Source: Asterionellopsis glacialis (lineage: Eukaryota > Bacillariophyta > Plagiogrammaphyceae > Rhaphoneidales > Asterionellopsidaceae). Taken from it: DNA of 64,000 bases. The DNA lies in the NCBI GenBank assembly GCA_014885115.2, contig WKLE02001048.1:12493-76492 (forward strand), in the 5' to 3' direction. This document shows, piece after piece, positions 1 through 64,000 of this stretch. The notes beneath the pieces were generated by a model, which searched no databases, was not told where the DNA came from, and was given only the letters and a program-made list of their open reading frames with translations. Both the position numbers and the translations under genes were made by a program. The stretch's first letter is position 1. The number at the start of each line of letters is the position of its first letter.

Positions 1-2363
1 GCAATTCGTTTTGGATTCCAACGTGTTTCAGTTGTCTTGTCACAACATACTTCACAAAGTGTCATATTTTTCTCTCCATTACCTTTAGGACAACGTTTGG
101 TTGCTGCAACCTCCATAGTTGCTAAATTCACTGCACAAGCCAAGTGTTGCATTTCTTTGTAAGACATTGAACGGAGAGATACAGGTAGATACAGGATTTT
201 ATCAAAGAAATCTTCTGTACGAGAGATTGTTGTTGTTGTTGTTGTTGTTGCGACGGATGATGCCCGAGGAGAAGAAGGCATCCTTTTTACATACTGTAAT
301 TGTGAAGTACCACGAGGTACATCATAACCATATTTTTGAAAAAGAATACGGCTTACAGCCTGTGGATCATTGACCGTTATAGGATACAACCAAAATTTGT
401 TTCGATTGCTAGTCATATAACTTTTACCACCCTTATCACCAACCACTTTTCTTGGAATACAAGCTGCAGTGATATTAGATGCACATTGTTGTTGTAATAA
501 TTTCGTCATGACGTTACAACGATCTATCCGTTGACGTACAGCATCAGCAACCTTTTGAGACTGTAATAATCGTCGATAAAGCAGAGAAAGTAAGGGTAAC
601 GAAGGACGTTGTCGTATGCGAACAATTAAAGCTCGTCGTCTTGTCTCTTCTATTTGATTTCGTTCTTGTGCAGTGAGTTTTGTTTGCTTCCTTTTCTTTT
701 TCTGTTCTTGTTCTTTTTTACTATTGTGTTTGTTGGTAGGAAAGCCACGAATGCAGTTTGATACTAAAGTATCAAAATTAATACCCAAGAATGGACACAT
801 CATGGCTATGAATCCATAGAGTAGAGGTCTTTCTACTATAACACAAAACATGATACTCTTGAGAAGTTTCCATAAATATTGTTTTGTTGTTTGGTGTTTG
901 TAGATGGACTGTTGATTACGCTTCATTTGAATAGCTGTTGTAGTCGTGGTCGTATCTTCATTGTTTAGAATTGCAACACCACCACCTAAGGCTGTTGCTG
1001 TTTTAATAGTTCCAAAGGAAAAGAAAGATATAGTTGCATATGGACTACCTAAATAGGATACATCGTCCTCATCGTTATCCTCGTCCTTGGATTGGAGAAT
1101 TTTTTTCCCATTCTCCTTCTTGTTATTCTGTTTGGGACTCATTGCAAGTCCAGCAAAACATTCTGCACAATCTTCTAGAATGTCCAATTGATGTTTTTGA
1201 GCTACTTGATGTATGCGTTTCATATCCTGTGGTGATGTACATACATACCCAAATGGATGAACTACCATAATGGCTACTGTTTTAGAGGATATGACATTGG
1301 TAATGGCATCTATGTCAACACCAATGGTACTACTATTAGTAGAAGACGACATGGACATTTCATCTTGTGGAGTAGTAGCATCTGTACTTGCGGCAGGAAT
1401 ATCGACAGGAATAACAGTTAAACCATGGTACAGTAAAACTTCTACCATACCAGGAACATTGATAGGTGGAACAATAATAATTTCTGATTGTGATGGATAT
1501 GATTTTGTGGTAAGATACAAATCTAAAAGAGATCGGACTGAAAGACCAACGACAACGGATGGTGATAATGATGGCTTGTTGCTGTTTTTGGTGGTGGTGG
1601 TGGTGGTGGTGGTGGTGCTTTCATGATGACTAGTATTCCTTTCTTGTAGTTGTTGCAACCATAAATTTTGGATTTGTTCTTCTTGATGGTAATACCGTGC
1701 ATTGGTAGTGGATGAATCCCTTTTCAAACATTGAAAGATACCATACATCAAATCACTATACGATATATCAAGTTGACCTCGTGGTAGTATAGGTTGAATA
1801 CCTAAAAAGGTTGATGATTTGGGCCTAATGGAAAGAGTTGCTGCAGTCGCAGTAGATGATTTTGATTGCGCCGACAATGACACCTCTTCCAGGGTCGTGA
1901 AGTTGGGTTCTTTTATCGTTTCACTATTTCCCTTTTGATAATACTCTTGCAACATTTGTTGACACGTTTGACCCAACCAATGATTTTGAGATGCTGCCAA
2001 TTCTACATAGGCTAATTGTGCTTCCATCCTCGACAATGTAGAACATTGTACCCATGCATCGTATTTGGCACGTGCTACCATATTGAATCTGGATGGAATA
2101 GTAGAATTGTCACCAGAATCGGTACTACAACCATGTGTAATATGTTTGTAAAGTCCATACATGCGAAGTTTATCTGCTTGAGATGTTTGTGTGAGTTCAC
2201 CCGTTACAGGAGTTTCACGAATTAAGGAAGCAACATTGCTAAACAATGTTTCTAAAAGAATCTCAGTATCATCATCCGTAGGAAGAGGATGATCTTTATC
2301 GTGGTTATCACTTTTGTTCATCTTTTGATTACTACTTTGCAATGACGGCCGACAAGCCGCCAT
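1..2363 (-). CDS. Acyl-CoA-binding domain fused to a DegT/DnrJ/EryC1/StrS-type PLP aminotransferase (3' end beyond window)
   Basis: An intronless open frame runs from an ATG at 2363-2361 to the window edge (787 codons with no stop). Residues ~32-115 match the acyl-CoA-binding protein fold: a DKLRMYGLYK helix (~64-73), a Gly-rich turn, then ARAKYDAW and an AYVELA helix. A Thr run from an (ACC)10 tract links this to a DegT-type aminotransferase. That part has ILEDCAECFAG, with Asp398 as the expected partner of the PLP ring nitrogen, and SFFSFGTIK, with Lys454 as the expected Schiff-base lysine. Downstream FWLYPITV and ILYLPVSL match the C-terminal subdomain of the family. A hydrophobic stretch at ~500-525 may touch a membrane. 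No targeting peptide is obvious. The family transaminates nucleotide sugars; the substrate here is unknown. ACBP would be expected to bind long-chain acyl-CoA. Domain calls are by eye and strong; the joint function is inference. Confidence 0.85.
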   Translation of the reverse strand, partial: MAACRPSLQSSNQKMNKSDNHDKDHPLPTDDDTEILLETLFSNVASLIRETPVTGELTQTSQADKLRMYGLYKHITHGCSTDSGDNSTIPSRFNMVARAKYDAWVQCSTLSRMEAQLAYVELAASQNHWLGQTCQQMLQEYYQKGNSETIKEPNFTTLEEVSLSAQSKSSTATAATLSIRPKSSTFLGIQPILPRGQLDISYSDLMYGIFQCLKRDSSTTNARYYHQEEQIQNLWLQQLQERNTSHHESTTTTTTTTTKNSNKPSLSPSVVVGLSVRSLLDLYLTTKSYPSQSEIIIVPPINVPGMVEVLLYHGLTVIPVDIPAASTDATTPQDEMSMSSSTNSSTIGVDIDAITNVISSKTVAIMVVHPFGYVCTSPQDMKRIHQVAQKHQLDILEDCAECFAGLAMSPKQNNKKENGKKILQSKDEDNDEDDVSYLGSPYATISFFSFGTIKTATALGGGVAILNNEDTTTTTTAIQMKRNQQSIYKHQTTKQYLWKLLKSIMFCVIVERPLLYGFIAMMCPFLGINFDTLVSNCIRGFPTNKHNSKKEQEQKKKRKQTKLTAQERNQIEETRRRALIVRIRQRPSLPLLSLLYRRLLQSQKVADAVRQRIDRCNVMTKLLQQQCASNITAACIPRKVVGDKGGKSYMTSNRNKFWLYPITVNDPQAVSRILFQKYGYDVPRGTSQLQYVKRMPSSPRASSVATTTTTTTISRTEDFFDKILYLPVSLRSMSYKEMQHLACAVNLATMEVAATKRCPKGNGEKNMTLCEVCCDKTTETRWNPKRI
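1590..1619. repeat. (GGT/ACC)10 trinucleotide microsatellite
   Basis: A near-perfect GGT tract on the plus strand lies inside the ACBP-aminotransferase gene. It encodes a run of about ten threonines in the linker after the acyl-CoA-binding domain. Length variation between alleles is likely and would stay in frame. Confidence 0.9.
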
Positions 2364-3069
2364 GTTGAATTTCTCACACCGACGGAGAGACCAAGCAGGA
2401 AGAAACCAAAAATAGGAACTAAATAAAATCACCCGTATGAGAAAATCCTTCAACACTTTCAGTATCCGACAGCCGAAGTACAGACAGTAGGTTTCGCGTT
2501 CGGCGCCTCGTTTCAATCGTTGATCGTTACGAATTTTGAGTCGGCATGATCCATACCGGTATCGACTAGTGAAAAATAATAACATACTTGGTACTGAATA
2601 GAAGTAATAATATTCGTACCTGGTAAATATTTGTTACCGTACAAGACCTCGTGGAATTTACCGAATTAGAATCCACAATCTACACATACCTGTACTCTAG
2701 TAGAGGGATCTTTCTGTCATTCGTTCTATTTTCTTGAGACAGGGCGAAGGACATACATACTCCGCCAGTTGTACTCTTTTGTGCTTTCTCGCCAAATTTT
2801 TTGAACGAACCACAAAAGACTGGACAGGACAATAAAGGCATCATCTCAGATCCTGCCCACAGAAGACACATTGGCTGACTCGTCGTCTCTTGTTGACACA
2901 CCACACATAGCAAAGAGAGTTGTGATTATTATTATCGTTTTCTGGATCGATCCCTCTTTGTGTGATTTGCTTTGTCGTTATCAAAGTGTACATAAAACGG
3001 AAAAAGCAAAAAAAAATAAAAAAAAAATCAATCCTATCGATTTTTAAAAAATTGAAGAGGATTATCATC
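2364..3069. other. Divergent intergenic region with a GTAC-rich cluster
   Basis: This 706-bp spacer separates two divergently transcribed start codons (2363 minus, 3070 plus), so it should carry both promoters. Positions 2551-2645 hold several ATACCGGTAT- and GTACCTGGTA-like palindromic words. The last 100 bp before minC are A/T-rich (poly-A blocks at 3007-3030). An in-frame ATG at 2962 would add a Lys/Ile-rich leader to MinC and is not preferred. I see no other gene here. Confidence 0.5.
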
Positions 3070-4476
3070 ATGGTCATCCGCACGACATCGACTGCTGCAG
3101 CTGCAACACTTCGAGGATGTCAACGTATCATTGGTAATGCTGACACTACAAGAAAAATACCACTCCTGGCAACAGTAGGAATGGTGTCGCCAAACACTAC
3201 TACTACAACAAATACTCAACAACGAAATCTGTCATCCTCGAAACAAGGAAATTTACAAAATTATCTTGATGTTTGGGTAGGATCAAATCCATCAACTTGC
3301 AAAAAGATAAAGAACAAAACACCGCCATCATCCATATCGCAATCATCATTACAACCAAAAACGACGACAACACAAAACTTACAGCAACAGCAACAACAAC
3401 AACAGCAACAACCTGTACGTTTATCCGCATCTTCCTATCTTATGCCAACCTTACGATTAGAACGCGGCGATACAGCTGAATCCTTACGTATCCGTATAAG
3501 TGCTGCGTTAGAATCATCCAATACCACAACCACAACTATTGTACGATCCATGTTATCTGGTAAAGAATCTTCGACCGGTCAAGTATGGAGAGTTCCCATC
3601 ATTTTAGATACCTCTGCCTTGGTACCGGATGGATCACCCCATTATGTACCACCACCCTTGGGATTGTTAACCAATGTGTACAACACGTTAGATACCAATT
3701 TTGGTATCCGTATTGTGGGTATATCCAATCCACCACCCACCATGGAACAGGAGGCCATGGAAACATTAGGATTACCATCCATCATGAGTAAAAGTCGTGC
3801 GCTGGACCGTCAAAAGGATTCGAAATTTCGTATCGAAGATGTTGTACGACTTGTTGTACAACAATTAGAAGACAAAGGTGGAATGACTCCAGAAGAGATT
3901 GATGCTGCCATACAACAACAACAAGAAAAAGATAATGACGAAGCAGCAGCAGCAGCAGCAGCTGAAGCGGAAGCAGCAGCAATGGCGGAGGCTGAGGCAC
4001 CTGAAGTCGAAGTAGAGGAACCATTGGTCGACCAAGACAACTCAAATGATGACGATGAAGAAACGTCATCGTCACAATCACCACCCATACAAGTGCCAGA
4101 ACCAGTATTAGGTGAAACTAAGGTATATCGTGGTTCCGTACGGTCAGGACAACAAGTTGCAGCTGATAAGAATCAATCACTTATTATTATGGGACAAGTA
4201 AATCCTGGTGGTGAGGTATTGGCAGATGGTGATATATATGTATTTGGCAAATTGCGTGGACGTGCCTTGGCTGGATTAGCCTCTGGCAATACTACTACTA
4301 ATGCGAATAATGCACGTATCTTTGCGAGTAGCTTTGATCCAGAACTTGTATGCGTGGGGGATAGTTTTACAACTATTGATGATGTAGAAGAAGAATTAGG
4401 ATTACGTCCAGGTGGACCAGCCATGGCTAGTCTGAATGAAGATGGTGAACTCATTTTTGAATCTGTATCATTGTAA
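3070..4476 (+). CDS. minC: Septum-site-determining protein MinC, probably mitochondrial
   Basis: The 468-residue protein ends in a clear MinC C-terminal beta-helix domain (~355-468). It has SGQQVAADKNQSLIIMGQV, then NPGGEVLADGDIYVFG, KLRGRALAG and IFASSFDPEL. Residues ~120-220 fit the N-terminal FtsZ-inhibiting domain (TLRLERGD, ILDTSALV, GIRIVGISN, LGLPSIM). Between them lies an Ala/Glu-rich acidic linker. A Gln run from CAA/CAG repeats (3384-3412) precedes the N domain. In bacteria MinC with MinD blocks FtsZ rings away from midcell, and Min proteins persist in mitochondria of some stramenopiles. The start at 3070 gives MVIRTTSTAAAATLRGCQRI, rich in Arg/Ser/Thr and without acidic residues, as expected for mitochondrial import. 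There is no signal peptide of the plastid type. The in-frame ATG at 2962 would bury this presequence. Confidence 0.92.
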   Translation: MVIRTTSTAAAATLRGCQRIIGNADTTRKIPLLATVGMVSPNTTTTTNTQQRNLSSSKQGNLQNYLDVWVGSNPSTCKKIKNKTPPSSISQSSLQPKTTTTQNLQQQQQQQQQQPVRLSASSYLMPTLRLERGDTAESLRIRISAALESSNTTTTTIVRSMLSGKESSTGQVWRVPIILDTSALVPDGSPHYVPPPLGLLTNVYNTLDTNFGIRIVGISNPPPTMEQEAMETLGLPSIMSKSRALDRQKDSKFRIEDVVRLVVQQLEDKGGMTPEEIDAAIQQQQEKDNDEAAAAAAAEAEAAAMAEAEAPEVEVEEPLVDQDNSNDDDEETSSSQSPPIQVPEPVLGETKVYRGSVRSGQQVAADKNQSLIIMGQVNPGGEVLADGDIYVFGKLRGRALAGLASGNTTTNANNARIFASSFDPELVCVGDSFTTIDDVEEELGLRPGGPAMASLNEDGELIFESVSL

Positions 4477-5452
4477 AGTACACAACAACAACAACAACAA
4501 CAAAAATAATACAGCCCCCCCTCCCCTGTAGTCATACATTATATATTTTTTTCGAAGAGGTATAGACAGACAAACACACAATAGAAATAAGAAAAAGAAA
4601 AGATCTCTGTAATTAGATGTATAACCAAATATAATGAATTATTACCATTTAAAAAAATGCCGACATGATTTGACACAGATTTAAAGTTCAATATTAATCG
4701 CAAGAATGCAGCACGGCATCTATCTTCAGGTATATAGATTTCAGTCGTGAAACATTGGCTCTTGAACGCCTCTACTTAATCTCTAGAGAGAGAGAAAGAG
4801 AGAAAGAGAGAAAGAGAGAAAGAGAGAAAGGAGAGGATTCTTTAACTATATTCTTACAGTCTATCAATGACTTTTGCACAAATGTTGGTTCACAGGGAAG
4901 GAGACATGACATTACTATAAAATAAGTCAAACACTTTGAATTTGTGTCGAAAGTAGACTAGCTTCACCCATCACAGCGCACAAACACAATAGGGGTAAGC
5001 AGTAAGCACATAACTGGTACGTACATTATGGAAGGGGTTACTAGATACTAGCGAATACACTCCCATATGTATTCCGAAAAGCTTATTATGATATGTGAAG
5101 GAGTGTAATTGCAGCAAATCTTCCCGAGTTGTCTTGCGTGTGTATGTTTGTGGATTTTGGGATGTCTATGAATCGACACAAAACATCTTGACTTTTGGGC
5201 ATTTGACATATTTTTCTTTGCATTTCCTTTTGAGCTTTGTGTTCTTCCTCTCTTTTGACACCGCCTGCCTGCCGGAACAGGTACAACAAGAATCTTTGAA
5301 CCCAGCAAAGCCGACAAACGTTCAAGTCGTCCTCGAATCATCTCAACTCACAGATCTTTACAATTGTTTTTGGTACAAGGGATAAAATTTTTCTGTTCGC
5401 AATTTCTCAGGAGTTTTTTTTTCAAGTAAGATTCCCAATTAAAAAAGTAAGA
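4477..5452. other. Intergenic region with CAA and GA repeats
   Basis: This 976-bp spacer lies between two plus-strand genes. It starts with a CAA repeat just after the minC stop (4481-4505) and holds an AGAGAGAA microsatellite at 4785-4836. An open frame at 5095-5385 lacks an ATG start, recognisable homology or good context. It is more likely 5' leader and promoter of the next gene. Confidence 0.5.
4785..4836. repeat. AGAGAGAA microsatellite
   Basis: About six copies of an 8-bp purine unit (AGAGAGAA) run through this stretch on the plus strand and end in a degenerate GGAGAGGA. It is noncoding. Confidence 0.9.
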
Positions 5453-6175
5453 ATGATCTTCCGTGAACAATGGCGGGTGGCTCTTTTTGTTTTGACCATG
5501 GTCTTAGTGAGTCCTGATATTACTGCAGCGTATATGCCAGTGTATCCTGGAAGGAAACTGATAAATAAGGTGAAAACTTTAAGTGCAAAGTCCATTGCAT
5601 CGTTCGCTATGGTTTCAACTGTTTTTGGATTTTTGGGTGTGGACCCTTCATTCGCTGAATCATCCTCGACAGCCGCACAAATCCAAATCAATAGTGTACC
5701 TCCTGCAAATGTACAACTTAATATATCAGATCTACCCGTTTTGGGAAAATTATTGTCAGGAACATATGCTCGTTTAGATACCGGTGCATACAATGCTGCA
5801 GGCAATGCGCTCTCAGGTACTGGTGGTACGTCCCGAAGACAAGCATCCGTGAGTATTTATTCTCCAGCCGATAAGTCAACAGCTATCAAAGAATTGGCAA
5901 CCAAGGGACATCTTGAGTTTGACATTTCGGGTGTAGTGACAACACATGTTAACATTGATGCTGCCACCTTAAAGCCAGGTGAATTAATTGTGAAGATTGA
6001 ATCCCCACTTATCCCATCTCTACCTTTCAAAAATAGTATAAACTCATTCGAGAAAACAAGGAAAGGAACGAAGCCTAGCAACTGGGTAATGGTTACTAAC
6101 TTGGGTGATGGGTCGATTTCTTATCAAAACACCAAAACAGGTGTTATTCAATCGGACATGCCGACTGATATTTAA
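5453..6175 (+). CDS. Predicted thylakoid-lumen protein of unknown function
   Basis: The 240-residue protein has a layered N-terminus. First comes a signal peptide (~1-26) ending TAAYMP, with Tyr at the +1 position used for complex-plastid import. Then comes a basic stretch, a second hydrophobic segment (ASFAMVSTVFGFLGV) and a PSFA/ES site like a thylakoid processing cleavage. The mature part begins near residue 70. It has VPPANVQLNISDLPVLGKLLSG and continues as a beta-rich soluble domain with no cofactor motif that I recognise. The 3' neighbour is convergent and only about 210 bp away. I infer a lumen location; the function is unknown. Confidence 0.8.
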   Translation: MIFREQWRVALFVLTMVLVSPDITAAYMPVYPGRKLINKVKTLSAKSIASFAMVSTVFGFLGVDPSFAESSSTAAQIQINSVPPANVQLNISDLPVLGKLLSGTYARLDTGAYNAAGNALSGTGGTSRRQASVSIYSPADKSTAIKELATKGHLEFDISGVVTTHVNIDAATLKPGELIVKIESPLIPSLPFKNSINSFEKTRKGTKPSNWVMVTNLGDGSISYQNTKTGVIQSDMPTDI

Positions 6176-6386
6176 GAGATTATCGTAAACCTGTCGCTAT
6201 ATAAATCATCAATTATTTATCTCTATGATTATTAGACGGCTCTTGTTTTTACCGATGGCTGTCATTGTGTTGGTTGTGAAAAATGTTGACTAAAGCGTAC
6301 TTTCAGAAACTTGGATACGTTACTGTTTATTGACTGATGTTTCTGTTCCGTGAAAAATGTTCATGCTGAGGTTCCCTTTTCTAATA

Positions 6387-8549
6387 TTACAGACCCTCCT
6401 CTGCCATGGCCCGATACTCATCAAATGCAGTCGGATCTTGCAGAGCTCCCACATTTTTAGGTTCTACACCAGCAAAGAGGTCACGGACAGCAACTTCTAC
6501 TTTCTTCCCAGACTTGGTATATGGAATTTTCTGAACTTGCTTTATTAAGGCTGGGACATGAGAATCAGATGCACCAGCACGTATCGTTTCTTTAATCTCG
6601 TTGATAAGGTCTTTGCTAAGTAATTCATTGTCCTTGAGTTTGACAAATAAGACAACACGAACATCGCCGGCACGTTTACCGGTCTTGATTTGTTCACCAA
6701 TGACTAGGGAATCTTCTAGAGCACTAACTTGTTCTGCAAAGCGGTAGATTTCTCCTGTTCCAATACGAATTCCACCTGGCTTGAGTGTTGTGTCAGATCG
6801 TCCGTGAATAACAATACCACCACTGTTACCAACAGATCCAGTGGTTTCTATCAGATCTCCGTGGAACCAGAGACCATTATCTTCCTCAAAATAGGCTCCT
6901 CGGTACTTTGTTTTCTTTTCATCGTCACCAAAAAAACAAACAGGAGCAGCCACAAAGGGTTGACGACAAACAAGTTCAGCTTTTGCTCCAACAACAACGC
7001 TGTTTGTGTCACGATCATATGCACAGGCGTCCAAACCCAGCCCGAATGCTTGAAGTTCTCCCTTGCGGACTGGTAGGAGTGGATTTCCAAGAGCAAAACA
7101 TGAACAAATATCAGTACCACCAGAAATCGATGCAAGTAAGACATCATCCTTTACATAATTGTAGACGTAATCAAAGTCTTCCGGCAGGAGAGGAGACCCC
7201 GTGGAGAAAATCACACGAAGGCTTTCAAGATCATTATCTCTACCAGGACGAATACGCTTCCTACAGGCTTGAAGGTAACGAGGAGTGGTACCCATATGAG
7301 TGATTTTTTCATCTGCTACAAGGTCCCAGGGCGATGACAGTTTAGGATAAGCAGGAAATCCATCATAGCACACAACTGCTGCACCAGCAAACAAACTTGA
7401 TGTCATCCAGTTCCACATCATCCATCCACACGTGGTGAAGAATAACATTCTATCCTTTGGTCGGAGGTCTGAATGTAAAATAAGTTCCTTCGCATGCTGT
7501 AATAGAGTATTACCGGTGCCATGAGCAATACTTTTGGGCATTCCAGTAGTCCCAGAGGAATACAATACGAACTGAGGATGAGAAAAGTCAACGCGTGTAA
7601 ACCTTGGTTCAGGAGCACTCCCATCATCGTTAGAACCGTCCCTTAAGAAATCTTCCCAACTGACTATTAATGACTTAACCCGATCATTCTCCCATTCAGG
7701 AGCCTCATTTCCAATCATGTCAATCACGACAATCTTTTCCAGCGTTGGCAATTGTTCGACGAGCTGCTCAACTTTATCAACCATAGACATATTTTCACCT
7801 CTCAATACAAAACCATTTGTTGTAAATAGAACCTTTGGTCCAACTTGACTAAATCGATCAGCTACAGCCTGTGCTCCAAAGTCTGTAGAACACGACGTCC
7901 AAACTGCTCCTGTACTTGTTGTTCCCAACATGGCAAGGATTGTTTCACCAATATTGGGTAAATATGCTCCACAAGAATCTTCGGATGTTACTCCCATTTT
8001 TTCTAATGCTCTATTGAGCCGTCCAGTATCTTGTCTCAATTCTGAAAAGGTCCAACGTTGAATTTCATCACTACGACCTTCAGATACAACTACAAGTGCT
8101 TCTTCGTCACAAAGATATGATTCTGGAACACCATGTTTCAATAAATTTTCCGCAAAGTTCAGTTTGATATTAGGAAAGTATGTAACATCTGGCATGGTAT
8201 TTCCTTCTTTTGTTGGTGATGTTGATCCTGAATATTCGATTCCAACAAAGTCCAATAATTTCACCCAAAATTCATCACTATTATCTATAGACCATTTCCA
8301 TAATTCATCGTATCCTCCTGCTCCCTTCTCAGATTCTCCAAGAACGTCTATTTGGAATCGTTTCATAGCTGTTTGTTCCATATATTCTTCAGAGGGTTCC
8401 CACATGACAGAATTCTTTGTATCCATTGTTACAGTCATGTGCAGGGGTCTACGACGATGATTCTTCCTTGTTTTTTTTGCAGGTGACCATGCTTGTGCTG
8501 TATTGGTCAAGATCAATACTGTCGCGACAATGAATATCATGGTTGACAT
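6387..8549 (-). CDS. AACS: Acetoacetyl-CoA synthetase (acetoacetate-CoA ligase), plastid-type N-terminus
   Basis: This is a 720-residue ANL-superfamily adenylating enzyme, close to the usual acetoacetyl-CoA synthetase length (~650-700) plus a presequence. It has the P-loop SSGTTGMPKSIAHG (~332-345), FFTTCGWMMWNWM, the hinge motif GRSDTTLKPGGIRIGTGEIY and a C-terminal PYTKSGKK with the adenylation lysine. The ITHMGTTPRYLQ and LFAGAAVVCYDG segments fit acetoacetate ligases better than acetyl-CoA synthetases. The expected reaction is acetoacetate + ATP + CoA to acetoacetyl-CoA. The N-terminus is a signal peptide ending AQAWSPAKKTRKNHRRR, with Trp at +1 and a basic transit-like tail. This suggests plastid import, whereas animal AACS is cytosolic. 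The gene has no intron and is divergent to the PDZ/coiled-coil gene. Confidence 0.93.
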   Translation of the reverse strand: MSTMIFIVATVLILTNTAQAWSPAKKTRKNHRRRPLHMTVTMDTKNSVMWEPSEEYMEQTAMKRFQIDVLGESEKGAGGYDELWKWSIDNSDEFWVKLLDFVGIEYSGSTSPTKEGNTMPDVTYFPNIKLNFAENLLKHGVPESYLCDEEALVVVSEGRSDEIQRWTFSELRQDTGRLNRALEKMGVTSEDSCGAYLPNIGETILAMLGTTSTGAVWTSCSTDFGAQAVADRFSQVGPKVLFTTNGFVLRGENMSMVDKVEQLVEQLPTLEKIVVIDMIGNEAPEWENDRVKSLIVSWEDFLRDGSNDDGSAPEPRFTRVDFSHPQFVLYSSGTTGMPKSIAHGTGNTLLQHAKELILHSDLRPKDRMLFFTTCGWMMWNWMTSSLFAGAAVVCYDGFPAYPKLSSPWDLVADEKITHMGTTPRYLQACRKRIRPGRDNDLESLRVIFSTGSPLLPEDFDYVYNYVKDDVLLASISGGTDICSCFALGNPLLPVRKGELQAFGLGLDACAYDRDTNSVVVGAKAELVCRQPFVAAPVCFFGDDEKKTKYRGAYFEEDNGLWFHGDLIETTGSVGNSGGIVIHGRSDTTLKPGGIRIGTGEIYRFAEQVSALEDSLVIGEQIKTGKRAGDVRVVLFVKLKDNELLSKDLINEIKETIRAGASDSHVPALIKQVQKIPYTKSGKKVEVAVRDLFAGVEPKNVGALQDPTAFDEYRAMAEEGL

Positions 8550-9133
8550 TGATGATGCCGGCGTTTCGAATTCTCGTTTTTACGATGAGGTTTTGTTGTG
8601 TTGTTCCACAAGACAGCAACTCGGACAACAACAACAAAACAGGACGAGAGAGATAAGGACGAAGTTCTCGCCTCATTCTTCTCGTTTCTCGACTGCGTCA
8701 GCAGAAGAGGCCCTCAATACGATACAAGCAATTCACGTTTTACATGCACGACCCATTAAACGCTGGCTTGGTAGTAAAGATGCTCATGCAATCTTTCTTA
8801 CTTTTAAAGGCGTATGTATAACCAGGTAAGTAAAATGATGTACCGTACAGGTAGCGTAGAATAAAAAATGTAGTGTGGAGAGAGAGAGTAGAAGAGAAAT
8901 CCTACCAGGTAATATCCCAATAACCTAACTATTAGGAGTGACAACATTTTGAATACAATCTTCATGACTGAAGACATCAATAAAATTTCAAATCCAAATC
9001 AAAGAGAAAAGTTGACCGCAAAAACATAACAGAGAGAAAAGAAGGTCCAATCAAGAAGATAACAAGGGCAGGTGCAGTGTGAGAGAACAACATTATCAAC
9101 AACACAAAGCAGAAAGTTCCTGGACAGAAAAAA
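8550..9133. other. Divergent intergenic region
   Basis: This 584-bp spacer lies between two divergent start codons. A plus-strand open frame at 8503-8829 overlaps the AACS presequence in antisense and resembles nothing known. A GTACCGTACAGGTA-like cluster lies at 8838-8856 and a GA-rich patch at 8876-8900. Confidence 0.45.
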
Positions 9134-12100
9134 ATGGCATCGGCTAACGATGGCACACCTGTGCATCTTGATTATTCTCCAGTAGATACTTTGGTATGTC
9201 TTTTTTGATTCTCAAAGCTGAAGTTGAAGAAGAGTGATAGAATCCTTTCAATTTACATGATGATTTGAATGTGCTTCAAACAAGCACATACAGCGGTTTC
9301 CGCTATAAATTGCTAATTTCTCTTCTCTTTTGCTCTTCCCTATTCAAAACCATGTAGCCAGTGCAAACTGTTTCGTTGACACCACAGCCGGCTAAAACTC
9401 CATCAAGAAAATTTGGAAAAGACATTTCGAATAATGCACCAGGTCGGAATAACAAAGTGTCTTCTGGAAAGAAAGTAGTTCGTATTCGAAGAGGCGTCAC
9501 ATCAGCAAAGAAGAAGAAGAAAAACACTCAAAGTTCAAAGAGTAGTAGTAGTAATACTTCCTCCCTCATGGAAGAAGTCGACGAAGAGGAAGCTGTGTCA
9601 ACGATTACTTATCAAAGTCAAGAAACCAGAGGGAGTCGTGGTATGGAAGGGAATACATCATCAACAGAGGTAGAGTATCATGTTCAGTTTGAATCAGGTC
9701 CTATTGGACTAAAGCTTGAACCTGTTGTTGAAAGTACGGGTAAAGAAATTGGATGTCGTATAGTGAAATTTGTGGATGGTGGACCTCAACGTCCAGGACA
9801 GGCTCGTAAATCTGGAAAAATCAAAGCTGGGTACGTGCATATATTTGCAATTCTTTTTCTTTTCTCAAACTTCTTGCCAACTCGCATGACTCACAACTAT
9901 GTTTCACCTTCCCCCCTCTTCATTTCCACTAGTGACTTACTGATTGCAATTGAGGGAATTGATGTGTCATCTTGGGAGTATGGTGATATTATTGCAAGGC
10001 TCAAATGGCCAAGTCAAGGTCGGCGTTTATCTTTCCGTAGTGTTTGGACTGAGAAAGCGCAGCCATCGTCGGCCAGTAGCAGTACTGGTATGGCAAATAC
10101 GGAGACTCCTGATACTGTAGAGGACATAGTGTCGGGTACCGGAGGTTCATCAACGGAAGAGGTTCTTTCTTCACAGATATTATCTTCTTTTCAACCAGAC
10201 CAAAAAGCAAGGTCGACAAATGACAAAACTAACGAGGAAGATACCTTGTCTGCCGATTTATCTACGGTCGTTCTCTCTGAGTCTCGAGAATCTACACCGT
10301 CACCTCCTCAACAAACACAACAACGCTCTGGAAAGGTCAAGGAGAAAAACACGGCAATCGTCGCGACACCGGGAAGGGCTATGTCTACTTCAAAGGTATT
10401 GAAGACAGTTGTGAAAGACGTCGCGTTGCCTGTGGCAGGTGTTGTTGCATCCTCATCATTGTCCCTGACAGCATCAGTAACTTCCGCAATGTCTACGAAA
10501 TTGGGTGAAGTTCTTGTTGGTCACTCAAATAGAGAATTTCATGATATTGTTCAACTCAAGACAAAACTCCTTGCTGAACTGAGTCAGGCCAAGGTTGCCC
10601 TGACCGCAAGCCAGGAAGAGCAAAAGCGGTTGCAAAAGGAGATTGCAGAGATTTCTAAGGAAAAGGAGGCAGAACGTAACGCCAAGGAAAAGCTCGAACG
10701 GGAACTGAAAGCTGCCAGGGAACATCAGGAGAGAATTGAAGATCAAATAAAGGACATGGAAAATCAAATACAGGTGCTGTCAGGGAGTCTTGACGAAGAG
10801 CGGCTTCAAACGAAGACAGCTCGTGATGATTTGGTTTCGCAGGTGGAAGAACTTCAACGTCAGAAACAACAGCTGGAGGTTTCATTCGAGAAAGAAAAGG
10901 CGTCTCTTGTAGCAAGAGAAAGTGCAGCTTCTGATCGAGAAAAGAATGCTCGAAGTCAGTTAGAGGAGACCGAGCATGAACTTGAGGCGAAGGTAAAAGA
11001 AATGTTGACCCGCATGGAGGAAATGGATAGTACTTTTACTGCAAGAAATACAGAATTGGAATCCTGTGTCCAAGCTTTACGAGATAAATTGCAACAAAAG
11101 ATTGCGGAACTTGATTCTACCAAGATATACGTGAATGAATTGCTTTCAAAGCAGGAAGATCTCACAAACCAAGCTGTCGAGTTTGATTCAATAGTCCAAG
11201 ACGCACGGAGGGAGAAGGACGAAGTAGCTACTGAGTTAGAGCAGGTTCGGATTGAATTGGATAGAGCTCGTGGTCGATTTGATGCTGTCCAAAACCAAGT
11301 GGATGAAACTAGAAGTACTCTTGAATCAACACTAAAGGAGAAGGACATTGAGATTGAGAATTTGGCTGATGAATTGAGTTCACGCGATGCATCTGTAGAG
11401 ATGCTCAGGACAATGGTAAAGGAGAAAGATACCGTACTCCATAACACTATGGCTGCAGTTGAAGCTGCTAGATCTACAGAGGAAAAGCTTGTTCATAAAA
11501 TCGAGGAACTTGAAGTCATTGTTAACGAAGCGAATGCTGAGAAGACCTTCCTAGATGACCAGTTGAGAAATTCACAGGAGGAACTCTCGGCGGCACTGAA
11601 TCGCGTTTCACAACTCGAGAAGCAACTGTCACAGATAAACCAAGAAAGTGAATCGAACCTCAATGAGCTCGCAACTAAGCTTGCGTCAACGGAAGCTGCC
11701 CTCGAAGTGGCAGAAAATGACTTACGAATAAAAAACGACAGAATCGAGGAACTTGAGAAACTCACGAACGAGAAAGACGATGCGCTTGTCGCCGCAAGTA
11801 TAAATTTCGACGATCTACAATCAAAGATGAAAGATTATTCTGTCATGATGGCCAACCAAAGCGAGGAAAAAATCCAAGATGAGGTGGATAAGCTGGACAT
11901 GCTATATTCGCAAGGACTGGAAGAAATGGATAGAATTCTCACCCAGAAGGATTCGCAAATTCAAAGTCTTGAAGAGAAAGTCATTTCACGGGAAGCGCTA
12001 ATCAAAGATACAAAGGATGACTTACAGAGTCAAAGAACCAGAATTGAAGAGCTCGAAAAGCTCTTGAACGAAAAGGAAGTGGCTTTAGCGGTCGCAAACA

Positions 12101-14880
12101 AGAATTCTGATGATCTGCGAACTAAAGTGGAAGAAGTTACAATTGCCATGGCAAATGAAAACAAGGAAAAGATTCAGAACGAAACGAACAAGCTGGATAT
12201 CTTCTATTTGGAGGAACTTGACAAAATGAATATGTGTATGGCAGAGAAAGATGCACAAATTCAAAATCTTGAACAGGAACTCGTTTCAAAAGAAGCCTTT
12301 CTTGAAGATACAGAAAATAGTGTACTGAAAAAAAGTGATAGAATAGATCAGTTGGAGAAACTTATGAATGAAAAAGATGAGGCTCTTGGATTTGCATCTA
12401 GGAAATCTGAAGATCTGCAAACACAGATGGAAGAACTTAAAATCACTCTGGCGAGTCAAAGTAGGGAGACCGTTGAAGACGAGGTTAATAGGCTACACTC
12501 GTTCTATTCGCAGGAAGTTGACAAAGTTATTGATAAAATGAAATCGTGTCTAACCCAAAAGGATTCTCACATCCAAAATCTTGAACAAAATATGAAAATG
12601 TCCAAGGAAGAAATAACTGTACTGAACAATGCGCTTCAGAAAATAAAACAGGATCATTTGGACGAGCTTCGGCGCTTTGAAAGTGAGAAGGAAGAAGCTC
12701 TCACTGATTTACAGGAATTCAGCGAAGAGGCCGTCTCTAGCATTTTAAACGAAAAGGAGGAAGAAATTTGTAGCCTGAAGAAGCAACTTTCGAAAGCGAC
12801 ATCTTCAGACTCTAAGTTGCGCAAGCGACTAAACGACCTCAGTAAAATCCACAGCAACGAAATCTCTAAGCTTGAACGCAAATTTGCTGTAGCCACACGG
12901 GAAAAGGAAGACATAGCTCGAGCCAATGCAGAGCTGGAACGGCGCCTGAACGAGGCTGATAGCTCGTCGGAAAAGAAAGAATTTGCACGCATTTCTAGTG
13001 CACTTCGTGAGGCTGAAGACCTTGTTTCAAAGCTTCATAGTGACTTTGACAGCGAGGAAGTCAGTTTATCAGATGTAACGGACAAACAGAGCAATGTATC
13101 CGGACAAGCACAAGAGAGATCAGTGAATGAAGTTGGTGGCCTGAGAAGCAGTTTCCTAGGAAAGCAGCTTGCGCAGGCGGAATCTCGTGCTAAGGATGCT
13201 CGTGCAGAAGCAGCACAAAGATTTAAGCGCGTGAAGAGCCTGGAAGCAGACCTAGAGGATATGTCCAGGGAATTCGAATTGCTTGTGAAGACAAATGAGC
13301 TTATGGAAGAGCGGTTGCGGTCCACAAGATCTGCTCAGCTTGCTGCTGAAGAAGAGGTCGAATCACTAGAGGATGTGCTTTCTGAAACCAAGAATACCCA
13401 GGAAAAGTTAGAAATGAAATTGACGCATGCGGTGTCCGAAAACAAATCCCTGTTTCAACAGCTAGAAGACCTGAAGAAGCATGTAGACGGCGTGGTGCAG
13501 GCAGGTAAAGACAAAGAAGAGAAGTATGAAGCCTCTATAAACAAATTGCACGAATCTCTATTAGAGAGCCAGAGCAAGCTGTCTGTTGCAAAAATCACCG
13601 AATCAAACTTAATAAACGAAAGAAATTCTCTGAAAATTGCATTGGACAGTACAGCATTGGAGATATCCAAACTTGAAAATAAGGTAACGGAAGTGCAAGC
13701 TCTCATGGATCAATCTCAGTCAAAACTTGAAGCATCAGAAAAACAATTTGCAAAAAAGCTTTCAAATATGCAGGACGAGCTGAGTTCTGTGAAGAACGAT
13801 CTTGATTCCTCCCAGAATCTGTTGGCTGTATGCGAAGGAAAGAGAAAACTGGTTGAAAGTGCTCTCCAAGCGAAAGAAACAGAAAAGGTATCTCTTGAGA
13901 GGGAAACTGAAAGCCAACGATGTCGTATTGAGAAACTGGAATCATCTCGAGATGAAGCAGTATCGAAACTAACTGCAGCTTGCGAGGTTGTTGACGAACA
14001 AAAAGAGGCGGTTCGATTGTCAGAAGAGAAGGTCACCAAGTCGGATGAAATTGCCCAAAAACATCGTGAGCAGACTGCTAAGATGGAACAAAGAATAGCC
14101 GAACTGGAAGAGGCTGCGCTGGAGCAAGAACATACAATTCGGGAGGAGGTCGAGAAGGCCCGTGAACTGCTCGAAAAAGAATCTAACGATGCAAGTCTAC
14201 TTGTCAACGAGTTGGAGGTTCAACTTGCGCAAGCAGCTTTGAAAATCGAGGGAGTGGAGGATGAGAACAGGGCTCTTTGCACCAAAATTGTCGAATGGGA
14301 AGAGACGTGCAGACGTGCCAAGGAACGCGAATCAGATGCTTTAGACAGGTGTGCACTTCATGCAAACGAAGTAAAAAAACTCGAGAACAAACTCGACGAA
14401 AGGAAAAACGAAACAGACCGATTGATAGCTCACTCTCAAGTTTTAGGATCTACCGTCACTCGATTGAGATCGGAATTGCTCATGAAAGAAACACCTTACA
14501 AACGGCCTCCAAAAGATACAACTCAACACAACGAAGAATCAGCGATAAGTACTTCAGCAGAGGATCAGCAAACTTTGTCTAGCATTGTTAATGAGGAAGA
14601 GACCAAACGATCAATGAGGGCCGCAGGTGCAAAAATGATGTGTCGTTTCATCGAGAAAAAGACCAGGGAGAATGAAATAGCACTATTAGGTTCGTCATAC
14701 AGACACTGGATGTGCGCAGCGACCACTGACCGGGCCGTCGCGTATCAAATGCAAGTGGCAAGAGCAATGGCACAACAACTAGAGACTACAAGAGAAAAAC
14801 TAGCTGTATTAAAAACGCATCTGAAACATGCTCATGGTGCGGAGCGAAAAAAATCAAATAATCTCCAAACGAGCAGATAA
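9134..14880 (+). CDS. Giant PDZ-domain coiled-coil protein
   Basis: The model is join(9134..9193, 9358..9830, 9933..14880), 1826 residues. Exon 1 encodes only 20 residues (MASANDGTPVHLDY...). Introns are GTATGT...TAG (164 nt) and GTACGT...TAG (102 nt). Removing the second intron rebuilds a PDZ domain at ~124-212 (GPIGLKLEP, then KIKAGDLLIAIEGIDVSSW). After a Ser/Thr-rich region (to ~370) the rest is almost continuous heptad coiled coil rich in Glu, Lys, Leu and Gln. It includes three in-register 100-residue repeats (~780-1080). A conserved-looking tail (MCRFIEKKTRENEIALLGSSY) closes it. There is no motor, membrane segment or kinase domain. The shape suggests a tether or scaffold (golgin- or centrosome-like), which is inference. 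It converges on the downstream ferredoxin gene, about 130 bp between stops. Confidence 0.85.
11740..12648 (+). repeat. Three tandem 300-bp repeats within the coiled-coil gene
   Basis: Units begin at 11740, 12040 and 12340, exactly 300 bp apart. Each encodes a version of RIEELEKL.NEK..AL, then a middle segment with EEK.Q.E..KLD..Y, then a QKDSQIQ.LE segment. The third unit carries about three extra residues. The copies have diverged at DNA level but remain in register at protein level, so this is an old internal duplication kept in frame. Confidence 0.88.
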
Positions 14881-15009
14881 ATAACATCTGGGCCGACACT
14901 GGACGATGACGTTATAATATACAGCTAACAAGTAATGATTTCTAATAGCATCAAAACCAACCAGTTCCTACTCTACTGTTACTTTGACAATTTTATTTGA
15001 ATATATGCA

Positions 15010-15865
15010 TTACTGAACTCTGATCGTAGCGGGTCCCTAAAGGATATCAAAAGATTAGAAATTCAAGGTGAGCAAAATACCTGAGAACGGTTCACTCGTA
15101 CCAAGCGAGACATTTCCCGATTCTGAACTTTTTACTTACCTGGATATTGTTGAGGCAGGCAAGACGAGCATTAGGGGCCTTCTTGAGTCTGCCATCCTCG
15201 TATTCAGATCTTTCTTCCCAGCCTTCACTATCCTTGAAATCTACCGCGCAGAAGGTACACTGACCAACACCACCGCAATTACCAAGTTTCTTTTTGAGGC
15301 CTCTGTACAACTCAACATCGTTTTCTAGAAGGGTTTTTCGCAAGTTGTCTCCAACCTGTGCATTGATTTCTAGGTCGGGTTTGCCCTCTTGAATAACTTG
15401 AATTGTCACTGGAGTTCCTACATCAAATGAAACTTTCTCTTCAACATCACCAGCTACAGCTGCCGCTTCTACTTCAAATTCGATTGTTACAGGCGATGGA
15501 GCATCGATAATCTTTTCCATAACATCATCAAATCCAATAGCCGTTACATCTTCTCCCATGACGGTTGCTAATTTTAATCCAACTAGTTGATCCTTGTAAG
15601 GTGACGCGTATGCTGATCCACTGTCAGCTAGTTCTTCAACTTTCACTCCCAAAGGAGCCCCCTCTTCCATTTCTTCAAGAAGCATCCCTAAAGGTTTTTC
15701 CAAAGTCACCGAAAGTAGTCCAGTTTGGACATTGTCGGTAGATGAAAAGAGGATTGTCGAAGGCTTTGTACTGACTAATCCAAATCTGGAACCACTTGGA
15801 ACAAAAGCCAAGACTGGAACAGCGCACACACTAAAAAGTAGAGAAGAGATCATTGCAATACGCAT
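15010..15865 (-). CDS. Plastid-targeted PDZ-like/2Fe-2S ferredoxin-domain protein
   Basis: The model is complement(join(15010..15036, 15140..15865)), 250 residues. The signal peptide ends VLAFVPSGSRFG, the classic AFVP-type plastid entry motif. Residues ~47-135 look PDZ-like (SVTLEKPLGMLLEE, then GLKLATVMGEDVTAIGFDDV). Residues ~150-250 form a 2Fe-2S ferredoxin fold with Cys197, Cys203, Cys206 (NCGGVGQCTFC) and Cys237 (ARLACLNNI). Unspliced reading ends in an unrelated tail (...KCLAWYE). Splicing at CAG/GTAAGT (15139) to TTTAG (15037) instead adds GPATIRVQ and a stop, which is how this fold normally ends. The intron is 103 nt. The protein probably carries electrons or acts as an assembly factor in the stroma. 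Partner and role are unknown. Confidence 0.88.
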
Positions 15866-16267
15866 CTTGACAACACAACCACGTTGCCGGAGATAGCTTT
15901 TATCTTCGATTGCAAGCGAACCTGTTGTTCGGGGTTTAGAAAGATGAGCTTCTGCAGCAGGGAGAAAAAACTCTTGCCCGGTAGAAAAATTCTTCTAAAA
16001 TCCGATCTCACTGAATCACAAACACGTCATTGAACTGTGGACAGTCTGTTCTCGGGCGGGAAGAGTAGGTCCTACATAGACTACGTATTGTACTTGTACC
16101 TTTTTACCTCTACCAGTAGGTACATAGAATCTACTGCTGTAGGACCAACGGTACTCGTACCTGTAAGACCTTCCTCTCTAGAGCTCTACCGTACCTGGTA
16201 GAGTACCTAGAGAAGAGAGAACAAACAAAGACGGAAGTAACTCTAGTCGAGTGAATCAATCACTTAA
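15866..16267. other. Divergent intergenic region with a dense GTAC/GGTACC cluster
   Basis: This 402-bp spacer lies between divergent start codons. From 16085 to 16212 it is packed with words of the type GTACCT, TACCAGTAGGTAC, GTACTCGTACCTG and ACCGTACCTGGTAGAGTACC. These form overlapping short inverted repeats. I see no open frame of note. Confidence 0.55.
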
Positions 16268-17863
16268 ATGGCGAGAGGGGGCAGTCTGATGAAGCCGTCT
16301 GACGTTCGCCATTATTCGACAGGTGTCAAATCTGAGAATCTTTGTTTCCCTGTGCGACAGAAAAGACGGAAAAGATCCAAAAAGAGGGGTGAGAACAAGG
16401 AAAGGAAACGAGAAGCCCACGTTGTGATTGAACGACGAAGACAAGGTGAGACCTTAAAGAAGATGTTTTCGAGGCCTCTCATCCATCTTGCGATGCTCAT
16501 CGCCTTTGTAACAAGGAACCGAAGTCGCCTGTTTGTTAGGGCATCAGCTCGTCCAGATAGTCTACCGAAACTCTACAGAGATTCAACTAAAAACCCAGCT
16601 GGTCCTCATCCCAACGAAGCCCGAAAGAAATTCAAGACTGTTCAGGTTCACGTGATCCATCGTCACGGTGATCGGACGCCCATTACTCCATTGAAAAATG
16701 AGACTTTTTGGCAGTCGGCTCTTCCAAAACCAGAAATTTTGTCCAAGATATCAGAAAATACGAAACTAATTCGTGAAGAAGGAAAGGAAGACAAACACTT
16801 CGCCAAAGGCCGTGGGCCATTCGGCCAATTATCTCAATTAGGTTTATTGCAAATGGTGCAATTGGGAAGCAAATTGAGGGAAGAATTGCATGTAGATGAT
16901 CTAGATGATCATCATATCGACGAAGAGGGTCATGTTCACTTGCATAAGGGTCGTTTGTTTACACCAGATGTTCCATTAGATCCAAAAAGGATCAAGGTTG
17001 TTTCCACCGACTTCCCCCGAACAATCCATAGCGTTCAGGGACTGTTGATAGGTCTTTTTCCAGAGGGTGATATCGAGCATACTCACGAAATTGATGTAAG
17101 GCATACTAGTATCTTGATCCCAGATCCACAGCCTCGTGGAAGTAAAGAACAAGAGGAGCTTGAAAAGTTGTTGGCAGCCCGACCACATTTGCAGGAACGC
17201 GAGGAAAAGATGAAAGAGCTCGCAATCAGAACCACGGAAGCATTGCAACACGCTCTCGCCGATGACGCTCACGATGTTTCGTTCGGAATTGGAGAAGAGA
17301 AGCAAAAAATAACAGCGGAAACGAAACTCAAACCTCTTCCATGGACCCAGTTGGCTGAAATCACCAAATGCCTGCAGGTGCGTGATCTTCTTCCGCCGGA
17401 CATCACGAAAGAAGATCAAGAAGCTATTTCTTCACATGCTGCATGGAAGTGGTTTGAGAACTTGCGTCACCCACGCTTGGCATACTTGGCAATGAACAAG
17501 ATGGTCACTCAAATTGTCGATAATATGCATCGCCAGAAGTCCGAAGGCGCAACAGAGGACGACCATTTGCTCCATATTTATAGTGGCCACGATTCTACTC
17601 TTATTGGACTATTGTGTGCCTTCCGGCTAGAGCAACCCACAGCATGGCCTGAATATGGCTCCTACCTAAAGATTGAACTCATCGAGGCAACTGACGTTGA
17701 AGCCCCTGAAAGTGTCCAAGGCGACCACTATGTCCGTTTCTCTCTGAATGGAGAAACGTTAAGATGCTATTGGGGAGATAAAGGCGACGAACCTGTAGAA
17801 ATGATTCGTTTAGAAGATTTATTGAAACTGAGCAGCATGTCACATGAAGGCTTAAAACCATGA
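16268..17863 (+). CDS. Histidine acid phosphatase family protein (PXYLP1/ACPL2-like)
   Basis: The single-exon frame of 531 residues has the branch-2 histidine phosphatase signature RHGDRTP (Arg132-His133, the phosphorylated His) and the distal His441-Asp442 pair in SGHDSTLIGLL. STDFPRTIHSVQGLLIGLFP supplies the conserved Arg region. RGPFGQLSQLGLLQMVQLG corresponds to the family's G-Q-L-T/S-x-x-G segment. Family members remove phosphate from phosphomonoesters in the secretory pathway, and PXYLP1 acts on xylose-2-phosphate. The ATG at 16268 gives a very basic 65-residue leader. A second in-frame ATG at 16463 would start just before a hydrophobic segment (LIHLAMLIAFV) that could be a signal anchor, and is a plausible true start. 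The substrate is not predictable from sequence. Confidence 0.85.
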   Translation: MARGGSLMKPSDVRHYSTGVKSENLCFPVRQKRRKRSKKRGENKERKREAHVVIERRRQGETLKKMFSRPLIHLAMLIAFVTRNRSRLFVRASARPDSLPKLYRDSTKNPAGPHPNEARKKFKTVQVHVIHRHGDRTPITPLKNETFWQSALPKPEILSKISENTKLIREEGKEDKHFAKGRGPFGQLSQLGLLQMVQLGSKLREELHVDDLDDHHIDEEGHVHLHKGRLFTPDVPLDPKRIKVVSTDFPRTIHSVQGLLIGLFPEGDIEHTHEIDVRHTSILIPDPQPRGSKEQEELEKLLAARPHLQEREEKMKELAIRTTEALQHALADDAHDVSFGIGEEKQKITAETKLKPLPWTQLAEITKCLQVRDLLPPDITKEDQEAISSHAAWKWFENLRHPRLAYLAMNKMVTQIVDNMHRQKSEGATEDDHLLHIYSGHDSTLIGLLCAFRLEQPTAWPEYGSYLKIELIEATDVEAPESVQGDHYVRFSLNGETLRCYWGDKGDEPVEMIRLEDLLKLSSMSHEGLKP

Positions 17864-17955
17864 TTATGCCATCACAAGCACGAGATCTATAGCTAGCTAG
17901 ATTACACTAGATGTTAGATTGTAATTGCCAATATTACATTATTTTTAGAAAAAAG

Positions 17956-20743
17956 TCATTCAATGTTGTGCTTTGAAATATCTCGGCTCAGACCACAAGA
18001 CTTGATAGAAAGTACCGTATTTTCAGAAATTGCATCGTTCTTTTCAATATCAGAGGCTACACCCTTTAAAAATTCGGATACAGTCTCTGGCATTTTCTTT
18101 TCTTTCGCAAGGATGTCCAGTACTGGCCCCGAAAGAAGGTTTCCCATCACCACGATATTCTTTACCTGTGATATGCCAAGAAAAGAGACTCAAAAACGTT
18201 AATTATGTAAGCGCCAACACATTGATGTGGGTAACGGAGACACTTACCTGTTGGAATAATAACATAATGGTGAGATCCAGTACAGAACTTGGTTCCTCAG
18301 CTTTTTCTAGGGCATCGGTCAATTCCTTTCTCCGAGAAAACAGCGCCTGCTTTTCGGACTTTTTATCTAACATCTTAAATGGAAGACCACAAATGGTACT
18401 ATCAAACAGAAACAAAGGCAATTAAAAAATTAGAGTTTTTTGCACAAGCAAACAACAACAATTCTCCCTAGAGTGGATGGATACTTACAGGCATGTCTCT
18501 TCCGCATGTTCTAAAAATTTGTCGAAATCACCCGGTCGTTTTCCTCCGTCATAAAACTCGCCACCGCACAATGTCCACATTCTGGCAACAGCCACGCCGA
18601 CATTTCCAGGAAGCAATTCACGCATTGCCTTCAGTGGGTCACGAATTTCTCCATCCTTACCAGGCTTACAAGACAAATAAACTGGTTGAAAGTTCCGGAT
18701 CGAATAATCGACCGGGCGGCAGTAGTACGGAAGATCAGCATATTCAGCTTCTTTGATATTTAAAGCTGCTGAAGTATCTTTATCAAACATAAAAGAGACT
18801 CCTTCGAGCTGATTGTTCCAAAGAGCGAATTCAGTGATCCGACGAGTAAAGTTTGCACAACCAACTAGAAAATCTTTCTTCAACGAAGCAACAGCATCAT
18901 CGGACGATTCGAAAGAAGCTACGTGTCGAACAAACTTGGCAAGCATTTGAATTTGATAGCATGCTGCCGGAAAACATATTGCATCTTCAAAGGAATTCTC
19001 GATGTTGCGGACTCTGGCAGCTCCATCCTTGCGACTGCTAACACTAGCATTCCTCGCAGATTTGATTCTGTCTAGTTCTGCTTTCACCGCTTTCGCACAC
19101 TTTTCTTCAAACTTTCGATTGTATAAAGCTACACGACAAAATTCAAAAATAGGGCCTCCACTTTCTGCTTCATCCCACAACGGAGGATTTTCATCACCAG
19201 GTTCGCTTATTGGCCCGTGACTTTCTTGAATGTCAGCAAGGTCGGGGTAATGCTCTGCAACTTTGTGGGCAACAACAGCTATCGGCACTACACCAAAAGA
19301 GAGAGTTTCACCTGACTTTGTAGACGACTTTTTCTCTTTAGCAGCCTTTCTCTTTTTCCTTTTCTCCTTACCTGAGACTTTTGATCGGCTTTCATCTTCA
19401 TCCACATGCGCAGCACTTTTTCCACTTGCAGCCGTCATCTCCATCTCATCGATCTCTTCCGCACGAGATTTGCCATACGACTCTACTAATGGGACTACGA
19501 TATTCTTTTCGATTTTTTCAATCATTTGTGAGCTAAAAAAGAGCGCTTCTCCATTAGAGATTAAGCACTTTCCATGTGAACTCTTGCGCTTGCCATCGTC
19601 TTCTGCCAATCTCGGCAGAACTAGATCATTCATAATTCGACTTATATCATTTTCATTAGATACCAAATCCTCTGGAAGGGTTAGCTTTAAGTCTAACAAT
19701 GATTCACCAGCAATAGCTTCTTGTACAGCCAATTCTATGGCTGGAACAATCATATCGATGTTAATCACAGATTCGGACAGAATAACCGCCGAAGAGAACG
19801 AATCCTGTACGAATTCACCCATTCTACCCTTTGGAATACCTATTGCAAGACATTTCTCTGCTGTTATCCAACCGTTTGCACTGAAAAATTCATCTACAGT
19901 TTTACGTTGCATTTTTTCATATACATATGGTACATACACACTTCCAGCAGATAATGACGACTCTGATGACTCATGAAGTTCGCCCGGTACTTTGTCGTTC
20001 TTACAAAGTTCTCTAAGCAACGGTAGTACAAACAAACTATCCCACCCATTTTCTTGGCAGATAGTTTCCACCAGAGTAGGTTGATCCAACGCACTGAATG
20101 TATTCTGGATCTTTTGAGATTGACTTTCTTCATATTTGGGTGAAACAAGGACCTTGGCACCTCCAATCATTGATAATTTAGCATTGATCGGATTCCCATC
20201 TAGACGACTCATGAGTTCCTTTAAGACGACATCTAATTGCATTTGATATATTGTGCTTGCGACTTCCGATATCAAAATATGACCATCTCCAGAATTTAAG
20301 TGTAAGTCAACTTGATCAGCTAAACTATTGAAATGTTGCGTTGTAATCAAATCGGTACCAACAAGATGCAATGTTTTGTCCTGATCTAGCAAACGGGATG
20401 ATACTCGTTCGATTTGAAAAAGAGGAACTGAAAATTTTTCGGAAGCATCTACGAATGATAAGCGACCACGTGAACTGATCTCCTCGCTTAATTCATGTTG
20501 AAGCTGCGAACGAGTTAAGTAATGACCATCTGTGGTGGATACAAGCTGACAAGTTTCATCATTTTCACTGAAAGATTGTTTCCCTCCTTCCTTCATGGCC
20601 AAAAAAGCATCCAATGAGTCATTATCCCCCCCTTCATCACCCAAGATTGTTTCTGCATCATGAAAATAACCCCTTTGTAACAACATCTTTACTAGCTGTG
20701 CCGAAGCGTGGTCTGTAAGGCCTTGGCATGTTGGTGCCGTCAT
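17956..20743 (-). CDS. UFL1: E3 UFM1-protein ligase 1 homologue
   Basis: The model is complement(join(17956..18165, 18248..18398, 18489..20743)), 871 residues. Human UFL1 has 794. Landmarks are YLTRSQLQHELSEEISSRGR, LISEVASTIYQMQLDVVLKEL, QPTLVETICQENGWDSLFVL and VYVPYVYEKMQRKTVDEFF followed by GWITAEKCLAIGIP. All follow UFL1 order. Introns are GTAAGT...ATAG (90 nt) and GTAAGT...ACAG (82 nt), both phase-consistent. A Lys-rich insert near the middle (KEKRKKRKAAKEKK) may be a nuclear signal. UFL1 transfers UFM1 from UFC1, with DDRGK1 as adaptor, mainly to ER-bound ribosomes. The start at 20743 (MTAPTCQGLTD) is preferred. An in-frame ATG at 20872 would add a hydrophobic 43-residue leader. Confidence 0.92.
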
Positions 20744-21348
20744 GGCGGTAGAGTAGGGATTCGACAAAAGTGAAAAAAGAAAGGATGTCAGTCGAGCATA
20801 ACGGTAGCTCGCAAGGAGGACATGCAGAAAAATGAAAAGTATCTTTAGAGAAGTTTCCAACACAAAATACATGTGATGCTTGGGAGTGTTCGTGCGTCAA
20901 AAATGGTTTGGCCAATCAGAACACACGAGAGACTTTAGTATCTTTTGACAAGAAGTGTGCTTGACAGGCAGTACCAAACATCTGTAATCTACAGCTGTTC
21001 GAAAGGGCTCAATAGCCCTCACCCTGTCACCGCTATCACCGTATGCACGATAATATCGAGGCGTGAAAACGTGCCAGTAATTTTACAGAAGCATCTGTGA
21101 CGATACAACTTCCTTGGGCACAGCATTACATAAGAGTGTGAATGTAGCAACGAACTGAACGAGCACAAAAAGAGTGCGTGCAGATTTAGCTGCCGCAAGA
21201 AACAAGGGAAGTAATACACAGACGAAAGAGGGACACCGGATTACAAAGACCATAATTTCAGACAAAGAAACAACCAGTTCAATTATTGTCATCTCTCATT
21301 TCCCCCCACAAATACATCGAAATAGTGATTCGACATTGTATTTTCGGT
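20744..21348. other. Divergent intergenic region between UFL1 and Mago
   Basis: This 605-bp spacer is presumed to hold both promoters. In-frame ATGs upstream of each gene (20872 minus, 21286 plus) lie inside it. I see no further gene or clear repeat. Confidence 0.4.
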
Positions 21349-21831
21349 ATGTCGATATCATCGTCTCAACTGGCGGACGTTACTCATGATGAAGATGAAT
21401 TTTACGTTAGATATTACGTTGGTCGACAGAACTATGGGCACGAGTTCATGGAATTTGAGTTGTATCCAAGTGGCAAACTGCGGTATTGCAATAACTCCAA
21501 CTATAAGCATGATAACATGATTCGGAGGGAGGTATTTGTGTCTCCTGCCGTTGTCAAAGAGACGAGACGTATCATCGTCGAGAGTGAAATCACCAAGGTC
21601 GATGACAGTAACTGGAAAGAACCGGAGAAGGACAAGGGACGAATTGAAATCGAAATAAAAATTGGGAATGAGCATATTGCTTTTACGTCTACAGAAATAG
21701 GGAGTTTGGGTGACTGTCAAAATAGCAGTGACCCCGAAGGTCTCACAATATTTTATTATCTTACACAAGACCTAAAATGCTTGATACTCTCCCTCATCAA
21801 CATGCATTTTAAGGTCAACCCAATCCCATAG
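21349..21831 (+). CDS. MAGOH: Mago nashi homologue, exon-junction-complex core subunit
   Basis: The 160-residue protein is almost wholly the Mago fold: [69 protein letters not shown] and [21 protein letters not shown]. Animal and plant Mago proteins are about 146-150 residues. The ATG at 21349 gives a short acidic leader ([17 protein letters not shown]) before the domain and is preferred over the in-frame ATG at 21286. Mago pairs with Y14 and clamps eIF4A3 on spliced mRNA about 24 nt upstream of exon junctions. This agrees with the many introns in this window. There is no intron in this gene. Confidence 0.97.
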
Positions 21832-22758
21832 ATATATATCATAGAAACGTTTTTCAATTATGCTTGGGAACTGCATCAAGTCAAACTAGAGAGATAGAAT
21901 TCATTCAAAGTCTAGATAAACATGGACAACTATATGTTGTTAAAAGTGAATGAATAGAGGCAGTTTGAACTCGGGGAAAGAAATTTAATTTATGCCTTAA
22001 AAATATTGCTTTATTCTCTACTAATTATTTTCACATTGGGAATTTTCTCCCACGAGTCTCTAATGTCTTTCTTGCTCGGTATGATGTCATCCCAGATACG
22101 CTCAGGCACATGATAGTTCTATGGAGAGTGAACATAAATTAGGAGAAAATTAATTGGATTTGCTGAAGAGGTAATCCGGTTTGTTAAAAGTCAATTAGGT
22201 TGGAGCATTGATCGCATACGGATAGAGCTTGACAAGGTCTACCATCAAGATATAGAGAAGTGAGTTCTTCTCTAGTTTTAGAATGGTAGTTTCTATTATT
22301 TTCAGTTCAGCCTCACAATGATAGTCTGGCCGTGCGCTCGATCTGTCATTCGAGTCAAGACGAACACCCCAAATTTTGACACCTCCCTCTGTTGCATCTC
22401 TGCACGAAAACGCGCGGCAACTTTCACTCAAGGCGATGTCTCGAGTCTCCGCTCCCCCCCTGCGAGTGAGTGTGCTGCTTGGTGAAACAACTGCTGGACA
22501 CGCGGGACGACACCACAAGCAAGCCACAAGCCACACAAACTAAAAAACAGGCCTGCCATTGCAGAGACACATCTCAGAACTCCACAGAGCTCAACAATAA
22601 GAACACGACAGTACATCCAGCTAAAGCTCACTAAAATTTTCTGTATTTATCTTCCTTGTAAAGATTTTGGTCAAAGGTTGTACAAGAAAAGGAAAATTAG
22701 ACCTTTCCCCCTGGAAAACCTGATTTTCTGTACAAACACTAACCTGTAAGCATTAACT
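21832..22758. other. Intergenic region, no gene recognised
   Basis: This 927-bp spacer lies between two plus-strand genes. Open frames on the minus strand (22195-22865) are short, overlap each other and look like nothing known. A C-run (22456-22461) and a CACAAGCCACAAGC-type direct repeat near 22511-22535 are the only visible structure. Confidence 0.4.
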
Positions 22759-23397
22759 ATGGAGACACTGACCAACAGTGACACTCCCACGTTGGTGACA
22801 AACTTGGAAGTAATGCATATTCTGGCGGAGCGAATTGAAAATCGAGACGCAGAACAATCAGACAAACATCAAAATTCGAAACGAAGGCAGCACCCCAAAT
22901 TGAAACATCGTGATTGGATCGAAGATGAAGTATATGCTTATTTGCAACAAACACCCAGCGCAAATTTAGACCCCAAACGTATGCCACAACTTGTAGCTAC
23001 TCTTCGTGGGAAAAAGATTCCAACCACAAATTCCCCCAAGAAGTCGGATAATGGCGAGAAAAACGGAAATAAGAACAAACCAGAAACTCCAACATCAGAT
23101 GAAAGCTTTGGATTGACCGATGCAGAAACTCTACAAATTTTGAATTTACTGCCAAGAGAACCGGTTGAAATACATTTAATGATTGAGGAACTGCATTCAA
23201 GAATGACAGACGAAAAACGTGATGAATTGCTACAAATTATTGCTTCCTATGCAGACAAATCAGAAGAGACAGCTGATGCTAATATGGAAGAAGTGGACGA
23301 GATATCCCCTTCTGAAAATGGTCATATGAACGGTCACGACGGAGAGATGGAGCTACATGAATCAAATGATACTGCTATAAAAGACGAACCATCATGA
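22759..23397 (+). CDS. RPC9: RNA polymerase III subunit RPC9 (CRCP/Rpb4-like)
   Basis: The 212-residue protein matches the RPC9/CRCP layout. It has an N-terminal LVTNLEVMHILAERI helix, a DWIEDEVYAYLQQTP segment, and an HRDC-like core FGLTDAETLQILNLLPREPVEI with EELHSRMTDEKRDELLQII. The core lies at ~118-170. The family is about 150 residues; here a Lys/Asn-rich linker (~80-115) and an acidic 40-residue tail make up the difference. RPC9 with RPC8 forms the Pol III stalk that transcribes tRNA and 5S genes. There is no intron. Confidence 0.86.
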   Translation: METLTNSDTPTLVTNLEVMHILAERIENRDAEQSDKHQNSKRRQHPKLKHRDWIEDEVYAYLQQTPSANLDPKRMPQLVATLRGKKIPTTNSPKKSDNGEKNGNKNKPETPTSDESFGLTDAETLQILNLLPREPVEIHLMIEELHSRMTDEKRDELLQIIASYADKSEETADANMEEVDEISPSENGHMNGHDGEMELHESNDTAIKDEPS

Positions 23398-23908
23398 CGA
23401 ATACAAAATATAATTACATGTTAGGTTGTGTCTGCTTGTCATGTTAAAAGTCGATCTTCTGCAACTCTTAGAGAAATAATTGATAGATTTTATGGCCTTA
23501 TTGTAGCTTTAGAGCATCAGCTAAAATAATTCAAAGGTTTTTTGCTAATGTGTAATGCTTAGCTAAGCTGGTGCTTTGTTTTATCAAAGACATCCTTGGT
23601 TGCATTTTGTCACGGGAGAGCCACTCACCACTCATCACTCATCACCTCAGCCCATGATCCATCACTCATGATGGTCAAAATTCTACAATCACCCCTTAAA
23701 TATCTATAGTACCCACTATGATCCCCCAAAATACCTTCATGATCCTCATATCTTTTGACCTTTGAAACCCTCAACTCTAGTGCGAATGAAGACAAGATCT
23801 AAAGCAAAACGGAAGCTCACGGCCAACTGACAAACCTGAATGTTCTGATCAATGTTGAGATGACGATGGGTTTTTCGTCCTCTGTCTCGCCCATAGCTAC
23901 TCACACAA
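23398..23908. other. Intergenic region with CACTCATCA-type simple sequence
   Basis: This 511-bp spacer holds a degenerate CACTCATCA tract at about 23620-23680. The tract includes a small perfect stem, CCATCA (23659-23664) with TGATGG (23669-23674). No gene is seen. Confidence 0.45.
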
Positions 23909-25552
23909 ATGCAAAAAGAACAGGGTGTCGAACTGCGTCATCACACGACTGTCGTTCTGGTTGTAGGAATAGAGGGTGTGGCAGAAGCAGGAGTATTGTG
24001 TTCGCTGCTTGGAGATGAACATGTTCTTAGGATTGTGCAGATGCCAGGTGTAGATGAAACCGTCTTTGTCGACACCAAGAACAGTGCTGGTCATCACAGA
24101 GCATGGCGTTTCCATGAACAGAAGTCAGCTTTGCCAAGTGTTAATTGGTGGAAAACTCACGTGGGGGCACCAGATTCATTGTTTTCAATTACAAATCTTG
24201 ACGATGCAATTTCGGGCAAAAACACATTCAGTGATGATGGTGCTGTAGCCGACATTATAATGATTTGCTGTGGTGCAAGCGAACAACTAAATATTTTAGT
24301 CCATTTGGCGAGATCTTTTTACAGTCTTGATAAGAATGGTGAAGTGCTTTTATCTGATACATGTCCTTTACTGATAGGTACACTTGGTCCAATTCATCTG
24401 ACTGACTGGATGGCACGGATTGCCTTCGCAATTGAAAAACCATCTACCTATCAACGAAGAAAGAGGTCCTTAGCTTTCTTCGGCTTGAGGGAACATCCCT
24501 TTGTATCTTATGTTTTGGAACCTGGATTGGGTGTCTTCTTTGCGGGGCAAGACAAAATGTTGGCTACTTGCTGTCCTTCGCTTCCTTCTATTCGAAACCA
24601 GGTGTCTGTTACCCTCGAAAGAATCTTGAAACGAAAAGTAGAATGTCTCAATACTCTCAACGCACCTTCACATTATACCGAAACTTCAGTTCAAATTGGC
24701 GATTTAGCAGACCCACATGCTTCTCTATCCTTTCTGCATTTCACGATGCATAATCCATATCCAATAGTGGATTCTTGCCTTCTTTTTACGTTGCTTGAAG
24801 ACAAGGATGTTGGATTATCTTTGGATAATTTAGAAATTGAATCCATTCATGATTTCAGAAAAGTCCACTCGTCAGGTCTTGTACTAGATGTTATCAAGGA
24901 ATTGAAATTGATCACCAAAGCGTTAGATGATGTGTTATCACCAATTGGATATTATGCCGTTTCTAAGAATGGAGGTCTATTACCAGCAATTATTGGAGAT
25001 TTCGTTTGCCAGCTGACAGGGAACGACGATATAGACAATGAACAAAGCAATGTAGAAACGACAGAAAAAACTGCTTCTGGTTTACATTTTCACTCAACAA
25101 TTCAACGCCTTGTGCAATATAGCCTTCACAACGACCCCCATCTATCTTCGATCCTATTTTCACCTTTTGGAACGAGAGATAAGTCAGGCCATTTTCTCTC
25201 ACCAGATCTCCCAGGCTTATTCGACGATGCAGTTCCTTATGGCATGTGTACTATTTTGGGTTTTGGAGAATTACTTGGATTTGATCTTAGTAAGCAACTA
25301 CCGGTATCTCTGAAGATAGTTCGCTTTCTACAGCAACGCGTGGGAAAAGAATTTGTCGAACCTTCTGGTTGCATTCGTATAATTGGTAATGCATGCCACC
25401 TTTCTGAAACATCATCGCCTCAAGCGTTTGGGATCAATACAATCGGCGATTTAAAGCGCTTTCTGCGATTACACCCAACTAGTTCTGTTGTCCAGTTAGA
25501 GGAGTTCGTACCTAGTCCCACGATAACAAGCTTAAACTTATCAAAATTATAG
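23909..25552 (+). CDS. Protein of unknown function
   Basis: A clean single-exon frame of 547 residues that I do not recognise. The N-terminus has a beta strand and turn (TTVVLVVGIEGVAEAGVLCSLLG) that could open a Rossmann-like fold. A second strand (ADIIMICCGASEQLNILVHLA) fits the same idea and loosely recalls NAD(P)-dependent dehydrogenases of the opine type. The glycine spacing is not canonical. The C-terminal half (from ~330) is mostly helical with an acidic patch. There is no signal peptide or membrane segment. Length, uninterrupted frame and sensible composition support a real gene; function is open. Confidence 0.75.
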   Translation: MQKEQGVELRHHTTVVLVVGIEGVAEAGVLCSLLGDEHVLRIVQMPGVDETVFVDTKNSAGHHRAWRFHEQKSALPSVNWWKTHVGAPDSLFSITNLDDAISGKNTFSDDGAVADIIMICCGASEQLNILVHLARSFYSLDKNGEVLLSDTCPLLIGTLGPIHLTDWMARIAFAIEKPSTYQRRKRSLAFFGLREHPFVSYVLEPGLGVFFAGQDKMLATCCPSLPSIRNQVSVTLERILKRKVECLNTLNAPSHYTETSVQIGDLADPHASLSFLHFTMHNPYPIVDSCLLFTLLEDKDVGLSLDNLEIESIHDFRKVHSSGLVLDVIKELKLITKALDDVLSPIGYYAVSKNGGLLPAIIGDFVCQLTGNDDIDNEQSNVETTEKTASGLHFHSTIQRLVQYSLHNDPHLSSILFSPFGTRDKSGHFLSPDLPGLFDDAVPYGMCTILGFGELLGFDLSKQLPVSLKIVRFLQQRVGKEFVEPSGCIRIIGNACHLSETSSPQAFGINTIGDLKRFLRLHPTSSVVQLEEFVPSPTITSLNLSKL

Positions 25553-27122
25553 AATTATTGAGTTATGATGCAATCAAGTCTGTTGGGGGATTATCGCTAT
25601 CTCAATTAGAGAAGCTTATGCGTGTGTGCGTGCGTAAGTTACAAATAATGGTAGCCATACGTTGGAGTCCTGAACAATATAGCATACTGGAAGTGTTTAG
25701 TGAAGTTCCAAAAGTAGGGTTGATATAATGTATGTGTATAATATATATGTCCGTATCATGTATTCAATTTGCCCCGTTGGCCATAACAACGTAGACGTAA
25801 TTTTCATCGAAGAACGTATCAATACAACTAGAGAAGTTACCGTGATTTTCACTAAAGTTTGTAAGAAGTGTATCAATATCAACTTGTGGGTCTTCATTGT
25901 AATCATTAGTCGTCAACCCGCGCCTTGTCAAAGTTTTTATAATTACGAAAGTGTACTCATCTGATGTTCTTGAGAGTTTTTTCCTTAGTTGGTAAAGAGA
26001 ACTTCTTGCTATTTTGTTGCTGATAACTCCCAAATGAACTGAAGGCTTCTGTCTAAAACGATAATACACTTGTTGAGGATTATTTGGTGAACGCAGTGTG
26101 TTTCTCATTTTTGGTCTGCTCTATCAACACAAACTATTTATTCAGTACGTGTAGCTGTTACTCGATGTGATATTATGTGCAAGCTGAGCGAAGTCAAGTG
26201 CTACATGGAAACGTAATCGACAAAAAAAAGAAAAATAAATAACAGAATACCGATTGGCCTTCTAATGGGAGAAAAGAGAAAAACGGTTTTGGCATCTCTA
26301 TGCATACAGCAATTATCAGGTGAAGAACATCTGTCAACTCCTACATGCAATTTTATAGTCCAATTTAATGACGTGTAGTCCTTTTTCAGGTAACGTGATG
26401 AACAGTATCCTTCGCACTGAGAAATCGGTCGTTTCATAGAAAGTTCAAGTCCAGTGCTTCAGAAAAATCGAAGACGGTCTGAAGTTTGGAATATTGCCCC
26501 ATAAACAAGATCAATCTTGGTTTGGTTAAGAGACACAGAAGTAGTCTTGTCAAGATTCAGTCCTTTAGTCTTACACGCCCATGATGTTGAAACAGAATCA
26601 TACCTGATAATGACTCGTGAAAAATACACACACGTCTCAGAATCTACGACGTGTCATAAGTAGGTTTGGAATGAATCGTTCGAAAATTGCGTTTACGAAA
26701 TTGCAAATATGAATTTGGTCTTGCGTTCAAATCTTGTATGCAAGAATCGAGTGGTGATGGAGAAATGGGAAAATTGCACGCACGTCTCAACCAACAAGAA
26801 GTATTAATAGGTGTCAAAGAAAGTTTGGGTCGTTGTGGACGAAAACATTTTTTCTCAAAACGAGGCATGCAATCTTTGGCTCTGTGCAGGAAAACAAAAT
26901 TTTCTTAACGAGGTCTAGATTTATTTAGCCATAGTAAACCTCGATTTTTTCCAGTCTTTCTTCATTCTTCATTCTTCATGTCTTCTTTTTAATTTTCGAG
27001 GGACAAGCCGACAGACAGATTCGAAGATGGCAGTAAGCCGAGACGAGTCGAGAGAGGAGAAAATTCAAAACTAAGAAAGAATCCGAAAGACACCAGCTCA
27101 GGTCTCACAAGGGTTACACACA
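25553..27122. other. Long intergenic region, gene-poor
   Basis: These 1570 bp separate two plus-strand genes. The only frame with plausible composition is on the minus strand at 25764-26108 (listed separately). A plus-strand frame at 26687-26908 lacks an ATG start and its antisense is open too. The last 120 bp before SDHAF2 hold CTTCATTCTT-type direct repeats and A/G-rich leader. Confidence 0.4.
25764..26108 (-). CDS. Possible small hypothetical protein (114 residues)
   Basis: The frame starts at an ATG (26108) and ends TGA. The product has balanced composition, no low complexity and a helix-like middle (SSLYQLRKKLSRTSDEYTFV). The C-terminal half (FSENHGNFSSCIDTFFDENY) is acidic. I recognise no family, no targeting signal and no flanking splice sites that would extend it. 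It is listed because it is the best frame in a 1.6-kb stretch; it could still be chance. Confidence 0.3.
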   Translation of the reverse strand: MRNTLRSPNNPQQVYYRFRQKPSVHLGVISNKIARSSLYQLRKKLSRTSDEYTFVIIKTLTRRGLTTNDYNEDPQVDIDTLLTNFSENHGNFSSCIDTFFDENYVYVVMANGAN

Positions 27123-27848
27123 ATGAGCCAAATGATGATGCTCAAGTCAGCGGCAAGTACCGCATCACGGTCTGTAGCCACCAGATTGTCCAAATCAACA
27201 AGTGTATTAACCCAGCGATGTTGGTACCGCGGTGATAGTGGTGAAGCCGAGCCCAAGCTTTCTGCACGTGAAGAAGAGGTACGTGTCGTTATAACACGAG
27301 AAAAATGGTGTAGAAAATGCCGTATTTATACCACTGTCCTTTTCCCTTTCGGTTTCGTTTTGCTTTTTTTCAAGAAACTAACATGTAATCATTGCAATTT
27401 GAATTGGTCATTCGGGTAGCTGCTCAAAATTGCAAAACCAAGAAGTGAAGAGATTTTTGAGAAACATATTAAACTCCCCAGTCTGCAAGATATCCCTCAA
27501 GCTTCACTTGGTGATGACACGGAACTTGACGTTCGTAAGAAGCGTTTGGTATACAGATCCAAACAACGTGGTTGGCTCGAGGTTGATTTACTTTTAGGAA
27601 CATGGGCAAGTGAGAATGTCCCTAGTCTAACGGCGGATGAATTGGATGAGTTTGAAGCCTTTGTTAATAAGGAAACGATTGATATTTACAATATTATCAC
27701 TTTGAGGATGGATTTACCAGAGAAGTTGAAAAGTCCGGAAGGCAATAGTGTTGCAGAACGCATTCAAGCATGGGCACGTGATAGTCCTCTCGGGAGAGCT
27801 GATCCCGATACATACAAGAAGGTAAAAACGGAGAATAATCTCATCTAA
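27123..27848 (+). CDS. SDHAF2: Succinate dehydrogenase assembly factor 2
   Basis: The model is join(27123..27278, 27420..27848), 194 residues. Exon 1 encodes a presequence (MSQMMMLKSAASTASRSVAT, Ser/Arg-rich, no acids) for mitochondrial import. Exon 2 carries the Sdh5 core: RKKRLVYRSKQRGWLEVDLLLGTWA, ELDEFEAFVNKETIDIYNII. The intron is GTACGT...GTAG, 141 nt. SDHAF2/Sdh5 promotes covalent FAD attachment to the SDH flavoprotein in the matrix. The core Arg-Gly-(Trp/Met)-Leu-Glu motif is intact. The human mature form is about 140 residues, so the size fits. Confidence 0.93.
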
Positions 27849-27952
27849 ACAAACAAGTAACAAAAGAGTTGTAATCTTGGAAAGGCAGCTTACGCACGGT
27901 GTCCTTGATCAATGTTTATTATTAATTCGAAGAAGTCTATATATAGCGATTT

Positions 27953-29647
27953 TTAATCCTGTTTGTCTTTTTCGGACTGACCAAGAGTTCTATATAGCTG
28001 AATGGAATATGCCAACCACACAGTAGCAAATGTAATGGCAATAAAGGCGAGATAATGCATTATTTCATCGTTTGAACCAAAAGCCATGGTGAGCAACGAA
28101 AGTACAACAGCCATTCCTGATTTTCCAACACGGTTTGCAATCAGACCGATTATTTCCTTGCCCACAAATCGACTTTCATAGTCTAGTACAACATAAAGCT
28201 AAAGAGAAAACAAACAAATGTGAGAAACAAAGGTCAAGGGCGAAAACAGTGGGATATTTTACTTTTTCGGAACTATTCGTACCATTTCATGAGCTAAACC
28301 ACGCAGTGAATACTCCATTGTTTTTAAAACAACAAGTGTTGCTGTAGTCAAATACATCGGTGAGGTAATTCGCACGCCAAGGAGAATCGTGCAAGCCAAC
28401 ATAACGGCAGGATTTAATATGAATATGTGCCGAGGATCAAAATGCTTCACTGCAAAAGGTAGTACTAAAAATTGCAAAACACCACTTGTACCATTTATGA
28501 ACGCATAGCTCTGCAGAAAGATATCATGTAAGAATCATGTAAGAGAAATAGCAATAGGTTAGGGCAACATTTTGACTTGGTAGTACGGAACTTTCACATA
28601 CGCATTGACCCAACGAATATTATGCTTACATAACCTGTCCAACCAGCACGCTTTGCGTCATCTAATATCGATAATTTCGCTTGAGCCATAAAAAGGAAAT
28701 TGACAACCGATGAAAGACAGTGATAACTTAATTCTTCAATGCATATAGCTCCAAGCATTGGAACCCTTCGGAACAAAGTTCTCGATCGTGAAAGAAATGA
28801 ACCACTATGCTTAGTACCCGAAGAGGATTTGTCACCCCCCTTACCATCACCTTCACCCTTTGGTTCAAACCCATGCTTTTCCGCTAGATGATATGCCCAA
28901 TCAGCCCACAATGCACTAATGCCAAGACAAAGCGATGCACAAAATAAGAGGCCCGTCAAACCAATACGTTCCACCAAGGGAGACACAAGACAAGCCGCAA
29001 TCGTTGAAATAATCGATCCTACACCAGCAATGGGAGCGAATCGAACAGCTGCCTCTTCACTGGATTGTATAGACCCTAGAAAGGACCAATGTTGTGTATA
29101 TAAAAGTTGTACAAATGAATTCTGAAGAACAAACATTATCAACAGTGTCCCTTTCGATATTTGATGATAAATTGTTGTGCTACCGTTACTGCTGCTTCTT
29201 TCCCCTATTTCTTCCAGAAATGTATTGATTGTAGTCAAAAGAAGACCACCCACAAATAATATTGTTGAAGACAGTATTGTACTGTATCGCAGTGCTTTAC
29301 GTGGTCCACTTGCATCTAGTATTCGAGTATATAACTGCAACGTATACAAAGAATATCAGGACTGTCACGGTGAGCAAATGAAATGGAATGATAAGTATCT
29401 TTTGAAGAAGAAGAAAAGGACCACTCACCCATAATAGTGCAAAGGCAAATGGTGCAACACACCCTGTAGCCAAGGGAAGAGCAGAAGGGCTTGCAAAACC
29501 AGTTCGTTTGGATGTAAACATGGCTAAAATCGAACTTCTTGCGAACTCATACCCAGCAAAGTGAAATGCAATGGCAAATGCCATTCCGAGGACACTCTTG
29601 ATTTTTGGAGTTACTTCCACATGTCGTATTGCTTTCCATATTGTCAT
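27953..29647 (-). CDS. TLC-family (ATP:ADP antiporter-like) membrane transporter
   Basis: The model is complement(join(27953..28198, 28283..28510, 28630..29334, 29429..29647)), 465 residues. Introns are 84, 119 and 94 nt, all phase 0. The protein is mostly hydrophobic helices (about 11-12) with a Gly/Lys/Ser-rich central loop (GEGDGKGGDKSSSG). Joining exons 3 and 4 rebuilds LKTMEYSLRGLAHEMLYVVL followed by YESRFVGKEIIG and ANRVGKSG. This resembles the C-terminal signature of bacterial and plastid nucleotide transporters (KYSL...KEM.Y...KGK...GKSG). The N-terminal half (FHFAGYEFARSSILAMFTSK) is unlike the typical start of that family, so the substrate should not be assumed. No plastid leader is visible. 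It may be a diverged MFS-like relative. Confidence 0.78.
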
Positions 29648-30111
29648 GACTTGGATTGAAATACGAATTTATTAGAAACAAACTGAATGTTTCCATCCAT
29701 TGGTTTTCTTCAAATCAGGACCACCCAGAGCAATGCAGTCAGTTACGTGACAGAAGCAGAAAAGTGTTCTGCACTTGCACTTGTTTAGATGACAAGGCGA
29801 TTGCATCTCCTATTTTTCTCTTTTTTGTAGCCCGATAGTGGAGGGAGACTTGACGGAGGGTGGACAGTTGTTTTTTCTACTCTTTGGAGAAGGTTTACGC
29901 ACATCGGTCGATGACAGACTGGATGGAAAAATAAATATGGGATCGAGCTGGCCAGTCAGCCGGGCTCACTTGTGGAGGGAGTTACGATACACCTGCTGGC
30001 CGGCCCGAAACGCATGATGCCAACACGAATGACGCTCATCTTTCGCACAAAAAGTTCTTCTTCTGGCCATTTAGCGACCGACAAGGTGTCGTCATTTTGG
30101 TAACAGTAACA
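29648..30111. other. Divergent intergenic region
   Basis: This 464-bp spacer lies between divergent start codons. It contains a locally G/C-rich patch (29950-30005) with CTGGCCAGTCAGCC and GCTGGCCGGCC words. No gene is seen. Confidence 0.4.
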
Positions 30112-30891
30112 ATGACGATGTCGTCACCTACCGAAACGGCCATTTCTGTGTCGAATGTTGCTGATGGCGGTCAGAACGAAACTACTACAGCTGATGAAAT
30201 CCCTTCTTGGTTTATGGAAAAGTATGGGTCGTGGGGAGAACGACTGAATGTAGCTGAATGGGAGAATTGTGATAATTATCGATCTAAGAATGGTTGGAAA
30301 GGACAGGATCTGGTTCATGGGAAAAATGCACCTGTACGAATTCTTGAATATCGCGTCAAATATGGCAGTGGCGAAGGAACAAACGGATTGAAATGTGGAG
30401 GAGTTGGGACTACATTACTAGGTGTCGCATTATTTACAAAGTATGCGGAATCTCATAAAGGGTATTGTCATGGTGGTTCCATGTGTAGGTAAGTGACTCA
30501 TCCAGTTTTCTCTAATAAACCTTCTAAATAAAGTCGACAAATGATACCATTCTCACGAGAGCGATAATCTGAATTTTTGGTCAATAAAAGTGTAATGGAT
30601 GATCTAATTGGATGGTGTGCGTTCCTAGTGACGGGAGAATGTCGTCCATGGACTGGGTTTACAGTACAAGTCAATACAAGTTTGAAACGACCAATCGAAG
30701 TTGGATCATATTTAATCGTGAGAGCAAAAATAGTGAAAGTCGAACGACGAAAAGTACATATAGAAGCAGAACTAGATGATCCTCGTGGAAACGAAGAAGA
30801 AGAGCTTGTCGATACTCTAGGGGAGAGTGACCTAATTCATGCAAGTGCAGAAGGATTAGTTATTATTAATCGCGGTGTTCTCCCAGAATAA
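30112..30891 (+). CDS. Hot-dog fold thioesterase (THEM4-like)
   Basis: The model is join(30112..30488, 30591..30891), 225 residues. The intron is GTAAGT...AAAG, 102 nt, splitting a Ser codon. Splicing rebuilds the hot-dog catalytic helix HGGSMCSVMDDLIGWCAF, in which the Asp-Asp pair follows the HGG loop. This is followed by beta strands (GFTVQVNTSLKRPIEVGSYL, VKVERRKVHIEAEL). Such enzymes hydrolyse acyl-CoA thioesters. The substrate is unknown, and the N-terminal ~75 residues are a non-conserved extension with no clear targeting signal. It converges tightly on NTMT1 (55 bp between stops). Confidence 0.86.
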
Positions 30892-30946
30892 ACTACAGAA
30901 CTTTCTTGACTCGCTAACTCCATTATGAACTTGAATCATTATCGTG

Positions 30947-31792
30947 TCATGTCGACGGTTTTACATCTAAAGCAATCATCGGTACTGGAAATATTTCGTC
31001 TGGAAAATTGTCTTGCATTTCTTTCGACACTACTCGTAATCCAGCTCTATCAAATATTTTCATCAAATAGTTAACACTTCTGGTAACACTGGCATCGTCA
31101 CTATCCACAACAAAGTCTTCTTCTGAACACGTATTTTCCTTTATGCATATCAATCCACCAGGTTTCAAGCCTTTGCCACATCGTTTTAGAAAGTCTACAC
31201 AATCATCATCAGTCAAATAACAAAACACCCACTGTATCCAAATAATTGTGTAATTGTCAGCCTTGGGAGTCCAATCTTGTAGTCCAAGACAATAATACCG
31301 ACACTTGGCTGCACCTGCATCACCAATATATTCAGGTGCTTCAGCTAGTAGCCGTGCTGATGATTCGACAAGGTCGCATCGTGTCACTCCCAGGGGGAGA
31401 AGCAATCCTTTTGATACTCTGCCGATGCCAGCTCCACATTCTGCTGCAGCACCAGTCGTCCAATCACGATCCTTTTCCTTTCCGAGTTTATTAATAAATT
31501 GTCGAGAACCTTCCAAGTCTAAGTCCGATATAGAAGCAAAGCCACCCAATACACCATCCAAAGATGCAGGACAATTGGACTCGTAGTAATCAGCTGCTCG
31601 TTCATACCATTCCTGTCGAGCGGTCGGTACTTTCCAACCCTGAACCTCCGCCAGTTCCTCTACAGATTCGTACTGTCTCCCTTCAGAATCTGTGCCAACC
31701 ATTTTATCACCATCGTTTAGTTTTGGAAAATCATTGATAACATCATCGGCCGAAGTATCATCCAAGGCCTCAGATTTTGCATTCGTCGTCAT
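30947..31792 (-). CDS. NTMT1: Alpha-N-terminal protein methyltransferase (NTMT1/NRMT1)
   Basis: A single exon encodes 281 residues. Diagnostic segments are GVLGGFASISDLDLEGSRQF, the SAM-binding ECGAGIGRVSKGLLLPL, YTIIWIQWVFCYLTDDD, GLICIKENTC and EEDFVVDSDDASVTRSVNYL. Family enzymes methylate the alpha-amino group of proteins that expose an X-Pro-Lys N-terminus after Met removal, including RCC1 and ribosomal proteins. The ATG at 31792 is the first in frame. The first ~55 residues are an acidic extension absent from the human protein (223 aa). Confidence 0.95.
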   Translation of the reverse strand: MTTNAKSEALDDTSADDVINDFPKLNDGDKMVGTDSEGRQYESVEELAEVQGWKVPTARQEWYERAADYYESNCPASLDGVLGGFASISDLDLEGSRQFINKLGKEKDRDWTTGAAAECGAGIGRVSKGLLLPLGVTRCDLVESSARLLAEAPEYIGDAGAAKCRYYCLGLQDWTPKADNYTIIWIQWVFCYLTDDDCVDFLKRCGKGLKPGGLICIKENTCSEEDFVVDSDDASVTRSVNYLMKIFDRAGLRVVSKEMQDNFPDEIFPVPMIALDVKPST

Positions 31793-32269
31793 GGCGTTTG
31801 CGGTTTTCAAGTTTATTCTTTTTGATTTTCTGTTTGCAAGAAGGTTATTGGCTGCGCGGTGCCTGTGAAAGTTTCAAGTTGAGGTTTCTTCCTGATGAGA
31901 GAGGAATCAAGAATACGGAATTCAATATTGCTCACAGTTTTCGTATTTTCAACCGTCTCTCCATCAACCCATATCAGAAATAGGGAGAATGCCAAGCAAA
32001 ACAAAAAAATAGACATGATATTATGAAATGGTGAAATGGTGGAACAGTTTCCAAAGAGATCCTAGAGAGAATCTCTATCAAAAGCAAAAACATTGGGACC
32101 ATGATACCTATTGTCAATAAAGTTCATTTCATTATCACTCCTAAATTTTATTTTTTAACACACGTAACAGTTTATATCTGGTCCAAGTCAAGGTAGGTCA
32201 ATTTTATTTGACATGTTTGCTCTTGCTTTATTTTTCGCAACGTATTCTCCAAATTACGAAATTAGTCAT
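31793..32269. other. Intergenic region between two minus-strand genes
   Basis: These 477 bp hold the NTMT1 promoter and the MnSOD 3' region. An ATGGTGAAATGGTGGAA-type direct repeat sits near 32026-32044. No gene is seen. Confidence 0.4.
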
Positions 32270-33416
32270 CTAAATCTTTCCAGCGGCCTTCTGTGCTGCG
32301 AGAAGACGAGCTTCAACGACATCCCAGTTGATAATGTCCCAGATTGCGTTAACATAGTTGGGGCGGACATTCCTGTAGTCCACGTAGTAAGCATGCTCCT
32401 ACAAAATAACGTGTGAATCGACAAAAAAAGAGATTGTCATGAGACCACCGTACTTGTACAGGCATACTTTGTGCGTTACCGCCATATTGTGATCCATCCT
32501 AATTGATTTTTCAAGCGAAACAAATGTTTTTAAAAACTTACCCACACATCAATACCAGCAAGAGGTACAAGTCCAGTGGTGGCTTGGAGAGGGTCCTGGT
32601 TGGCACATGTAGCACCCTCAATGGCGCCAGTCTTGGGGTTGTACCCAAGCCATCCCCATCCAGATCCCTGCACAGCAATAGTTTGAGCACTCAACTCTGC
32701 CTTCATCTTGTCAAAATCACCGAAACAACATTTGATCATATCACCCAAGGCCCCATCTGTAGGTGCCTTGAAGGCTTCAGGAGCAGCAAGATTCTCCCAA
32801 AACAAAGTATGATTGACATGCCCACCACCATTGAATTTAAGAGCACCCTGAAGTGCAATGATTCCAGAAACATCACCAGCTGAAACAGCAGCATCCAATT
32901 TTTCCAAGGAAGCGTTCAAGTTGGTCACTGCGAGATGTATGTGTAGATATTAGTTTAGTGCAGACATGACACTTCTTGATGAGTGAAACTATTTCATCTA
33001 AAAAAGGGAAAACAAAACTCGGTACTATCACGGATCATTAAAACAAAGACTGCAATCAAATTACTCACCGTAAGTGTTGTGGTGCTTAGAGTGATGAAGT
33101 TCCATCGTTTCAGCCGAAACCACGGCTGCAATTAAAAATGAACGAAGCAAGCAAACAGAAAGCATATATTAATGAGATACTGGATCAAAATATTCCAATC
33201 TAAAACTGTAAGTTTTACTCGGCCAAACATCTGCCACTTACGTTCAAGAGCGGCATAGTCATATGGCAAATCAGGAAGTTCATGCTTTCCTCCTGAAGGA
33301 GCAGCCGACAAGTATGCAGCAGCCGACTTGGCCACTTTGTCAGGAAGTGCGGAAGAGCGAAGGTTTGCTGCTGCACGAAGGCTTGAACCGATGATTTTGC
33401 TACCGCTGGATGCCAT
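32270..33416 (-). CDS. SOD2: Manganese superoxide dismutase, mitochondrial
   Basis: The model is complement(join(32270..32398, 32542..32927, 33069..33125, 33242..33416)), 248 residues. Introns are 143, 141 and 116 nt. Exon 1 gives a Ser/Ala/Arg presequence, then [15 protein letters not shown]. Exon 2 encodes only 19 residues but carries [19 protein letters not shown] metal-binding helix residues (starts [15 protein letters not shown]). Exon 3 has the second ligand region [21 protein letters not shown] and [10 protein letters not shown]. Joining exons 3 and 4 restores the Mn/Fe-SOD signature DVWEHAYY, followed by [15 protein letters not shown]. Sequence is closer to MnSOD than to plastid FeSOD. 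The enzyme dismutates superoxide in the matrix. Confidence 0.97.
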
Positions 33417-33736
33417 TGTTCAGATTCTTTTTGTCCAAACGATAGATTCGAAGATGATATGTGATGACGGTGCAGTGTCAGTATCGTCTCTGTTGGAAGA
33501 GAACAGTCTCGAAGTTCGCAAAACAATACCAAACTTTTCACCTCTTTTCACAGAAGATCCAGAAAACATCTCCTTAGAAGATCTTCAGATCTGTCCATCA
33601 CCCGTTATTCTTTACATCATGATGACATCATGCATACGTGTTCCAATTATCATCAAATCATTATTTTTCTTCGACTTGACATCCCAAATAATTTTCACAT
33701 GCAGAAATGAGCCATTAAAAGTCGAAGCAACTGACG
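33417..33736. other. Compact divergent spacer MnSOD/dephospho-CoA kinase
   Basis: The two start codons are only 320 bp apart, the shortest divergent spacer in the window. A plus-strand open frame (33328-33834) crosses it but has no ATG near its start region and overlaps MnSOD in antisense. I treat it as chance. Confidence 0.4.
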
Positions 33737-34788
33737 ATGACATTGGCGTTTCATTTGGTAATACTTCTCGTAAACTCAATCATAGCGAATGTTGCGGGGT
33801 GGGGAACTGCTTCTCTTGGATTGAATCGATATAGAAACGTTTTGGAATTTCAAAGTCAATCATCACTCGCACTAGCAATGAGCAAATCCGAAGAAGAACA
33901 AGAAAGGAAAGTAAAAGTTCTGGGAGTTTGTGGTGGGATCGGTTCTGGAAAAAGTCAAGCCTGTAAACTCTTGGTCTCGGAGCTTGGGTGTATGACTCAT
34001 ATAGGTGAGTTCATTGCATACGTCTCACCACAAGATATTAACTCTTGAGCTTTGCTAAGAATAATCTTGCGGATATTATTTCTGCATATTTTCGAAAACA
34101 GATGCCGACACCACAGCGCATGTAGTTTATGAACCAGGCAGTAAAGCACTGGAAGAAATTGCTGAATTATTCGGATCAGACATATTGCTAGAGAATGGTC
34201 AAATTGATCGGAAAAAGCTAGGAAGTATTGTATTTGCAGATAAAGCTGCAATGTCGGTAGGTCCCAAGAAAGAATACTGTACACATTCTTTAATACAAAG
34301 ATTTATGTCTTCTAACATTCTTTGGACACTCAAATTATTTTTCATATTTGCAGCAACTGGAGCATATTGTTTGGCCTCATGTGAAAACGGTAATTCAACA
34401 ACGCATAAAAGAGTTGCGGTCAAACAGTGCCAATAATGATAAAATTCCTGTAATTGTTTTGGAAGCAGCCATGTTGTTAGATGCCGAATGGGATGATTTG
34501 TTAGATGGCCTTTGGATCGTCACAACGCCACCAGAAATGGCCTTGGATCGTCTAGTGACCAATCGTGATCTGAGTACAGAGGAAGCACAAAAACGCATGG
34601 ATGCTCAGGCAACACGTCGGGGTGTTGGAAATCTAGCAGAAGAAGTGGAAAATGGTGTTGTAACGTGTGTCATTGAAAACAAAGGGTCTATAGAAGATTT
34701 GACTACCTCACTTGAAGAAGCGTTATGTGATCCTACAGCTTGGACAAATCCTCCCGTGATAAGCCACATCGAAACTGAAGATCGATAG
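33737..34788 (+). CDS. coaE: Dephospho-CoA kinase
   Basis: The model is join(33737..34004, 34102..34256, 34354..34788), 285 residues, with two 97-nt introns (GTGAGT, GTAGGT donors). The P-loop GGIGSGKSQ (~66-74) is followed, across the first intron, by DADTTAHVVYEPGSKALEEI. Then come IDRKKLGSIVFADK, QLEHIVWPHVK after intron 2, VIVLEAAMLLDAEW, and a lid with RLVTNRDLSTEEAQKRMDAQ. The enzyme phosphorylates the 3'-OH of dephospho-CoA, the last step of CoA synthesis. The first ATG adds a hydrophobic leader (FHLVILLVNSIIANVAGWG) like an ER or plastid signal. A second in-frame ATG at 33878 (Met48) would give a 238-residue cytosolic form. Confidence 0.93.
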
Positions 34789-34942
34789 ATCCAAGTTGAG
34801 TAGATCAACCTCGATTTTTATAATGAAAACACTTTCTCTCATCACTCCTCCAATTCGTAAACTCACGCCATATTATTTTAATTAGCCCAGTTCATATTAG
34901 ATTTTTTGAAGTATCAAGATGCAACATCCACGCTCTGATTCT

Positions 34943-36630
34943 TTACATGAACTTTCCAAACTCGCCTGATAAATCACTGTTTGCCATCTCAAATCTCTCG
35001 ACAATGGTGCTATAAGTAGGTGAATTCAGTAAGTTCATATTCAATTTGTGTTCAATGAAAATTTTGAAGAAGCATCGAAAAGTTAAGCAGTCGAGAAAAG
35101 AAGAACTTACCATAATCGAGCTTGTGTACTTGGGATTTCAAGTAAACTTTGACGGAGATTTCCCACATCTGTCTTTTCTAAAAGCGCTGTTACTGCATAG
35201 CTCAATCTTTTTTGTCTTCGGTAAGCAGGATAGTCCTCAGATATTCTTCTAAAACCAGTACCTGACGATTCTTCTAAAAACGCTGCTGTAGATTCTAACA
35301 AAAATTTCGATGGCCACTTCTTATGGTGTGGTAATAAGGATAGTAATTCGGCTTGGACTGACTTTCTTGTTATTCGGAGGTAATCATCAATGCAAATCCA
35401 CAATTGTTCCTCCAATTCATCAGACGAAAACTTGGAATGATTATCGATCTCTGGATGGGGTGTCGGCTTATGCAGTATCCCATAGTCTGCCAATTGATAT
35501 TCCAATGACGTTTCTTCTTTTGTTGTTATCGTGTCACTGAAATCTGACGATGAATCATACGTAACTTTTGTGTCCTCAAGGTCTACTGGATTTACTGTTT
35601 TGGAATAAGGAGCCAATGGCAATACCTTCAAGAGATTAGAACCAACAACATCAGACTTGGAAAGATCCTCTCGGTCAGGTACAGGAAGTTTTATTGTTTC
35701 GTCGTATTCGTAATCTTGATAGCGAAATGACTCTGTGATTGCGTTTGATCTCAATGATGATACTTCCTCCTCCATTTCCTTTGCGGCGCTGTCTGTTTCT
35801 AAACAATCTTGATATATTTCTTCTGTGTCGGGTAATAATTGGACATCTGCAAGTGCATATGGTACCTCTCTTATTGCCTTGGTTACAACAAAACGATCTA
35901 AAGCTTGTACAAGTAGAAGTAGATTACCATCACTCATACGTCGATAGTCTACAATCCGAAGAAGTGACCCAATGACAGCCGAACCCGTTTCCGATGAATC
36001 ATTCTTTTCCATCGATTTGGTCATAAACTCTTTTTCTTGTTGCCAACTTTTGAGTTTATATTTTTCATTAGACTCTTTTAAGCTTTTCGAACCGCCCTCT
36101 AAAAACAAGTGTCCAAAGTAATATGGTTCATCACGATTTAATATCGTTTCAAACATATTCGTATACAGTGTTTCATGAACAATAAGAACATTGGATCGAC
36201 CAGGTAATTCTGTCCATGATACTCTCCAAAGAGGTAAATTATGAATGATGCCAGATTCTGATATGGTAGTAAGCATGTCATCATTGTCACTAGCACTACT
36301 ATAAAATGATTTTTGAAGTGACCGTACAATTTCCATTTTTCGTTTAAATGCTTCATCTTTCATTTCTTGTTTGAATTTAGCCTCTTCCATTTTTCGTGTT
36401 GCTTTTTCTATATCATTTTCGTCACCCAAGAAATCGTCGTCATCATTCTCATCATCACGATTATTTCCAGCAGATCTTGCCTCCAACAAGGGGAAATCAT
36501 TGCGTTTACTCAAGGACAGTCTTGACTCGCATAGTGATGGCGAAATAAATGAATATGATGGAGATATTAATAATGAAGTGGGAAAAAGGAGAAAGAGGGC
36601 GGCATTGGTGACGTCGGCGATGATCTTCAT
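34943..36630 (-). CDS. LON substrate-binding-domain protein, plastid-type leader
   Basis: The model is complement(join(34943..35009, 35111..36630)), 528 residues. The signal peptide ends PSYSFISPS, with Phe at +1, followed by a basic region, so plastid import is likely. The central domain resembles the Lon N-terminal (PUA-like) domain: LPLWRVSWTELPG, LIVHETLYTNMFETIL, YFGHLFLEGG, GSLLRIVDYRRMSDGNLLLLVQALDRFVV and PYALADVQLLPD. No AAA or protease domain follows. The rest is acidic and helical with a positively charged C-terminal part. Unspliced, the frame stops right at a GTAAGT donor. Splicing to TATAG (35010) adds 22 residues (CTIVERFEMANSDL...), which I prefer. Function is unknown. Confidence 0.85.
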
Positions 36631-37291
36631 GGTGCGGTGTTTTTAGCTTTCTTTCTGCCTCATCAATTATTATTGTCTTTGTATGTAGGCCTTGTCGATT
36701 GTCGGTTGGTTTGTATGAGCGAATTTTGTGACTTGAAAATTCTTCGGATTCTTTGCCACGGATGTAAATGAAAACATACCCGGATGTATCATCAAAAAAT
36801 ACGGAGTCTAAAAATCACCCCATTTTTCAAAAAAGTGCATGTGAGTANNNNNNNNNNNNNNNNNNNNNNNNNNNNNNNNNNNNNNNNNNNNNNNNNNNNN
36901 NNNNNNNNNNNNNNNNNNNNNNNNNNNNGGATGAAAAATTTACTAATTATTAATACCTGTACCATAAATACCATGTATGTGATATTAAAATTTTTACTTA
37001 TGCGATCAGCATTTGTTCCTAAAAGCTCGTTTACGTCTTGCTCTACCAGGTACATACAATTATACCTACCTAAGCTTATGTAGAAGAATTGAAAAAAGCA
37101 TGCAGAAATTTCTATATAATATAATAGAAATATTGCTTGCTTTTGTCATTCAAACCCCTCAATAAAACGCACCGATTACAGTTGGTTGCACAATCGAATC
37201 AGAGCGTGTTGTTGGTACTGTCATAGTCAAGGTTGCACCCTTTCGAGGAATCTGAGGAACGATATTGATTAGTTAACATTGATACAAAATC
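36631..37291. other. Divergent spacer containing an assembly gap
   Basis: The spacer lies between divergent start codons and is interrupted by 81 N (36848-36928). The sequence after the gap is A/T-rich, and a CTACCAGGTACATAC word cluster lies at about 37040-37070. A TTTCTATATAATATAATAG patch at 37108-37128 could form a weak A/T stem. No gene is seen. Confidence 0.4.
36848..36928. other. Assembly gap (81 N)
   Basis: Run of N; sequence unknown. Confidence 1.
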
Positions 37292-38589
37292 ATGTCAAAA
37301 CGAAGTGATAGCATCAGTGAAGCGCAGAGCAGAGGTGGCAGTGACCATAAGAAGAAAAAGGCGTTGCATGTGGACAGTGGCGAGGTCACAGACATAACAA
37401 CAAATATGAATAATAACATCCATCAAGAAGTAGACGATGGCAACCCCTCCAAAAAGAATAAAAGATCTAGATTTTCTGCGTCATCAATATCAGGAAAACA
37501 AATTGTGGGCATGACAGTTCTATTCACTATTTTATTTTTTATTTATGATGCTACGTTTACTCCCCCTGAAAAACGATTTTTAAAACCGGATTCTATTGAT
37601 AGATTCTTACGTTGGGTACAAGAGCACCCATACAATGGTTTAGGAGCATTTTGTGTTACAATTGCTTTTTGTGTTGTCCTCATGATTCCTGTAGGGACGC
37701 CTCTGACGTTAGGTATGTGTACGAACAATGAATGCTAGTATCACAACAATTTGTACAGTCTTCTCACAGTCTTCCGATTCGTTTACTTCATATTTTTCTG
37801 ATGTAGGATGTGGATATGTTTACAAGGGTGCGTATGGTTGGTATATAGGGATTCCTCTAGCAACATTCATTTCCATGTTGGGATCGTTACTAGGGGCTGT
37901 CTTGTGCTTTCTTCTTGGAAGATATTTATTCCGCGACCGTGTGTTAAAGTGGAGTCGCAAGTATCCTCTCTTTGATGCTATTGATATCGGTAAGTTGTCA
38001 TTGCCACATGCATTCAATTTCAATACTTTTTTTTAATTGGTGCTCATTGGTATATTAACAACTGGTGCATGTTCTAATCTTTCCTTCATGTTTAGCTGTA
38101 TCGGAGAATGGATTTAAAATAATGGCAATGCTGTATTTGACACCTATATTGCCTTTAGGACCTGTGAGTTATATGTGTGGAACAACAGCTATGGCTCTAT
38201 CATCATTTGCATTCGCCAAGGTAGCAGCAACGCCATTGATGCTACTTTATGTATTCATTGGCGCATCCTGTGGTACACTTATTGCTGATTCAAGTCATGA
38301 TATAGCTGGACAATCTGCTGGTGAAGAGGCTGCACAAGTGGAAAATAATAAAACTATGATTGTATTGGGAATTCTATTGAGTAGTGTTACAATTGGACTT
38401 GTATCTCGTTTTATCAAACAAGAATTATACAAAATCTTCGAAAGGCAAAAACAAGATAAAAAGCAACTTGACGAGAATGCCATGACTGATTCTGATGGAG
38501 AAGGTGAAGATGGTACAGTTGAAATGGGTATGAAACCAAGACACCGGGTACATCATCGAAGAACTGCACCAGCAACCCATACATCATAA
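37292..38589 (+). CDS. VTT/DedA-family membrane protein (TMEM64/TVP38-like)
   Basis: The model is join(37292..37712, 37807..37989, 38096..38589), 365 residues. Introns are 94 and 106 nt (GTATGT, GTAAGT donors). After a Lys/Ser-rich cytosolic N-terminus come a first membrane helix (IVGMTVLFTILFFIY) and the VTT core: YNGLGAFCVTIAFCVVLMIP and GTPLTLGCGYVYKGAYGW across intron 1. SMLGSLLGAVLCFLLGRYLF, then MLYLTPILPLGPVSYMCGTT complete it. An acidic, His-rich tail closes the protein. Members sit in ER, Golgi or endosome membranes and some are phospholipid scramblases. Which of these applies here is unknown. Confidence 0.86.
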
Positions 38590-39252
38590 TCTTTACAACA
38601 ACACCCGTCATCAACAAAAATCTTGTTGATGTTTGTTTAGCTTGAAGGGAAATGTGCACATGTGTGCAGAGTCGAGTTTGAAGCTCTAAATCCCTTAACT
38701 GTATGAAATGAGTGAGCGTATCCACATCGATATTAAATTTAAAATTCTTTAAACATCATTGGCGTCTTGAAGACTGTGAAATATTTTCCATAGACAAGTG
38801 GCGCTGTAATGATTTTCCCCGGAATTTTCATTCTAGAGTGCATGGAAAAATCCATATGGATTGCTTATTACACCTGCCATAGAGTTCTAAGGAATCATCA
38901 AGATGCATTTCGGATTCGGTACTTTCAAACTTATCAAGTCTTTTCTTTATCATCCACGCTAGTGAGGACCTACAGGTTCTACAGAGGAAATATTTCGTGA
39001 AAAATGAGATATTTTTTGTGTTGTGTGTTTTCCAGCATTGCTCTGTCCGTCATCCTTTTTCGAGTGAGTTTTAAACATGGATATTCATCGGCGTCATCGA
39101 CGCCATCCATGTCTCGACATCAAAAAAATTAATGTATCTGACATCTAAAGGATATTCTGCGTGAAGATATCTGCCAAGCAGTAGATACAGCAACTAATTC
39201 TTTTATTATTAAAATTTGCGTTACCTCACATGAAGATGCGGTACAATCGAAG
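38590..39252. other. Intergenic region, no gene recognised
   Basis: These 663 bp lie between two plus-strand genes. A short imperfect GGCGTCATCGACGCC inverted repeat at about 39090-39106 is the only visible structure. Confidence 0.4.
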
Positions 39253-40020
39253 ATGAGCAACAATAATCAAGAAAGCTGTTCCACTACTGAGAAAAATGAG
39301 GCCGAAACATCTTCTTGCGTAGCTACTCCTCAGCAGGAACACTACATGAGGGAAGCACTCAAAGTTGCTCAGGCAGCGCTATCTGTAGGAGAAGTACCTG
39401 TGGGGTGTGTGATTGTTTTACGGGAAAAGGATGTTATTGTATCCCATGGGGCAAATCAAGTGAATGCTACTCGTGACGCAACTCGCCATGCAGAAGTTGT
39501 CTCAATTGATCGAATGTTGACTGGAGGGATTGCATCAGACAAAGCCAAATTGCCAATGGAAACCATAGCAAAGTCTGCACATGGTGCTATTCCTTCTGAT
39601 TCTGCGCTCCTGTCGGAAAAGATATACGAGGACAAGTGGATCAATGTTCCGGATGACCCAGATCATTGGAAAAACACCTTCGGATGGGGCAGTGGTAGAA
39701 CTTATGACACTGATGTCTTTCCTGACTGTGATCTATACGTGACTTGTGAACCTTGTATCATGTGTGCTGCTGCTTTGGCACGAGTTAAAATTGGAAGAGT
39801 TTTCTTTGGTTGTCGTAATGACCGTTTTGGTGGATGTGGATCTCTTCTTCATCTGCACAAGAAAGATGCAATTCCCTCGAAAATGCATGAAGGGTACGCC
39901 ATTTTTTCTGGAATTCTCGAAGACGAGGCAGTGTCACTCCTTCGATCGTTCTACGACCGTGAAAATTTCCACGCGCCAGATGATAAGCGAAAACGAAAAG
40001 ATACTAAAGCTCTGAGCTAA
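39253..40020 (+). CDS. ADAT2: tRNA-specific adenosine-34 deaminase catalytic subunit
   Basis: This is a single-exon protein of 255 residues. It has the deaminase zinc motif His79-Ala-Glu81 (RHAEVVSIDRML) and PCIMC (167-171) followed by AAALARVKIGRVFFGCRNDR. NDRFGGCGSL matches ADAT2. The enzyme, with ADAT3, converts wobble A34 to inosine in several tRNAs. Between the HAE and PCxxC motifs there are about 85 residues against about 35 in human ADAT2. The extra segment (~88-150) is Ser/Ala-rich and ends in WKNTFGWGSGRTYDTDVF. The C-terminus is very basic (KRKRKDTKAL), as expected for tRNA binding. Confidence 0.94.
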   Translation: MSNNNQESCSTTEKNEAETSSCVATPQQEHYMREALKVAQAALSVGEVPVGCVIVLREKDVIVSHGANQVNATRDATRHAEVVSIDRMLTGGIASDKAKLPMETIAKSAHGAIPSDSALLSEKIYEDKWINVPDDPDHWKNTFGWGSGRTYDTDVFPDCDLYVTCEPCIMCAAALARVKIGRVFFGCRNDRFGGCGSLLHLHKKDAIPSKMHEGYAIFSGILEDEAVSLLRSFYDRENFHAPDDKRKRKDTKALS

Positions 40021-40202
40021 ATTTTCTAAAATAGATCATTCAAAAATTATAATAGAGGTAGTTATATATACCAGCAGTTACAGTCGAACATAAATTTCGC
40101 TAAACTGCACTTTCTTGTGCATAATGAAAATGACATCATATCAATCTACTTTCGTGGACATGAAACTCGAGTATTTGGTTATAAAAGAAATGTCTAGAAT
40201 TT

Positions 40203-41110
40203 TCAATCAACGAGATGATGGATCTCTGGCTTGTTCAAAACCAAGGCATTACATCCCGAATGGAATTGAAGCTTGGTCTTCGTGGGCATATATTCGCTGA
40301 ATATTTTCTCAGGATCAGAGCAACTAGGATCACAAGAAACTATAGCATCGGCTTGTCCCATCACCCGAGCAAACTTTCGAGCAGGCCTATAATGTGAAGA
40401 TAAAATTCCAGAAAGAGAGTGAGACACTATTTATGTACTCTATCAAGAAAACAATCCTTTCGTTTCGTTTGCGGCACGTACCTGGACATTTCCTCAGAAG
40501 TTCTTCTAATTATATCAATTTTGATATCATTATCAATATCAGTTTTGGCATTCAGCAGCTTTTGAAGTGCAAGTACACTATGGACTGTTACGTATTTCCG
40601 CTTCAGTCTTTCCGAACCAATAGATGGAATGCTCCATCTCTCTAACCCACGGCGACAGTGTCCTAACTTTGCCCACTGCTCAAGGACCTTGAGGTCTTTT
40701 TCTTCCCTGAATTTATTGTTTATAGGTTTGATTCTACAGCATGCACCATGAATACGCATGAGGACACAAGTGTATGAATATGGGTTTTTATCATCGATCT
40801 GCCTTCTTTGCACCTCTTGTGCCACGTACAGAGCAGAATGCTTGAAAAATTCCAAATCTTTGTGGTCCCACCATATTTGCTCTTTTTCAGTATCTGGCAT
40901 TTCGGAAGCTGGTGTAAATGGTGATCCCATAATCTCAACTTGAATCTTATTATCTGGTCCCTCTTGAAAACGTACTTTACGGGATTGCTTTTTTTCGGCG
41001 ATGGTATCTTGATCCACCTGATCTATCTTGTTGCTTGGTGTTGAGGAGTCGCATCTTATGTTATCGGGTAGTACTCCATACTCTAGAATGGGGTTCGATT
41101 TAGTGCACAT
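40203..41110 (-). CDS. Conserved-looking algal protein of unknown function
   Basis: The model is complement(join(40203..40386, 40482..41110)), 270 residues. The intron is GTACGT...ATAG, 95 nt, splitting an Arg codon. The pattern resembles a recurrent group of diatom nuclear proteins. It has a basic-acidic lead (KVRFQEGPD), a WWDHKDLEFFKHSALYVAQE helix, CRRGLERWS with the Arg-Gly-Leu-Glu core, then a SVLALQKLLNA helix and SEEMSRPARKFARVMGQADA after the splice. I do not know a function for this group. There are no membrane or targeting signals. The ATG at 41110 is the first in frame. Confidence 0.72.
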
Positions 41111-42098
41111 GACTATCAAAAGAGGATTGCCTATCTTTGATAACTTTAGTTTCGGATCGTGAAATGTTTAGCTTTTATGCTGTAGCAGCTGTGAGATCGT
41201 CGAAGATCGTCAGAAGTGCGATTTCGCGGAGGGAATGAAAAAAAAAATGTCCAAGGTTATAAAAACGAGAACACTTCAAGACGAAAGGTAAATATCGCTG
41301 TTCTTTCGTCACAACTAAAACCATGATGGCATCGACATCACAACAGTCATGCAACTGGCCAATCAACGATCACTCTTCAGACGCACCGATATTTGGACAG
41401 AAAGCTGATGTCACTATAACGTTAATGTAACGTTCTTAATACTGCGAGTTTAGACTATTGTTAATTAACCGTGGAATCGGCGTTAAACGAAGCTTTCTCC
41501 AGTCTTGATGAGTCCCGCTAAAAGAGAAATAGGCGACACTACCGCAGGTACCTATCGTACCATACTACAGTGCATTGGACTTGCCTGGTAGGCTACCAGT
41601 GATTACTATCACAATATCGTGTTTATTATCCTGGGTACATACAACAGAAGATCTTCTGGACTGTAGCATTGTTGTTGTTGCCTTCGACTTCTCTCACAAA
41701 TCATTACGAAATGGCTAGTGACCTGCCTCCTATGAAAAGACTCTCAACTGAATTGATTGATTAATGAATATTGAACATTAGTGGCGTTCTTCTCTTTAGA
41801 TAAGGAAAAGTAGGAACAAGAGAAGACAATCGTGAAATTTTTGACAGGCTGGAATTGCTTGATTATTAAAAGAATGATGGCTTTCTTATGTTTACTGTTT
41901 TACTCCATAAACAAAATATTTGAAAGGGAGTTGTGTGTTATAATTTGATGTCGGGTTTCTACAAGTTAAACAGTTGAAGAAAACCCTGATCTTTGGACAA
42001 AACATGCAGTAGTTTGTAGAGATATGAAACATAGTAGAACGTAGCTACACATTTGCTACTTTTTAAAAACATCCCAAATCTGAATAGCTCAAATAAAA
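41111..42098. other. Intergenic region with a GTAC-type cluster
   Basis: The 988-bp stretch lies upstream of one minus-strand gene and downstream of another. It holds an AACGTTAATGTAACGTT imperfect palindrome near 41418-41434. A GCAGGTACCTATCGTACC / CCTGGTAGGCTACCAG cluster lies at about 41545-41600. No frame of note is seen. Confidence 0.45.
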
Positions 42099-43841
42099 TT
42101 ATGAAGAATCTTCCTCTTCTGTACTGCTGCTCTCGTCGTCAAAGTCCATAATTGATGCTGACTTTACTTTCAATATACGCCTTATCTTGTTTCTATTTTT
42201 TTTCTGGGACCTCCGAGGCGTCGTTGCAACAATACGACGTGATGAAGGACACTTGGGAGGTTTTGAATTATAATCTATCACTCGCTCATTTTTAGCTTCT
42301 AAGTTGGTAGTACCGTAAACCATAGCTTTTTCTCCTGGGGGATCAATAGGGATATTCAATGGTTTCGAAAACTTTCTATCCAAATTCGAAGGACTCATTG
42401 GCATTTGGTTTTGATCGTTTTTGCTGTCCATGGATGAACTAGACGAAAGCGGTGGCATAGTAAGTTCATGTTCAGGATTAGATTCATTCCTTCGTCTTGG
42501 GCTTGCCTTGTCCCTAAACTGCATTGGGAATGGTGATGATAGACGGGATGCAGAAGAAATACGCTTTACGGAAGGTATACCGTGATCTCTTTGTATAGTA
42601 GGTCCACTTTCTGTATCTGATGATGAGGCAGTTGGAATTGTGCTAACACTAGGTTGGTCTTGAACCAATCGAAAGGTCTGAGTATTTCTTAAATCTAATG
42701 TTGCATCTGCAAAAGAATTTGATGATGGACTGTTTGGAGCCGACCTAACACTTTCTCTTCTAGAATTGCCGCTTTTGTTGTTCCATTCGGGAGACCTTCG
42801 CGGCTTTTGTATTTGTATAGCTTTGACATCTTCTGATAATGTACGAAGTCTTGGTTCGTTTTGATGAATCGATAACTGATTAAAATGAGGAAGTTGCATC
42901 ACACCACATGATGCAGCCACGGATTCTTCCGCAGGTCCACAATTAGTCATTGGTGAATAACAATTGTTAACCTGATTGTCATACTTGGCATGTGCAAGCG
43001 ATTTAGCAGTTGGCACACCAATGAGTTCTTTCGATTTTTCACGAACTTTCTCTTCTTCATTGTCACCCGTGTCTGGAGAAGACGTGTCGATTCTCAATCC
43101 TCTACTTTGCAGGGATCTCCGACGTATATTCCTGCTTTTGATTTTTATGGTTTGGCCATCCTCTTCGCTCTTCTTTCTCTGGCCATTGGCCTTGTTCTTT
43201 CTTTCTTTTCCGGGCGAGTTAAAGCGTACCCACTCATCTCGTTTGACTTTATGCCCACTAGGTGACATGGGACGTGCTACTTGTCGCTCAGATTCCTTCA
43301 CTGCCTTTCCATTGATCGACTTTAAATCTGGTAAACGATATAAGACATATAGTCGTCTCATTCGACCATTTTCTGTTTCGTTCTGTTTGGAAGAAGGCGA
43401 TGATGAATTGACATCCGTCAAGTACAAATGTTCCAGATTAAAAAAGATAGATGTTATCGTATCAATCCATTCGGGCAAGCTGTCTGTCTGATTCAAGGGA
43501 ATATGTAGCGCTCTTACACGAGCTGCGGCCAAGCGCGGTGTCCCCAGTCGAAGTGCTTTGGGAGATACACGGCGTGGTAACACCATTAAGGATCCATCCT
43601 GTCGATGCGATCCTGCTTGTTCTGAAATTAATTTCCATCTACCTTCGTGACTTTGAAGTGATGGATCAGTTCTAGGGTCGTCAACCATAGTATCGTGAAA
43701 TCGTGAATTGCATCGAGGGGAAAGGTACAATGGATGATCTTGTTGTCTTTCAGATAACGATACATGCAACGGAGATCGAGGAGGGCAGTGGTAATGCTGG
43801 TGCTGATGATGCGATTGTCTCGAAGCCATTCTCGTTGCCAT
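42099..43841 (-). CDS. Leucine-rich-repeat-like protein with a basic, Ser-rich tail
   Basis: The protein has 580 residues from the first in-frame ATG (43841, MATRMASRQSHHQHQ). Residues ~110-190 look like a short LRR block with cap: AARVRALHIPLNQTDSLPEW, FFNLEHLYLTDV, then YRLPDLKSINGKAVKESER. This ending is typical of LRR proteins that close with an LRRcap-like segment. The rest is Ser/Pro/Arg-rich and probably disordered, with several basic clusters (KKNRNKIRRILKVK) and an acidic C-terminus (DDESSSTEEEDSS). No enzyme domain is visible. Function is unknown; a nuclear or scaffold role is guesswork. Confidence 0.72.
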   Translation of the reverse strand: MATRMASRQSHHQHQHYHCPPRSPLHVSLSERQQDHPLYLSPRCNSRFHDTMVDDPRTDPSLQSHEGRWKLISEQAGSHRQDGSLMVLPRRVSPKALRLGTPRLAAARVRALHIPLNQTDSLPEWIDTITSIFFNLEHLYLTDVNSSSPSSKQNETENGRMRRLYVLYRLPDLKSINGKAVKESERQVARPMSPSGHKVKRDEWVRFNSPGKERKNKANGQRKKSEEDGQTIKIKSRNIRRRSLQSRGLRIDTSSPDTGDNEEEKVREKSKELIGVPTAKSLAHAKYDNQVNNCYSPMTNCGPAEESVAASCGVMQLPHFNQLSIHQNEPRLRTLSEDVKAIQIQKPRRSPEWNNKSGNSRRESVRSAPNSPSSNSFADATLDLRNTQTFRLVQDQPSVSTIPTASSSDTESGPTIQRDHGIPSVKRISSASRLSSPFPMQFRDKASPRRRNESNPEHELTMPPLSSSSSMDSKNDQNQMPMSPSNLDRKFSKPLNIPIDPPGEKAMVYGTTNLEAKNERVIDYNSKPPKCPSSRRIVATTPRRSQKKNRNKIRRILKVKSASIMDFDDESSSTEEEDSS

Positions 43842-44765
43842 TATTGTTGTCTCTAGAAGCACACTTTGCTGACTGACTTTTGTTCTATATTGAGTCAGAT
43901 GGCAATTATCAACAAGTCGTTCGTTTTTCAATAGGCATCAATAATGAAAAATACTGGTAAGCTAGTGTTCTAAGTGTTCTGTTGCTCTGTTCCAATGAAT
44001 GATATTTCTTTGACAGGATGAAGCATGCAAATCACAACAGGGACTAAATTGGTTCTTGCGGGAAGCAACGCCGGGAAAACAACGGAAAGGAGGATGTGGA
44101 AAATGAACACAGGATGAATCGGTTTCTTCGGTGTTTGCTGGATGTTTCAGGGTTTTGAAAGTTGGTTCGTATGTGTATTCCAACCATATTACCACGAATG
44201 GTTGAAAAATCTGAGAGATTGTAATGTCCTACTTAGGACTAGGAACTCTAGAACCTTAAGACACGAACGTTGAGACCATGTGAATCACTTAATCCAAGAT
44301 TTTTGTATTTAGGAGATAAAAAATTGTTCAAATCAAAATGTGATTTTTGATATGGAAGAGTTAATACTGGTTGTACAGTATATTCATAGATGCTGTGTTT
44401 TAGACGGACAAAGACAGACGCAATATTGAATTTAGAGACTCCCGGATGCCATTCATTTTTCATGGAAAATCTTTGTTCTGTGTTTTTTTTTTGGGGTTGT
44501 GTTCTTCCTTGAAAAAGAAAATCTTCTACAGAGGTAAGAAAACACGGAAACAACACACACTAAAGCAGCAATAGCTTTACCTTGTGTTGTTTTTGTTATT
44601 CCTCTTAATAGCTCTACGGAGTAAGTATATTTTTACCAATAGTCACAAGCAGATAATTCGGATTGTAAACGTATACTCAGCTTGGGAACAACTGAATTTG
44701 TTTGGAAATCAGTTATTCATATAAGCACAGTACCCACTACAGTACCAGTAACTCTATAGAAAACC
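43842..44765. other. Divergent intergenic region
   Basis: This 924-bp spacer lies between divergent start codons. Minus-strand frames at 43962-44195 and 44248-44556 are short and resemble nothing. A CAGTACCCACTACAGTACCAGTA cluster lies 30-60 bp before the WKF gene (44728-44752). Confidence 0.4.
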
Positions 44766-45395
44766 ATGGGAGCCGGTAAAAATAAAGCCCATCGCAAGAA
44801 GCGTATCAGTAAACATGTATTGGATGCTCAAAAGAAACGTCAGGAAGAGGCAGGTGATGAACAAACAAATGCAACTGCACAAGATACTTCTTTGACGGCA
44901 GCAGCACCAAATTCTACAACCCCGAAAAAGAAAAAATCCAAGAAAACGATGCATATAAAAGATCCCAAGGAGGCAGCGACATACCTATCCTCTTGGAAAC
45001 ATCGAGAGGCTGGAACAAATTGGAAATTCAACAAAAATACACAATCTTGGCTCATCCGTCACATGTACGAAGCTGATAAGGTTGATAAAACTTGTTTTAG
45101 TTTGTTATTAGAATATCTTTTACCGGGTGATGATAAAACACAGGCAAGAGTACGTGCCGAAGGAACTCGAAGAGCGTTGCGGTACAAAGATTATGAAAAA
45201 AATAATCCAAATAGTGGTGGTGACAATGAAGAATCTGCCAACAAAGAAACAACAAAAGAGGCAGGAGATAATGAGAAAAATAGTGAAACAACTGATGAAG
45301 ATGATGATACAATGAAATGGAATGCACTCAGTGATCATGACAAAAGGAAGGAATACAAAAGAGCTCGAAAAGTCCTTGATGTATTGAAGGAATAA
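44766..45395 (+). CDS. WKF-domain protein (C7orf50-like), probably nucleolar
   Basis: The single-exon protein of 209 residues contains the WKF signature. It has a conserved YLSSWKHREAGTNWKFNKN block followed by QSWLIRHMYEADKVDK and FSLLLEYLLPG (~78-125). The N-terminus is strongly basic (GAGKNKAHRKKRISKHVL, PKKKKSKKTMH), a likely nucleolar signal. The C-terminus has an Asn/Glu-rich spacer, then KRKEYKRARKVLDVL. Homologues such as human C7orf50 are nucleolar and RNA-associated; the molecular role is unsettled. Confidence 0.86.
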   Translation: MGAGKNKAHRKKRISKHVLDAQKKRQEEAGDEQTNATAQDTSLTAAAPNSTTPKKKKSKKTMHIKDPKEAATYLSSWKHREAGTNWKFNKNTQSWLIRHMYEADKVDKTCFSLLLEYLLPGDDKTQARVRAEGTRRALRYKDYEKNNPNSGGDNEESANKETTKEAGDNEKNSETTDEDDDTMKWNALSDHDKRKEYKRARKVLDVLKE

Positions 45396-46977
45396 TTTGC
45401 AAGTGGTTGTTTTGGATCTGTCCATGCCATAGCAATAGTAGGCATCTTCACACCTGTACTTCTAGGATTGCTTTGGAGAGCGCGAGACAAATAAATAGTG
45501 CACCCATTTGTTTCAGAAAGATAATTTGGTTCTTTGACAAAGTCTTTACATTTGGATGATTCTGAGCACAAATGATTGGCATTTGATTTTTGTGACTGAC
45601 AGCAACATGTCTCACTTCATCGTGTCAAAGTTGTGTCGGCAACTCTTTGCATGAGGTTGGTGATACTAGAGCTGTGATGCTTAGTACAGCTCTCTCGTGT
45701 CTGCCATGCCGAGAGCGTGTTGAGTTCTGGTATAGCACGTGCATTTTGGATATGGTTAGGGATAATATATAACAAAGATGGTGAGGTCACTGAGAATTTT
45801 AATTATGACGTAGGTGACCCTGCTCTCACGTAGACTCCAGGGCATTTTATACTACTAGGAAAGAGAACAAACAAATCAATTCTGAACCGCACGAGGTATT
45901 TATTTGATGAACATAGCCGATCATATCTTTTTCAGAGAGACCTCGGGCAGACAGCTCAGACGCGCCATCACAACACAAGAAAAGTCTTTCGCGTTTCACA
46001 CACTGGCATACAAGAATCTTCCATTGTCAAGGCATAATTTTCGTGCTTTTCAAAAAATCCTTTTTGTTGCATATTCTTCATCAGAAGTAAGGTAAGACTT
46101 TGTTAATTTTACAGGTTTCTCGTCGATGATTCCGCCGTTTTTCGTTGTCGTCCATGGTCAACGCCGATGGGAGAAAGGTTTTTCGGTTTTATCTCTCCAC
46201 GCTGAACGAATTTTCGCGCGATACACGCGAAAAAGCATTCTTTCTGGAAAAGTTGCACTATGAATGAGAATATGCGCTGTGATTGGTCCACGTACGTATA
46301 GAGCATATTTTTCCTTTTCATTGCGGGGAACTTTTGTGTGGAGGTTACACAGAAAATATACTGTGCGGCTCGCCGATCGATCTGACGTACTCATGCGTAC
46401 AGGAGGAACAGCTCATGACCCAATTTTTAAATTCTGACATCCTTGAAGATGTGGATCTGCGTAGCTTTGTACTGGTAATTGCGTTGATTTCAAATTCCAT
46501 CAGAATCTTTGTCTTGCTGTCCTTCACAACTCTACGGTGACCATGAGTTTCCCGTAGGTTCTACATGGAATCTACGCTACATAAAGACTGAATCCCACAA
46601 AAGGAACCATGGGTTGTGTCAAACAACACGATTTGATTCGATTACGTGCATATTTCCTGGACAGCTTTTGGATGGCGTGATGGCATTGTTTGCTGTTGAT
46701 TGGAGGAATTTTGTAATAGTGTGTTCCACATGTTTTCATTGGGTAATCCGAAGTTACTTTTGTTATGGTTTTTCTCCTGACTTCAAATCAGATGTGCTCG
46801 TTTTTAACCGATGCCATCGCATTCCCACCTTTGTGGAAAACTCGCGAAGACATCTCTCTATTTTCATCGACGCATTGATTTGTTCTTTCAATTGAACGGC
46901 TCTGAAGACTTACGATATATGCCTAATTTACACTGCACCTCTCTTTTACCCTCACCCACCATATAGATCATAATAAA
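45396..46977. other. Long intergenic region with a small perfect hairpin
   Basis: These 1582 bp lie between two plus-strand genes. Frames at 45904-46095, 46283-46540 and 46509-46895 overlap in different phases and resemble nothing. They may fall in a long 5' leader of the CCT gene. A perfect stem, AGAGCTGT (45668-45675) with ACAGCTCT (45686-45693) and a 10-nt loop, is the only clear structure. Confidence 0.4.
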
Positions 46978-48214
46978 ATGGCAACTGCCACCCATCAGAA
47001 GCACAGTAGTGACCAACTTGATGCGGCTCGAGCGCTTTTGGACGTATTCCCTTCGGTTACAGAGTCAACGGTTGATTCAGGGTCGAACTTCCATCCGGTG
47101 GTAAAGGAACCAAACTCTTCCAGTGATTGGGAGTTCCGCGGAACAGCTCACAAAAAAATTGGAGCTCTTGATGCTCTTGCCGTGCTGGCTTCCAGAGCCC
47201 AAGATATGCAGCCCATATCCCGGCCTGCTCACTCATTAAGTGGTTTCAATTCTGTTTCTTCCTCTTCGGACGATGACTCTGAAGCTATGCCTCCACCACC
47301 ACCTCGTCGCCGGCCCCGTAGTGTCTCAAACCCAGAGGGAATGGAAAAGTGGGATTCCTTGAACCCGAGGCGCAACGATAGACTGCATTTTGTGCTTCCT
47401 TCCTCGATTTTAGAAGAAGAACTAGCTGAAGCAAGTGCAGCAGCGGAAAGGCAAAAGGAAGGAAGTGCTAGAAAGCTTCCGATCAAAAAGCGAGGAGGAA
47501 AGGCAGCAGATCCTTTTGGGACTAGTCCTAATTCAGTTACAAGTCCTATTATGGACTCAATTAAGGAGGAAGAGGAAGAACCAGCTACACCAGAAATAGA
47601 AATCGATGAGGCTGATATGGATCCCGAGGAGTTATTAAGACGGGCTCGCTCTAGGTTATTAGAAGATTTAAGCGAAGGAAGCCTTAATGGTGAAAAAGGA
47701 GTTCTGACACTTCCTCATTCTCTCAACAAATACAAGGAGGTAAGAAATGTTATGTGAAAATGCATTCTCATTTCAATTTGAATTGCTCATAGCTAACCAA
47801 GCCAGCATCGCAATTTCCACCACAACATCATCATTGGCACAGGTTTATAACAAGAATGGTCGTATTGGAATTTACACTCCTGCTGAACGTGCGGCTATAA
47901 TTGCGCGATTCTCCAGAAAGCGTTCGCGCCGTATGTGGAAGAAAAAGATCCGCTACAACTGCCGCAAAAATCTTGCTGATCGTCGCATGCGTGTAAAGGG
48001 TAGATTTGTTAAGCGATCCACAGAGGAAATGGCAAAAGTTATGCCCTCAGTTGATACTAACCCTGCCCCTGTTCCTGCGCTCTCTGAAGAAAAGGCTGAG
48101 ACACAGGATCCTACTCATGATGTTGACATGCCAGATGTCAATGATCCAGAAGCAGGCTTTGCACCAACTGAAGATCAACCCTTCCGCAGATTGCGTCGTC
48201 ATACCATCACATGA
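46978..48214 (+). CDS. CCT-domain transcriptional regulator
   Basis: The model is join(46978..47739, 47843..48214), 377 residues. The intron is GTAAGA...ACAG, 103 nt. Exon 2 opens with the CCT domain: VYNKNGRIGIYTPAERAAII, then RFSRKRSRRMWKKKIRYNCR and KNLADRRMRVKGRFVKR. All core basic residues are present. CCT domains in CONSTANS and PRR proteins of plants give nuclear localisation and NF-Y contacts; many diatom CCT proteins are uncharacterised. The N-terminal part is low in order, with a poly-Pro/Arg stretch (PPPPPPRRRPRS) and acidic patches. No B-box or response-regulator receiver is seen. An upstream 1.6-kb spacer may hold a long leader. Confidence 0.9.
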
Positions 48215-48518
48215 TGACTATCGTTTTGACTTGCACCCAAACCTTAAACATATGCATATTAACCTCACAGTACATGAAGGCACACAGACCCACGATGTCC
48301 GTCCTCGTTCGTCACAGTACATGCTGCCGCAATGCACTCTTAAATCATTCTAGCTACACATCAAAGGCAATTTTCCTGTGTCATGGCGACATGTGAACAC
48401 ATCTGTCTTTGGATCTGGACCTTATATTTTTATACCCTCTGCTCTTGACATATCCAGACAAATCTATATAAAGTAATAAAGCACCACTCTTCACCCAAGA
48501 CAGTTGTTTCAGTGTGTA
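48215..48518. other. Convergent spacer
   Basis: The 304 bp between two stop codons serve as 3' regions of both genes. No structure beyond a short CCCTCTGCTC patch is seen. Confidence 0.4.
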
Positions 48519-49133
48519 TTATCGTTTATTATTACGTCGTGTTGCATGAAACTTTTTGCGATGCTTTACTCCCAATCGCTCCTTCTTAGCTTCCTTCCGC
48601 TTAGCAGCTTCTTCCAATTCTTGCTTTGTCCTTAGTTCGGATTTTACTTGCTGCTCTTCAGCCTGATCGGCTAGCGTATTTTTCAAATGTTGCTTGATGG
48701 TATCGAATGGATTTGATTGAAATGCAGGATGTTGCAATACTAAATTCATATGTGTAACTTCTTTTGCGGCCACTTGCTGCTTAGCTTTATTGGTTTCTAC
48801 ACGATCATCACCATTTGGGTGTACCTTTGAAGAATCGGACGTCGATTTTGTCATTGTCGCCTTCAAGGCTTTTCGAATGGCATCCATCCCATCTATACGT
48901 TTCTTTTGATCGTCTTCTTTCTGCAATTTGAGAGTGGATAGAATCATTTTTTCACGTTTTAAATATTGTTCGCGTTTTGCTTGACGCTTACGTTGTCCAC
49001 GACTTAACTGCGTCTCTGGTGTTGCTGTATTAGTTTTAGATCCATCGTTATTTTGTTGTACTGCTGTAGTGGTTACAGCAACAGCCGCAGGAGTAGCATT
49101 TTGACGAAAACTTTTTTTAGTTGCTTTTGGCAT
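48519..49133 (-). CDS. SLX9-like ribosome biogenesis protein
   Basis: A single exon encodes 204 residues, very rich in Lys, Arg, Gln and Ala. LSRGQRKRQAKREQYLKREK, AIRKALKATMTK, and the late MNLVLQHPAFQSNPFDTIKQ with HLKNT follow the order of the SLX9/FAM207 family, needed for 40S pre-ribosome export in yeast. The C-terminus is a basic helix (KRKEAKKERLGVKHRKKFHA). Composition bias makes spurious similarity possible, but the HPAF..NP..TI..HL segment is specific. Confidence 0.72.
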   Translation of the reverse strand: MPKATKKSFRQNATPAAVAVTTTAVQQNNDGSKTNTATPETQLSRGQRKRQAKREQYLKREKMILSTLKLQKEDDQKKRIDGMDAIRKALKATMTKSTSDSSKVHPNGDDRVETNKAKQQVAAKEVTHMNLVLQHPAFQSNPFDTIKQHLKNTLADQAEEQQVKSELRTKQELEEAAKRKEAKKERLGVKHRKKFHATRRNNKR

Positions 49134-49840
49134 TTTGAGTTGTCGATTTTCGTAGAGTTGAGTAGAATAGAAATTTGATTCCTTTCAAGCAAGGTATTTT
49201 GAATTTGAAACAAAAAATGTTTGTGTAATACAAATGGTTTTCTATCTCTGTCGTTTGAAACCTATTAATTATCCCGCAGCAAAGATTTGTTGTGATGGAA
49301 GTTGTGAACACAAAAACTCTTTTCCTTTTTTCTCGAATGATTTTATTTTTTCTTGGCTGTGATGCCATCAGGCGATTGCATGATGGCTGCTGTGCTTCCT
49401 AGCACATGGACACTCGTACCTTTGTACGTGTATTATACGTACCGTTTACCGTTGATCAAAAATATTAATGATGTCTGGTCTTCACACCCAAGCTCTGCGC
49501 GGATGAATGCGACAACTAGCCAGAGAGAGAAGAAGTATCGGTGCAAGGCAGTCGTGTGCCGTGTGTTTGTGTCCAGGAAACGATGAAAGCACTGAAATGT
49601 CGAGGATTGAGCCTCCGCCGCCTGTGCAAGCTATCACACCAAACAAATCTAGGACCTAACCTGAAATCTCTAGCTCGCGATCTTGTATGTACTTCGTATG
49701 GACCGTGTGGAATTCTTCGCCACTTATCTCTCTAGAGGACGACACAGATCTCATTTCTCTTTGCGATACTCCGCTTTGCATTGCCTCTCATCTCTTGTTT
49801 GAATTTTCGATAGTGTCATCTACAGCAAAACAGAAATATC
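49134..49840. other. Divergent intergenic region with GTAC words
   Basis: This 707-bp spacer lies between divergent start codons. CTCGTACCTTTGTACGTG and TACGTACCG words occupy 49412-49445. Open frames on the plus strand (49353-49890) are out of phase with the gene and look like chance. Confidence 0.4.
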
Positions 49841-51300
49841 ATGCCGGAAGATCTAAAACACTTGAGCATGGTGGTCATCGGGCACATTGATGCTGGTGAG
49901 TACAAGGGAGAGCATCGAAAGAAATTTTAAAAGAATTCACCATTTTTGAGATTTCTCCAATCATGCCTACTTTCTAAACATGTTCTGCGTACTCATTCTT
50001 CATGACCCTTTTGTTTAAAACTATAGGAAAGTCCACAACAACAGGACATTTGATTTACAAATGTGGTGGTATTGAAGAACGAACTATGGAAGAATATGAA
50101 AAGGAAGCCAAGGAGCTAGGGAAGGAGTCGTTTAAATATGCTTGGGTTTTAGATAATCTCAAGGCCGAAAGGGAACGTGGTATTACAATCGATATTTCAC
50201 TTTGGAAATTTAAAACTAAAAAGTATCAATATACAATAATTGATGCTCCTGGACACCGCGATTTTATAAAGAATATGATTACTGGAACGTCTCAAGCTGA
50301 CGTTGCCCTGCTTGTGATTGATGCATCTCAACGCGGATTTGAGGCTGGTATTTCAAAGGATGGGCAAACCCGTGAACATGCTCTTCTTGCCTATACATTG
50401 GGTGTGAAACAAATGATTGTTGCGATCAATAAAATGGATGATAGTTCTGTCAAATATGATCAGGGACGCTTCCTAGAAGTCAAGGAAGAAGTTTCAGCAT
50501 ATCTAAAGAAGGTTGGTTATAAACCTATGAAAATTCCTTTCGTCCCTATCTCTGGATGGGAAGGTGACAATATGATTGAAAAGTCTGCTAATATGCCCTG
50601 GTATGATGGACCCTGTCTTCTTGAAGCTCTTGACAATACCTTACCTCCGAAGCGTTTAGTTGACAAGCCCCTTCGTCTTCCCATCCAAGATGTGTACAAA
50701 ATTGGTGGTATAGGAACTGTTCCAGTCGGCCGTGTTGAAACTGGTGTTATCAAGTCTGGTATGACTGCATGCTTTGCCCCTTCTGATATCCATGCCGACA
50801 TCAAGTCTCTTGAAATGCACCATGAACTTTTGGATGAGGCTTACCCAGGTGACAATGTTGGATTTCATGTTAAGAATGTTGGTCACAAAGAACTCCGTCG
50901 TGGTGATGTCGCCTCAGATGCAAATAATGACCCTGCCTCGGGTGTTGAATCCTTCGAAGCACAAGTGATTGTAATGAACCACCCTGGTGAAATTTCCAAT
51001 GGTTATGCTCCTGTTATTGATTGTCACACAGCTCATGTTGCCTGTATCTTCACCAATATTAAAGAAAAGATGGATCGTCGTTCTGGAAAGGTCCTTGAAC
51101 AAGAACCCGATTTTGTTCAGAATGGTGATGCTTGCATCGTTGATTTGGAACCCTGCAAGGCATTTTGTGTTGAAACGTTCACAGACTTTCCACCTCTTGG
51201 TCGTTTCGCGGTCCGTGACATGCGTCAGACCGTTGCCGTTGGTGTTATCAAATCTGTCACCAAAACTGAAAGGGAGGATTTAGAAAAAGTTTGTAGTTAA
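49841..51300 (+). CDS. eEF1A: Divergent translation elongation factor 1-alpha
   Basis: The model is join(49841..49895, 50027..51300), 442 residues. The intron (GTGAGT...TAG, 131 nt) splits the Gly codon of the G1 P-loop, and exon 1 holds only 18 full codons. All G motifs are present: GHIDAGKS (usual eEF1A has GHVDSGKS), [24 protein letters not shown] and SGWEGDNM. Domains 2 and 3 keep [20 protein letters not shown] and [20 protein letters not shown]. The protein differs from canonical eEF1A at many surface positions. It ends in [11 protein letters not shown] without the usual Lys-rich tail. Some diatoms carry both an EFL and a diverged eEF1A. This fits that second type and may not be the main elongation factor. 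Confidence 0.93.
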
Positions 51301-52535
51301 GAAAAAAGGCTAAGCCTTTTGCAAAAATTGTAATCCTTTTGAGAAAGAAATCGCATGCGGTATCATTTGCAATGGAAGGAAAGAAATATGAATAGATGAA
51401 AATACACTACATAAAAGTTCTTGTGGAAAATCTTTTCTCGGAATGGGACATGATAATAGTGTTTAGAAGTTTTGCTAAAGATGTTTACTAACTGAGAAAG
51501 ATTACGCATCATGTAGGGTCTGTAATGCAGTTTCAGTTCGATTGTTGTAATCACAATATATATATGGCGTTGTGCTTGTCTCTGTATTTTACTCCTATTG
51601 ATGTAAGCATTGAGCGAAGTTATCGAAATCAAATCCATGGGGGAAACGTGCCATTCAATTCAAATATCATGGAAACGTGCAGGGACGAGGAAAAAATCAA
51701 TGAAAAAAGGGGGGTGGAAACATTGAATATATTAAAACAAACTTCCTTCAAGTATTTTTAACTACCTGTATTATTATTTATTATTTGTAGTCATCTTAGG
51801 CCCACTGGTCGGGGATGTCAAAAATTGGCTGATAGGCGGTGATGGGTTGATGTCCGTACTTCCGCCCGTCATCCATTTACCCTTGTCTGCATTTCCAAGA
51901 AAATAACATGGACTACACTATCATACTGAATGTATTGTAGAACATAGGTCCTACGCGTATTACCCTTGTACTAGTCCTTAGGTAAGTCTCCCTTACATAC
52001 TCAAGTCATGAGTATGCTCCACTTGTCTCTGTCCCATCCTGTATTCTTTTTTGCAGTCCCGCCTTCTTTTTCCTCTTCTAAATGCACATCTCATAATTTT
52101 TGTTGAGTGATTTTTTTATGATGATCATCATCAAAAAGAAGAATGAACATAATCCATTCCTTGTAGGTAAGTCTCATGATTGACACAGATGGAAGGGTTA
52201 AGGTTCTGTAAGGATTGATTGTTACATTGCTCAGTCACTACCAAGGTTGGTCATGGTGGAGTTGTCTTGAGCCTACCCTGCAGTGGAGTATTGATGTGAA
52301 ACTCACAATAGTATTCTTTTTCTTGTGTTTGTCTTGTAAAGATGATAGTAGTATTGGAGTTTTTTTTCTCATGGAATCAATACTAAATTCTTATATAATT
52401 GGGATTGTTTAAGGTCACACCAAAATCATGTGGATTTCCATGTCTTTCAACTCCATATATTTTCCGTTGAGGCCAATTTTTCCAAAACTCAGATATAAGG
52501 GTTTATCAATAATTATCATATATAGTGTCTTCATG

Positions 52536-52792
52536 AATATTCACTTAAGGCCGTATGGTCTGCACATGGGGTAATATTCTCTTCATAAATATATGCTTAT
52601 CTCATGGCAAAACAATATTTAGTTGAGAATACAATTATTGAATTTCAAGTCAATAAGTATGAAGTATATTCACTACGGCCATATGGGCCACTCATGGGGT
52701 AATATCCTCTTCATGAAAATATACTTGTCTCACGACGAAACAATATTTAGTTAAGAACATAATTGTAGAATTTCAAGTTAACAAGTATGAAG
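52536..52792. repeat. Two diverged tandem copies of a 128-bp AT-rich unit
   Basis: Shared landmarks recur 128 bp apart: CATGGGGTAATAT at 52565 and 52693, then a CTTCAT...ATAT..TT.TCTCA block, AACAATATTTAGTT, and AATTTCAAGT.AA.AAGTATGAAG at the end of each unit. The copies differ by scattered substitutions and small indels, so the duplication is not recent. The unit contains no open frame. Confidence 0.85.
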
Positions 52793-52989
52793 CCAATTAA
52801 TTATTTATTGTGTGTGTTTCTTGTTTGCTTTGTCTCTTCTTAGTGTACCTGGTACTGAAGAGTTGTTATGAGAGTCTTTTGAAATATTGGCAATACCTAT
52901 TCTCAATAAAAAATAAAATCTGATGCTGAACTGGAGTCCTATCCTGGTGCTTCTGATCATCACTTCTACCAACCAGAAATGGTTAAACC

Positions 52990-53096
52990 NNNNNNNNNNN
53001 NNNNNNNNNNNNNNNNNNNNNNNNNNNNNNNNNNNNNNNNNNNNNNNNNNNNNNNNNNNNNNNNNNNNNNNNNNNNNNNNNNNNNNNNNNNNNNNN
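52990..53096. other. Assembly gap (107 N)
   Basis: Run of N inside the repeat-bearing spacer; sequence unknown. Confidence 1.
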
Positions 53097-53626
53097 TAAA
53101 ACGAGAATTTGTTAAAAATAAAAAATCTAGAAATTTGTGTGGAGAACAAAAAAAAGTGAAAATTTGGGGGGAGGCACGCAAGGGAGTGAGTATGAACCAA
53201 ATAGCGCAAATGAATTTTGGGTTTGACGCGGTTTGGAGTACCAATTATCGCTGGTCTGCGCTATTTGATCCGGCCTGAATTTTAGGAGCGCTCCACTGAC
53301 TGTCCCTTCATTATTGTAGGTCTCTAGCTAGAGAGTCCTACCTACTAATTAGGGCTACCGAGTACTGACCTCGACAGACGTATCCACCAAACTCTGGACA
53401 CATATTATTATTATTTGTATGTATTATGAAAACATACTGTAGACATTTTTTCTTTTCTTGTTCCGCCCCCAACACCCATCACCCGGCCATCCAAGTTGGA
53501 ACTGCAATGTGAGCACAGGTGAACACACAGTCGGACAGCTTGACAAAAAAGGCTTGTTTCACCAAGGAAAAGGAATAACAAAGGCCAACTGGAAGGCCAC
53601 TATTATATTTAAAACGCCTTGTTTAT

Positions 53627-55358
53627 ATGATACGTATTCTCGAAAGATCATTCTTCGTTCTGCTCCTTGTAGCACATATCTTAGGATGTTGCTCCTTTTC
53701 AGCTACTGTTTCGACCCCGACATCAACGGTGTTGTCCCAATCGGAACTTCGGCTATTATCACGTCAAATATCAAAATGTAATTCTGCAGAGCAGGCAATG
53801 TCTATGGTATCACACTTAAAGCTGCAGCTGACTAATAACAAAGTAAACGATGAAGCCTTTGTGGCGGCTATGCGTGTCTTTGGGAAAGAAAAGAGACCAG
53901 ATCTAGCACTTCATTTGTACAAAAATCTATGCCAAACAGAGAACTGTAGGACGTTGGCAATATCCATTTGTGGAAAAAATGGCCACAAGAATGATGCCTT
54001 AGAGTTGTTACGATGTGGACCTGAAGCACCCTCCGTTGCCAGTTATAATTCTGCTATTGCTGCGTGCAATCACGACAGAGAGTCTTGGAAGGACGCGCTG
54101 GATATTCTGAACAGCATGCCTTCTAATTTGATATCAAATCTTTCGTGCAATGCCGTGCTCTCAGTTCTTGCAAAAGCACGGAAGGGTCGAGAAGCACGGA
54201 AAATTCTGTCTAAAATGGAATATGAAGACGATTATCCAAACCCGGATCTCACCAGCTATCACAAAACAATAACTGCATTTTTATGGTCAAAGAATCAAGA
54301 TACCGCATTCGAGATTCTCGTAGAAATGGAAAGTTCAAAATATACCTCTCCGATAATGCAAACTTATGTGAGTTGTTCTTTTCTTTTTTTAATGTTGTGT
54401 TTGCGTATGATTGGCACGATTCCCCTTATTCGATGTCGATGTCGTTCTTCTTCGTTTTTTCCCGTAGGATATGGTAGCGAATTCATTTGGAAAAACTGGA
54501 AACTTTTCAATGGCAAACTTAATAGAAAATCGTAGAAAAAGGAAACTAAGTGGTCATGATAACAGTAATGATACTGTAACAATGTCAAACAGAGAACCAT
54601 CTATAGGACACGCGTACTATCAATTTGAACATTGGGATTTTCCAGGTCTCACTAAGGTCCAAGGTAGCAAACATGTATCAAACTACTGGGAGTTCGGACG
54701 ATATTCATACCCACAGACAAACATAATTGTAGCTTTGCAGCCTCATCGTAATCCCTCGAAAAATGGCATAAAGCTGCTTTTTTTCAGAGATGACCAGCAA
54801 ACTAGGGAAAGGACAAAAATCGGATTTCTCCTCATGATTAATTCGCCGGAGCCTGGAACTGGTACAAGTAAATTCTTGGGCATGTTTCTCGACCCATCAC
54901 TCCGTGGCGGGGGTCTGTCGAAAGTATGTCTAGCCATGTGGATGCATTTGTGTTTGAAAGCCAACATCAAGCCCATGACGGGTATTATGAACAAACCTTT
55001 GCTCTGTCTGGTGCTTCAGCACAAATTCAGGTGGGTTCCTGTCGACAAAAGGCAGGGGATAGATGCAGAAATTGGCAGTGGCGATGGAGGGAGCGTTGTG
55101 CTTTATTCTTCGCGATCAAAGTCACTGGCTGGTGCATTCAGTCCATCTGATTTAAAACATCAAAATATAATTCTTTCAGAGGTACCTTCCAATCCAAGGG
55201 GAAGATTGACTCGTATTCGAGCAGCGCTTGAGCCACCTGCAGATGACGATGAATTCCAGAGAATTGTTGATAGCATTTTATTTGATGCAACCAGTGAAAC
55301 AGGCTTTTCTTACGAAATATCTCCTGGGGACATCAGGCGAGTGATGCTTGGCCAATAA
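53627..55358 (+). CDS. Pentatricopeptide-repeat protein with a GNAT-like C-terminal domain
   Basis: The model is join(53627..54367, 54468..55358), 543 residues. The intron is GTGAGT...GTAG, 100 nt, phase 0. A signal peptide ends CCSFSATVST with Phe near +1, so plastid targeting is possible. Residues ~45-280 are helical pairs of PPR type, such as ASYNSAIAACNHDRESWKDA, then LDILNSM and LSCNAVLSVLAKARKGREAR with KILSKM. From ~290 a separate domain follows: IGFLLMIN, then FLDPSLRGGGLSKVCLAMWM, where R393-G-G-G-L-S sits like the acyl-CoA pyrophosphate loop of GNAT acetyltransferases. MTGIMNKPLLCLVLQ and KFRWVPV come next. PPR repeats bind organelle RNA. The second domain is suggested by eye only. 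Confidence 0.76.
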
Positions 55359-55492
55359 CAGATTCTGTGTGATCTACTGCTGTGTTGGACTTAATATCAA
55401 ATTTAAAAAATCTTCGATTCCTTTGACAAATTTGTATCTCATTAGTAGAAAGACTTGTGCTTAAATTATTAGACTGTCAATTACAAATTCTG

Positions 55493-58400
55493 CTAGTAGC
55501 CATTGTTTACCGCAGGATGGACAGTGTTGAGCAAAGTGCGTTGTCGAGATAGAGCACAGGGGAATGGTTGTGCAACCGCCAATTCAACCAAGTTAGTCAA
55601 CATTTTCTGATCAGATGTTTCCAAACCAGGAATGCCTTGTAGTTCAAGTGAGCTTGACTTATGATAATAAAACCGTTTCGATTCGCACCAGTGAGCGGTC
55701 GATGCTTCCTGGGATGGATCCATGCGAAGGAGAGACAAGTCGATAAATGTTGACGGAACTTTATCCAGTTTATTGGTTTCACACGACTTCCCGCTAATAC
55801 TTGTCCGAACAACAAGAGATTCTGTCTTTGAAAGATTTTTAATCTCTCTCCGAAGAGAGCTAATAAATTGTAAGCATACGTGCTCTTCGAGTTCGTGAAG
55901 GCGACGGAATTTGATTTTCGATGCTTTTGTAATAATTTTTGATGGCACGCGGCAAACGCAAGTCTTGTCCCATTCCAGGAATGTTGGAAGAGTCGTACTT
56001 TCCTTGAACCGCTTCGGCTTTTCGCCGGATAGAAGTATTCTCACGAAGTGGGGTCGCCTGGTAAGAAGGTTTACGTCCTCAGCTTCTCCAACGCTGATCA
56101 TCTGGTCGGTAAGACGCGTCATTTCGCCATTTAAACTAGCAGAGACCTTTCGAAGGGCTGCATTCTCTTCCAAGACCCGCCTCCTACTTGCTCCAGTTGC
56201 TTGGGCTAAACTTTTAGCACTATGATTATCGACAACTTGCATGACAACTTTTAGCAGCGATTCAAGTCGCGCGTATGCCCACTCCTCCATTCCATTTTCC
56301 ATAAGATATTTCGTAACAGCTTCCTTGGTGACCACAATTAACATGTTGCACATGGAAGAAACGGAAGGCTGGGGTAACATCTCTCCCGCGGATTTATTTG
56401 GTCCCGGAGGGAAAAAAATACCGGGTGGTTCCAAAAATTTATCCGCGAAGTCAACTACTTGAGCATTTCCGTGGTCAGCATATTCCGAGTTCTTGCCAAT
56501 TGTTGTTAACCAAATGGATCGACGATTGTCACGCCATAATTCAAAACGCGATGGTCTCCATGCATTTCTTAAGTGAGGAATGGCATCCGATATAGTTCTT
56601 GCGCAAAGCATCAATGTTTCAGCAGCTTCGACCCATTGCCCCTTTGACTCGTGTAGATTTTTTAGAGTAAGTAGCCAGCGGAGCCTCTGCAAAGGCCCGG
56701 TTTCTGGTAGAAAAAAGTTTGCGACTTCGAAAAGTGACTCTTCGTCGGCGTCAAAGAAGTATGCTTCGCGCGATTTCATAGCTACGTTGACACCAACGAT
56801 TGAGCATTTGTCTCCAAGCAATCTTAACTCAATCAGAACTCCATCTATTCCGGCTTGACAGGCTCGGCAAAAAACTGAGAGGATGGGAGAAAGCTGAGGG
56901 TCGACACGGTCGTCATCCAAGGGATTTGCCTCTTCGATATCTGCCAATGCCCTTCTTAGAGGCCAAACCGATGTTTCCAGATCTTCCATCGATTTAACTA
57001 GGCCAGACACTCCGTATAGTGCCATTTCGCGAGCTGCAACCTCAGGAATAAGAGTTAGAAACACGAGTGAAATGTCGTCTATGTTTCCATGCACATCGAA
57101 AATTCCACCAAGAAGAGATACAACAAAATCAGTCGCTATAGACCGGACAGACAAAGACACGCTGTTCATTAACGTCAACAGCACTCTGACCCAATGCTGC
57201 AGACTGTCTCCCGCGATTTCGATAAAAAGTTCAACACCAAACTTCATTAATGACTGTAAAGATCCACCAAGAGCTCTTAGGTGAGTTACGGAAGACTGCG
57301 GCGCAGCCAAGACGTGGAGGAGAAGGTCTAGAACACTTTGTACCATCTTCTTCAACTCCCGTGGGTGCGCAGACATGAGGTTTGCGCATTCGTCAACGAG
57401 CATATTGGTTGCAGCACATATTGTGTTGAAACTTTCTTGCATTAGCCATGAGGACATCCCGTGTGGCAGCATGCTTGAATCTGGACTGTTTGACTCGTGA
57501 TCAATGAAGTATTGGAATGTGGAACTGCCCAATCTCAACAGTCGAATAAATCGATGAATAAGAAAACCCTTCAAAAGTATAGGAGAAGTTGAAATCAGTG
57601 AGATATCCGAAATGTTCAAAGCAACCGCAGTAGAAAAACGCATCAACTTACATCAGGGTGGCAGTATGACCGTAGATTCTCTCTGACCAACGCTTCTGGG
57701 CTTTCTTGTAAAACATACATGAAGCAAAGGAGCCAAAGACACCTAACTTTGTGAGATGCTTCCATTCGTGCGAGCCATCTTACAATACCAAGCGATTTCC
57801 TCATAACACATGGAGCCAAAAGAGCTGCTATGCGATCGCGACTTTTTTCAGTTTGAAATCGTGCATCCATTGCATGCCGTCGAATCAGTAGTTCATAGAC
57901 GATGTTGATGGAATGGATTGCCGTCGACTGGAAACGGAGCAAGTCTTGTCGCTTCAGAGTTTTTCCGGGACGATTTTTCAACAACGTCGTTTTCTCTGTT
58001 TCCTGCTTTGACGATTCAGCATGTGCCAACGCTTCAGCAACAACAGCTTCGCAAGAAAGTGAGCATATTGATAAACACTCGCTAGCGAGAAGATCTACTA
58101 ACCAACCACTTGCTGGAAGTCGTTCCATTCTATCGGGGTAGGGGCATTTTTGAGGACTCTTTTCTGGTATGAAGCGTGGTGCCTCCACAAATTGAGCAGC
58201 CCACGAAGGTTTCAGACTTTGTTTTCGCCTCCTTTGTTCAGCAAGCTTGAGGGGATAATTCAGAGCAAGAAAGTTTGGCAAGACGGAGAACATTTCAACA
58301 GAATGAAGACGAAGTTGTCGAGAGCATCTTACTCGTCGGAGACTGTCTTCAGTCCATGAAAATTCTGAGGAACCTTCCAAGCTAATATTTTCTAATTCGC

Positions 58401-61400
58401 AGTCACACAACGTCCTGAAATACTTGGTAACTAGAAGCGCGACGTGCTCAGGGTGAACTACAGAGAAAAGCCCAACAATGAATTCAACGACGTCTTTCGT
58501 TGAAGCTAAAGCCCTCAGAAGAGCTCTTTCGCTCTCAGCGTAAGCATTTCCTCCCTCAAGCGCCCGACCCATTAATCCACGTGCTAACATTTCTACGAAG
58601 GGTTCAAGGACCCGAAGATGCCGGCTATCGAGAATTGCTCTCTTTAATGAAGTCTTTTCAGTGCACTGTGTGTCGCACTTTAGAACCAATGATTTGAGAC
58701 ATAAGGGCAACAGGATGTCCATATGATCATAAAACGCAAAAAGCTGGTGTGATCTTTGCTGTGATGGGTCGAACGCTGCTATGAGCAATAGTGAATTTTT
58801 GTGGTCTGGTAGTCTCCTTGTGTCTTTCGTACTTTTTTCTTTAGTGGAATCCACATAATCGATCCATGATTGTAGCCATGAAACGATAATTGACTCGTAC
58901 AGATATGTTCTGTAGTGAGGCACTTTCATGTTCTCATCATCTCTGAGTCCAATAATATTTACTGAAGACTTCAAGACAGGAGAAGTGTCTGCACCACGAA
59001 GTTTCTCTAGGTAGTCTCGATTTGGAAATTCTTCTGACATTGTCCTGTCAGGAACGTAACGTTGGCAATCATCTTCAAAGTCAGAACCTGGACTATAAAT
59101 GCTTCCCGCGGGCTGCGAAAGAAATAATTAATAAAAAATATATATAAAAAGAAAATTCTTGGTTGACTTTTCTGAATGCAAAACAAAGATTTTCATAATA
59201 TCTTGATCTTACCTCATAGTCAACCAACGATTTCTTCGGAGACACTTCACGAGCATACCTGTCAGCCAGGCCCCTACTCTGTTCAAATGTACTATCAACA
59301 AGCTTTGGGCTTACAGGAGTTTGGGTGGTTCCTAATACGTTTGAGAAGCCTGGGGCTACACAGGGCGCGATCATAACTTGTGCAGCCGTTTTAAAACGTT
59401 GGGCAAGTGCACTGGTGTCGCTTAAGTAGCTCGTACTGTTTGAGGATTGAGCCTCGGATGCTCGACTAGTTTTACCTGGTACTGGCTCGTTAACAATGGT
59501 AGAGTCATCCATGAAATCCCATTTGCTCTTGTCATCTTCTACGTTGGTGACAGTATGATAAGTAGACATTGTGGCAATTGTTTCGTCGTCGTCCTCCATT
59601 TGTTTTGGGTGTGTCCCTTCTTGATATAACTCGGCTTCAAACTTCATTTTATCTATTTTGCTAGCACCATATGGAGTACGGGAGAAGGGAACGCCATTTG
59701 CAGTCAAGGCTGACCTTCTTTTTGAAATTCTTTGATCAATTTCATCTGGCATGGTACTTTTTCTTCTTAAATTAACACCGCTGTCAAGTGCATCCTCTAT
59801 ATCGTCGTCAGCATATTCATCGTGTGAGCCTCGGCTACCAGTGCGCGTTGGTTCCGGGGTTTCGAATGAGTTATATGATTGACTTTGTGTGAAGTTTTGA
59901 TTTTCTGATAGTGCAGAGCTTCTTTTGGCGGTTTCGGGACCCGGTGCTAAAAGAAACTCATCGTACGTATCGATGAAAGTTTTCAGGAACAGTTCTATTC
60001 TTCGTGAAGCATCACTGTTAGAAGGAGTGTCTTCCGTAAGCTTTAATTTGGCCTTACGAATAACTTCAAACAAGCTGCCTATGTTCTCTGTTGTAAATTT
60101 ACAGTTGCTTGCAGTCGAAGAGCTTGCATTTAAGGCGTCATAGCTCTGGGGTTCAAATACTCTAGACACATCAGACATGTCAAGTTCGGGAGCGCCGTGA
60201 TTTACCATGTTGCACAAATGCATATACATTAAAAACGGAAAGTACGCAAACAAAACATCCGCTGAGGCAGAGCCTAATATTTGCTGAAAGGACACACTTT
60301 TAACTTCGGGAATATTGGCACTGCTAACAGAACGGACGAGGGACAGTTCTCCTGGAGGCGCCCTTGTTTTGGAATCACCAGATGCTTCAATGAACGGAAA
60401 GTCTCGGAGAACAGTCGCCGCAGTGGCATTATTTACGTGTATTGAGCTGAACAGTCGAGTTTCTAGCTGCAACTCGAAATCACCAAGTTTGACCCTATGC
60501 AAACCATTCGGAATAACAGTTGTAACTCGGACACCTGACACTGTTTCCCGCGCGGAAGACGTACTAAGCGGTATTGTGGTTTCTGCTACTTTTTCTTTTG
60601 ATATTCCACAAAAACCTTCAGACTCATCGAAATTGGCGTCGAGTTCAACGATAAAAAGTGCAAACTCAAGGAAAAAACTTCCATCAAGAACCATTGGTAG
60701 CCGCACTTTGATTTCGTCACGCATTTTTACCCCAGTCTTGGACTTGCCATTCAGACTCTGTTTTTCGTGAAATAGAGGAACTTTGGTATAGATTTCATTG
60801 ATCATGGGTTGGTTGGACCAGGGAGCTGGATTGTGAAACGACTCCACCTCCTGGTAGAGTGTTTCTACTTTACCCGTTTCCTCATTTTTTGCGGAGATAT
60901 TTTTGACCAGCCGTACCCTAACAGAATAATGCTGGTTCTTGTTTGAATCTTTTATGCTGCCACGGATATCAATTTTATTTTTCACCTTGTCTGGGTCAAA
61001 CCGAAGGAGACGAGGATACAAATACAGCAAGTTCAGCAGCGACCGAAACAAGCTCGGGTTATCAAGGTTGTGCCTCTTCTCAATTCGTGGAGGCAGAAAC
61101 AATGTTTCTCGTACCTCAGATGCGTCAACATACCCGGATGGAAATCTAGCTTGTGGAAGACGCACCAAACTGGATCGCTTTCTAGACTGTTCATTGACGA
61201 AGCCTGTAACAGATTGAGGTGGGTTGACACTATCGGGGCTCATCATTATCGCACAATCACCGGAAATATCCACAACTAAACGAGGTAATGAGTTTGCATG
61301 CTCCGAGTTTTCAAAGGCGGCAAAAGCAGCGGGAGTTTGCAGTACTGCTTGCGTGAAGTCAACTCCAAGCACGGACGTAAATATTGTTGCGGTTCCAGCA

Positions 61401-63571
61401 AATGGTATAGTATCATGCTTACTCTGGAAGGAATTCGCACGAGCCTTTGTAGGACTCGATTTTTCAGGAGATAACCATTCGGAAGATGCGCCACTTTTGT
61501 CGTCTGAGTTGCTATCTGCTGTAGGGAAGGAGGCATCTGATACATATCCGTTTCCACTTTGCCCATTTTCTGCCACCATTGTGTCCTCTGCTGACATAGC
61601 ATCTGCTTTTTCTTCCGCGGCAACAGCTTGTAGCCGTTCTAAGAATTCATCGTGCGACTCGTGGCAATCCGGAAACGCGTATAGCTGCATTAACTGTGTT
61701 GGTCCCTCTGGCCAGCTGATTCTTGTCCCTTTTGTAGACGAATTGGCTCCGTCTTCCTCTTTACTCCCCGGCATGAAAGGTAATATCCCAAAGCAGAGAG
61801 GGCTCAAGAACTCTGTTCCGAATTTGTCGAATATCATCTTAGATCGTTGCTTTGCTGTTTCGCTGTCTACCGCGCATTCTTTGTCTTTGTTTCCAATTGC
61901 CATTTTTTCTAACTTTCGTTTCATACGTTTTGCGACACTTTTTTTCTTTTTAGGTGTAGACGAAGCACCTGTTGCTCCGCTATAATAAGGAGATGCTCCT
62001 GCAACTTGGGATGCTTTATAAATTTGTAGTACCACGTGAACTGATCGTATATCTCCACTGATTGCGTGTGGGTCGAACGGAAATAGAGCTTTGTGCTTCC
62101 GTTTGTGCCATGAAGCTTCTATATCTGCGCTTTCCTCCGTCCCAGACAAAGCATTGGCTGCCTCAAGGCGAATCATATCCTTCCAATTTCCAGCAGGAAA
62201 CCAGAATTCCTCCGTTACTTTACCATCTGGCAAGCTATACAAAGCGAGACTGCAAACTAGGGGTTCAATATTCCCGATATCAAACGAAACATTAAGAGGA
62301 CACGCAAGCATATTTTTCAATCCAGCAGGGCGATCATAAAAAGGACGGGGCCTCCATCCAAGTGAGTTACTGAAGGAAGAATCCAATGGCGGTGCCAATA
62401 CAGACGACCGTCGTGGTTTTGCCCACTTCTGATTTGCCAAAAATGAGTTGTTTCGTTGTTGAGAAGCAAATAACCTTACGTTGCGTTCCTTTGCCATCAT
62501 GAGTTCTTTCCCGGCAAGCGGCATTGCCTCCATCCCACCACCATTCCATTCTAGATTTTCTGTAAGAACAGGATCTATCGATTCATCTTGTACAGTAGTT
62601 CCCAATGCGTCACTTGTCGCGAGTACGATAAGTCGAGGACTTGCCTCTTCCCACTCAGTCTCGTGTTGGATTTCTTGTTGTTTCGACATGATTTCTTCTT
62701 GCGACGCATTGGGGAAGCCAACATCAGATCTTCTGGGCATTCTTCGTTTCCGATTGGACAAGAGAGGTGGATGCTTCGGCAAAACTGACATTGAAGCTTT
62801 TATTGGATCAATTGAACGATAACGCCCGTCACGTTTGGGCTTAGACCTTCTCCGTAGCATTTGTTTCCCGTCTGTCCTGATATCATCATCCCAAGGAACA
62901 AAAGCGTCCGCTTCAGCGCCCAAACTTGCGCTGAAATACAATTGTCGCACAGTCGATATCTGTTGAAATTTATGGAGCATTTTCAAATGCTGCAAGGATG
63001 GTGACATCTTTTTTTGTATGGATGATGTACGCATGGCGTCTGCCTCATCTGCCCAGGCTTTCCACTCCTCCACAGTTATGAGACGATTAGGTTCAAAAGC
63101 GCAACGAGTTTCTATATCAATTTCTCTTACTGACACTGTCATAGCATCTTGTTCGTGCTGAAAGTCTCTCGGTCTTCGTTTCTTCTTCGGTTGCTTCTTA
63201 GCTGAACCGTTCGATCTAGAACGCGACGAAAGATTCCTCGGTCTAGGAGGGGCTGACCTATTTGGAGACCTTGCCTGAGAATATTTATCCTTTGACGAAT
63301 TAACGTTTCTCATTTTACCTGGCGAGGGTTCGTCGGATCTCGATGAAAAAAAAGAGTTGCTTAGCCTCTCCTTTGTTGCAGAATAGAAGTCATTCTGGCC
63401 ATCCTCATCGAGCGTATCCACAGTTGGGGATGAGTACAGTTCAGGAATACTATTGCGCGAGTTTATACTTTCCTGCCGAGTTACCGGTGTTCTGTAAGAT
63501 AATGATCCTTGAGAAGAGCCGTCGTCCTGATCACGTCGACGGGAAGAGGAGTTGGGTGTTCTACTTCTCAT
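55493..63571 (-). CDS. DOCK-family (DHR-1/DHR-2) guanine nucleotide exchange factor
   Basis: The model is complement(join(55493..57568, 57652..59112, 59213..63571)), 2631 residues. Introns are 83 and 100 nt. The first 180 residues are basic and Ser-rich. FEPNRLITVEEWKAWADEAD recalls the DOCK N-terminal region. DHR-1 (~835-1010) shows LLNLLYLYPRLLRFDPDKVK, YSVRVRLVKN, EIYTKVPLFHE, MRDEIKVRLPMVLDGSFFLE and FALFIVELD, a C2-like lipid-binding fold. After a disordered stretch come helical repeats. Exon 3 ends in a DHR-2-like part (~2210-2610): LRWLLTLKNLHESKGQWVEA, GMEEWAYARLESLLK, SKRFYYHKSSSLELQ and a FPCALSRQRTL end. DOCK proteins activate Rac/Cdc42-type GTPases. The DHR-2 match is weaker than DHR-1, so exchange activity should be tested. 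Confidence 0.86.
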
Positions 63572-63856
63572 GGTGTATTTGTAGTGCCTGTCCTCTTGAT
63601 GTATTTGTCAACTTTGGTAGGGTTCTCGGGGCAGCTAGAGGTAAAAAAGGCTTGCCTCCTCGCTCGCGGGCCAAAGCAGAGCGCTTTGCTTTCTGTCTCG
63701 ATGAGTTTTCACTTTTTTGTCCTTTTTTGAAATTACCATGATTTTGTATCTGACGTCATGTGCGAAACGTTTAGCTCCTTGATGGGATTCAACGGATCTA
63801 TTGTGTTTGTACAAGAATCCTAATTTACCTGGTACGAATTTCGTACCTGGTACCTG
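63572..63856. other. 5' flank of the DOCK gene, ending in GTAC palindromes at a gap
   Basis: About 285 bp upstream of the DOCK start codon are visible. The last 30 bp (63827-63856) consist of overlapping ACCTGGTACGAA/TTCGTACC and GTACCTGGTACC palindromes that run straight into the terminal N run, so the assembly may have broken on this repeat. Confidence 0.55.
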
Positions 63857-64000
63857 NNNNNNNNNNNNNNNNNNNNNNNNNNNNNNNNNNNNNNNNNNNN
63901 NNNNNNNNNNNNNNNNNNNNNNNNNNNNNNNNNNNNNNNNNNNNNNNNNNNNNNNNNNNNNNNNNNNNNNNNNNNNNNNNNNNNNNNNNNNNNNNNNNNN
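63857..64000. other. Assembly gap (N to window end)
   Basis: Run of N to the end of the window; sequence unknown. Confidence 1.

What the first reader, a model, noticed from the sequence alone, without database searches (positions are those of the whole stretch)
1..2363. Acyl-CoA-binding domain fused to a DegT-type PLP aminotransferase
One uninterrupted frame joins an ACBP domain (~32-115) to a DegT/DnrJ/EryC1/StrS aminotransferase with its expected Asp398 and Lys454. ACBP usually stands alone or joins ankyrin, kelch or enoyl-CoA isomerase domains. DegT enzymes usually act on nucleotide sugars. The fusion suggests a transaminase working on, or regulated by, acyl-CoA, for example in lipid or amino-sugar-lipid metabolism. 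I do not know of a described protein with this pair.
Basis: partly seen in the sequence, partly recalled or inferred. Interest (0 to 1): 0.78.

Follow-up and report, generated by a model that had tools for sequence, protein, structure and literature searches.

The report
Diatom ether-lipid megaenzyme with built-in transaminase
The fused gene at the window's edge looks like the front end of a giant diatom enzyme whose relatives carry the core steps of ether-lipid synthesis plus an aminotransferase, which suggests that diatoms, and perhaps many sea animals, make an undescribed nitrogen-containing ether lipid.

Summary
The fusion is real: window 2363..3 (minus strand) is one open frame, 787 aa, cut by the window edge, with ACBP (54.4 bits) and DegT (48.8 bits) above Pfam cut-offs; Asp398 and Lys454 are invariant in 35 aligned relatives. 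But it is only about a third of the protein. Full-length diatom relatives (2211-2374 aa) read ACBP - DegT - fatty acyl-CoA reductase (FAR) - PlsC/GNPAT-type acyltransferase - alkyl-DHAP synthase (AGPS). The window's own 3' part reads N, so those later domains are inferred. Two lines tie this DegT to ether lipids: 74 of 120 listed standalone relatives end in a peroxisome-type signal, and in Gemmatimonadota DegT is the third gene after AGPS and FAR-PlsC in three operons, where three others hold an SDR reductase. Best reading: DegT aminates the C2 ketone of alkyl-DHAP instead of its being reduced, giving a 2-amino-2-deoxy ether lipid. Architecture well supported; reaction inferred; no such product found in the searches made.

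The parts
3..2363 (-). Open frame of the fusion, 787 aa visible, no stop, truncated at the window edge (the held contig reads N beyond it)
1998..2243 (-). Acyl-CoA-binding domain (residues 41-122), with Y69, Y72, K73 and K100
   Evidence: Pfam PF00887 54.4 bits; column check; helices between 30 and 147 in the model
105..1793 (-). DegT-type PLP aminotransferase fold (residues 191-753; Pfam core 345-481 = window 921-1331)
1170..1172 (-). Asp398, the aspartate expected to hold the PLP pyridine nitrogen (role from general knowledge)
   Evidence: same residue in 35 of 35 rows
1002..1004 (-). Lys454, the expected PLP Schiff-base lysine (FSFGTIKT; role from general knowledge)
   Evidence: same residue in 35 of 35 rows; aligned with a lysine of 7n63
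486..887 (-). Helical stretch in the C-terminal half of the DegT domain (residues 493-626), partly hydrophobic (504-522); possible membrane or lipid contact
   Evidence: model secondary structure; mean hydropathy 1.78 at 504-522; its role is inference

Best explanation
The gene encodes a diatom ether-lipid assembly line. The ACBP holds acyl-CoA; FAR turns one acyl-CoA into fatty alcohol; the PlsC/GNPAT-type domain puts another on DHAP; AGPS swaps acyl for alkyl to give alkyl-DHAP; and the DegT domain, with PLP and an amino donor, converts the C2 ketone of alkyl-DHAP to an amine where the ordinary pathway would reduce it to an alcohol. The product, 1-O-alkyl-2-amino-2-deoxyglycerol 3-phosphate, would then be N-acylated to a sphingolipid-like amide ether lipid. 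Shown here: the ACBP-DegT fusion in the window, and the domain order in relatives. Inferred: that the hidden 3' part of the window's own gene holds FAR, acyltransferase and AGPS (about 0.9), and that the aminotransferase acts on alkyl-DHAP (about 0.5).
For: Architecture: of 102 relatives found with residues 640-1357 of P0013, 28 carry both AGPS domains (PF01565+PF02913) and 22 of these also PF00887, PF01041, PF07993 and PF01553, among them entries of Fistulifera solaris, Nitzschia inconspicua, Seminavis robusta, Skeletonema marinoi and a Nitzschia sp.; the order was checked on four, one of them (P0176) without an ACBP hit and one (P0171) with a partial last domain. Strict patterns in 13 AGPS-bearing relatives: HRS..DF in 13, FSFG.IK in 10, HHHG[VI]G in 10, EG[TS]RSR in 8. 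Their AGPS domain is 39.7-42.8% identical to the L023 AGPS in 8 of 8 tested (E 1.2e-102 or better), and the L023 AGPS matches the solved peroxisomal alkyl-DHAP synthase 4bby at E 5.2e-169. In the window's genome no separate AGPS rang (one search gave one weak match of 29.2 bits with stops inside) and no other copy of the FAR-acyltransferase part. Operons: AGPS, FAR-PlsC, DegT in L023 and L039 and, spread over two contigs of one genome, L105/L106; the same third slot holds an SDR in L098, L101, L102, as in the M. xanthus operon MXAN_1676-1674 (PMC9131029, passages). Localisation: 74 of 120 listed relatives of the starfish DegT end in a PTS1-type tripeptide, 59 of them SKL, against 0.36% of positions inside the same proteins. 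Chemistry (established knowledge, not from a call): AGPS needs the C2 ketone of acyl-DHAP, so amination should follow it.
Against: No activity or product is known; the literature searches gave none. The window's own FAR, acyltransferase and AGPS are not visible. 5 of the 28 AGPS-bearing relatives have no PF01041 in their precomputed domains (P0164, P0177, P0198, P0199, P0236). Most bacterial relatives are not beside ether-lipid genes: over the ORFs of 80 loci AGPS was found in 4 and FAR in 3 (in L062 on the opposite strand, tail to tail), and in 11 of the 80 my ORF caller did not return the DegT frame. 30 of 36 DegT genomes tested (36 of the 80) lack AGPS at E<=1e-70. So the subfamily as a whole is not tied to alkyl-DHAP. 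Of 11 Gemmatimonadota genomes with AGPS, 7 have this DegT at E<=1e-50, but in G152, G154 and G163 it lies on another contig than AGPS, and G163 has both the SDR operon and a DegT elsewhere, so the swap is not exclusive; the DegT rate in genomes without AGPS was not measured. Ketoacyl synthase genes near DegT in L107 and L062 point to other keto lipids. 0 of the 22 full-length fusions end in PTS1, though six of them stop before the AGPS end motif, so their location is unknown. The empty AGPS search of the genome is weak, introns being ignored.
Confidence: 0.55

Rival explanations
1. FAR stops at the aldehyde and DegT converts the fatty aldehyde to a fatty amine, which the acyltransferase turns into an N-acyl amide; AGPS works apart from this.
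For: FAR and DegT share one chain in the relatives, and in L023 and L039 the DegT start codon overlaps the FAR-PlsC stop codon. Aldehydes are chemically possible aminotransferase substrates (general knowledge).
Against: L042 has AGPS then DegT with no FAR in the 11.4 kb fetched; DegT stands in the SDR slot after AGPS and FAR-PlsC; AGPS needs alcohol from FAR (PMC13256971, passages).
Confidence: 0.15
2. DegT acts on another keto lipid: DHAP or acyl-DHAP (giving serinol phosphate or an acyl-serinol lipid), or a beta-keto chain.
For: Ketoacyl synthase and PlsC genes before DegT in L107, ketoacyl synthase upstream in L062; Planctomycetes and Acidobacteria pair or fuse DegT with a FAD_binding_4 protein whose best solved match is DprE1, a ketone-forming oxidase (the reaction is recalled); most DegT genomes tested lack AGPS.
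Against: In the diatom chain AGPS is present and needs a C2 ketone, so earlier amination would starve it (inference); no ketoacyl synthase domain was reported in the four long fusions scanned.
Confidence: 0.2
3. The DegT domain is a scaffold or regulator, or keeps a PLP fold with a non-transaminase role, and the enzyme makes ordinary alkyl-DHAP.
For: Identity to solved DegT enzymes is low (13-20% in the 50 rows) and the helical stretch is unusual; a shared fold shows no function.
Against: Asp398, Lys454 and twelve further columns are reported invariant over 35 rows from diatom fusions, animals, oomycetes, a fungus, Chromera and bacteria.
Confidence: 0.1

Closest known systems
FARAT (FAR + DHAP acyltransferase of Dictyostelium and other protists) and MXAN_1675 of Myxococcus
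   Same: FAR followed by a GNPAT-like acyltransferase on one chain, in ether-lipid synthesis (PMC13256971 and PMC9131029, passages read); the middle of the diatom chain has this order
   Different: No ACBP, aminotransferase or AGPS on the same chain in those passages
Alkylglycerone-phosphate synthase (AGPS, alkyl-DHAP synthase)
   Same: C-terminal FAD_binding_4 + FAD-oxidase_C of the full-length relatives; 39.7-42.8% identity to the L023 AGPS in 8 of 8, itself E 5.2e-169 to 4bby
   Different: A separate protein in mammals, Dictyostelium and M. xanthus (same papers); here the tail of a chain of 2211-2374 aa
ElbD, multidomain ether-lipid enzyme of Myxococcus
   Same: Several lipid activities on one protein: FAR1-like, acyl-CoA synthetase, ACP and acyltransferase domains (PMC9131029, passages)
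   Different: Different domain set: acyl-CoA ligase and ACP instead of ACBP, DegT and AGPS
DegT/DnrJ/EryC1/StrS sugar aminotransferases (GDP-perosamine synthase, ArnB, PseC, KabA/NtdA)
   Different: 13-20% identity; helical stretch with a hydrophobic segment; fused or, in some bacteria, operonic with ether-lipid enzymes; most listed animal and protist relatives carry a PTS1-type ending

Membership tests
ACBP (PF00887) | Profile match over the curated cut-off | tested here: met
   54.4 bits against 28.3, residues 41-122
ACBP (PF00887) | Acyl-CoA ligand residues (Y..YK and AK-aromatic..W; their role is recalled) | tested here: met
   Y69, Y72, K73, K100 present; K73 and K100 in 18 of 18 rows that have the columns
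DegT/DnrJ/EryC1/StrS aminotransferase (PF01041) | Profile match over the curated cut-off, and fold | tested here: met
DegT/DnrJ/EryC1/StrS aminotransferase (PF01041) | PLP lysine and aspartate | tested here: met
   K454 and D398 in 35 of 35 rows
DegT/DnrJ/EryC1/StrS aminotransferase (PF01041) | Aminotransferase activity on a keto substrate | not testable with these tools
   needs an enzyme assay
Nucleotide-sugar aminotransferase equivalogs (NCBIfam) | Score over an equivalog cut-off | tested here: not met
   best 41.4 bits against a cut-off of 375
Ether-lipid (alkyl-DHAP) synthase: FAR + DHAP acyltransferase + AGPS | FAR, acyltransferase and AGPS domains in full-length relatives | tested here: met
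   with ACBP and DegT in 22 of 102 relatives, order checked on four
Ether-lipid (alkyl-DHAP) synthase: FAR + DHAP acyltransferase + AGPS | The same domains in the window's own gene | tested here: inconclusive
   the contig reads N beyond the window edge; no copy found elsewhere in the genome
Ether-lipid (alkyl-DHAP) synthase: FAR + DHAP acyltransferase + AGPS | Peroxisomal location (usual for the eukaryotic pathway) | tested here: inconclusive
   0 of 22 full-length fusions end in PTS1, six of them stopping early; 74 of 120 listed standalone DegT relatives do

The most novel reading that the evidence does not exclude
Diatoms, with a five-part megaenzyme, and many invertebrates and protists, with a standalone peroxisomal DegT working beside peroxisomal FAR1, GNPAT and AGPS, make an undescribed class of ether lipids in which the sn-2 oxygen is replaced by nitrogen (1-O-alkyl-2-amino-2-deoxyglycerol lipids, N-acylated to sphingolipid mimics). 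A transaminase takes the place of the alkyl-DHAP reductase.
Probability: 0.42. Interest if true: 0.93.

Novelty: new variant of a known kind. Interest (0 to 1): 0.77.

Why it matters
It puts the route to alkyl-DHAP on one polypeptide in a major group of marine algae and adds a step, amination, that none of the ether-lipid passages I read mentions. It predicts a lipid class that can be looked for directly by mass spectrometry. It also gives a hypothesis for an uncharacterised PLP enzyme with a peroxisome-type ending found in echinoderms, molluscs, annelids, amphioxus, cnidarians, rotifers and oomycetes, and it shows that database names such as 'alkyldihydroxyacetonephosphate synthase' hide the aminotransferase.

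Tried and rejected
Considered and dropped. (1) Chimeric assembly or chance frame: rejected, because ACBP and DegT share a chain in 6 of the 22 relatives and in many. (2) The 5041-residue open frame reported: artefact of translating N. (3) Nucleotide-sugar aminotransferase: the fold agrees, but NCBIfam equivalog cut-offs are missed by far (41.4 bits against 375 for the best), and the fused partners are lipid enzymes. (4) FAD_binding_4 neighbours in Planctomycetes as true AGPS: not supported; the best solved match is DprE1 and covers about residues 88-241 only. (5) A conserved bacterial neighbourhood in general: clustering of 967 neighbour ORFs gave no partner family in more than 9 of 80 loci, so the operon evidence rests on few loci. 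(6) Literature on DegT in ether lipids or on such amino ether lipids: nothing found in searches (open-licence PMC papers only; listings seen, passages read of PMC9131029, PMC13256971 and PMC9244630). (7) Myxococcota-side operons: the search of the phylum of G028 failed twice.

Limits of the counts. Protein searches scored only the 7992 and 7990 candidates that share most words, and one search was limited to lengths of about 746-2375 aa. The tree is a quick one without bootstrap, 68 rows; the 16 rows that I labelled as fusions (several are unnamed metagenome proteins) form one clade at SH-aLRT 100, while 30 of 65 inner branches are open. The PTS1 count uses the 120 listed of 143 matches, bacterial rows and fragments included. 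Of the AGPS loci in Gemmatimonadota, L100 is too short to show the third gene, L099 has no FAR-acyltransferase beside AGPS, and L062, L103 and L104 have a FAR gene in another arrangement (only L062 was scanned with Pfam).

Full report

What the window does not show. The window is bases 12493-76492 of contig C431 in a 40.3 Mb, 1503-contig assembly. All bases of that contig left of the window read N in the held copy, so the frame has no visible end. Whether this is an assembly gap or withheld sequence I cannot tell.

Relatives complete the protein. A search with the 787 residues returned 22 proteins; six carry both ACBP and DegT, and most also carry PF07993 (fatty acyl-CoA reductase, FAR), some PF01553 (PlsC-type acyltransferase); one is from a named diatom, Cyclotella meneghiniana. 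In P0011 and P0013 the order is ACBP-DegT-FAR-PlsC. A search with the FAR-PlsC part of P0013 returned 102 proteins. Of these, 28 carry both Pfam domains of alkylglycerone-phosphate synthase (AGPS), and 22 of the 28 also ACBP, DegT, FAR and PlsC; 23 of the 28 have a DegT hit. The 22 are 2211-2374 aa long and include entries of Fistulifera solaris, Nitzschia inconspicua, Seminavis robusta, Skeletonema marinoi and a Nitzschia sp.; database names, where given, are alkyldihydroxyacetonephosphate synthase, alkylglycerone-phosphate synthase or FAD binding oxidase. In the Fistulifera protein the order is ACBP 18-96, DegT 186-384, FAR 718-992, PlsC 1249-1374, FAD_binding_4 1755-1896, FAD-oxidase_C 1943-2211. 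Many of the shorter hits stop soon after the PlsC motif, which may reflect introns or contig ends; this is inference. Two hydrophobic segments lie between DegT and FAR in Fistulifera, one in Seminavis and one in Skeletonema.

AGPS identity. The Gemmatimonadota AGPS of L023 matches the solved peroxisomal alkyl-DHAP synthase 4bby at E 5.2e-169, and the AGPS domain of 8 of 8 fusions tested is 39.7-42.8% identical to it. With it as query nothing rang in the window's own genome, a second AGPS (L062) gave one short weak match with stop codons inside, and a four-domain relative found only the window's gene. This fits an AGPS and FAR-PlsC that lie in the N stretch, but an empty search of an intron-bearing genome is weak evidence, and the tool says so.

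Who else has this DegT. A search with the starfish relative gave 143 matches, 120 listed, from echinoderms, molluscs, annelids, nemerteans, amphioxus, a tunicate, a soft coral and an anemone, rotifers, a tardigrade, oomycetes, a fungus, Chromera and bacteria. Where named, they are mostly 'uncharacterized' or bear sugar-aminotransferase names. Of the 120, 74 end in [SAC][KRH][LM], 59 of them in SKL; inside the same proteins such a tripeptide occurs at 0.36% of positions. This is a peroxisome signal by consensus (recalled), and GNPAT, FAR1 and AGPS of the mammalian ether-lipid route work in or on the peroxisome (PMC9131029, passages). The full-length diatom fusions do not end this way (0 of 22), but six of the 22 stop before the AGPS end motif.

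Bacterial gene order. A genome scan gave 80 bacterial loci. In L023 and L039 (Gemmatimonadota) the order on one strand is AGPS, FAR-PlsC, DegT, with the DegT start codon overlapping the FAR-PlsC stop; in L023 a PlsC acyltransferase follows directly. L042 has AGPS directly before DegT; in L062 DegT meets, tail to tail, an AGPS on the other strand that follows a FAR-ligase gene. In Planctomycetes (L041, L046, L047, L048, L056, L060) a FAD_binding_4 protein precedes DegT, and in two Acidobacteria (L066, L067) it is fused to it. Most of the 80 loci showed no such partner: AGPS was found in 4 and FAR in 3; in 11 my ORF caller did not return the DegT frame. Of 36 DegT genomes searched, 6 have AGPS at E<=1e-70, and in 4 of these 6 it is next to DegT.

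The third-slot comparison. Among 395 genomes of the phylum of L023, 10 have AGPS at E<=1e-70; a search of the order added G451. Where AGPS and FAR-PlsC are together and the third gene is visible, it is DegT in L023, L039 and L106 (G451, where AGPS and the start of FAR lie on another contig, L105), and an SDR of the NAD-dependent epimerase kind in L098, L101 and L102, the three SDRs being 50-58% identical to each other. M. xanthus has the SDR version, MXAN_1676-1675-1674 (PMC9131029, passages). Alkyl-DHAP reductases of eukaryotes are SDRs (PMC13256971, passages). So DegT stands where a ketone-reducing enzyme is expected. Against a strict swap: of the 11 AGPS genomes 7 have this DegT at E<=1e-50, but in G152, G154 and G163 it is on another contig than AGPS, and G163 has the SDR operon too. 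PlsC-type genes adjoin DegT in L023, L106, L107 and L108 (L108 by similarity only), and ketoacyl synthase genes lie upstream in L107 and L062.

Mechanism. AGPS works on acyl-DHAP and, by its known chemistry, needs the C2 ketone (established knowledge). Amination of DHAP or acyl-DHAP would stop it. The ketone that survives AGPS is that of alkyl-DHAP, so a transaminase on the same chain, or in the slot of the reductase, most simply acts there, giving 1-O-alkyl-2-amino-2-deoxyglycerol 3-phosphate. A PlsC-type acyltransferase could then make an amide. Shown: domain order in relatives, conserved PLP residues, operon order, peroxisome-type endings. Inferred: substrate, donor, product and the window gene's own 3' part.

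Comparison with the known. FAR-acyltransferase fusions are known as FARAT in protists and as MXAN_1675, and ElbD is a multidomain ether-lipid enzyme (PMC13256971, PMC9131029; passages). AGPS is known as a separate protein. I found no paper that describes ACBP or DegT on such a chain or an amino ether lipid of this kind (searches; open-licence papers only). I call it a new variant of a known kind, with a bold reading that would make it a new lipid class.

Scores. Interest 0.77: a lipid biochemist would be surprised by the one-chain pathway and by an aminotransferase in it, and the prediction is directly testable; it is held back by the hidden 3' end and the absence of biochemical evidence.

Noticed in passing
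window 2962-4476 (+): ORF with a MinC C-terminal domain (PF03775, 78.8 bits): a MinC-like division protein gene in a eukaryotic contig, directly beside the fusion gene.
   Followed up: no
window 6387-8549 (-): Acetyl-CoA-synthetase-like AMP-binding protein (PF00501, PF16177).
   Followed up: no
window 9361-14880 (+) and 59093-63571 (-): Long open frames of 1839 and 1492 aa with no Pfam match at 1e-5.
   Followed up: no
L066 9944-12589 and L067 9935-12589: Acidobacteria: DegT of this subfamily fused to a FAD_binding_4 protein (882-885 aa); six Planctomycetes loci have the pair as adjacent genes. An oxidase plus transaminase pair could turn an alcohol into an amine (inference).
   Followed up: partly
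L025, L071, L086, L090: HlyD-type and AcrB-type exporter gene families near DegT of this subfamily in a cyanobacterium, an alphaproteobacterium and two Pirellulaceae (clusters; one member of each scanned).
   Followed up: no
L107 and L108 (two genomes of the phylum of L023): DegT directly after a PlsC-type acyltransferase, with a ketoacyl synthase upstream in L107: another lipid setting for this DegT without AGPS next to it.
   Followed up: partly
P0236 (1143 aa): Metagenome protein with PlsC and AGPS domains only (PF01553, PF01565, PF02913), possibly the back half of the fusion as a separate prediction.
   Followed up: no
L038, L040, L049, L084: Records titled Bordetella parapertussis MAG that share neighbourhood gene families with betaproteobacterial MAGs; the label looks doubtful.
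   Followed up: no
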